Of a DNA stretch of 35,907 nt, positions 1-35,907 are shown one piece after another (position 1 is the stretch's first letter; each line of letters opens with the position of its first letter). A program made the position numbers and the translations under genes. Origin of the DNA: Bacteroidaceae bacterium (GTDB taxonomy: Bacteria; Bacteroidota; Bacteroidia; Bacteroidales; Bacteroidaceae); the NCBI GenBank assembly GCA_017379075.1, contig JAFNXL010000023.1:1-35907 (forward strand). The letters are read 5' to 3'. The notes beneath the pieces were generated by a model. That model was not told the DNA's origin. It ran no database searches and was given only the letters and a program-made list of their open reading frames with translations.

Positions 1-1
1 A

Positions 2-175
2 GCCGGAACCGTATCCGTAACGGATCTGAACACGGCATGGCAGGAAATGACATCGGCAAACGGACAATATATCAGCCAACTCCGTGCGTTCTGGAACGAC
101 TATTACAGTCTGCAGAAAGCCACGCTATATGACTGGGTGAAGAAGAAGCCTATAACGGTGGCTGATGAACCGTGA
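2..175 (+). CDS. TolC-like outer-membrane efflux protein, C-terminal end (partial)
   Basis: The reading frame that enters the window at base 2 gives 57 residues before a TGA at 173-175. It contains helical text (LNTAWQEMTSANGQYISQLR, then AFWNDYYSLQKATLYDW) typical of the last coiled-coil helix of TolC/OprM-type outer-membrane channels, where the helix ends near an aromatic LxxATLYD segment. The gene lies just upstream of an RND adaptor and two RND permeases on the same strand, the usual composition of a tripartite efflux operon, so it is inferred to be the outer-membrane exit duct of that pump. Its 5' part is outside the window, so start, signal peptide and total length cannot be judged. Confidence 0.72.
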   Translation, partial: AGTVSVTDLNTAWQEMTSANGQYISQLRAFWNDYYSLQKATLYDWVKKKPITVADEP

Positions 176-218
176 ACAATGAACGATTTTCTTTCAACTT
201 CCTAAAATTCTAAAATAA

Positions 219-412
219 GGGATGTTCTAAAAATTATGTCGAGATGGTTTTCGTTCTCCTTTTGTGTGTGCTTTTGTAAGTTGAAGAAGAAGCATAGCGG
301 GCTATGTGACTGATGAGACTTGACAAAATGACACCGTAAGAGACGAAAAGCGACCGAAACAGAGAACACCCAAATAGATAAAAACTTAAATTCATAATTT
401 TTAGAACATCCC
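219..412. mobile_element. MITE-like element with 20-bp perfect terminal inverted repeats
   Basis: Bases 219-238 (GGGATGTTCTAAAAATTATG) are the exact reverse complement of 393-412. Outside both ends lies the same 4-bp sequence ATAA (215-218 and 413-416), which fits a target-site duplication. The 194-bp interior has no coding frame of note, so the element would be non-autonomous and moved in trans by a transposase recognising these ends. I cannot name the parental IS family. It splits the intergenic gap between the TolC-like and adaptor genes of one operon and ends 9 bp before the adaptor start codon. Confidence 0.75.
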
Positions 413-421
413 ATAAGACTT

Positions 422-1510
422 ATGAGACCTATAAACAAATACAGAGCACTGTGCGGTGCGGTGGTGATTTCCGCGCTGTGTGCATCTTGTCTGGAGAAAA
501 GAGACGGACAGGAAGGCGTGGCAGAGATGGAAATGAGCCACAAGGACATGAACGAAACATACGTGGACACCATGTCGCTACGGAAAAGCACATTCAACAA
601 ACAAATTGTATGCAACGGAAAGCTGAAAGCCAAGGCGGTATGCGAACTGAACTTTACCGGGCAGGGACGAATTGACAACGTCTTTGTAAAAGAAGGCCAA
701 ATGGTGGAGAAGGGAGACGTGATTGCCACTCTTGACAAACAGGAAAGGGACAGGGAATTAGGAAAAGCCGAGCACGAACTGGAACGGGCAAGGATAGAAC
801 TCACGGACAAACTCATTGGACTGGGGTACAGCCATTGGGACAGCGTGCCTGCCGACATCATGGAAAGAGCCGAAGTGATGTCCGGATACTACAACGCCAA
901 ATACCAGTTGCAAAGTGCCCGCACCGCCATGGAAGAGTGTACCCTCCATGCTCCGTTCAGGGGACGCATTGCCAATCTGGAGGCCAAGCGTTTCCAGAAG
1001 AACGACAAGGTATGTACGCTGGTGGACGATTCGGAGCTGGAAGTGGAATTCCGCATTCTGGAAGCTGAACTCTACAACGTGAAGGTGGGACAGACAGTCA
1101 GGATCTCGCCTTTTGTGAGGGACAGCCTGACCTATGAGGGGAAAGTGACGGAAATCAACCCTATGGTGGACGAGAAAGGCCTGGTAAAAATAAAAGCCAG
1201 AATGGGCTACAACAAGGACAGGCTGCCCGACGGTCTGAACGTGAGAATTGTGATGGAGACACAGATGCAGGACATGTTTGTCGTTCCCAAAGACGCGGTG
1301 GTGGAACGTGACGGGTACCACGTCATTTTCCTTCTGGAAGAGGGAAAGGCTGTCTGGACATACGTGGATGTGGTGCATTCCAACATCAGTTCGTTTGCCA
1401 TAACGGGATGCAGGCGAAAGGAGACCACCCTGGAAGAGGGCAGCATAGTAATCACTTCGGGAAACATGAATCTGGCTGACGGCACGTCCGTACAGGCCAT
1501 CAAACCATAG
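422..1510 (+). CDS. RND efflux periplasmic adaptor (membrane fusion protein)
   Basis: The 362-aa product has an N-terminal hydrophobic segment followed by Cys23 (ALCASC), so it is probably a lipoprotein anchored in the inner membrane. The adaptor architecture is visible in order: a split biotinyl-lipoyl-like domain (about 78-104, with GQGRIDNVFVKEGQMVEKGD, and 174-200), an alpha-helical hairpin between them (about 105-172), then a beta-barrel domain (about 204-285) and a membrane-proximal part. Such proteins link an RND permease to a TolC-type channel. The gene is 6 bp upstream of the first permease and certainly co-transcribed with it. ATG 422 is kept because the lipobox follows at the right distance. 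The MITE ends only 9 bp upstream, so the native 5' leader and ribosome-binding region have been replaced. The substrate is unknown. Confidence 0.85.
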   Translation: MRPINKYRALCGAVVISALCASCLEKRDGQEGVAEMEMSHKDMNETYVDTMSLRKSTFNKQIVCNGKLKAKAVCELNFTGQGRIDNVFVKEGQMVEKGDVIATLDKQERDRELGKAEHELERARIELTDKLIGLGYSHWDSVPADIMERAEVMSGYYNAKYQLQSARTAMEECTLHAPFRGRIANLEAKRFQKNDKVCTLVDDSELEVEFRILEAELYNVKVGQTVRISPFVRDSLTYEGKVTEINPMVDEKGLVKIKARMGYNKDRLPDGLNVRIVMETQMQDMFVVPKDAVVERDGYHVIFLLEEGKAVWTYVDVVHSNISSFAITGCRRKETTLEEGSIVITSGNMNLADGTSVQAIKP

Positions 1511-1516
1511 GACACC

Positions 1517-4500
1517 ATGAACAAAGCCTTGATACAACGCCCCATTGCCGTAAGCATGTGCGTCATCGCCCTTGTGGTGATGGGGTGGCTTGCGCTGATG
1601 CGCATTCCCGTCTCCCTGATGCCGGACATAGACATTCCGCAAATAACGGTACAGGCAAGCATGCCGGGATATTCCGCCCAAGAAATTGAAAAGGAAGTGC
1701 TCTCTCCGCTCAGGGGAAGACTGATACAGGTGGCAGGCGTAACCGACCTGCGGTCTGAGGCGCGGATGGATGCCGGACACATAAAGATGACCTTTGAGCC
1801 GGGAAGCCGGATGGACCTGCTCTTCATTGAGGTGAACGAAAAGGTGGACAGGGCCATGAACCAGATGCCGAAAGACATGGAACGGCCCAAAATAATGAAA
1901 GCAGGCGCAATGGACATCCCGGCCTTCTTCCTGGACATGACTCCGGAAAACCCATCGAAATTTGCGGAAATGTCCAGATTTGCAAGAAACGTGGTGGTCA
2001 AACGCATTGAGCAGCTTCCGCAGACGGCCATAGTGGACATCAGCGGAACCGCAGGGACGGAAATTGAATGTATTCCGGACGAAAGGAAGCTGAGAGCCAT
2101 GGGTATTACCACGGATGACATAGAAAATGCGATACGCCGGAACGACATCACGCTGGCGGCACTCAGCGTGACAGACGGGCTGTACCGCTACAACATCCAC
2201 TTTGACTCGCAGTTGCTGACCCAACAGGATATAGAAGAAATCTACATCAACCACGAGGGGCGGCTGATACAGCTGAAGGACATCTGCGACATAAGGGAAC
2301 ACACGGCAGAGCGAAACGGATTTGTAAGGCACAACGGAAAGGATGCCGTCACCATGGCCATCATCAAGCAGAACGACGCACGGATGGAAGATTTGCGGAA
2401 AAGCATGGAGACCCTGCTGAAAGACCTGGAACGCGAATATCCGGACATTCGGTTTGAGCTGACGCGCGACCAGACCCTACTGCTGCAATATACGATTGAC
2501 AACCTGAAAGAGAACCTGTACACCGGTGCCCTGATGGCGTGTCTGGTGCTGTTTGTGTTCTTGAAGAAATGGCGGCTGTCACTGCTTGTCGTACTGAGCA
2601 TCCCCCTTTCGTTCATCATCACCATCCTGTGCTTCCACCTGCTCGGCATTTCAATGAACGTGATTTCGCTTTCGGGCCTGATTCTGGGTACGGGCATGAT
2701 TGTGGACAATGCCATCATTGTGGTGGACAACATTACGGCAAGGCGGGAAAAAGACAAGACCCGCGCCCTTGTGCCCTGCACCGTAAAAGCGGTAAGGGAG
2801 GTTTTTGCGCCCATGCTTTCGTCCGTGCTGACCACATGTTCGGTTTTCCTTCCACTCATTTTCCTGAGCGGAACTACAGGTGCGCTGTTCTATGACCATG
2901 CCATAAGCGTATCCGTGTCTCTATTCGCATCGCTGCTTGTGGCGGTGGTGGTTGTGCCTGTATATTACGTTGTCCTGTACAGGAACAAGGCTATGGGAAA
3001 AAAGGAGACGGGCAAAGCGGATTTGGGCATCAGAATATATGAACGCATCATGAAGTGGACGCTGAGACACTGGGTGATGTGCCTTTGCCTGTTCTTCGGC
3101 TGTATTCCCGCCACCGCACTTCTGGCCTACCACATCGAGAAAGAGCGCATGCCCGATACGGCGCAGGATGACTGCCTGCTGATCATAGACTGGAACAGTA
3201 ACATTTCTGCCGAAGAGAACGACAGGAGGACAACCGAACTGATGGAGGAGATAAAGGAAGAGGTGAGCAGCGCCACCTGCATGGCGGGCGTGCAAAAGTT
3301 CATGCTTCCCCATACAAAGGACATCACCGCCTCAGAAACCGTGATATACATCAAGAGCAAAAGCACAGAGCAGCTGGAGGATGCCCAAGAAAAGGCCATC
3401 TCCTTTCTGCAACAAAACTATCCGCAAGCCGCCGCCGAATACGCAGAGACCGGCAACCTGTACAATCTGATCTTCTCGACAGACGAGCCCGACCTGGAAA
3501 TCCATCTTCAGGACAAGAACGGGAAAAGGCCTGCCGTCGGCAGTGCGCGCGCTTTCAGAGACACGCTGTTGAGACGTTTCCCCAAGACGGACATCCCGAA
3601 CATCATGACAGAAACAAACATCCAATATGTGGCTGACACAGAACAGATGGCCGTCTATAAAATAAGCTATGAAACCTTATACAAAAGGCTGAAAGAACTG
3701 ACAAAGCGCAACCAGGTTCTCCACATCAACGAGGGGGCGGAGCCGATTCCTGTCCTTGTCGGCACAGAAGAAAGCGCAGCAAAAAGTATCCTGAATGAAA
3801 CGGTAAGGAACAGCGACGGCACGGATATTCCGATTGCTTACCTGATCCGCGAATCAAAGGGAGAAGACTACAAACGGCTGCAAGCGGGAAACTCCGGAGA
3901 GTTCTACTCACTGGACATGGACGGGAAGGACAGGGACATCGAACGTATCATGGAATTCGTAAACGAATATGTACGCAAACCGGACAATAATTACTCCGCA
4001 AACTTCTCCGGCGGCTATTTCTCCAGCCGCAAGCTGATAGGCGAACTGAGTGTCGTGCTGACTGTGGCTTTGGCGCTGCTGTACTTTATCCTTGCCGCCC
4101 AATTTGAAAGTCTGGTACAACCGCTCATCATCCTGTTGGAAATGGTGGCGGATGTCTTTTTCGTCATGCTGGGACTATGGCTGACGGGGGAATCATTGAA
4201 CGTTATGTCCATGACGGGCATTGTGGTCATGAGCGGCATCATCATCAATGACTCCATCCTGAAAATAGACACCATCAACCACAGCAAGCACCTGGAACGC
4301 GGGACAAGGCTGGGACTGATATGGGCAATCATGGAGGCCGGACACAGGAGGCTGAGGCCGATTGTAATGACCTCGCTGACCACCATACTGGCGCTGGTTC
4401 CCTTCCTTAACAAGGGGAGCATGGGAGCTGACATACAATATCCCATGTCATTGGCGCTGACCATCGGCATGACGGCAGGAACGGCAGTCAGCCTGTTCTT

Positions 4501-4555
4501 CGTGCCCATGCTGTATTACATCATCTACAGAAAAAAACGAAACAAAAGACTCTGA
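1517..4555 (+). CDS. RND efflux permease, first subunit
   Basis: The 1012-aa protein has the length and layout of AcrB-type permeases: an N-terminal TM helix (about 9-28, FixRP-type start IQRPIAVSMCV), a first periplasmic loop, a TM cluster around 330-490, a second loop and a final TM cluster around 840-1005. The TM4 proton-relay motif reads GMIVDNAIIVVDN with Asp397; the second Asp of AcrB is Asn, as in many Bacteroidetes homologues. It would move an unknown substrate out of the periplasm using the proton gradient. It is followed after one base by a second, clearly different RND permease, which suggests a heteromeric pump of the MdtB/MdtC kind or two alternative permeases sharing one adaptor. 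Its drug or lipid substrate cannot be read from sequence. Confidence 0.88.
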   Translation: MNKALIQRPIAVSMCVIALVVMGWLALMRIPVSLMPDIDIPQITVQASMPGYSAQEIEKEVLSPLRGRLIQVAGVTDLRSEARMDAGHIKMTFEPGSRMDLLFIEVNEKVDRAMNQMPKDMERPKIMKAGAMDIPAFFLDMTPENPSKFAEMSRFARNVVVKRIEQLPQTAIVDISGTAGTEIECIPDERKLRAMGITTDDIENAIRRNDITLAALSVTDGLYRYNIHFDSQLLTQQDIEEIYINHEGRLIQLKDICDIREHTAERNGFVRHNGKDAVTMAIIKQNDARMEDLRKSMETLLKDLEREYPDIRFELTRDQTLLLQYTIDNLKENLYTGALMACLVLFVFLKKWRLSLLVVLSIPLSFIITILCFHLLGISMNVISLSGLILGTGMIVDNAIIVVDNITARREKDKTRALVPCTVKAVREVFAPMLSSVLTTCSVFLPLIFLSGTTGALFYDHAISVSVSLFASLLVAVVVVPVYYVVLYRNKAMGKKETGKADLGIRIYERIMKWTLRHWVMCLCLFFGCIPATALLAYHIEKERMPDTAQDDCLLIIDWNSNISAEENDRRTTELMEEIKEEVSSATCMAGVQKFMLPHTKDITASETVIYIKSKSTEQLEDAQEKAISFLQQNYPQAAAEYAETGNLYNLIFSTDEPDLEIHLQDKNGKRPAVGSARAFRDTLLRRFPKTDIPNIMTETNIQYVADTEQMAVYKISYETLYKRLKELTKRNQVLHINEGAEPIPVLVGTEESAAKSILNETVRNSDGTDIPIAYLIRESKGEDYKRLQAGNSGEFYSLDMDGKDRDIERIMEFVNEYVRKPDNNYSANFSGGYFSSRKLIGELSVVLTVALALLYFILAAQFESLVQPLIILLEMVADVFFVMLGLWLTGESLNVMSMTGIVVMSGIIINDSILKIDTINHSKHLERGTRLGLIWAIMEAGHRRLRPIVMTSLTTILALVPFLNKGSMGADIQYPMSLALTIGMTAGTAVSLFFVPMLYYIIYRKKRNKRL

Positions 4556-4556
4556 T

Positions 4557-7500
4557 ATGAAACGCACTTACTTCACACAACTTCTGACACTGGTCATACT
4601 GATGGTCATCGGTGCCGGACTGCTGCCCCAAATTGAAGTGGCGGACCAGCCACGTCCCAGACAGGGGAAAACGCTGACGGTGTGGTACGGATGGCCGGGG
4701 TCTTCCGCCAAAGTCATAGAACAGAATGTCACATCCAGACTGGAAGGTATGGTGTCAGCAGTCAAGGGGGTGCAGGAAATCACTTCTGAATCCTATTTCG
4801 GTTCCGGACGGATTTCCATCACCCTGAAACCGGAAGCGGACGTATCAATGACAAAGTTTGAAATTGCCTCCGTTCTGCGACAGGCACACAAACAATTGCC
4901 AAAGGGAGTCAGCTTTCCCGAACTGTCCGGGGGGGAAGTCGTGAACGAAAGCCAGAAGAAAGAAACGACACAGATGCTGCTGACCTATTGCGTGAATTCC
5001 AACCTGGGGGATGATCAGCTGAAAAACTACATGGACAGGCAAGTGATTCCGCAACTGAGCCGGATGGAGGAAGTAAAGAAAGTGGAACTGAGCGGAGGAA
5101 CCTCCAAGTATATAGTCATCACTTATGACCCCTTCGTCATATCGGGATACGGACTGACCGCCTATGACATTGAGAAGGGCATAAAGGCGTTTCTGGGAAA
5201 GGCCGACATCGTGGGCGAGGTGCAGCAGCCAGGCACAAAAGAACGAAAGACCTTATACCTGATGACCGACAACCGCGACAAGTCTTTGGAACATATACCC
5301 ATAGGCATCACAGGCGGGAAGACCATATATCTGAACGACCTGGCATCGTATGAATACAAAGACCGTCTGCCGAACAGTTATTTCCGTGTAAACGGTCTTA
5401 ACAGCATATACATGAACATCCATGTGGATGCCGAGGCCAACAAGATCGGGGCATCTAAAAAAATCAAAGAACGGATAAAAGGCATACAGGACGGACTGCG
5501 GCATGGGGTCTACCTTACACTGACGTATGACGCAGCCGAGGAGAAAGGGAAAGAACTGGACAAACTGGTGTGGCGCTCGCTGCTTTCGCTGTTCATCCTC
5601 ATGCTCTTTGTATGGCTGACCAAAAGAAGCATTCACTATCTGGGTATCATGGCTGTGACACTGGCAGCCAATATCCTGATTGCGGTCATTGCCTATTACG
5701 TCTTTGACATCAGACTGCACATTTATTCGCTTGCCGGCATCACGGTGTCTCTGGGTATGGTGATAGATGCGGCTATCGTGATGGTTGACCATTACAGTTA
5801 CTACCATGACAGGAAAGCCTTCCTTGCCATACTGGCGGCTCTGCTGACCACCATCGCATCGCTCATCATTGTCATGTGGCTTCCGGACTTCCTGCAAAAA
5901 GACCTGTATGATTTTGCATGGATTATCATCATCAACCTTTCCGTTGCCCTTATTGTCGCCTGGATGTTTGTTCCCGCACTCATTGAACAAACGCGTTACC
6001 ACAGCAGACAGCAGGGCAGGATAAAGCATCAGATGACCGCCATCCGATGGAGCCGTTTCTACCACAAGTATGTCGCTTTCACTCAAAAAAGGAAATGGAT
6101 ATATTTTCTGATTGTCATTTTGGCATTCGGCATTCCATTCCATGCGCTGCCGTCCAAATGGAACGAGGACGAAGGTGCCCTTTACCAACACCCTGCGGAT
6201 ACCATTGCCACACCGTGGTATGAAAAAGCCTACAACGCCACAATCGGAAGCCGCTTCTTCCAAACGAAATGCAAGAAACCCCTTTCCAAGTGGTGCGGAG
6301 GGACGATGCGTCTGTTTGCCGAATCTCTGTCAGAAAACCGATTTGGCGGTAATGAAGAAAAAGAGAAGAAACTGACCATAAGGGCACAGATGCCATTAGG
6401 AGGAACGGCATCGCAACTCAACGAGAAAGTGGTCATACTGGAAAACTTTCTGTCTGAATTTGAAGAGATTGAAAGATTTGAAACCCGTGTGGGCAGCTGG
6501 GGGGCATTGATCGTTGTGGAGTTTGAAAAGGAGCATTCGCAGACTTCTTTCCCCTATATATTGGAAAACAAGGTCATCAGCAAAGTCATCACCATAGGAG
6601 GGGCGGACTGGAGCACAAGCGGAATCAGCGAAAGAGGATTCAGCAACTCCCTGAACCTGCAGTACCGTGCGCATAAAATAGAAATATCCGGATACAATTA
6701 CGACCGCCTGTACCGTATTGCAGAGGACATGTGCAGGGAAATGGGGCGCAACAACCGTGTTACAGACCTTGCTATTGAAACCCCAGGGCACAGAAACCAG
6801 GAGGACGAACTCTATATGCGTTACGACAAGGAGAACATGGCGCTATATGATTTCAATCTGGGACTTGCACACAATACGATGAGGGAAATCCTGTCGGGAA
6901 GAGACATCGAAAGATATCGGGACAAAAGATTCTCTGCCGACATGTATCTGAAATCTTCATGGCATGACCGGTTCGACCATTGGTTCCTGAATAATTCTTT
7001 TCTCCGGGTCGGCAATGCAGAAAACCGCATCTCTGATTTTATGTCCATCGAAAAAAGAGAAGCCAAAAATTGCATTCCTCGCAAGAACCAGGAATACATC
7101 CTGCATGTAGCGTTCAACTTATTGGGCAACTATTCCTACACAAGCAAATACATCAAACAGACCATAGACAATTTCAACAAGAAAATACCGATTGGGTATA
7201 AATGCTACAATTCATCGTATGGTTTCTATAACGATACGGGGTCTCAGTACTGGCTTCTGGGTCTTATTGCCGTCATTATTTTCTTTGTATGCAGCATCTT
7301 GTTTGAATCATTAAAGCTGTCTCTGGCTATCGTTTCGCTCATCCCTGTATCGTTCATCGGCACGTTCCTGACCTATTATTTCAGCAGAGTGGAATTCGGA
7401 AGCGGGGGTTTTGCCTCAATGGTGCTGCTTGCCGGACTGACCGTCAATGCCGGTATATATATATTATGTGAATTTAACAACCAGAGGAAAATTCATCCAA

Positions 7501-7733
7501 ACGTAAAACCTTTATATGCCTACATCAGGGCATACAACCATAAGATTACAGCCATATTCCTGACCATATTGTCAAGTGTGTTGGGACTGGTGCCGTTCCT
7601 TATCGACGGACAGGACGAACGTTTCTGGTTCTCCTTTGCCGTGGGGTCGTGCGGCGGGCTGCTCTTCTCCATCATTGCCCTCATTTTCGTATTGCCTGTT
7701 TTTGTGGGGATGAAGGGGAATAAAGCATTTTGA
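4557..7733 (+). CDS. RND efflux permease, second subunit
   Basis: The 1058-aa product starts one base after the TGA of the first permease, so translation is probably coupled. It has the RND layout: N-terminal TM helix (about 6-25), periplasmic loop, TM cluster about 340-490, a second large loop, and a last TM cluster about 890-1050. TM4 keeps an acidic residue in GMVIDAAIVMVDH (Asp404), so proton translocation is plausible. The sequence is considerably diverged from the first permease; the C-terminal TM10-like segment (LAGLTVNAGIYILCEF) is typical of the family but lacks the AcrB lysine position. The operon has no linked regulator in the window. Whether this is a working partner or an accessory subunit of the first permease is an inference from adjacency. 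Confidence 0.85.
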   Translation: MKRTYFTQLLTLVILMVIGAGLLPQIEVADQPRPRQGKTLTVWYGWPGSSAKVIEQNVTSRLEGMVSAVKGVQEITSESYFGSGRISITLKPEADVSMTKFEIASVLRQAHKQLPKGVSFPELSGGEVVNESQKKETTQMLLTYCVNSNLGDDQLKNYMDRQVIPQLSRMEEVKKVELSGGTSKYIVITYDPFVISGYGLTAYDIEKGIKAFLGKADIVGEVQQPGTKERKTLYLMTDNRDKSLEHIPIGITGGKTIYLNDLASYEYKDRLPNSYFRVNGLNSIYMNIHVDAEANKIGASKKIKERIKGIQDGLRHGVYLTLTYDAAEEKGKELDKLVWRSLLSLFILMLFVWLTKRSIHYLGIMAVTLAANILIAVIAYYVFDIRLHIYSLAGITVSLGMVIDAAIVMVDHYSYYHDRKAFLAILAALLTTIASLIIVMWLPDFLQKDLYDFAWIIIINLSVALIVAWMFVPALIEQTRYHSRQQGRIKHQMTAIRWSRFYHKYVAFTQKRKWIYFLIVILAFGIPFHALPSKWNEDEGALYQHPADTIATPWYEKAYNATIGSRFFQTKCKKPLSKWCGGTMRLFAESLSENRFGGNEEKEKKLTIRAQMPLGGTASQLNEKVVILENFLSEFEEIERFETRVGSWGALIVVEFEKEHSQTSFPYILENKVISKVITIGGADWSTSGISERGFSNSLNLQYRAHKIEISGYNYDRLYRIAEDMCREMGRNNRVTDLAIETPGHRNQEDELYMRYDKENMALYDFNLGLAHNTMREILSGRDIERYRDKRFSADMYLKSSWHDRFDHWFLNNSFLRVGNAENRISDFMSIEKREAKNCIPRKNQEYILHVAFNLLGNYSYTSKYIKQTIDNFNKKIPIGYKCYNSSYGFYNDTGSQYWLLGLIAVIIFFVCSILFESLKLSLAIVSLIPVSFIGTFLTYYFSRVEFGSGGFASMVLLAGLTVNAGIYILCEFNNQRKIHPNVKPLYAYIRAYNHKITAIFLTILSSVLGLVPFLIDGQDERFWFSFAVGSCGGLLFSIIALIFVLPVFVGMKGNKAF

Positions 7734-7753
7734 GCGATTTTTCATAAAAAACT

Positions 7754-7895
7754 TATTGCTGTCCGGTAAAAAATCATGAATCGTTTCAAAAACAACATTT
7801 CCCCGGACATCCGTTAATATCCTTACAAGGGGGGGCTTGTAAAGCAAGAAAATCAGTGATTATAGACCCTTGCATATGTTTACCGGACAGCAATA
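7754..7895. mobile_element. IS remnant or MITE with 17-bp perfect inverted repeats
   Basis: Bases 7754-7770 (TATTGCTGTCCGGTAAA) are exactly complementary to 7879-7895. The 142-bp unit carries no coding frame. No convincing target duplication is visible next to the repeats. It may be a small non-autonomous transposable element, or two ends left after internal deletion of an IS. It marks the junction between the efflux operon and the low-GC island. The ends differ from those of the element at 219-412, so two different families are represented. Confidence 0.6.
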
Positions 7896-8004
7896 GTTTG
7901 TTTCGTTAGGTAACAGCAAACAGCACCAAAGCCTATTATCATAAAAGTATGATAGCAAAGGTATTTAAGGCTATTTGATAAGCATTACAATCAAAAAACT
8001 TTTG

Positions 8005-8012
8005 TACCTTTG
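8005..8012 (+). promoter_or_regulatory. Bacteroidetes -7 box for the YhcG-like gene
   Basis: TACCTTTG matches the TAnnTTTG consensus of Bacteroidetes housekeeping promoters and lies 29 bp before the ATG at 8042. A TTTG at 7974-7977 is too far away for the usual -33 spacing, so only the -7 element is assigned. Confidence 0.6.
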
Positions 8013-8041
8013 CATAAGGTTTAAGCATTAGAGATAAGAGT

Positions 8042-9070
8042 ATGAAGGATATAACCGTATCAAGAACATACAACGAAGAGGAGTATAACGAACTTCTGCG
8101 ACAGGCTGTCGCAGTAATAGAAACCTCTCGATTACAGATTGCAAAACAACTGAACACAGTTGCTATGTCATCATATTGGGAGATTGGCAAGTTGTTAGAA
8201 GAATGTAAACTTGATAGCAAACACGGCGATGGCGTTGTAGAAAGATTGTCAGTTGATTTGAAAGCCAAATATCCCGATATGGGTTTGTCTCCAAGAAACC
8301 TGTGGGATATGAAGAGATTTTATCTTCGTTATAATGAGTGTGATACAAAACTGCGACAGGCTGTCGCAGTTTTACCGTGGAGTCACAATTTGCTTCTTTT
8401 GAGCTATGATTTGTCTCCTGAGTACGTGGTATTTTACGCAAATGAAGTGATTACAAAAGGTTGGTCAAGAGATACGCTTCGCCACGCATTGAAATCCGAG
8501 TACCATCTTTCTATCCAAACAATAGAAAAATCCAACAACTTTACAACCACACTGCCTGCTCAGCAGGCCGAATATGCAAATGAGGTGTTCCGAAGCAGTT
8601 ATAACCTCGGATTCATTGATGCTATTGAGCCATTGAAAGAGTTGGAGTTGGAGCGTCGTCTAGTTCAGAAGATTACCACATTTATAATGGAATTGGGTAG
8701 TGGTTTCAGTTTCATCGGTAATCAGCATACGCTAACTTTCAACGATAAGGAGTATAGAGTTGATTTACTCTTCTTCCATCGCCGACTTCGCTCTATGGTT
8801 GCCATAGAATTAAAGATTGGCGAGTTTAAGCCTGAATATGTGGGTAAGATGAACTTCTACCTGTCGCTATTGGATAAGTTTGAGAAAGCTCCCGATGAAA
8901 ATCCGTCTATCGGAATCATACTTTGTGCTGAGAAAGACCACTTGGAAGTAGAGTTGGCTCTGCAAGATGTAAATAAACCTATTGGTGTGGCTGAATATCA
9001 ATACTTATTACCTAAAAATCAGTTGCAAGAATTGGTAGCAAATGAGATGAAGAAATCAGAGAACTTATAA
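8042..9070 (+). CDS. YhcG/DUF1016-family PDDEXK nuclease-domain protein
   Basis: The 342-aa product has the two-part YhcG architecture. The N-terminal DUF1016 helical domain (about 10-165) includes SSYWEIGKLL, YPDMGLSPRNLWDMKRFY and LPWSHNLLL. The C-terminal PDDEXK-like nuclease fold (about 200-335) shows Asp241 in EYRVDLLFFH and the ExK pair Glu256/Lys258 in AIELKIGEF, so the active site looks intact. Family members are found in restriction-rich and defence loci and near mobile elements; the exact role is unclear. The gene stands alone with its own -7 box. Unusual: a 20-nt palindromic sequence occurs twice, in the same codon phase, giving LRQAVAV at residues 19-25 and 104-110. Confidence 0.88.
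   Translation: MKDITVSRTYNEEEYNELLRQAVAVIETSRLQIAKQLNTVAMSSYWEIGKLLEECKLDSKHGDGVVERLSVDLKAKYPDMGLSPRNLWDMKRFYLRYNECDTKLRQAVAVLPWSHNLLLLSYDLSPEYVVFYANEVITKGWSRDTLRHALKSEYHLSIQTIEKSNNFTTTLPAQQAEYANEVFRSSYNLGFIDAIEPLKELELERRLVQKITTFIMELGSGFSFIGNQHTLTFNDKEYRVDLLFFHRRLRSMVAIELKIGEFKPEYVGKMNFYLSLLDKFEKAPDENPSIGIILCAEKDHLEVELALQDVNKPIGVAEYQYLLPKNQLQELVANEMKKSENL
8096..8115 (+). repeat. Intragenic palindromic repeat, copy 1
   Basis: CTGCGACAGGCTGTCGCAGT: the first 19 nt form a perfect palindrome with 9-bp arms around a single G. It lies inside the YhcG-like gene and encodes LRQAVAV. It is identical to the copy at 8351-8370. Confidence 0.85.
8351..8370 (+). repeat. Intragenic palindromic repeat, copy 2
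   Basis: Identical 20-nt sequence to 8096-8115, same reading phase, again encoding LRQAVAV, just before the conserved LPWSHN segment of the DUF1016 domain. The hairpin in DNA or mRNA would have a 9-bp stem. Confidence 0.85.
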
Positions 9071-9220
9071 TATAACCTAAAAAACTTTGTCAGATTTGTA
9101 CTAATCAAAATATTATAACAGGGAACCTTATTTAGAATTTCACGAAGTTGTTTTGAAATTCAAAGATATATTCTTTTGTGTTAGAAATTATATGTTTTTG
9201 TAATAAAGAGAATCTATAAT

Positions 9221-10582
9221 ATGGAAGATAATTTTTACAAACAGTATAAAATATTTGTATCGTCTCCCGGGGATGTAAAAAAAGAAAGAGAAATAGTAGA
9301 TACTGTTGTCTCAAAGATTAACGAGTCCATTAGTGAATCGTTAAAGGTTAACCTTAAAGTCGTGATGTGGGAAAAATTACCCCCAGAGACAACAATCGAG
9401 ACTATACAAGACCGTTTGAATCAAAAAGTGTCCGAATGTCACTTCTTCTTGTTGATTTTAAATAAAAGGTATGGCACAATTCAGCCTGGTCATGAAATTT
9501 CTAATACAGAGCGAGAGGTTAATACAATTTTAGAACACTTAAAGCAGAACGGAAAGAAAACAATTCTATCTTATTTTAAAGATATCCCTAATAATGAGGA
9601 TCCTGGAACACAGGAGAAGCAAATTAGGGAATTAAGAAATAAGTTAGCATCGAATCCCTGCTGGCTATATTCACCATATAGAAATGTTCAAGATTTTGAG
9701 AGGCTACTGACTCATAATTTATATAGGATTCTTTTACGAATGAATTCATCTTCTTTCAAAATTGATCAGTTGAAGAAATTCTGGCGCGCAGGTAAGTTGG
9801 ACGGTCAACCTATTCCTAGGATAGCAATTATCTATCCACCTGTTCCTAAAATTAGGATGTCTTCTTTAGATATAAATCTTTGGCAAAGAAGATTATTACC
9901 ACATTTGTTTTATGAAGACCATAAAGCATTGCATAAGATATTAAAAAATTTATCTATGGTAGGTCATCAAGATTATCGTGTATATTCTAAACATGACTTA
10001 CCAAATGAACTAGACCAGATTAATGTCATCTGGATATGTCTTCCAAGACTAAAGAAAGGAATGGAAGAATTAAGTCACCAAAAGGATCGAAACTTTGATA
10101 TTGTTACTCCGAAGGATACTGATACTCAAGAATCACATATTCTTTGGAATATAAAAAGTAAGCCTATAAAGGTCAACTCTCCATTAAGGAGATATCTTAA
10201 AGCTCAAAGAAAAGAAACTGATCCTAGTAATGATTGGGATATAACCTTAAATAAGATTGTTGTAAAAGACTATGCTATAATCTCGAGGTTTGATAGGCTG
10301 TCAGCTCGCTATAACTATAAACCTAATGGTTTAAAATCGTTCTTCATTGCTGGAATTCACGGTCTTGGTACTTGGGGAGCCACTTGGTACATTGATCGTA
10401 GGTACGAGATCTTTAAAGAACAATCTTTAGAGGGAAGTGTACAAATTCTCGTGGAAGTTGAGTATCGTGACGGCAGAATTTACAATGTTGTGGATGTGTC
10501 AAACTGCTCTCAAGAATATTTTGAAGATGAAAATAAGATGTCAAGAATACGGCAACTTATAAAACAGTACAAAGAGGAATAA
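9221..10582 (+). CDS. DUF4062-domain protein with unknown C-terminal domain (putative defence protein)
   Basis: The 453-aa product begins with a DUF4062 domain (about 8-175), recognised by KIFVSSPGDVKKERE at 10-24, the following acidic helix, and a middle strand HFFLLILNKRYG. DUF4062 is a TIR-like alpha/beta domain often placed at the N-terminus of multidomain immune-type proteins. The C-terminal half (about 195-453) is not one I can name; it has alternating hydrophobic strands (RIAIIYPP at 200, INVIWICLP at 267) and a glycine-rich segment GIHGLGTWGATWYID at 378-392, which suggests a Rossmann-like or ligand-binding fold. No TM segment and no partner gene: the gap to the next gene contains a terminator. 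The low GC matches the island. A sensor-effector protein is a reasonable inference, not shown. Confidence 0.72.
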   Translation: MEDNFYKQYKIFVSSPGDVKKEREIVDTVVSKINESISESLKVNLKVVMWEKLPPETTIETIQDRLNQKVSECHFFLLILNKRYGTIQPGHEISNTEREVNTILEHLKQNGKKTILSYFKDIPNNEDPGTQEKQIRELRNKLASNPCWLYSPYRNVQDFERLLTHNLYRILLRMNSSSFKIDQLKKFWRAGKLDGQPIPRIAIIYPPVPKIRMSSLDINLWQRRLLPHLFYEDHKALHKILKNLSMVGHQDYRVYSKHDLPNELDQINVIWICLPRLKKGMEELSHQKDRNFDIVTPKDTDTQESHILWNIKSKPIKVNSPLRRYLKAQRKETDPSNDWDITLNKIVVKDYAIISRFDRLSARYNYKPNGLKSFFIAGIHGLGTWGATWYIDRRYEIFKEQSLEGSVQILVEVEYRDGRIYNVVDVSNCSQEYFEDENKMSRIRQLIKQYKEE

Positions 10583-10967
10583 GGCAGTGTTCAAAATATA
10601 GTTTAAATGAGAAAACTGGATTTAGACAAGTTGGCACCATCCATAATTTTGTGTAAATAGAGATTACAGGGTTCAGCAATATGAACTCTGTAATTTTTAT
10701 TAATATCTCTGGAAAAATCTAACGAATGAGGGAAAATAATGATGGCAGCACTGGTGTTCAATGACTTATGAGGACTTATGATGAAAGCCTCGCCGATGCG
10801 AAAGTGCAAGGAAATGAAGGGTAATGAGAGCGAAAGGTTTTCAAATCATTACCCGATAGAGAGGTAAGTTTATAGGTCGTTAGAGTTTATTTCTACTCTC
10901 TGCCATATTCTGCATAACAGTGCACAACTCGCTGATAACTAATTTTATAACCAAAAAGAATTGGATT
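10583..10967. other. Intergenic gap before the integrase remnant
   Basis: This 385-bp gap holds the terminator at 10663-10698 and an inverted repeat with 9-bp perfect arms (gggtaatga at 10819-10827, tcattaccc at 10846-10854). Such a structure next to a tyrosine recombinase gene could be part of a former attachment site, but no second copy was found. No coding frame is supported. Confidence 0.45.
10663..10698 (+). terminator. Rho-independent terminator after the DUF4062 gene
   Basis: A 12-bp stem with one G-U pair (ATTACAGGGTTC at 10663-10674 against GAACTCTGTAAT at 10683-10694), an 8-nt loop, and a run of five T directly after. It lies 80 bp downstream of the stop codon. Confidence 0.7.
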
Positions 10968-11744
10968 ATGCGAAGTACATTTAAGGTGCTGTTCTATGTG
11001 AACGGAAGCAAAGAGAAAAACGGTATTGTCCCCATTATGGGGCGAGTTACAATCAATGGCTCGGTGGCACAATTCAGTTGCAAACTGACCATTGCAAAAA
11101 CAATGTGGGATATTAAAGGCAAGAGCAAGGAGGCACGAGACATCAATTTGGCTTTGGATAACATCAAGGCTCAAATCATCAAGCATTACCAACGTATTTC
11201 AGATAGAGAAGCGATTGCAACTGCCGAAATGGTACGTAATGCCTATCAAGGAATAGGAACGGAGTATGAAACACCGCTCGGTGTATTTGATAAGGACAAC
11301 GAAAGTTTCAAGAAGCGTATCGGCATAGACCATGCAGCAAGTTCCTACAAAGTGCGTGTAAGGTCTCGAAATCATTTGACGACGTTCATCAAGAAGTGCT
11401 ACAAGCGAAGCGATATTTCTATGCTTGAACTTACTCCCGACTTTATAAAGGAGTATTAAATTTACCTCTCTACTGATGCAGGACTACATAATGATAGTGT
11501 ATGGTCGCATTGTATGTGGCTGAAGACAATAGTGTCAAAGGCTCATTACTATGGACTGACACCAAGAAATCCGTTTGCTCAGTATCGTGTAAATCAGAAT
11601 ATTAAGGAGCGACAATACCTTACAGAAGAAGAAATCAAATCTGTGATGACACACGAATTTGCAGATAAGAAGTTGGCTTACATTCTTCCGTTGCCGTCTG
11701 CGGTTTTAAGTACAGGCTTGAAAGGGGAAAGGTTTTCGGGGTGA
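10968..11744 (+). pseudogene. Broken tyrosine recombinase (Bacteroidetes integrase)
   Basis: From ATG 10968 the frame gives MRSTFKVLFYVNGSKEKNG, the arm-binding N-terminus of Bacteroidetes conjugative-transposon and phage integrases, followed by the SAM-like core-binding domain. A TAA at 11457-11459 interrupts it, yet the same frame continues integrase-like beyond it (IYLSTDAGLHNDSVWSHCMW, then LKTIVSKAHYYGLTPRNPFA and QYLTEEEIKSVM). After about 11690 (KKLAY) the similarity stops and the remaining residues are unrelated, so the catalytic domain with the R-H-R-Y residues is missing. The gene therefore carries a nonsense mutation and a 3' truncation and cannot be active. It indicates that the island arrived or grew through an integrase-bearing element. 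Confidence 0.82.
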
Positions 11745-11752
11745 ATACTCTC

Positions 11753-12034
11753 AGAAGGAGGAAGATTCAGCCCGAAACGGCTTGCCGCTCGACCTTTCAA
11801 CTTTCAAATGAAGTCTGTACTTCCTTTGCAGACGAGCAACGAAAATGGGTGATTGGCGGAATCGGGAAACTCATAATATCACAGATTGATGATAGGCCAA
11901 ATTCAAATAATTGCACCGATACAATAAAATCTTCACCACCTTTTTGCCCATTCATAAAAAAGTTATACCTTTGTGTATCAAGAATTATCTTATTGGTTCA
12001 AAACAATTAAGAACTCTAAAATAGGAATGGTTGC
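11753..12034 (+). repeat. Promoter-bearing direct repeat, copy A
   Basis: This segment recurs at 15031-15304. The core from 11812 to 11973 matches with about 17 differences in about 165 bp by eye (roughly 90%); the outer parts are less similar. It contains a full Bacteroidetes promoter and lies just upstream of the ATPase-HNH genes. An apparent 89-codon frame across it (11741-12010) is not conserved as protein: most differences between the two copies change the amino acid. Confidence 0.85.
11943..11973 (+). promoter_or_regulatory. Bacteroidetes promoter in repeat A
   Basis: TTTG at 11943-11946, a 19-bp spacer, and TACCTTTG at 11966-11973 match the -33/-7 consensus closely. It points at the ATPase-HNH pair, leaving a leader of about 215 nt before the ATG at 12196. 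Confidence 0.75.
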
Positions 12035-12195
12035 AGAATATGTATACTTTGAATTTGTGCTTACCGGTTTGCAGATTCTCCCAACCTGCTCACCCCAGAT
12101 AAGCGAGGGTACTTCGGATTGAAATTCTAAAATATAATAAATCAGTTTTCAGCAGAGGTAAAACGGTTATTTGTGGATTTGTAATTTATAAACTT
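11974..12195 (+). other. Long leader of the ATPase-HNH operon
   Basis: About 220 nt between the repeat A promoter and the ATPase start. The first 60 nt belong to repeat A; the rest is unique to this copy. I see no open frame and no strong hairpin. A structured RNA cannot be excluded by eye, but no reverse transcriptase gene is present that would suggest a retron. Confidence 0.4.
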
Positions 12196-14133
12196 ATGGC
12201 TATTACACGTGAACAACGCTTAGAAATATATAAATCAATAAATGCTTTAGGCAGTATCTGGGGACAATCAGGGATAATTGACAAGGTGCAATTTCTGAAT
12301 AGAATTTGGGAATTGCGACTAATGTCATCTTCTGATCCTCGATTTAAGACTGCGGCAGAAGATGCAAAGAAACATCTTATAGATAATGATGATTGGGATG
12401 ACGATTATGTATTTCTTGACAGATTCAAACTCCTTGATTGTGATGAAGAAGAATTTCTCAAATTTCTTAATGTTGTCATCAGCCCAAAAGTAAGATCTGA
12501 TGAGAATGAAATAGAAGAATACATTTCTGTCATAGAGTCATTATTGCCAAAAGAATATGAGATAATTGAAACGACAGACAAGAATGGGCAAATATCCCAT
12601 TCCGTCTTAATGAAAAATAAAGATCATGGTGAAAAAGAACTTTATCCAATCGGAGTGAATCAAAATGATATACCATTTTTCACAAACATAGTACCCACAA
12701 AATACCCAGCTTTTCAGATTAGAACTAATATATGGGATGATTTTGGGTATAAAACGAGTTCAGAATTATATTATTGGGATGATAATGCCCAATACGAGCC
12801 TATTGGCAGACTAAAAATTCTCAACTCCGAAGAAGAGAATACAAGTAAGATACTGCCCCAATCGTTCATGTCGTTAGGTGCAGCTTTCTGCAGTTTAGGG
12901 CAAAGTGAACACTATTACATAAAACTAAAACAATTATTTCCTAACAGATATCAATCTGTATTGTACGCATTAAAAGATACTGCCTGGTTTTCTGAAATTC
13001 AGTATCGTTTTGAAAATCATCAAGGTTTTAAGAGATCTCTTTTAAGGGATGGAGCTACAGATGCGCTTTTATCTAGCGCCAGACGTAAAGTTGAGAGAGG
13101 AGAAGATGAATCATGGAATTTTATGTTCAAAACCAAAGTCCCATATTCCGAACAACCAATTGATATTCAATTTGAATTTGGTGATCTTGAAGATGAGGAC
13201 AATCCCTATCGTATAAAAGCCTTGATTGGCGCCAATGGGTCGGGTAAGACTTCTATTATGAAGGCTCTTGTGAAAAGTCTTATTCGCAACGAAGGCTGTT
13301 TTTCCCCATCTCATCCTGTTTTTTCAAAAGTAATAGCTATCTCATTTAGCATTTTTGATACTTTTATATCCCTTAGAGGAAAGTCTGTTCTTACTTATAC
13401 GTACTGTGGACTTCATGATAAAGAAAATACAGTCATGTCTGTAGAGGACCGCGAAGCTCGTTTAAGAGAATCATTGATTTGGATTAATGGTGGTGAGGAA
13501 GGAAAAGTATTTGGCAATACACAACTGATCAAACGATTTTGCAATGGTCTTGAAGTTGTCTTTCCCAAAGATTGGGTTGATTCTGTTTGGACAGATGGCG
13601 GTTTAGCAATAAATACAATTTTAGAGAAATCTCGGACAATGAGTACTGGCGAAGCGATGATTCTTAATCTTGTTGCTTCTTTATACGCAAATATACGACA
13701 AAACTCTCTTATAGTATTTGATGAAATGGAAGTACACCTTCATCCAAAAGCGATTCGTCAAATGATGTCGCTTCTATTCAAAATTACCAAGGAGTTCAAT
13801 TCTGCTTGTATATTAGCAACTCATTCTTCTATTGTAGTCCAAGAATTGTTAGCCGACAATGTTATAATTATTGATAAACTTCAGGATGGAACCCCAGAAC
13901 TACGTATTCTAAATCATGAATCGTTAGCTGAAAATCTTTCTGTGATAAGCGATGAAATCTTTGGAGAGGCATCTATTTCTCCACATTATAAGACTTTTAT
14001 CCGAACAAAAGCTCAGAATTCAGAAACTTTAGAGGCATTACTTCAACAACTCTCTTCACGAGATCTACCACCAAGTTTAGCTCTCTATATGCAGGCTAGT
14101 TACGAATTTGAAAATAGAAGAAACAATGATTAA
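12196..14133 (+). CDS. ABC-type AAA ATPase with AbiJ-NTD3-like N-terminus (defence ATPase)
   Basis: The 645-aa product has three visible parts. Residues about 1-115 resemble the AbiJ N-terminal domain 3 family: the WDDDYVFLDRF segment near 67-77 and EEFLKFLNVVISPKVR near 85-100 are the recognisable elements. Residues about 120-300 are an uncharacterised linker or sensor part. Residues about 310-600 form an OLD/RecF-like ABC ATPase: Walker A GANGSGKT (345-352), a signature-like MSTGEAMI (near 481), Walker B SLIVFDEMEVHLHP (near 503-517) and a switch histidine in ATHSS (near 543). Every ATPase motif is intact. It overlaps the HNH gene by 8 nt, so both proteins are made together, as in Septu (PtuA-PtuB). 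I infer that it senses infection and controls the nuclease. Confidence 0.8.
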   Translation: MAITREQRLEIYKSINALGSIWGQSGIIDKVQFLNRIWELRLMSSSDPRFKTAAEDAKKHLIDNDDWDDDYVFLDRFKLLDCDEEEFLKFLNVVISPKVRSDENEIEEYISVIESLLPKEYEIIETTDKNGQISHSVLMKNKDHGEKELYPIGVNQNDIPFFTNIVPTKYPAFQIRTNIWDDFGYKTSSELYYWDDNAQYEPIGRLKILNSEEENTSKILPQSFMSLGAAFCSLGQSEHYYIKLKQLFPNRYQSVLYALKDTAWFSEIQYRFENHQGFKRSLLRDGATDALLSSARRKVERGEDESWNFMFKTKVPYSEQPIDIQFEFGDLEDEDNPYRIKALIGANGSGKTSIMKALVKSLIRNEGCFSPSHPVFSKVIAISFSIFDTFISLRGKSVLTYTYCGLHDKENTVMSVEDREARLRESLIWINGGEEGKVFGNTQLIKRFCNGLEVVFPKDWVDSVWTDGGLAINTILEKSRTMSTGEAMILNLVASLYANIRQNSLIVFDEMEVHLHPKAIRQMMSLLFKITKEFNSACILATHSSIVVQELLADNVIIIDKLQDGTPELRILNHESLAENLSVISDEIFGEASISPHYKTFIRTKAQNSETLEALLQQLSSRDLPPSLALYMQASYEFENRRNND

Positions 14134-14980
14134 GTATCCCTTATATCAATTTCCCGTTAATGGTGTGACTCCATTTGATGAGTATAAAACTGCAGCACAT
14201 GGAGATGCCATTCTTGATGCTGTTGAAACACAGATAGAGGGTTGTTATAATGATTATGAAAATGCAGTCAATAGTGCTTCTGTCCACAATCTGAGCCCTC
14301 ACGGTTTTGTCGATCCAGAAAAGGAACATTTAAAAAAACTATATAAAAGCGATTGTGATATAGCTAAAAAAATACGACAGCATCATAGCACATTTACTAG
14401 TACTACAAAAAGAGTTTATAACAACAAATGTCCATATTGTACATTGTCTGAGCCTGATACAATAGAACATATTCTTCCAAAAGATAAATATCCGGAATTT
14501 GCCATTCATTTATATAATCTAATTCCATGTTGCTCTAAATGTAATAGACATAAGAGTGAAGCTGTCAGTGATCAATATGGGTTGCCCTATACCATAAACT
14601 TTTACTATCATGACCCAGAATATTGTCAATTTTTGGAGGTCGATTGTATTATTGACAATAAAGGATTCCCATCATTCAAATATAAACTTACTTTTCCTCA
14701 AGGTGTAGATCCAACATTGACAGCTATAATAACCAATCATTTTAACAGACTTCATCTGATTGAACGATATAATGAGGAAGTTATAAGGTGTTATACAAAA
14801 ACTGAATTAACGATAGAATCTCTATTTAGAGGGAAACCTTTAAATGATGCATTACAATACCTCAAAAACTATCTATCCATTATAATAAACGATTATGGAT
14901 TGAACCACCATCATATTGCTATGATAAGATGTATGATCGGTTCGCCAATATATCATGCCTATTTGCAATCAAGATTGTAA
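14126..14980 (+). CDS. HNH endonuclease, partner of the upstream ATPase
   Basis: The 284-aa product contains a zinc-bound HNH fold: CPYC at 102-105, the catalytic DTIEHILPKDKYPEF with Glu114-His115, Asn131 in HLYNLIP, and CCSKCNRHKSEA with Cys136/Cys139. The arrangement C-x2-C, (E)H, N, C-x2-C-N-x-H is complete, so the nuclease should be active. ATG 14126 is chosen: it lies in ATGATTAA, overlapping the ATPase stop by 8 nt; a TTG six codons upstream is the alternative. Pairing of an ABC ATPase with an HNH nuclease is the layout of Septu and of some retron effectors; the AbiJ-NTD3-like head on the ATPase is not part of classic PtuA. The C-terminal 130 residues are helical and unassigned. Confidence 0.85.
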   Translation: MIKYPLYQFPVNGVTPFDEYKTAAHGDAILDAVETQIEGCYNDYENAVNSASVHNLSPHGFVDPEKEHLKKLYKSDCDIAKKIRQHHSTFTSTTKRVYNNKCPYCTLSEPDTIEHILPKDKYPEFAIHLYNLIPCCSKCNRHKSEAVSDQYGLPYTINFYYHDPEYCQFLEVDCIIDNKGFPSFKYKLTFPQGVDPTLTAIITNHFNRLHLIERYNEEVIRCYTKTELTIESLFRGKPLNDALQYLKNYLSIIINDYGLNHHHIAMIRCMIGSPIYHAYLQSRL

Positions 14981-15030
14981 ATACGTTAATGCTCTACTCT
15001 TAAGAAAATTATTGGAGGCTTATTGTTATA

Positions 15031-15304
15031 GAAGGAAGATTCTTCCCGACATAGTTTGCCACCTAACCATCACTTTCACCAAAGTCTGTACATCCTTTGC
15101 AGACGAGCAACGGAAATGTGTGATTAGCAGAATAGGAAAACCTAAAATATCACGGATTGATGATAGACCAAATTCAAATAATCGCACCTATACAATGAAA
15201 TCTTCACCACCTTTTTGCCTATTCATAAAAAAGTTATACCTTTGTTGCAAAGAGTTATCACATTGGTGCAAAACAATAATGAGCTCTGAAATAGGAACGG
15301 TTGC
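15031..15304 (+). repeat. Promoter-bearing direct repeat, copy B
   Basis: Second copy of the 11753-12034 repeat, same orientation, starting 50 bp after the HNH stop. The two copies therefore bracket the ATPase-HNH operon exactly. Both share the stretch GTCTGTAC..TCCTTTGCAGAC, the tract CCAAATTCAAATAAT and the promoter. Confidence 0.85.
15214..15244 (+). promoter_or_regulatory. Bacteroidetes promoter in repeat B
   Basis: TTTG at 15214-15217, 19-bp spacer, TACCTTTG at 15237-15244, the same geometry as in repeat A. It would transcribe the two small genes at 15582-16345 with a leader of about 330 nt. Confidence 0.7.
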
Positions 15305-15581
15305 CATCTCGTTACCCAATTTCCATGCAACCCGAATAACCGTTTAATTCTAAGATAATTGCAAATTCTGCGATTTTTCCATAAAAAAAACTATTTTGGG
15401 GCAATAAATGGAAAAAAGTTTCTAACTTTACAACAGATTTGGCAGATAAAACAAAAAAGGCATAATAATTAATATATAAAATGTACCTTTCGAAAATGGT
15501 TTTATAAGTATTTTGGTTTATATATTTAACAGAAAATTTATAACGATGGGATCAGACGCATAATTCATCAAAACTAAAGGA

Positions 15582-15872
15582 ATGAAAATCTACAATTTTC
15601 TAAAAACGTATATTGGGCCAACGTTTGGTTTAATTGCTTCACTATGTTCTATTGTAAGCCTGATATTATTATTCGTGAATAACAAATTGGCTCTTATTGT
15701 TGCATTGTCTTTTTTTTGTATTGCATTATTTATTATACTATGTGGTATAATGATTGGTATCAATAAAATGATAAAAGACAATTCAGCAGAAGAATACAAG
15801 CGTATTGCATCTTTTTTTTCGTACCAATCAAGCGATGGAGTAAAATCTACATTTGAAGTCTTCCGTATGTGA
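15582..15872 (+). CDS. Small two-TM membrane protein, unknown
   Basis: The 96-aa product has two hydrophobic helices (about 11-32 and 36-60) joined by a very short NNK turn, then a soluble tail of 36 residues. ATG 15582 follows AAAGGA closely, an unusually good ribosome-binding context for this organism. The stop overlaps the GTG start of the next gene in GTGA, which implies translational coupling. I do not recognise the family. A compact double-TM protein at the end of a defence-like island, paired with a soluble protein, fits a membrane-disrupting effector with a sensor or inhibitor, but that is inference. The soluble tail runs smoothly into the next frame, so the two may once have been one protein, or one base may be missing. 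Confidence 0.6.
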   Translation: MKIYNFLKTYIGPTFGLIASLCSIVSLILLFVNNKLALIVALSFFCIALFIILCGIMIGINKMIKDNSAEEYKRIASFFSYQSSDGVKSTFEVFRM

Positions 15873-16345
15873 TTCAAAGCAAACGATTCTACCTTGCAGA
15901 AATCCCCTACAATTTCAAATGGACAGGTTCAACTCCTCCGCAATTATCCTCACGTTCCCAAATAATCGCAAACGTTAAATATAATCCAAACAAGACACAA
16001 TGGGATGGAGCCGTAATAAGGTTTCCCCAACCTCTTAAATACAATGAATGCGCAGTCGTAAATGTAAAAACCGAGAATGATGATTATGACAATACTGCAC
16101 AACCACATTTATCAAGCAAATTAGAGGCACCCATTGATGTGATTACCTTTAGGGTGCTACTTGCTTATAAGCCAAATAGTTTCAATACCCCCGCAAAACT
16201 TCTGCGCAAAAGAATTGGCACAGAAATAGATGGAGGATATGAAACATTAGAAAGCATTCCTTTCGACAGAGAACACAAATTGTATTATCATTGTCTTATA
16301 AACCCAGAACCCGGTTACATATACAAAATTGAGTGGGAGAAATAA
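15869..16345 (+). CDS. Unknown beta-rich soluble protein coupled to the two-TM protein
   Basis: The 158-aa frame starts with GTG inside the stop codon of the preceding gene (GTGA overlap). The sequence IPYNFKWTGSTPPQL, a long polar middle with alternating hydrophobic residues (AVIRFPQPLKYNECAVVNVK), and ITFRVLLAYKP suggest a beta-sandwich-like domain. There is no TM helix, no signal peptide and no catalytic motif I can point to. Its frame has a TGA at 15854, so it cannot extend upstream except by a shift within 15857-15869. It may be the cytoplasmic domain of a split two-TM effector, or a separate regulator. The gene ends before the terminator at 16405-16453. Confidence 0.55.
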   Translation: MIQSKRFYLAEIPYNFKWTGSTPPQLSSRSQIIANVKYNPNKTQWDGAVIRFPQPLKYNECAVVNVKTENDDYDNTAQPHLSSKLEAPIDVITFRVLLAYKPNSFNTPAKLLRKRIGTEIDGGYETLESIPFDREHKLYYHCLINPEPGYIYKIEWEK

Positions 16346-16404
16346 TTGTCAAAATTTGTCCATAGAATTCCCACAAACGAAAAGACATTTCGTTTCTCTA
16401 AACA

Positions 16405-16453
16405 AAAAACTGCCTCCCTCGTAACAATCAATAAAAGAATGTTACGGGGGAGG
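16405..16453 (-). terminator. Terminator for the minus-strand phage-like cluster
   Basis: A 13-bp stem with one G-U pair (CCTCCCTCGTAAC at 16413-16425, GTTACGGGGGAGG at 16441-16453). On the minus strand it is followed by a T-rich tract (bases 16401-16410), so it terminates transcription coming from the M15 gene. It may also slow plus-strand transcription from 16345. Confidence 0.7.
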
Positions 16454-16477
16454 TTTGCATAGATAGGGCATCATTCA

Positions 16478-16900
16478 TCAAGGAAGATGAAGTATCTGGT
16501 TACGAAGGCGGGGTGTGGGTAGGCTGATGTGAATCCATTGGTATGCATATTCGTCTATCAACTGGCCGACTTGTAGTGTCCCTTCCTGTATGAGACGGAC
16601 GGCTGTGAGGAACAGGGCTTTGTTGTCTGCTGGATCTGTGGCGCAAATGTCAGCGGCCTGTCCCATTAGGTGCTGGCTGTTCCTTGCTCCACCCAGCGCC
16701 TTGTTCAAGGCCGGAGAACGGTATCCGCTGGTAACGATGATGGGACGTTGCCAGGCATCGCGCAAGGGTTGGAGGATCTTTACCGCAAGTTGACGGAGAT
16801 TGGCCATCTCCTCGGGCGGAGGAAAGTTGTCGATACCCAACCTTTCGGCTGTGGCAGAGCGGATGAGTTCATCTATCGTAAAATCCCGGGGGGCTCTCAT
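16478..16900 (-). CDS. Peptidase M15-family protein (D-Ala-D-Ala carboxypeptidase / endolysin type)
   Basis: The 140-aa product is a small M15_3-type metallopeptidase. The zinc-site pattern is visible: SGYRSPALNKALGG at 58-71, SQHLMGQAADI with His77 and Asp84, and WIHISL with His124. The expected reaction is hydrolysis of peptidoglycan peptide cross-links. No signal peptide is present, so export would need a holin or lysis. Its ATG overlaps the stop of the holin-like gene by 4 nt (ATGA). Together with the HU-like and spanin-like genes it looks like a phage lysis module, complete with all catalytic residues. Confidence 0.8.
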   Translation of the reverse strand: MRAPRDFTIDELIRSATAERLGIDNFPPPEEMANLRQLAVKILQPLRDAWQRPIIVTSGYRSPALNKALGGARNSQHLMGQAADICATDPADNKALFLTAVRLIQEGTLQVGQLIDEYAYQWIHISLPTPRLRNQILHLP

Positions 16901-17154
16901 CCCTCACCTCCTTTCCGCCTGCTGTCGTCTATCTTCTTGTCCATCTCGGAAAACCGCTGACTGACGTATGCCCCAACACCCAGCATGGAGCCGCTGAACA
17001 TGAGGCACCGCCCGAAGACGGAACGGGTGCTTTCCGGCACCTCGCCGTAGGGGGATTCCACAAACGCAAGAAAGGTAAGCACCATGCCGAATATCAGCAT
17101 CACAATGGCAGAGACAATCTGCACATCGTATTTGTAGAAAAATCGCTGTTTCAT
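16897..17154 (-). CDS. Holin-like two-TM protein
   Basis: The 85-aa product has a short cytoplasmic N-terminus (MKQRFFYKYD), two hydrophobic helices (about 12-33 and 47-64), and a charged C-terminal tail (DKKIDDSRRKGGEG). Size, topology and the ATGA overlap with a peptidoglycan hydrolase gene fit a class II holin. It is only 74 bp downstream of the HU-like gene on the same strand. Holins are too variable to name by sequence, so the assignment rests on topology and context. Confidence 0.6.
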   Translation of the reverse strand: MKQRFFYKYDVQIVSAIVMLIFGMVLTFLAFVESPYGEVPESTRSVFGRCLMFSGSMLGVGAYVSQRFSEMDKKIDDSRRKGGEG

Positions 17155-17228
17155 GTCTTTTGTTTCTTAGAATCTTTAATTGGCGGTGAGAAGCTTACCA
17201 TTCTCTTCCCACCGCCTCTCATAATCTA

Positions 17229-17792
17229 TCAACCGGCCAGTCCGCCGTCGTCATCATCATCACCGCTATCATCACCGCCGCCGGTATCCGGATCGTTATC
17301 GGGTTCTGACGGTGTGGGGGAAGGGGTTTCAGTGCCACCGTCATCTTCTTCGATGTCGTCCTTGTCTGTACTGGTCACGGTCTTGATGGGCTGTCCGTCC
17401 TTGTCAAAGCAGGTAATGGAGATGCTGGTTCCGGCCAGTTCCTGCTTGATTTCCACCGAAGGGTTGAAGATGACACGGCGCGACGTGATCAGTTTGGAAC
17501 TGACTTCTGCCACATCCTCCACCGAGGTAGCACGGATGCCGAAGCGCATGTGGCCCAATCCGGGAATGGCCACGGAATGGCCTTCGGTGGCCCAGTCTCT
17601 GACCACTTCGCCGATGGCATCCCATGCCGTCTGCAGCGTTCCGCGGTGCAGGCCGGAATTCTTGGCTGCGGCGTTCAATACTTTCTTTACTGACAATGTG
17701 TTGTAGGTGTCTGCCTGGAGGACGAAACGGTAAGTGCCTTTCTGTTCGCCTACCTGAATCTTGGTTTGTTTGGCTTTTACGTTAATTCCCAT
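17229..17792 (-). CDS. HU-like DNA-binding protein with acidic Gly/Asp tail
   Basis: The 187-aa product has an HU/IHF-related fold of the Bacteroidetes-specific type over about 15-130: TLSVKKVLNAAAKNSGLHRG helix pair, GHSVAIPGLGHMRFGIRA strand, and a SRRVIFNPS arm-like segment. The last 45 residues are a low-complexity tail rich in Asp, Gly, Pro and Thr. Proteins of this kind are common in Bacteroides next to amidase or peptidase genes and within prophage-like or conjugative clusters. They probably bind DNA, although the acidic tail would weaken non-specific binding. The start MGINVKAKQTK is preceded by an A/T-rich leader. Confidence 0.75.
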   Translation of the reverse strand: MGINVKAKQTKIQVGEQKGTYRFVLQADTYNTLSVKKVLNAAAKNSGLHRGTLQTAWDAIGEVVRDWATEGHSVAIPGLGHMRFGIRATSVEDVAEVSSKLITSRRVIFNPSVEIKQELAGTSISITCFDKDGQPIKTVTSTDKDDIEEDDGGTETPSPTPSEPDNDPDTGGGDDSGDDDDDGGLAG

Positions 17793-17798
17793 AATTTT

Positions 17799-18206
17799 TT
17801 ATTTTTTTAATCGGTTAAATACTTGGCAAATGACTGCCGTTAATAAAAGAATTAGTACGAGAGAGTGTTTCCATGAGGGTGGACTCCTGATTGTCTTCTT
17901 CCCGACTTCCTTGGCCACAAAGACCGTGTCTGCCTGCACGTTGACCACAACGGTGTCCTTTACCACCTTTATCTTCTCCCGCCAATGGGTTGTTTCCTTG
18001 ACCAGATGCAGCATGCTGTCTGTCTGCCGGACAAAAACAAACACCGAGTCGGCCTTGTGCTCGCTCAGACTGTCTGCCTTCGCCGCCCTGGATGTTTCCA
18101 ACCGGCTCACAAGTCTTTGCGTCTCGCTTTTTTGAAGTTTTGCGGACGACTTGCAGGCGGAAAGCAACATACATCCCGTCATAAGGAAAAATGCTTGTTT
18201 AAACAT
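17799..18206 (-). CDS. Spanin-like lipoprotein with C-terminal TM segment
   Basis: Start moved to 18206, where MFKQAFFLMTGCMLLSAC gives a lipoprotein signal with lipobox LSAC. The 135-aa protein then has a charged, heptad-rich stretch (about 25-100) and a C-terminal hydrophobic helix (about 110-128). A lipoprotein head plus coiled coil plus membrane anchor could bridge two membranes, like a unimolecular spanin, which fits the neighbouring holin-like and peptidase genes. A related idea, a simple phage-type Rz-like regulator, cannot be excluded. The -7 box at 18317-18324 probably starts this operon. Confidence 0.6.
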   Translation of the reverse strand: MFKQAFFLMTGCMLLSACKSSAKLQKSETQRLVSRLETSRAAKADSLSEHKADSVFVFVRQTDSMLHLVKETTHWREKIKVVKDTVVVNVQADTVFVAKEVGKKTIRSPPSWKHSLVLILLLTAVICQVFNRLKK

Positions 18207-18316
18207 TGCTGAAAAAGTTTTTTTGTTAATAAATATGGCGTTCCCATTCATGCGGGGCAACTGGGATTGGCCTTCAATGAACGCTGTCAAAAGTTTGCCC
18301 CGTCCTAATGACACTG

Positions 18317-18324
18317 CAAAGGTA
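18317..18324 (-). promoter_or_regulatory. -7 box for the minus-strand lysis-like operon
   Basis: CAAAGGTA on the plus strand reads TACCTTTG on the minus strand, 110 bp upstream of the spanin-like start codon. It lies just past the terminator of the preceding gene, the expected place for a new promoter. The -33 element is not clear. Confidence 0.55.
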
Positions 18325-18340
18325 GGTACTGATTCACATG

Positions 18341-18388
18341 CAAAAAGTTCACCCGGGTTCAGCAGTTTCCCACTGAACTTGGGTGAAC
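18341..18388 (-). terminator. Strong terminator after the 259-aa unknown gene
   Basis: A 16-bp stem with two G-U pairs (18347-18362 against 18373-18388), a 10-nt loop, and a T5 run on the minus strand (bases 18342-18346). It starts 22 bp after the stop codon at 18410. Confidence 0.8.
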
Positions 18389-18409
18389 CGGAAAAGTGCG
18401 GAAAAACGA

Positions 18410-19189
18410 CTACTCTTTCTTCTTTTCAAGGGAGATGGCGGATTGGAAGTAAGGACATGCCTGCAGATACACCTCGTACCAGAAGGGAATATATTGCTCT
18501 CCCTTCAGAAAGGGAATCGGCGGTTTCTTTTCTGCCCGGATATAATCGTCAAAACTGCCATGTATGGACATCAGTTCGCTGACCATACGATAGAAGTAAC
18601 GCTTGCTGCAGAAAACAAGACCCGCTTCTTTCAGATTTTCCACGCAATAGGAAAAGTATTTTCCCCGGAGTCCGTAGATAAACTCGCCTGACCGATAGCG
18701 TCTTTCCGTATATATATAAAAGAAGAGACAGACCAGCAGATGGATGTCAACGAACCGTTTCTTGGTCTTGTAGCGCTTGCCCGCGTCAAACTTCACCTCT
18801 CCGCGGTCTCCTTGCTCCAACAGACGGGCATGGGCGGTCTTCAACGCCTCCAATATCTGGCTGTCCCTGTAGCCGTCTTTAAGAAAAAGGTTGGAGGGCG
18901 GATTGAAGGGCTGTGGCGCTGGCTCGCTTATCGGGCAACTTGCTTCTTGCTTCTCCTGCGGTACATCGGCATGCAAGACCCGGACAGACACCAGATTCGT
19001 GGTCGGGGACGTGATTAGTATCACAGGATTCCCCTCCTTGTCTTCTTCATACGCTATCCATACTTTCCCCATTGGCTTGCCCAGTTGTCCGAATGGTGCA
19101 TCATTGGCCGTGCCAACTGTGGCGGTTTTCAACAAACGGGATTTTTCCTGGCATCCCGAAAGATTGTTCTTGTTTTTCATTGTCTTCAT
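18410..19189 (-). CDS. Conserved hypothetical protein, 259 aa
   Basis: I do not recognise the family. The first 100 residues are polar with a strand-rich part (GKVWIAYEEDKEGNPVILIT). From about 105 the protein is helical and basic (KFDAGKRYKTKKRFVDIHLL), with aromatic-rich segments (CLFFYIYTERRYRSGEFIYG and SKRYFYRMVSELMSIHG). The middle hydrophobic stretch is short and interrupted, so it is not convincingly membrane-spanning. The layout resembles small winged-helix or replication-initiation-like proteins of mobile elements, but no motif settles this. It is separated from the lysis-like genes by a terminator and a new promoter, so it is its own transcription unit. Confidence 0.6.
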   Translation of the reverse strand: MKTMKNKNNLSGCQEKSRLLKTATVGTANDAPFGQLGKPMGKVWIAYEEDKEGNPVILITSPTTNLVSVRVLHADVPQEKQEASCPISEPAPQPFNPPSNLFLKDGYRDSQILEALKTAHARLLEQGDRGEVKFDAGKRYKTKKRFVDIHLLVCLFFYIYTERRYRSGEFIYGLRGKYFSYCVENLKEAGLVFCSKRYFYRMVSELMSIHGSFDDYIRAEKKPPIPFLKGEQYIPFWYEVYLQACPYFQSAISLEKKKE

Positions 19190-19416
19190 AAGTCTAAAAA
19201 ATCTTGTTTTATTCCAATTCTGTTTTTCTTATGTAAACTTTAAGGTTTTGGGTTTACCTTTTGCGTCACACGCCAAGAATGTGTGCAAGAAAAACAGCAG
19301 AACAAGAAACAATGAAGAGAAAGTTGTAAAAGATTTTTAAGTCATACCCTGCCCTACATGTATAAGGATTTCCGGCAGGAAAAGACATATTTTCATATAA
19401 CCCCCTAATTTAGGGT

Positions 19417-19492
19417 TTCCAACTGGGAAAAAAAATTTTTCTAACTGGAAACATATTTTTTTCCAGTTGGGCACATTTTTCTGCCCAACTGG
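19417..19492. repeat. CCAGTTGG/CCAACTGG cluster with alternative hairpins
   Basis: Four related copies occur: TTCCAACTGGGAAA near 19417, CTAACTGGAAA at 19441, TTTCCAGTTGGGCA near 19460 and TGCCCAACTGG at 19482. They allow two mutually exclusive perfect hairpins sharing 19463-19468: 9 bp (19443-19451 with 19460-19468) and 11 bp (19463-19473 with 19482-19492). Confidence 0.7.
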
Positions 19493-19698
19493 GTGTTTTT
19501 ACGTCTATAGTCGTAAAAAATCTTACTACAGAGTGGTTATTTTGTAAAAGATTTTCAATAGAACGCAGATGAGCGGTGAACGATGAGCGGTGAGTAGGGA
19601 CGTCTGCGTGCAGCATCCGAGGTTTTCACTCACGCAAATCCCGCAAATCGCGCCAAGGCTTAGAGTAATATTTCGTGAGATTATAACCCAATGTTCCG

Positions 19699-19765
19699 TT
19701 CCATCGGATATGCCATCCGATGGAATTGAGGTAGGGATTTGCAATCCCCGTCTACGCTATCGGGG
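19699..19765. repeat. REP-like hairpin cluster
   Basis: Three consecutive stems: 11-bp perfect (TTCCATCGGAT, 5-nt loop, ATCCGATGGAA; 19699-19725), GGGATT-TGC-AATCCC (19734-19748) and CCCCG-N10-CGGGG (19746-19765). Intergenic repeats of this kind with GGGATTxGCAAATCCC are common in Bacteroidales; I cannot assign the family. Confidence 0.5.
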
Positions 19766-19842
19766 CACAGACCCTTATACTCAAAAACAGCGAATAACAT
19801 ATTCGCCGTAACAGAAGTGTGGATAAACCACATGCCATCAAT

Positions 19843-19884
19843 CAAAAAAATCCCCACAACCGCTGGGGGAAGCAGTTGTGGGGA
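19843..19884 (-). terminator. Terminator of the large secreted protein gene
   Basis: A 10-bp perfect stem (TCCCCACAAC at 19851-19860, GTTGTGGGGA at 19875-19884) followed on the minus strand by a T-run (19844-19850). Confidence 0.8.
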
Positions 19885-19897
19885 CTATTTCAAGGTT

Positions 19898-19913
19898 GCC
19901 CTTAGCTAAGGGC
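19898..19913. repeat. Perfect 16-bp palindrome
   Basis: GCCCTTAGCTAAGGGC is self-complementary. It lies 8 bp past the stop codon of the 1473-aa gene, before its terminator. Confidence 0.6.
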
Positions 19914-19921
19914 GAGGGACT

Positions 19922-22900
19922 TTACTTGAGCATCTTCTTTCCGCCTACGATGTAGAGTCCGTGGGGCAGGCCGTTGAGGCTTTCGCCAGCCTTGACATTG
20001 CTCTTGACCAGACGGCCTTGCATGTCATATACGTTCACCACAGCAGGCAGCTGCTGGCTCATCTCCGTCTTGTCGATGGCATCGCCCTTCTTGTTGCTGT
20101 AGGTTCCGTCTTCGTTGAGGATGACAATCATGTGGCTGCTGTCCAATACGGGACAGGCATCTGTGCCCAGGGTCTGGAACCATACAGGAGTGTCTGTGTT
20201 GCCGTTGTTCAGGCTGTATGCCACTGCACCACTTGCAAATTCCTCTGCTGTAAGCACCTTACATGCCTGAGCTGCCGCATCTGCATTGTCAGTGTGTCCC
20301 ATGATGTTGGTCAGTTCGGGAGCGGCAATCACGTAAACATTGTGGATTCTGCTGGTGAGTCCGTCATGCAGCCAACCCACAACCAGTCCGTGTGCATCAC
20401 CATTCTTGTAGGTTACGTTGGTGGCATCCACATAACAGTTGCTGATTTCTGCAATGGTGCTTCCGTCAGAGCTACCGATCATACATCCGGCACTCCATCC
20501 TGCTGTGAGGTTTCCAGCAAAGTAGCAGTCCTTGATGGTTCCGCTGCCAGCCACCTTACCGATGAGACCACCACAGTCGCCAGTTCCACTGATCATATTG
20601 GCTGTACTGTAGCTGCGAGTCAGCACGGTCTTTCCTGTGGCATGTCCAATGATACTTCCGGTATGAGCCGCATAGTCGGCCATTCCGCCAAAGTCTCCGC
20701 CCAGAATGGCAATGCCCTGGATGTTGGCACTGTTGGTGGTTCCGAACAAAGGACGGTTCATATTGGTGAGGGGATACAGACCGCCATTGAACTTACCGGC
20801 ATAAGGACGTGCAACCTTTCCGATGGGAAGCCAGTCAATGCCACTCATGTCAATGGGAGCCACAATGGCTGCCTGAGCATATACATCGCCCATCTCGTTG
20901 ACGCAACGGGCAAACCACTGCATGTCCTGAGCGGTGGCAAGCTGCCATACGCCACTGATCTGATGAGGAGCGCCCTGCAAATAACGCTGGCAGTAGGCAG
21001 ACTGCATGAGGTCTTCCTTGGCAAGTGCCTGTTCGGTGGTGTACTCACCGGCAACCCACTTGGCCATTACGTTTGTGGCTACACTCTGGATGTCTGTCCG
21101 TTCTTCTTCGGTTGCAGTGGGGTCTTCGTATGCCTGTGCCAAGAGTGTTTCCACAGTGGCCTCCAGCATGACGTAAGCCTGTTTGCTTTCATAAATAGCC
21201 TCGAATATGCTTGTAAACTCGGCCACCAGTTCCATCTTTTCCTCTGTTGTGGCAACAGTAGCGGTCTTGTTTACAGCCGCTTCGAGCTGGGTGCGCAATT
21301 CATTGGAGAAGTTGGGACGTGCACGGAACAGCTCGCCTCCATCAGCCTCATAGGCCAACAGAGTGTTGGCGCGTGCCACCATTCCGTCCAGTGTGGGGGT
21401 GATGCCCTCGGCTGCCTGATCTGCTGTACCCAGATAGAAGAGGCGGAAGTTGTCAAATCCAATCCAGTCGTTGCTGCAACCGGTTCCCGCGTTCTTGAGA
21501 CCGATGGTGAGCGTACCGTCTGTTACCACGGCCACAATGCGGTTCTCGTAACGTCCTGCACCAAAGGCATAAGAGCATCCGACGGGACCTGCGGGACAGT
21601 AACCGGAAACGATGCCGTTGTCATACAGGTTGTCCAGATTGCTGGTACCCTCAATGTAGCTGTTTTCGCCATTTACAGCCTCATCCACACCAATGAGGTC
21701 TTCGCCTGCGGTCATTACATAGACTGCATTGCCATTGGCATAAAGATAAGCGGCATAGTTGTTGTTTCCGTCATATACATCGGCTGCAGCACGGAAGGCG
21801 GCATTGAGGCGCACTTCGTACACACCATTTGAAAGTCCGGTTATTGTCTGATACATATCGAAGGTGGCGTTCCAAGCCTCTGCGGTATAGGTGGTCTCAC
21901 CCTCGCGCATTACAGTGAAGGTAGAACCGTCCTTGGTGTATGTCCATCCCTCAAAGTTGGGATCTGCATCCAGATTGGCGTTGTGTACAAGTGTGGTGAT
22001 TTCGGTTCCGGGGGCGTATCCATTTCTTACGGCCTCGTCCAGCAATGTCTGTGCGTATGCCACTTCCTGGGTCACTTGCTCTGCAGTGAGCAGCATGTTG
22101 GCAATGATGTACTCATAAGATCCGTTGGGGAAGGTGCCCTCTTCGGGAGCGATTTCATCAAAGAGATAGCTTTCCAGAAGCACCAATGAAGGACCGGCCA
22201 TGGTACCGGAATTCTCGTCCAGATAGGTCTTGATCTTTTCAATCTGATCCACATAAGCCGTATAGGCAGACGAGCTGGCCTTCACATTGCTGCGGGCCTC
22301 ATCCATTGCCGTATAGGCTGTGCAGAAGTCTTCGTATGTGGCGGCAGCTGCCAATGCCTCAATGGTTCCCTTGAGCGCGTCAACGAGTGCCTTTTGCGCA
22401 TATACATTTTCTGCATAGTCTGTCAGTTCTTCCACCAAAGCGGTCTTCATTTCTTCCATGTCATTGGTATATTCTCCGGGGGCGGGCTGGTACACCACAC
22501 CACGGCTGGCATCCAGCATGGGGTGTGCGTCCTCGCTCAGGTTCTGATACCATGCAGGATTTACAAACGAGCCGTTGTTGAGTTTCCATGTGACGTCACC
22601 ACGGGCAAAATCTTCGTTGGCCAGCATCTGGCAGTCAGTCTCGGTTCCAGAAGTGTTTCCAGAGAAGCCGTTGAACTCGGCAGGAGCCTGAACGGTGTAA
22701 CAGTTTCTGATGGTGGCGTTGTCATTCCAACCCAGGATGGTACCCTTGGCCGCACCACCGGTGGTGAGCAGGTCAGCAAATACAAGACAGTCTTCAATGG
22801 TGATGGAGCTTGCTTCTCCACTACCGGCAATACCACCCTCGGACCAACCGGCACTGCTTACAGAACCCAAGAATGCACAATCCTTGATGGTTCCGGTGAA

Positions 22901-24343
22901 TTTACCGGCCAGACCGCCAAGGTCGCCTTCGTCACCCAATACCAGAGTGGCCTTAGAGTAACTTCCTGTCATTTCTGAGTCGTAGGCCACACAAACGATT
23001 GAACCCGTCTGATTTCCCAATTGAGAGTTGCGGCCGTTGATGGTAGCGCTTTCAAGGGCGATGTTCATGAACTTGGCACCCTGGGCAGAGCCGAAGAGAG
23101 GACCTGCAAGGTTTTCAATGGCAAAGCCCTGACCGTCGAAGATACCGGTAAAGGTACTTCCTCCGTTTCCGATACTGGGCCATTCAATGCCTTCCATGTT
23201 GATGGCAGCTGTCAAGCGTCCGTGGATATCGCGTTTGGCTCCGCTATTTACCATGGCGGCAAACCACACGAACTGATCAGGAGTGGAGATTTCATAGAAT
23301 CCGTCCTCGGCTGCAGTCACATAGTTCTCGTCAGTGGCGTGACAGAAGTCGCACACACCATTCTGCCATTCATGCTCGTCCTGAACAGCACCTTCATTGG
23401 TGTTGGAGTAAACGGTTCCCTCCTCGTATGCCACACCATTGCAATGCAGCCTTCCGTTGGCATAGACAATGCCGTGAGAGGCGTTGGGCACGGGCAGAGC
23501 GTCCTGTCCCAGGGTCTGGAACCATGTGCAGTTCTCGCTCTGCTTTCCGTTCAGGATAAAGCAGGCTTCACCGCTGGCCAGCTGTTCGGCCGTAATCTGG
23601 ATGCTGCCACCGGGAATGTCTCCAAATGCGTTCAGGTAAACACAATTGGTAAAGGTACAGTTTCCGGGATTGCGGGAGAACACGTTGCTGCCGGCACTGA
23701 GTGCTTCGCTCACGTCTCCGATCATCATACAGTTCTTGTACGTTCCCTTACCGGTGCTCCATCCGCAGAAACCGCCCCAAGAGTCGGCAGAGGGGCTCAC
23801 GAAAGCACCTGCAAAGGCACAGTTCTCAATGGTGGCCTCTCCTTCCACAAGGGCAGCAAGTCCGCCATTGGTGCAGTCGCCACCCACAGAACTCTCGATT
23901 CTGACCGTACTCACACAATTGAGCAACAGGGTGCGGTCTCCCGTTGTCTGTGCCACCAGACCAGAGGCATACTTGCCGTTGCTCACGATGGTTCCTGCCA
24001 CATTCAGATTCTTTACGGTACCGGCCAGCAGACGGAAGAGCGCATTGTGCTCGCCTTCGGCTGTACGGTTGATGGTAATGGTGTGGAACGCGCCATCAAA
24101 GACACCGGAATATGCGATACCGGCTCCACCGATGGTCACATCGCCCATTTCCGTCAGGTCGATGTCGGCTGTAAGTACGGCATTGGCGTACACGTCCGTT
24201 CCGTTAACCACTTGGGCAAAGTCTGCCAAGTCTTGTGCCGTGCCAATCTGGTAGACTCCGTCCACCGGTTCAATGGCCCATGCACTGCCGCCAAAGCCAA
24301 GAAGCAATGACAACAAACACATTGTGCGTAGAATTCTTTTCAT
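19922..24343 (-). CDS. Giant modular secreted protein with three repeated modules and C-terminal sorting-like domain
   Basis: The 1473-aa product has a signal peptide (1-23, ending SAWA). Three related modules occur near 25-300, 345-640 and 1165-1435. Each opens with a line such as DGVYQIGTAQDLADFAQVVN, contains short GxxAG-type beta repeats of the GLUG kind, and closes with W(F/Y)Q(T/N)L..DA.P..D.S. Between the second and third modules lie helical parts (about 650-810 and 1010-1165) and a galactose-binding-like domain (about 815-1010, with WIGFDNFRLFYLG). The end (VYDMQGRLVKSNVKAG and GLPHGLYIVGGKKMLK) is a Por-type C-terminal sorting-like domain, so secretion across the outer membrane is likely. 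It lies 49 bp after the GH30 gene and shares its operon. It may bind cell-surface or dietary glycans; no catalytic site was seen. Confidence 0.8.
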   Translation of the reverse strand: MKRILRTMCLLSLLLGFGGSAWAIEPVDGVYQIGTAQDLADFAQVVNGTDVYANAVLTADIDLTEMGDVTIGGAGIAYSGVFDGAFHTITINRTAEGEHNALFRLLAGTVKNLNVAGTIVSNGKYASGLVAQTTGDRTLLLNCVSTVRIESSVGGDCTNGGLAALVEGEATIENCAFAGAFVSPSADSWGGFCGWSTGKGTYKNCMMIGDVSEALSAGSNVFSRNPGNCTFTNCVYLNAFGDIPGGSIQITAEQLASGEACFILNGKQSENCTWFQTLGQDALPVPNASHGIVYANGRLHCNGVAYEEGTVYSNTNEGAVQDEHEWQNGVCDFCHATDENYVTAAEDGFYEISTPDQFVWFAAMVNSGAKRDIHGRLTAAINMEGIEWPSIGNGGSTFTGIFDGQGFAIENLAGPLFGSAQGAKFMNIALESATINGRNSQLGNQTGSIVCVAYDSEMTGSYSKATLVLGDEGDLGGLAGKFTGTIKDCAFLGSVSSAGWSEGGIAGSGEASSITIEDCLVFADLLTTGGAAKGTILGWNDNATIRNCYTVQAPAEFNGFSGNTSGTETDCQMLANEDFARGDVTWKLNNGSFVNPAWYQNLSEDAHPMLDASRGVVYQPAPGEYTNDMEEMKTALVEELTDYAENVYAQKALVDALKGTIEALAAAATYEDFCTAYTAMDEARSNVKASSSAYTAYVDQIEKIKTYLDENSGTMAGPSLVLLESYLFDEIAPEEGTFPNGSYEYIIANMLLTAEQVTQEVAYAQTLLDEAVRNGYAPGTEITTLVHNANLDADPNFEGWTYTKDGSTFTVMREGETTYTAEAWNATFDMYQTITGLSNGVYEVRLNAAFRAAADVYDGNNNYAAYLYANGNAVYVMTAGEDLIGVDEAVNGENSYIEGTSNLDNLYDNGIVSGYCPAGPVGCSYAFGAGRYENRIVAVVTDGTLTIGLKNAGTGCSNDWIGFDNFRLFYLGTADQAAEGITPTLDGMVARANTLLAYEADGGELFRARPNFSNELRTQLEAAVNKTATVATTEEKMELVAEFTSIFEAIYESKQAYVMLEATVETLLAQAYEDPTATEEERTDIQSVATNVMAKWVAGEYTTEQALAKEDLMQSAYCQRYLQGAPHQISGVWQLATAQDMQWFARCVNEMGDVYAQAAIVAPIDMSGIDWLPIGKVARPYAGKFNGGLYPLTNMNRPLFGTTNSANIQGIAILGGDFGGMADYAAHTGSIIGHATGKTVLTRSYSTANMISGTGDCGGLIGKVAGSGTIKDCYFAGNLTAGWSAGCMIGSSDGSTIAEISNCYVDATNVTYKNGDAHGLVVGWLHDGLTSRIHNVYVIAAPELTNIMGHTDNADAAAQACKVLTAEEFASGAVAYSLNNGNTDTPVWFQTLGTDACPVLDSSHMIVILNEDGTYSNKKGDAIDKTEMSQQLPAVVNVYDMQGRLVKSNVKAGESLNGLPHGLYIVGGKKMLK

Positions 24344-24392
24344 TTTACACTTGATTTTAAATGGTTAATATTAAAGGGTTTTATTGATTTTC

Positions 24393-26684
24393 TTATTTCA
24401 CAAGCGTTTTCTTTCCCTGACGGATGTACACGCCCTTTTGGGGCTTTCCCCATACGCGACGTCCGTTCATGTCATACACATTACCGGTCTCGGTGTCAAG
24501 CGGAACAAGGGGATTCCTCACACCATCGGCCGTTCCGTCCGATTTCTTTATCGTAAGGATGCCTTGGTCTGTTCCGTTGCGCAGGTCAACGATCATGACG
24601 TAACGGTCGCCCTTTGTCAGGCGGAAGAAGAAATGGCGCTTGTACAAATGTCCGTCCGCATGTCCGTTTGTGCCCGTGCCCAAGGCAAAGAACTGGTCGC
24701 TCTCCTCCTCATTCATGGCAAGGCGGAAGTGGGATCCGGCTTGTGTCACGAAGGGAGTTTCCATCTGTGGCGAGGTAAAAAAGGCAAAGTCGGTATGCTC
24801 ATCGTTCAACTGCTCGCCCACCGTTACCGTCAGCCGGTACAGTCCGTCTTCCACCTCGGCCATGGGCATTGCCTGTGCGGGCAGCCATTCGTCATCAAGG
24901 AAGAAACAAGGCTTGCCTATGCTTCTGCGAGGTCCGTTCACATACAAAGCGCCCTGTCCGCTGTGGTCCAAGGGAGAGGCCTCCGGAAATGCCATCAGAG
25001 AACGTGCGTCCAAGTCTGCCTCCACTCGGTATTTCCCGCTCAGGGGCAACCATTTCAGGCTTCCGCTTGGGGTTGTCTCAAAGAAGTCCGGATCGGCATA
25101 CCACCCGTCTTCCGCACTCACCTTGAAAGATGGCTCGTAGCATTGTCCCTGCACCATTTCCATGCTCAACGCGTATGTGCGCTGGCCAGTGGAGGTCATG
25201 CGCTGTCCGCCAAAGAACGGAGCCTCTTCGGGCTCGCCACCCAGCACCACACTCACCACACTTTTTGCCGGCACGCTTATGCGGGCAATGGCATCCGTGC
25301 TGACCAGAACTGATATGTTCTTGTTTCCGGTATCCTCGTTCAGGATTACCACTCCATAGGTTCCGTCCGCATTCTTGAAGGCCACATGGGACACCTTGCC
25401 TATGCTGCTGCCCTTTGTGCCGATGCGCACTGCTCCCTGGCGTGCCGCCATGCTGGCGTGTGCCATGATGTAATAGTGGCTGTTGGCCGTTACGGTGTGA
25501 TAGTCCTTGGGGTCTATGTCCAGCGCGCCATAGCAAGTGGTGCAGCCTCCGTCCAGATTGGGACCACGGTTAAGGTCGAGCATCATGTTCCACACCACCA
25601 CAGCCCTGCACTGGCGGCTTACGGTGCTGATGATGAGGTTCTTCATGTCGTCAATCAGACGCGCTTGCAGGTTGCGTCCGTCATTCCATGTGCCAATGCT
25701 TGCCTCGGTGAAGACAATCTCCTTGTCCGGTGCCTGCTGGTGGATGTCGTCCAGTTCGGAAGGGCTTCCGCCATAGTTGTGCCATGCCGAGCCCACCACC
25801 AGTTCGCTGCCCTCCATCTCGCCACTCAAGGCGTTGTACACCTTCACGGGATAATCCTCCTGCCCAGCCACATTGTCATAGTTGTAGTTGTGGTCAAAGC
25901 AGTATATCTTGGTGTTGAGTCCGGCACGCTTGAAGGCCGGAGCCATGTGACTTATCAGAGCGGCCTCGTCCTCCCAGGGCAGATAAAGGCTGGCACAGTT
26001 TCCGCTGTGCAGCGGCTCGTTCTGCGGAGTTACGGCATAAATGGGAATGCCGGCACTGCGAAAGGCCTCAATGAACTTGACAAAATATTGGGCATAGGTT
26101 GCATAGTAGGCCGGATTCAGCCTGCCGCCCGTCCAGGAGTCGTAGGGTGTGCCGCTGCCGATTTCCTTCACCTTCATCCACTTTGGGCAGGTCCAAGGCG
26201 ATGCCATTATCTTCAGGTTCGGATTGATGGCCAGCACCTCCCTCAGCACGGGAATGACATAGTCCGTCTCATCCTTGGTAAGGGCAAAGTTTTCTATGCC
26301 TTTCTTGTCGCACAACGTGTACACCTTGCTGCTGAAGTCGCTGCACCCGATGCTGATGCGCGTATAGCCTACCCCAAAACCCTCTGTGGGCGAGAAGGTG
26401 CGTCTGAGCAGTTCGCGCCTTTCATGCCCTGCCATCTTCATCAGATTGTAGCACGAGCTGTAAGTGAGGGCATAGCCGAAGCCGTCCATCGTCTGGAACT
26501 CCTCTTCGGGCATCAGACGTATGATGTTTGTGCCGTAAGAGGTTCCCGTCTGTAGCGTGGTCTTCTCCAGCAACTTTGTGCCGTCAGCCCGTGTGGTCAA
26601 CACGGTCACATGCTCGGCATGCACAGGCAGGATGCCACACAGCAGCATAGCCCATAAGACCAATCGCACAACTTGCCCTTTCAT
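24393..26684 (-). CDS. Secreted glycoside hydrolase family 30 protein
   Basis: Start set to 26684 (MKGQVVRLVLWAMLLCGILP), giving a signal peptide; an upstream ATG 11 codons earlier is the alternative. The GH30 catalytic domain (about 35-485) is shown by GFGYALTYSSCYNL, GVGYTRISIGCSDFS, MASPWTCPKWMK, acid/base Glu near 223 in TPQNEP and nucleophile Glu near 327 in FTEAS. The family includes glucosylceramidases and beta-1,6-glucanases; KIMASPWTCPKWMK fits these. The extra C-terminal 270 residues contain a carbohydrate-binding-like part and end in VYDMNGRRVWGKPQKG plus GKKTLVK, again a sorting-like segment. The exact substrate cannot be read. It is the first gene of a two-gene operon with the 1473-aa protein. 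Confidence 0.88.
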   Translation of the reverse strand: MKGQVVRLVLWAMLLCGILPVHAEHVTVLTTRADGTKLLEKTTLQTGTSYGTNIIRLMPEEEFQTMDGFGYALTYSSCYNLMKMAGHERRELLRRTFSPTEGFGVGYTRISIGCSDFSSKVYTLCDKKGIENFALTKDETDYVIPVLREVLAINPNLKIMASPWTCPKWMKVKEIGSGTPYDSWTGGRLNPAYYATYAQYFVKFIEAFRSAGIPIYAVTPQNEPLHSGNCASLYLPWEDEAALISHMAPAFKRAGLNTKIYCFDHNYNYDNVAGQEDYPVKVYNALSGEMEGSELVVGSAWHNYGGSPSELDDIHQQAPDKEIVFTEASIGTWNDGRNLQARLIDDMKNLIISTVSRQCRAVVVWNMMLDLNRGPNLDGGCTTCYGALDIDPKDYHTVTANSHYYIMAHASMAARQGAVRIGTKGSSIGKVSHVAFKNADGTYGVVILNEDTGNKNISVLVSTDAIARISVPAKSVVSVVLGGEPEEAPFFGGQRMTSTGQRTYALSMEMVQGQCYEPSFKVSAEDGWYADPDFFETTPSGSLKWLPLSGKYRVEADLDARSLMAFPEASPLDHSGQGALYVNGPRRSIGKPCFFLDDEWLPAQAMPMAEVEDGLYRLTVTVGEQLNDEHTDFAFFTSPQMETPFVTQAGSHFRLAMNEEESDQFFALGTGTNGHADGHLYKRHFFFRLTKGDRYVMIVDLRNGTDQGILTIKKSDGTADGVRNPLVPLDTETGNVYDMNGRRVWGKPQKGVYIRQGKKTLVK

Positions 26685-26718
26685 GATGTTTTTCTTGTGT
26701 TTATCAGTTATTCGCATA

Positions 26719-26726
26719 CAAATTTA
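26719..26726 (-). promoter_or_regulatory. Possible -7 box for the GH30 operon
   Basis: Minus-strand TAAATTTG matches TAnnTTTG and lies 35 bp upstream of the GH30 start. No -33 box was found at the expected distance. Confidence 0.4.
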
Positions 26727-26854
26727 CTCTTTTTTCCGGTTACTCTAAAAAAGAAAAAGTTAAAAAAACTTAGCAACGCGAAAATAATCCGAAATTGCGG
26801 CAAACAAAGCAAAGAAATGGATTAAAAGTTAAATTTGAGGAAAAGCACCTTGCA

Positions 26855-26881
26855 TAAAAAAAGTGAGGCCGAAACCTCACT
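26855..26881 (-). terminator. Terminator after fumarase
   Basis: AGTGAGG (26862-26868) pairs with CCTCACT (26875-26881); on the minus strand a T7 run follows (26856-26862). It lies 21 bp past the fumarase stop. Confidence 0.8.
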
Positions 26882-26901
26882 CTTTTATGCTTTCATTTTT
26901 C

Positions 26902-28551
26902 TTACTTTGCACAGGCGGGACACCAGGGCTTCAGCTGCTTGAAGAAGTCGTTGCCCTTGTCATCCACCAGGATGAATGCGGGGAAGTCTTCCACATCAAT
27001 CTTCCACACAGCCTCCATGCCCAGTTCGGGATATTCCACACACTCGATGCTCTTGATGCTGCTCTGTGAAAGAACGGCGGCCACACCACCGATTGTTCCC
27101 AGATAGAAGCCACCATACTTCTTGCAGGCGTTGGTTACGTCTTCCGAACGGTTACCCTTGGCAATCATTACCAGCGAGCCGCCGTTTGCCTGGAATTCAT
27201 CTACGTAAGAATCCATGCGGCCAGCAGTGGTGGGACCCATAGAACCGCAGGGATATCCTTCGGGAGTCTTGGCAGGACCGGCGTAGAGCACGGGGTAATC
27301 TTTGAAGTAGGCAGGCATTCCTTCTCCGGCATCGAGACGTGCCTTCAGCTTGGCATGGGCAATGTCACGGGCCACAATGATGGTACCCTTCAAGTTAACG
27401 CGCGTGCCGACGGAATATTTTGACAATTCCTTACGAACGGCATCAATGCCTTGGGTCAGGTCTATTTCAATTCCCTTTCCGCCTTCTCCGGGCTGGCGCA
27501 ATGCCTCGGGAATCAGCTCGCCGGGGTTGCTGTCCATCTTCTCCAGCCAGATGCCGTCCTTGTTGATCTTGGCCTTGATGTTGCGGTCGGCAGAGCAGCT
27601 TACGCCCATGCCGATGGGGCATGACGCGCCATGACGAGGCAGACGGATGACACGGATGTCGTGCGCCAGCGCCTTGCCGCCGAACTGTGCGCCCAAACCA
27701 ATCTTCTGCGCTTCCACGAGCAGCTTGTTCTCCAAGTCGATGTCGCGGAAAGCACGGCCGGTCTCATCGCCTGTGGTGGGCAGATTGTCATAGTACTTGA
27801 TGGAGGCCAGCTTCACGGTGAGCAGGTTCTTCTCGGCAGAAGTTCCGCCGATAACAAACGCGATGTGATAGGGGGGACAGGCTGCTGTTCCCAGGCTCTT
27901 CATCTTTTCCACCAAGAAAGGAATGAGCGTTCCCTCGTTCTGGATGGTGGCCTTGGTCATGGGGTAGAAATAGGTCTTGTTGGCCGAGCCACCGCCCTTA
28001 GCCACCATGACAAACTTGTATTCGGCACCCTCAACCGCCTCAATGTCAATCTGTGCGGGCAGGTTGCAACGGGTGTTCACCTCGTCGTACATGTTAAGTG
28101 CCGCATTCTGGGAATAGCGCAGGTTGTCCTGGGTGAAGGTGTTGTACACACCAAGAGAAAGCGCCTCCTCATCCTCGAATCCGGTCCATACCTGCTGTCC
28201 CTTTTCGCCATGGATGATGGCTGTGCCTGTGTCCTGACAGAAGGGGAGCACGCCCTTTGCGGCAGTCTCGGCATTGCGGAGGAACTGCAGAGCCACATAC
28301 TTGTCGTTCTCGCTGCTCTCGGGATCGTTCAGGATGGAGGCCACCTGAAGGTTATGTTCGCGACGAAGCATGAATTCCACATCGTGGAAGGCCTGCTGTG
28401 CAAGCAAGGTCAGTGCTTCGGGGGTAATCTTGAGCATTTCATGTCCCTCAAAGTCGCCCACACTGACACCTTCCTTGGTCAACAAGCGGTATTCGGTGTT
28501 GTCTTCGCCCTTCTGGAACATGGGTGCATACTTGAATTCTACGTTTGCCAT
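26902..28551 (-). CDS. fumB: Class I fumarate hydratase ([4Fe-4S])
   Basis: The 549-aa product is the single-chain class I fumarase, which interconverts fumarate and malate in the cytosol (reductive branch to succinate in Bacteroidales). The cluster-binding cysteines appear in PFCQDTGT (near 105), [14 protein letters not shown] (near 225) and [10 protein letters not shown] (near 320). The C-terminal beta half contains [15 protein letters not shown]. Start taken at [12 protein letters not shown] (28551); the longer frame's first 22 codons have no family match. The length is that of FumA/FumB. It is 75 bp from HflX on the same strand. The symbol follows family usage and is not specific to this paralogue. 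Confidence 0.92.
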
Positions 28552-28626
28552 TGTGTTTCTGTGTTTAAATTTATGATTGGTTTTTTTACTGATTGTTCTT
28601 TCTTCGGTTTCACACACACTGTCTCT

Positions 28627-29913
28627 TTATTTCACCTCTCCGCTTTCGTCATACTGCTGGAAGAGGAAGTCGTTATAGGGATACTTTTGCACATGGAGCT
28701 GGCGCACCTTGTCATAGAGCACCTGCTTGAGGGTGTCGATGTTCTTGCGCTCCTTGGCGGAGATGAAGAGGCAGGCGCCTTCCAGACGCGTCATCCAAGT
28801 GTGCGACAGGTCATCGAGCGAGATGTTCTCGCGTGTGATGGGCGACAGGTCATCGGCATCCTTCTCCACCCATGTATAGGCATCCACCTTGTTGAAGATG
28901 ACCATTACCGGCTTTTCGGCACAGCCAAGGTCGGCAAGGGTCTTCTCCACCACCTTTATCTGGTCCTCAAACTCGGGATGCGAGATGTCCACAACATGCA
29001 GCAGCAGGTCGGCCTCGCGCACCTCGTCAAGCGTGCTCTTGAACGAGTCCACCAAGTCTGTGGGCAGCTTGCGGATGAAGCCCACCGTATCGGAGAGCAG
29101 GAAGGGCAGGTTGTCCACAATCACCTTGCGCACCGTGGTGTCCAGCGTAGCAAAAAGTTTGTTCTCGGCAAACACCTCACTCTTGGCCAAAAGGTTCATC
29201 AGGGTGCTTTTGCCCACATTGGTATATCCCACCAACGCCACACGTATCATGCGGCCTCTGTTGCTTCGCTGGGTGGCCTTCTGGCGGTCAATCTCGGCCA
29301 GACGTTGCTTGAGCAGGCTCATGCGGTTGAGGATGATACGGCGGTCCAGCTCCAACTGGGTCTCTCCGGGACCTCTCAGGCCCACAGAACCCTTGCCGCC
29401 TCCCGAGCCGCTTCCGCCTCCCTGGCGTTCCAAGTGGGTCCACAGTCGTTGCAGGCGGGGAAGCATGTAGCGGTATTGCGCCAGCTCCACTTGGGTCTTT
29501 GCGCTTGCCGTCTGTGCGCGCATAGCAAAGATGTCCAGAATAAGGCTGGTGCGGTCCAGAATCTTCACCCTGAGTTCCTTCTCAATGTTTCTGAGCTGTT
29601 TGGCGCTGAGTTCGTCATCAAAGATGACCATACCGATTTCTCTCTCGGCCTCTTCCTCTTGGTCAATGTATGCACGAATCTCCTGCAACTTTCCTATTCC
29701 CAGATAGGTTACGCTGCTGGGGCCGTTCAGGCGCTGTGTAAAGCGCTTCACGGTTACGGCTCCGGCTGTGGTGGCCAGAAACTCCAGCTCGTCCAGATAC
29801 TCCGTTGTCTTGCGCTCGTTCTGGTTGGGCGTAATCAGACCCACCAGAATGGCGGTTTCGGCCTGCGCCTCGGTTATGATTTCGCTATTGCGATTTTCCT
29901 TGAATTCTCTCAA
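28627..29913 (-). CDS. hflX: GTPase HflX
   Basis: The 428-aa product has the HflX N-terminal domain (about 20-200), including KLQEIRAYI, DDELSAKQLRNIE, and the glycine-rich linker GGGSGSGGGKGSVGLRGPGE with ETQLELDRR. The G domain follows: G1 GYTNVGKST (229-237), G3 DTVGF (275-279), G4 NKVD (341-344). HflX binds the 50S subunit and splits stalled ribosomes under stress. The catalytic motifs are complete. It is 48 bp downstream of the coiled-coil lipoprotein gene and upstream of fumarase on the same strand; no individual promoter was found. Confidence 0.93.
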   Translation of the reverse strand: MREFKENRNSEIITEAQAETAILVGLITPNQNERKTTEYLDELEFLATTAGAVTVKRFTQRLNGPSSVTYLGIGKLQEIRAYIDQEEEAEREIGMVIFDDELSAKQLRNIEKELRVKILDRTSLILDIFAMRAQTASAKTQVELAQYRYMLPRLQRLWTHLERQGGGSGSGGGKGSVGLRGPGETQLELDRRIILNRMSLLKQRLAEIDRQKATQRSNRGRMIRVALVGYTNVGKSTLMNLLAKSEVFAENKLFATLDTTVRKVIVDNLPFLLSDTVGFIRKLPTDLVDSFKSTLDEVREADLLLHVVDISHPEFEDQIKVVEKTLADLGCAEKPVMVIFNKVDAYTWVEKDADDLSPITRENISLDDLSHTWMTRLEGACLFISAKERKNIDTLKQVLYDKVRQLHVQKYPYNDFLFQQYDESGEVK

Positions 29914-29961
29914 TTTTCTTTCTGTCTTCTTGTTTGTTTACAATTTACTTTGCCCTTGGGC

Positions 29962-30813
29962 TTACTTCACCTGAATCACCAGATACTTGCTGGCGCCCCA
30001 GAACTTCTCAATGTCCTTGACATACAGTTCGTACAGCCCCTCGTCGTTCTTCTCCAGCGAGTAGCTGTCGGCAGGATGGTTGGTCAGCACCTTTGCGTTC
30101 TTGCTGTACAGACGGATGGTGCGGTCGTAACGGATGTCAATCTTGGTGAAATAGCCCTTGTTGAAGTCGCCTCTCAGCACCTCTCCGTCCTCAATGATTT
30201 TCTGTTCCTTCAGCTCGTTTTTGGTACCGAAGACAAACCATCCCGCATTGAGTTCCTTTTCCTGTGCGGCCATGGTGCGGGCCTTGTCCTTGTTCTCCTT
30301 GGCCAGTTCTGACGCGCTTCGGTGAAGGTCGGCAATCTGCTTTCCCTGCTCGTTGATGAGGATGTCCTTCTCTGCCAGTTCGGCTTCCAGTTCCTGAATG
30401 CGGGCATGCTGGCTCTCCACCTGTGCCTGCAGGTTCTCTATGGTCTTGTTCAGCTTTTCGGCCTGAATGCCGCTCTTCTTCAGCTTGTCCTTCAGCTGGG
30501 CAATCATGTCACGGTTCTGCTGCATCACTTCCTGTATGAAGGCCATGTTCTCGCGGATTACCTCCTTGCTGCTTGCCGACTCGCGCGAGCCGTCGGCCAC
30601 CGTCACTCTTCCCTCGGCCTCGTTGATGCGGCTGATGCCTTCCTGAACCACATTGATGGTTCCCATTATGTCGTTCAGTTCCAAATCCTTCTCATTGATG
30701 ATTCTCTGCAAGGAATCGCGTTCCTTCTGCATGGCTTCTTCCTTAGCCTCGTTGCCCATAAAGCAGGCGCTCAACATCTGAACTGCCACTGCAAAAATCA
30801 AAAACTTCTTCAT
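29962..30813 (-). CDS. Coiled-coil lipoprotein, Bacteroidetes-conserved, unknown
   Basis: The 283-aa product has a lipoprotein signal (lipobox LSAC, Cys17). A long coiled coil follows (about 25-190; heptad-rich IQEVMQQNRDMIAQLKDKLK and HARIQELEAELAEKDILI). The C-terminal 90 residues are a small beta domain (GWFVFGTKNELKEQKIIEDG, then YELYVKDIEKFWGASKYL). I know this as a conserved uncharacterised Bacteroidetes architecture; its job is unknown. The position between RsmI and HflX is probably an old gene order and not a functional link. Confidence 0.7.
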   Translation of the reverse strand: MKKFLIFAVAVQMLSACFMGNEAKEEAMQKERDSLQRIINEKDLELNDIMGTINVVQEGISRINEAEGRVTVADGSRESASSKEVIRENMAFIQEVMQQNRDMIAQLKDKLKKSGIQAEKLNKTIENLQAQVESQHARIQELEAELAEKDILINEQGKQIADLHRSASELAKENKDKARTMAAQEKELNAGWFVFGTKNELKEQKIIEDGEVLRGDFNKGYFTKIDIRYDRTIRLYSKNAKVLTNHPADSYSLEKNDEGLYELYVKDIEKFWGASKYLVIQVK

Positions 30814-30885
30814 AATCCTTATCTCTCCTTACTTAATTAATTTTTTGTTTGTCAATCTTGTTTGTCTCATGCGGAAAGGCGCGTC

Positions 30886-31605
30886 TCACTCCTCTTCCTC
30901 CTGTTCTCTTCTTGCCTTCTTGGCCTTGGGTTCGGGCTCGCAACCGGCCAGCACAATCACAAACTCGCCCTTGGGCTCGTGTGTCTGGAAGTGTGCGATG
31001 GCCTCATCCAGCGTCCCCCGCACACTCTCTTCGTGCAGTTTGCTGATTTCACGGCACACGCTCACCTGTCTGTCCCCACCGAAACATTCCGCCATCTGCA
31101 CCAATGCCTTCAGCAGCCTGTGCGGAGATTCGTAAAAGACAATGGTCCGCTGTTCCGTGCGCAAGGCCTCCAGTCTGGACTGGCGCCCCTTCTTCTGCGG
31201 AAGGAAACCCTCAAAGCAGAACTTGTCACAGGGCAGTCCGCTGCTGACCAGAGCCGGCACAAAAGCCGTTGCGCCGGGAAGGGTGTACACCTCAATGCCA
31301 GCCTTGATGGCTTCGCGCACCACCAGAAACCCCGGATCGCTGATTCCGGGCGTACCAGCATCGGACACCACAGCCACCGTCTCGCCCGCCAGCAGTCGCT
31401 CAACCACCCTGCTCACCGTCTGATGCTCGTTGAACTTGTGGTACGACTGCATGGCATTCTTAATCTCGAAATGCCGCAGCAGATTGCCGCTCGTGCGCGT
31501 GTCCTCGGCCAGAATCAGGTCGGCCTCCTTCAGGATGCGCAAGGCACGGTATGTGATGTCTTCCAAATTGCCTACGGGCGTAGGCACAACATAAAGTGTT
31601 CCCAT
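30886..31605 (-). CDS. rsmI: 16S rRNA (cytidine-1402-2'-O)-methyltransferase RsmI
   Basis: The 239-aa product, started at MGTLYVVPTPVGNL (31605), has the RsmI pattern: PTPVGNLEDITYRAL (9-23), ILAEDTR (31-37), and the SAM-site loop VSDAGTPGISDPG (80-92). It methylates the 2'-O of C1402 in 16S rRNA, which tunes decoding. The C-terminal tail EPKAKKARREQEEEE is short and highly charged, compared with longer tails in some species. The -7 box at 31624-31631 on the minus strand lies close upstream. Confidence 0.92.
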   Translation of the reverse strand: MGTLYVVPTPVGNLEDITYRALRILKEADLILAEDTRTSGNLLRHFEIKNAMQSYHKFNEHQTVSRVVERLLAGETVAVVSDAGTPGISDPGFLVVREAIKAGIEVYTLPGATAFVPALVSSGLPCDKFCFEGFLPQKKGRQSRLEALRTEQRTIVFYESPHRLLKALVQMAECFGGDRQVSVCREISKLHEESVRGTLDEAIAHFQTHEPKGEFVIVLAGCEPEPKAKKARREQEEEE

Positions 31606-31623
31606 CGTGTGTCTATTTGGGGA

Positions 31624-31631
31624 CAAATTTA
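31624..31631 (-). promoter_or_regulatory. -7 box for rsmI
   Basis: Minus-strand TAAATTTG fits TAnnTTTG and lies 19 bp before the rsmI start codon, so the leader would be short. Confidence 0.5.
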
Positions 31632-31726
31632 ATCATAAAAAAAATACTTTCCTTGCCGAAAACGAAATATTTTCTTGTCAAACGTAAATTTAAGGTTTTT
31701 TCACTTTATAATTCAGTTATATATCG

Positions 31727-31734
31727 TAAATTTG
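31727..31734 (+). promoter_or_regulatory. -7 box for the AI-2E family permease gene
   Basis: TAAATTTG fits TAnnTTTG, 112 bp upstream of the ATG at 31846 and divergent from the rsmI promoter. The -33 element is unclear. Confidence 0.5.
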
Positions 31735-31845
31735 TGCAAAAATAGGCATCACAGACAAGGAAAGGCCAGCCAATGGACAACCTTGGGGAAAACAGACGCC
31801 ACACAGGAAAACATTGTCAAACAAAACAAAAAACAGGGAAACGCC

Positions 31846-32958
31846 ATGTTGAACCAAAGAATCACCTTCGACCTCTTTATCCGCGGTCTGATTGTAGTGG
31901 CCATCATCGTATTGTCCATCTTCATGGTGGGCCGTCTCAGTACAGTGCTGATACCATTCTTTGTGGCATGGCTGCTGGCCTATATGCTTTATCCGCTGGT
32001 GTGCTTCCTGCAATACAAGGCCAGGCTTCGCAGCCGCATCCTCAGCATTGTGGCGGCCCTGCTGGTGGTGTTCTCCGTCATCACCGGCCTGCTGGTGCTT
32101 GTGATACCCCCCACCATACAGGAGTTCGGCAAGGTCCACGGCCTGCTCAACGTCATTGTGAACGAGACCATCGGCTACCAGCACATCACAGAATATGCCC
32201 ACCGCTTCATTGAACGGTATGTAGACGGCAACACCATCTCGCAACTGGCCGAGCAAGGCAACCTCACCAAGCTGGTGCAGAACATCCTGCTGCAGCTCTG
32301 GCACCTCATCACCAGCACCATCAACATAGCCATCGGTGTGATGGGAAGCTTTGTGGTGCTGCTCTATACCTTCTTTATATTGCTCGACTATGAGCTGATT
32401 TGCGACGGATGGGCCAACCTCATTCCCGCCGGCAAGCGCACCTTTGCCATAACACTGGTTCAGGACGTAAAGAACGGCATGAACGCCTATTTCCGCGGCC
32501 AGTCGCTCATAGCCTTCCTTGTGGGCATACTGTTCAGCATCGGCTTCCTCATCATAGACTTCCCCTTTGCCGTGGGTCTGGGCCTCTTTATCGGCCTGCT
32601 CAATCTGGTACCCTATCTCCAGCTCATCGCCTTCCTGCCCACCATACTGCTGGCACTCCTCAAGGCCACAGAGACCGGCGACAACTTCTGGATCATCCTG
32701 CTCAGTGCCGGCATTGTCTTCATTGTAGTCCAGCTCATCCAGGACATGTATCTGACTCCCAAAATCATGGGAAAGGCCATGGGGCTGAATCCCGCCATCA
32801 TCCTGCTCAGCCTCTCCATTTGGGGCAGCCTGTTGGGCATCATCGGGCTTATCATAGCCCTTCCCCTCACCACCTTGCTGCTCTCCTATTACCGCCGATT
32901 TGTGCTGGGAGAAGCGCCACCAGCCCTTGCCACAACCCCTGAAAACGATGCAAAATGA
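31846..32958 (+). CDS. AI-2E family transporter (TerC-unrelated, PerM/UPF0118)
   Basis: The 370-aa product starts at MLNQRITFDLFIRGL; a longer frame from 31675 lies over the promoter and is rejected. The layout is that of UPF0118/PerM permeases: paired N-terminal helices (about 10-50), an extracytoplasmic region (about 85-175) and a C-terminal bundle of five or six helices with FLVGILFSIGFLIIDFPFAV and the PxxxGxAMGLNPAIILLSLS motif (PKIMGKAMGLNPAIILL). Family members are associated with export of small solutes and the AI-2 molecule in some species; substrate unknown here. It is followed by tRNA-Lys. Confidence 0.85.
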   Translation: MLNQRITFDLFIRGLIVVAIIVLSIFMVGRLSTVLIPFFVAWLLAYMLYPLVCFLQYKARLRSRILSIVAALLVVFSVITGLLVLVIPPTIQEFGKVHGLLNVIVNETIGYQHITEYAHRFIERYVDGNTISQLAEQGNLTKLVQNILLQLWHLITSTINIAIGVMGSFVVLLYTFFILLDYELICDGWANLIPAGKRTFAITLVQDVKNGMNAYFRGQSLIAFLVGILFSIGFLIIDFPFAVGLGLFIGLLNLVPYLQLIAFLPTILLALLKATETGDNFWIILLSAGIVFIVVQLIQDMYLTPKIMGKAMGLNPAIILLSLSIWGSLLGIIGLIIALPLTTLLLSYYRRFVLGEAPPALATTPENDAK

Positions 32959-32988
32959 CACTTTTTCAGAAAAATATGACGGAAACTG

Positions 32989-33019
32989 TTGTGCAATACA
33001 ATTTTAATTCATACCTTTG
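32989..33019 (+). promoter_or_regulatory. tRNA-Lys promoter
   Basis: TTG at 32989-32991, a 20-bp spacer and TACCTTTG at 33012-33019 fit the Bacteroidetes consensus. The tRNA begins 37 bp downstream. Confidence 0.7.
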
Positions 33020-33055
33020 CACCCGCTAAAGCAAAAGCTTGTAGCCTATTAGGTC

Positions 33056-33131
33056 GACTCGCTAGCTCAGTAGGTAGAGCACTTCACTTTTAATGAAGGG
33101 GTCTCGGGTTCGAACCCCGAGCGGGTTACCA
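33056..33131 (+). tRNA. tRNA-Lys (anticodon TTT)
   Basis: The cloverleaf can be drawn by hand: acceptor GACTCGC pairs with GCGGGTT (two G-U pairs); the D arm contains the conserved AGCTCAGTAGGTAGAGC; the anticodon stem CTTCA/TGAAG encloses loop CTTTTAA, so the anticodon is TTT; the T arm is TCGGG-TTCGAAC-CCCGA. The discriminator A and CCA (33129-33131) are encoded. It has its own promoter and terminator. Confidence 0.95.
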
Positions 33132-33136
33132 AGAGA

Positions 33137-33174
33137 AAAGGATTTCCACTCACGGAAGTCCTTTTTCTTTTTTT
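33137..33174 (+). terminator. tRNA-Lys terminator
   Basis: AAAGGATTTCC (33137-33147) pairs with GGAAGTCCTTT (33154-33164) with one G-U pair, followed by a T-rich tail (33162-33174). Confidence 0.8.
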
Positions 33175-33429
33175 AGATAGTGAAGCCACTGCCCAGTCTG
33201 CACCCCCATTCTTTGCAAAATGCAAAATGCAAAAATGCAAAGTGTTGATATTGTTATAGTTAGTGGATTTTGTCTTTGCATTTTTTGCAAAAAAGGGCGA
33301 AAAATGGGGCGTTTTGAGGGGGTGTTTTCGCATTGAAAAGCCCTTAAAATAGACAAAACCCACCTATTTGGGTGGTTTTTTGTGTTGGTTCACTCCTTTT
33401 TTTCAGTGTGAATTCAAAATTATAGGATA
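33175..33429. other. Gap downstream of tRNA-Lys with TGCAAAA repeats
   Basis: Contains an iterated TGCAAAA run (33213-33241), a near-perfect complementary partner (CTTTGCATTTTTTGCA near 33275-33290), and a terminator-like hairpin CCACCTA/TGGGTGG with a T-run at 33354-33381. No gene is supported. A minus-strand frame crossing the tRNA here is spurious. Confidence 0.55.
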
Positions 33430-33861
33430 TCAACTTTCTTTATACATCCCAGGTCGTCTGAGTTTGGCTTCCTCTTTTACCCTTTGGCTTAACTCAGAAT
33501 CTGGTGGAATAATCTTGTACTCGAATGCCTTCTCAAACGCTTGTCTACCGGCTTCAGTCATCAAGCCTCTATCTTCAAGATTCATACATCTGTCCATGTT
33601 CAGCTGAGTCCAATGACTCTTAGGTCGGCGAGGAGAGAGGCGTTGAGCTAACCGACCATCGGAAAGCCGTTTAAGTGTGCTATCTATCCATCTGAAGCAG
33701 AGTGCCTCCTCCACGGCATCAAGATACCAGAAATGCCTGTCATCTACAGGTCGTCCCCGTTTCACGCAGACCCAGCATTCTTTTTCGCTGGCGTGGTGGG
33801 CTTCGAGCCATGCACGGAACTCACTTCTGTTGGCTATACTGAGGATATTATGCTCTTCCAT
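33430..33861 (-). CDS. YdeI/OmpD-associated family protein
   Basis: The 143-aa product carries the family pattern: FRAWLEAHHASEKECWVCVK, YLDAVEEALCFRWIDS near 46-61, and SPRRPKSHWTQLNMDRC near 76-92. The family is often annotated as bacteriocin-protection or YdeI-like, but its function is not established. It is shorter than typical members (about 190 aa): the C-terminal extension is absent and the sequence ends in RRPGMYKES. The start codon lies inside the 19-bp direct repeat at 33858-33876. Confidence 0.75.
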   Translation of the reverse strand: MEEHNILSIANRSEFRAWLEAHHASEKECWVCVKRGRPVDDRHFWYLDAVEEALCFRWIDSTLKRLSDGRLAQRLSPRRPKSHWTQLNMDRCMNLEDRGLMTEAGRQAFEKAFEYKIIPPDSELSQRVKEEAKLRRPGMYKES

Positions 33862-33876
33862 AAATTCCGATTTATC
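33858..33876. repeat. 19-bp direct repeat, copy 1 (left of SMR-GNAT)
   Basis: CCATAAATTCCGATTTATC, identical to 34982-35000. It ends one base before the SMR stop codon and includes the ATG of the YdeI-like gene. Confidence 0.8.
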
Positions 33877-34209
33877 TTAATGTACTTCTATTTTTGAAAA
33901 CAGGTTGATTACGATAACGCCTGCAATTATTAACGACAGTCCAATGTAAGCAGGAACGTCTGGTACTTGTTTGAAAGCGAGAACACCTATAAGAGTAATC
34001 AGCACAATTCCAAGAGCACTCCAAATAGCGTATGCTATGCCGATGGGCAGTGTGCGTAGGGCATGGCTTAAACAGTAAAACGAGAGCAGATAACCTGCTA
34101 ACATTCCGATTGTTGGCAAAAGTTTTGTAAACTGCTCCGAATACTTCAGCATCGTAGTAGCAAATGTCTCTAAGACAATGGCACCTATCAGAAACAGCCA
34201 TTCTTTCAT
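33877..34209 (-). CDS. Small multidrug resistance (SMR) family transporter
   Basis: The 110-aa product has four TM helices and the SMR signature: Glu14 in LIGAIVLETFATTMLK (the proton/substrate-binding residue), Tyr60 and Trp63 in YAIWSALG, with PIGIAYAIW in helix 3. It would export cationic compounds or guanidine-like molecules by proton exchange. Its ATG overlaps the stop of the GNAT gene by 4 nt (ATGA), so the two are translationally coupled. There is no guanidine riboswitch that I can see in the leader. Confidence 0.9.
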   Translation of the reverse strand: MKEWLFLIGAIVLETFATTMLKYSEQFTKLLPTIGMLAGYLLSFYCLSHALRTLPIGIAYAIWSALGIVLITLIGVLAFKQVPDVPAYIGLSLIIAGVIVINLFSKIEVH

Positions 34210-34811
34210 TTGCTCTCTGATGATATGCCCTTCTTATAGATATACGTGGTATAGCCAGGAGCGTAGGAGTCATAGACCTCGCTGAGGAACTGACCTACCA
34301 GTGTGAAACCATGTTGTGGGTAGTATTCGTGGGTGCAACTGGTGTCGGTCCAAAGGTATAGATGCCTCAGGTCTCTGTGCAGGAACTCATCCATCATTTC
34401 CTGCAGCAACAGTTTCCCACAGCCTTTCTGATTGCTGATGAAGAGCGATAGTTTCACTTCGCCGTTACTCATGCACTGCACCGTTTTTCCGTCAACCTCC
34501 AGCATATAGTCGGCCAATAGACGGAGACGTTCAAGCTCATGGTCGGTCATCTGTGCCTCAATGTTCTCGCGCCATTGGCTGACATCTGCCTTGTCGTCAT
34601 GGAAGTTGGCAAACAGCACCCCATGAATCACGCCATCATCGCCCACGGCCTTCAAGGCAAGCGAGGGATTGCTATAGTTATAGCGAAGGATATACTCTGC
34701 CACTGCATCGATAAACCACTGCCGTTCGTCGGCATAAAAATCGCCCCATGCACCAGCAGCCAGTGGTGCTGCTTTAGCAAAGTCATCATTCGTGAATTTC
34801 TCTATTTTCAT
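34206..34811 (-). CDS. GNAT family N-acetyltransferase
   Basis: The 201-aa product has a GNAT fold. Strand-rich core KAVGDDGVIHGVLFANF (near 55-71), VKLSLFISNQKGCGKLLLQE with the CoA-binding QKGCGKLLL loop, and the C-terminal LYLWTDTSCTHEYYPQHGFT with a conserved Y..HGF. The substrate is unknown; coupling to an SMR pump suggests modification of a toxic amine before export, which is inference. The SMR-GNAT pair lies between two 19-bp direct repeats, so it may have been inserted as a unit. Confidence 0.82.
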   Translation of the reverse strand: MKIEKFTNDDFAKAAPLAAGAWGDFYADERQWFIDAVAEYILRYNYSNPSLALKAVGDDGVIHGVLFANFHDDKADVSQWRENIEAQMTDHELERLRLLADYMLEVDGKTVQCMSNGEVKLSLFISNQKGCGKLLLQEMMDEFLHRDLRHLYLWTDTSCTHEYYPQHGFTLVGQFLSEVYDSYAPGYTTYIYKKGISSESK

Positions 34812-34886
34812 TTCTATTATTTATTAAGTTATGTAATACTCTGAAAATTGGAATTTACTTGATTGAAATCACCTGATACATAAACA

Positions 34887-34985
34887 TTACCTGACAAGTC
34901 TGAACCCCCAGTGCATAGTATTCAACTGTCCGAATACAGGAACCCAGAATGCTTCCCTGAAATTTTGTATAAACTGCTTTACCAT
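34887..34985 (-). pseudogene. N-terminal gene remnant (possibly DUF169-like)
   Basis: A 32-codon frame starts at an ATG inside the second 19-bp repeat and reads MVKQFIQNFREAFWVP. The first 13 residues resemble the start of DUF169-type proteins; after that the text is unrelated and ends at TAA. It is likely a leftover of a gene whose body was lost when the SMR-GNAT segment arrived. The identification is weak. Confidence 0.3.
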
Positions 34986-35000
34986 AAATTCCGATTTATC
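34982..35000. repeat. 19-bp direct repeat, copy 2 (right of SMR-GNAT)
   Basis: Identical to 33858-33876, same orientation, about 1.1 kb away. In both copies the minus strand reads GGAATTTATGG with the ATG serving as a start codon. Confidence 0.8.
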
Positions 35001-35176
35001 GTTGCAACATGTAGAACTATTTAATTATGAGAATCTTACGCTTAAAACGGTAGAAAACCTTTTTTCATCTTCTAGGCGGTAGAAAAATCCGCCATTTTTG
35101 CCGTTCCAACGTTCGTTCTCTTGAGTCATGGAAAAACTGAATTTTCCATCCAGAAGTTCACCTCTTTTTCTAAGTG

Positions 35177-35184
35177 CAAAGGTA
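35177..35184 (-). promoter_or_regulatory. -7 box for the GNAT-SMR operon
   Basis: CAAAGGTA reads TACCTTTG on the minus strand. It is the only clear promoter element upstream of the remnant, GNAT and SMR genes, although about 365 bp from the GNAT start. Confidence 0.5.
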
Positions 35185-35319
35185 CAATTTTTATTGCGTA
35201 TTATCGCCAACTGTTGTCAACTAAATGAAACCAAACTGATGTTCTCTTGTGAAAAATATGTCATAATCCGCCAAATCGCCTTAAAAAAATGAGATTTGGC
35301 GAGATATGATGAAAAACAG

Positions 35320-35526
35320 ATGAAAATCGAAGAAGCTATACTTTATTGCCTCGCAACTCAGAACCGAGGGATGCGAACGGAACAGATTGCGGAGATGATT
35401 AACCGCCAACGCTTGCATATCCGCAAGGATGGGCAACCTGTTACGTCCAAACAAGTTTATGCCGTTATCTGTCGCTATCCCGATATGTTTGTTAAGGCAG
35501 AAGGACGGATAATGTTGATGATTTGA
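35320..35526 (+). CDS. Small winged-helix-like protein, unknown
   Basis: ATG 35320 gives a 68-aa protein (MKIEEAILYCLATQNRG); a TTG at 35296 would add 8 residues but overlaps an inverted repeat. The text RTEQIAEMINRQRLHIRKDG and SKQVYAVICRYPDMF fits a small winged-helix fold (a helix-turn-helix followed by a short wing with EGRIML). It could regulate itself through the inverted repeat at 35269-35301, which is inference. The next small gene follows after 51 bp on the same strand. Confidence 0.6.
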   Translation: MKIEEAILYCLATQNRGMRTEQIAEMINRQRLHIRKDGQPVTSKQVYAVICRYPDMFVKAEGRIMLMI

Positions 35527-35577
35527 AGGCATTTGAGAATATTATGAATAAGATTTATAACATATGACTAATTAAGA

Positions 35578-35796
35578 ATGGAATATACAATTCAAAAAAT
35601 TCTAGAGTTTCACGATTTGTTCCCGGAAGAGAATGACTTAGATGTGCGGACATTACTGACGAAGTATAGTCGTGAGTATGTCGTTCGTTGTTGTCATGTG
35701 CTATGTAATAATTACGGAAATGCCGCTTTTATTCCTGACACTAACAATACATTTTTCTCTGATGTAGATACTGTTTCAAAAAGTGTGTCTCAATAA
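35578..35796 (+). CDS. Small protein, probably 3'-truncated by an insertion sequence
   Basis: The 72-aa frame (MEYTIQKILEFHDLFPEEND) is not a family I recognise; it is acidic and partly helical. The end (SDVDTVSKSVSQ) seems to run into foreign sequence: the last bases GTGTGTCTCAATAA sit directly before a palindrome-rich leader of what looks like an IS. The native C-terminus is probably missing. It shares strand and short spacing with the winged-helix-like gene, so the two formed an operon. Confidence 0.5.
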   Translation: MEYTIQKILEFHDLFPEENDLDVRTLLTKYSREYVVRCCHVLCNNYGNAAFIPDTNNTFFSDVDTVSKSVSQ

Positions 35797-35907
35797 AGTT
35801 TTAAAAAAGGACCAGCCATGTTTGGCCAGTCCCGCGAAGTTTGTAATTTTGGTTGTCCAAATCTAAAATTACAACTTATGTTACTTACAAAGGAACAAAT
35901 TTCTGAG
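35785..35907 (+). mobile_element. Left end of a probable insertion sequence (runs off the window)
   Basis: The last 120 bp contain a GTGTCTCA-type end, the imperfect inverted GGACCAGCCA/TGGCCAGTCC, a perfect GTAATTTT/AAAATTAC pair (35841-35872), and an ATG at 35878 opening MLLTKEQISE, the beginning of a larger gene. The start resembles N-termini of some transposases (for example IS66-type), but ten residues are not enough to assign a family. Confidence 0.4.
35878..35907 (+). CDS. Partial gene start, possible transposase
   Basis: Only ten codons (MLLTKEQISE) lie in the window. They follow the inverted-repeat leader of the probable insertion sequence. Identity depends on the sequence beyond 35907. 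Confidence 0.35.
   Translation, partial: MLLTKEQISE

Follow-up and report, generated by a model that had tools for sequence, protein, structure and literature searches.

The two direct repeats on either side of an ATPase-HNH gene pair in a 35,907-nucleotide stretch of DNA from a Bacteroidaceae bacterium (contig JAFNXL010000023.1; the whole stretch analysed is hereafter called the window) are very probably right-end (attachment) modules of Bacteroidales integrative mobilizable elements (IMEs), remnants of which have decayed around the gene pair. On this account, element ends rather than dedicated promoters surround the defence genes, and a testable explanation replaces the cassette-exchange story told by an earlier, sequence-only reading. 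The features concerned are as follows.

10704-11685, + strand: left terminus (TATCTCTGGAAAAATC) followed by the 5′ portion of a gene for a tyrosine integrase; DNA 90% identical to left end plus integrase in L038
10836-10854, + strand: putative integrase arm-type site of the left end (GGTTTTCAAATCATTACCC), recognized by eye and related to a shared motif
10968-11459, + strand: integrase ORF (Arm-DNA-bind_5), closed by a premature stop codon; homology ends at 11685
11681-11849, + strand: whole conserved right-end hairpin, 169 nt, fused directly to the truncated integrase
11756-12034, + strand: repeat copy A, comprising the right half of the hairpin, the middle, the promoter, and the start of the type-i end
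11942-11973, + strand: outward promoter of copy A, TTTG-N19-TACCTTTG
12196-14133, + strand: ATPase gene, 645 codons, AbiJ_NTD3 and AAA domains, PDC-M01A / PtuA-like
14126-14980, + strand: HNH nuclease gene, PDC-M01B / PtuB-like
15030-15304, + strand: repeat copy B, beginning at the hairpin apex, without the left arm
15213-15244, + strand: outward promoter of copy B, TTTG-N19-TACCTTTG
15299-15317, + strand: putative arm-type site of the right end (GGTTGCCATCTCGTTACCC), inside the 15287-15317 match
15305-15376, + strand: remaining part of the right terminus, type i (...TTGCAAATTCTGCGATTTTT); flanking DNA follows
15582-16345, + strand: genes after copy B, a 96-aa and a 158-aa ORF with no family match

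Much of the sequence-only description was borne out. The copies, spaced 3270-3274 bp start to start, flank the ATPase and HNH genes as described; they are 83% identical over their full length (BLAST, E 1.7e-75) and 90% over an ungapped 164-nt core, which agrees with the earlier estimate, and each carries the same good promoter, pointing right towards the next gene. The integrase nearby is indeed dead. The repeat was also correctly taken as non-coding, and a coding repeat can be discarded, as the frame across the hairpin is broken in several relatives (CTCTGA variants). The longest run identical between the copies, 25 bp, spans the -7 part of the promoter. No third copy was found in the organism's own draft genome, where the remaining 19 BLAST matches all have E values of at least 0.39. 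The conserved sequence is larger than the repeat itself: at copy A it reaches further left, into the hairpin, and at copy B it runs beyond 15304 up to a terminus near 15376 that is common to relatives. Copy A breaks off within the arm-type motif (12029-12034, GGTTGC), and for this reason we dropped the reading of its end as an integration junction. The leader at 12035-12195 had no relative in searches that included 138 other genomes of the genus.

The identity of the repeats was revealed by their relatives. Of 63 loci picked by the promoter pattern, 60 close with one or the other of two fixed termini, and the flanking DNA beyond differs in all 60; L070, L072, and L121 are without an element end. 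The segment 15305-15376 is common to 16 type-i loci that diverge afterwards, and to own-genus loci as well, and the segment 15287-15317 matches the left ends of a second integrase class. On the other side, the left terminus recurs with 27 host flanks besides that of the window, i.e., fixed ends lie in varying host sites. Because the selection pattern was the promoter itself, the 63 loci give no measure of how conserved it is; the promoter was intact in 14 of the 14 relatives whose match reaches position 219 (in L052 with a spacer one base shorter), partial matches, mostly to the hairpin, being left uncounted. A module boundary at TACCTTTG, suggested by matches of 137-141 bp, was rejected for ten loci (L133-L142) because these matches lie at contig ends, like assembly overlaps. 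Two records from other collections also match the repeat, MT835906 (phage, partial) and OY726017 (plasmid). A phage or plasmid origin was not retained; OY726017 looks, by eye, like a chromosomal piece with an integrated element, and the promoter pattern was absent from the viral contigs.

These data bear directly on the proposal that the repeat serves as a standard promoter and leader for interchangeable defence cargoes, a cassette being lost when the copies recombine. The two promoter-bearing copies do face two different modules, conservation between them is highest in the promoter, and in one own-genus locus (L189) a gene for a DUF1016 nuclease adjoins the end module. The module likewise recurs with different neighbours in the relatives, but the DNA that follows it there is an integration site, different in each of the 60 loci. 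None of 55 next genes matches a PADLOC family, just 34 of the 56 next ORFs share the promoter's direction, and cargo sits to the left of the right end, inside the element (L065, L038). (L074, L094, L098, and L101 have no next ORF of at least 100 aa, and as L092 is absent from alignment A3, 55 of the 56 next proteins were scanned.) The 25-bp limit on identity between the copies also speaks against the proposal, as does the lack of a second bracketed cargo: in 50 genomes no contig carries two right ends, and the two matches found on one contig in each of G269 and G257 lie more than 140 kb apart and cover the hairpin part only. This absence weighs little because the contigs are short. The predicted excised form did not appear either; among the matches listed in 138 other genomes of the genus, none covers either flank or the ATPase-HNH pair. 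We therefore consider exchange of cargoes behind a promoter unit quite improbable. Among the neighbouring genes themselves, one for glutamate dehydrogenase follows both L095 and L122, the flanks being different, and the next protein at L129 is of the integrase family, from a XerD-like gene (Pfam; among the matches listed, 25 of 66 families).

Both element ends were found on one contig in B. xylanisolvens XB1A, P. faecalis, M. massiliensis, and Muribaculum An289. These four elements measure about 11-25 kb and carry a relaxase, and by eye no conjugation genes were noticed in them. Domains in the elements include a relaxase (PF03432, MobA/VirD2-like), NikA-like/MobC, DUF3408, two HTH_17 genes, and an integrase, which in L065 has Phage_integrase and Arm-DNA-bind_5 domains; reading of some ORF lists revealed no type IV system. 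On this model, an intact element begins with the left terminus and the integrase; cargo, mobilization genes, and a pair of HTH genes follow, and then come hairpin, outward promoter, arm-type sites, and right terminus. After integration, transcription from the outward promoter would enter the neighbouring gene; in the circle formed by excision, it would cross attP into the integrase gene, the leader of which has no consensus promoter.

The window would then contain a left end that resembles type ii and retains half of an integrase, together with two right ends of type i (A and B) that are siblings of each other. The ATPase-HNH genes may now be transcribed from promoter A, and the module after them from promoter B. 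As the left end and integrase resemble another element type than the right ends do, the locus may be chimeric. It need not be, because G406 has two type-ii left termini, yet only a type-i right end was found there. A survey of left ends and integrases in 39 of the 50 genomes placed an integrase class of 74-82% in six, five of them among the 15 with a type-i end; the other ten of these 15 are without it. This co-occurrence weakly suggests a pairing of type-i right ends with a different class of integrase. An intact element of the A/B lineage did not turn up.

Over positions 67-219, copies A and B group as sisters with support 0.999; at 67-179 they have 17 derived states of 111 in common. Such a relation is also compatible with a local event in which one right end was doubled, with the defence genes between the copies and without a second element. 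However, the copies have their own breakpoints, A retaining the full hairpin without the terminus and B the reverse, and over positions 220-279 their identity (80%) is not above that with other type-i ends (82-88%). We regard local duplication as unlikely, though by no means negligible, and favour decayed ends of elements. Decay has been uneven: private changes of copy B number 12 in 151 positions of the middle versus 16 in 63 of the hairpin arm, and the promoter parts of A and B differ at one position in 40 (p 0.005 when set against the rest and 0.12 when set against positions 67-179), hinting at a retained function.

The locus could also be seen as a degenerate cluster of recombinase-associated acquired interbacterial defence (rAID), as defined in PMC12247911, where a tyrosine recombinase is followed by co-oriented short genes with conserved intergenic motifs. 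A recombinase remnant upstream, co-oriented AT-rich genes, and repeated intergenic DNA fit this picture. However, in relatives the repeat forms the end of an element and its flanks vary, there are just two copies, and the ATPase gene has 645 codons against about 100-300; by this comparison of descriptions, a rAID origin is extremely improbable. The pair itself matches the PADLOC PDC-M01 models (PDC-M01A, E 4e-106; PDC-M01B, E 1.6e-44) and is a putative Septu-like defence pair. Relatives of the ATPase in the sampled Bacteroidales are 28-38% identical, and none was confirmed in viral contigs.

With regard to target choice, the Bacteroides promoter consensus is TTTG/TAnnTTTG, and of 55 distinct flanks next to the type-ii terminus, 17 have TAnnTTTG exactly 9 bp beyond it; the background rate is 0.00058 per position. 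The left flank of the elements reads ACAAAgATAntAAT. A search for a promoter in 21 distinct left ends (26 hits with repeats) found TTTG-N17-23-TAnnTTTG in none and a lone TAnnTTTG in 18. Where attL and attR overlaps could both be compared, they were not identical. Judging from these flanks, type-ii elements would enter, with loose specificity, symmetric sites resembling CAAAnATA-N5-TATnTTTG that hold the Bacteroides -7 promoter box.

The hairpin is the most distinctive part of the right end. The region 11670-11880 has a minimum free energy of -83 kcal/mol (z -6.3), and the structure covaries and folds better on one strand: the covariance model, whose seed includes the window, scores 166 bits on the + strand versus 27 on the - strand. 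Alignment A1 comprises 51 hairpins chosen from BLAST hits, and model R1 was built from 23. The hairpin is present in 16 of 247 Bacteroidales genomes, its own included, and whole in 30 of 60 right ends. L107 has an internal gap in it; the remaining ends stop at most 82 bases from a contig edge or are cut by the edge within the hairpin. Breaks inside it occur elsewhere in L107 and L052, and in the window they lie at the base (copy A) and the apex (copy B). Rfam gave just one tRNA at gathering level in the window and, in L116 4150-4750, three matches (best 0.59, up to E 5), none over the hairpin. Searches of open-licence papers gave no description of the hairpin or of the right-end family.

Mobilization genes enter last during transfer, and SbcCD-like nucleases cleave hairpins. 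It is possible, if doubtful, that the hairpin is a new structured element whose active form is RNA or the single-stranded DNA of the transferred strand, such as a leading-strand origin or a single-strand promoter firing on entry into the recipient; that the loss at the apex in copy B marks cleavage of the extruded hairpin; and that the adjoining promoter is a switch, driving the integrase in the circle and, once integrated, the host gene at whose -7 box the element now sits. Such a switch would make insertions harmless. What is new is the hairpin, which is conserved, folds with a strand bias, and has no counterpart in Rfam; it could raise the question of how these elements start in a new cell. 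Together with the hairpin model, the two right termini and the one left terminus define markers for a mobile-element family that spans several Bacteroidales families and prefers host promoter boxes.

Several known systems invite comparison. The pair resembles Septu (PtuAB) in its AAA ATPase gene followed by an HNH gene, whereas its best models are PDC-M01A/B. Frpo-like single-strand promoters and single-strand origins lie in conjugative leading regions, and the hairpin may be likened to them, by description only, as a strand-biased fold near mobilization genes. CTnDOT, whose attB for IntDOT is GTANNTTTGC, shares a tyrosine integrase, TAnnTTTG in the target, and left and right overlaps that differ, like coupling sequences. 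However, the full target, symmetric CAAAnATA-N5-TATnTTTG, differs from the CTnDOT core, and the four elements with both ends are relaxase-bearing units of about 11-25 kb in which conjugation genes were not noticed. Also comparable are the Bacteroidetes IMEs Tn4555, NBU1, NBU2, Tn4399, and cLV25, which, as described in PMC5704250, likewise have a tyrosine integrase, a relaxase, presumed excisionase-like HTH genes, and Bacteroidales hosts; Tn4555 also shows relaxed site choice. The promoter-box target, outward right-end promoter, and hairpin were found here, Tn4555/NBU-type IMEs being compared by description only. PMC5704250 also describes tandem accretion of IMEs with decayed CIMEs, and although the integrase end and right ends may here stem from different element types, the locus resembles such accretion in its adjoining decayed element ends and in the genes stranded between att remnants.

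The ATPase-HNH pair in the window is bracketed by two direct repeats, as the sequence-only reading had described, and both repeats carry the same promoter, TTTG-N19-TACCTTTG, pointing right toward the next genes:

11681-11849: long imperfect palindrome (hairpin) of copy A, left of the promoter
11756-12034: repeat copy A, direct repeat with copy B
15030-15304: repeat copy B, direct repeat with copy A

The copies are 83% identical over their full length and 90% across a 164-nt core, and the organism's own 3.0-Mb draft genome shows no clear third copy. Between them lie an AbiJ_NTD3/AAA ATPase gene and an HNH gene, whose top PADLOC models are PDC-M01A and PDC-M01B, with Septu PtuA/PtuB as a weaker match.

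The same reading took the repeat to be a standard promoter unit placed before exchangeable cargoes. In a family search, relatives of the repeat were found in 39 of 399 genomes, its own included, many of the matches being partial. Scanning a collection for the promoter pattern gave 63 loci, 60 of which have the remaining sequence in common and close with a terminus that is either type i (...TTGCAAATTCTGCGATTTTT), seen at 16 loci, or type ii (...GATTATTCCAAA), seen at 44. Beyond the terminus, these 60 loci have 60 distinct flanks. The next ORF of at least 100 aa, present at 56 loci, runs along the promoter at 34 and against it at 22. None of the 55 next-gene proteins scanned matched PADLOC at E 1e-5, and the Pfam families listed for them (25 of 66) have mostly ordinary chromosomal roles, e.g., glutamate dehydrogenase, SurE, PdxA, and AIR carboxylase, with one XerD-like integrase also among them. 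Because the termini are shared, the flanks all differ, and the next genes are mostly ordinary, the repeat module must be one end of an integrated piece of DNA, with the integration site beyond it. The observation of promoter-bearing repeats beside the ATPase-HNH pair is confirmed, and its interpretation is supported in part; exchangeable cargo is not supported.

Where the contig permits, the module is preceded by two HTH_17 genes and then by opposite-strand relaxase (PF03432) and NikA/MobC genes, and a tyrosine integrase is located at the far end. The left terminus, TATCTCTGGAAAAATC, adjoins differing host DNA in 28 flanks, the window counted. Judged from sequence, these are putative integrative mobilizable elements. 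Four named genomes have both ends on a single contig, with sizes taken from the end coordinates:

B. xylanisolvens XB1A: about 19.8 kb
P. faecalis: 16.4 kb
M. massiliensis: 25.3 kb
Muribaculum An289: 10.9 kb

By eye, the intact P. faecalis element holds a lipoprotein/surface gene cluster resembling fimbrillin genes (L065:9934-15886). The record MT835906 (locus L039), filed as a phage, looks by eye like a mobilizable element instead; besides the hairpin, it contains ORFs that are relaxase-like, integrase-like, and restriction-modification-like.

Across 51 relatives, 98.8% of the hairpin cells are paired. Both sides have changed in 19 of 45 pairs versus 7.6 (sd 1.5) after shuffling, with 0 of 500 shuffles reaching 19, although kinship among sequences can outscore shuffles without any structure; when the structure is slid, such changes occur in at most 5 pairs, a control that a structure drawn from the same alignment tends to outscore. 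G-U cells number 183 versus 9 A-C cells (89 versus 9 excluding two U-G pairs), a count that favours the + strand by construction, as the structure was derived on that strand. The opposite strand gives a worse consensus fold (-23.7 with 32 pairs versus -35.1 with 45 pairs) and folds worse in 50 of 51 single-sequence folds. No Rfam family matched over the hairpin. The covariance model found it in 16 of the 247 Bacteroidales genomes searched, the window's own among them, but in none of 147 other genomes in a phylum-wide sample, where strict filters may miss weak matches. Twenty of the 21 matches besides its own were examined for neighbours: six have HTH genes no more than 1 kb upstream, 13 have an opposite-strand integrase within 5 kb downstream, and four have an opposite-strand relaxase upstream, counts to be read with several contigs stopping early and some matches having no HTH, integrase, or relaxase gene. 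Two other loci (L107 and L052) have further breakpoints inside the same hairpin, which may therefore be fragile.

The DNA flanking type-ii elements reads ACAAAgATAntAAT at the left end and AATAntnATTATtTTTG at the right end. Exactly 9 bp beyond the right terminus, TAnnTTTG occurs in 17 of 55 distinct flanks versus 0.00058 per position in nearby DNA. Since Bacteroides promoters have this sequence as their -7 box, insertion tends toward promoter-like sites, for which the outward promoter, kept in 14 of 14 relatives whose whole-repeat match extends to it, may compensate. Ahead of the integrase, TTTG-N17-23-TAnnTTTG was found in none of 21 distinct left ends, and a lone TAnnTTTG in 18; in a circular form, the right-end promoter would read through attP into the integrase. 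What deserves follow-up here is the hairpin, together with the preference for promoter boxes.

The window's integrase and left end match a type-ii element (L038) at 90%, yet both copies have type-i right ends. Six of 39 genomes contain a second integrase class (74-82%, with different left ends), and five of these six are among the 15 with a type-i right end. The left ends of this class carry a ACGGTTGCC...TCATTACCC motif that recurs in copy B, at its right end (15287-15317), and GGTTTTCAAATCATTACCC is present in the window's left end; both are read as putative integrase arm-type sites, and copy A breaks off within the shared motif (GGTTGC, 12034). The mixture of ends and this co-occurrence suggest that the locus may be a chimera of element types, a reading weakened by the 10 of the 15 genomes that lack the second class and by G406, which has type-ii left termini and in which the only right end found is type i.

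At junction 11685 the integrase is fused straight to the hairpin base, with about 10 kb absent compared with L038. Copy B, which begins at the hairpin apex, is no longer recognised by the covariance model on the + strand. Copies A and B are sister sequences at repeat positions 67-219 (support 0.999), derived either from two elements of one lineage or from a duplication. Changes private to copy B affect 16 of 63 positions in the orphan hairpin arm and 12 of 151 at positions 67-219, only one of them among the 40 promoter positions, which suggests that this promoter may still matter.

Among 138 other genomes of the genus, the ATPase-HNH pair and its flanks are covered by none of the matches listed. 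Within the genus, G479 has a complete type-i end, hairpin-less type-i ends occur in G459 (twice), G208, and G482, and left ends occur in G259 and G535; in G208 a DUF1016 nuclease gene adjoins the end module. L189:9417-10782 has such a gene against a hairpin-less type-i right end, followed by a sequence that by eye is tRNA-like, and may be a small non-autonomous element carrying one defence gene. In the window, a DUF1016/YhcG nuclease gene (PDC-S02) and a DUF4062 gene (8042-10582) lie immediately left of the element remnant, perhaps as part of a wider defence island; ahead of the former, at 7753-7905, are short repeats, about 64 bp and 100 bp long, that recur at 86-94% identity in the same genome (contig 23), G095, and G208. 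At 15582-16345, a 96-aa ORF, the two-TM gene of the sequence-only reading, overlaps a 158-aa ORF by four bases in a different frame; the two, for which no family match was found, may be one frameshifted gene.

The history of the window is most likely one of mobilizable elements that stacked and decayed around the defence pair. Such accretion of elements is a known process (PMC5704250).
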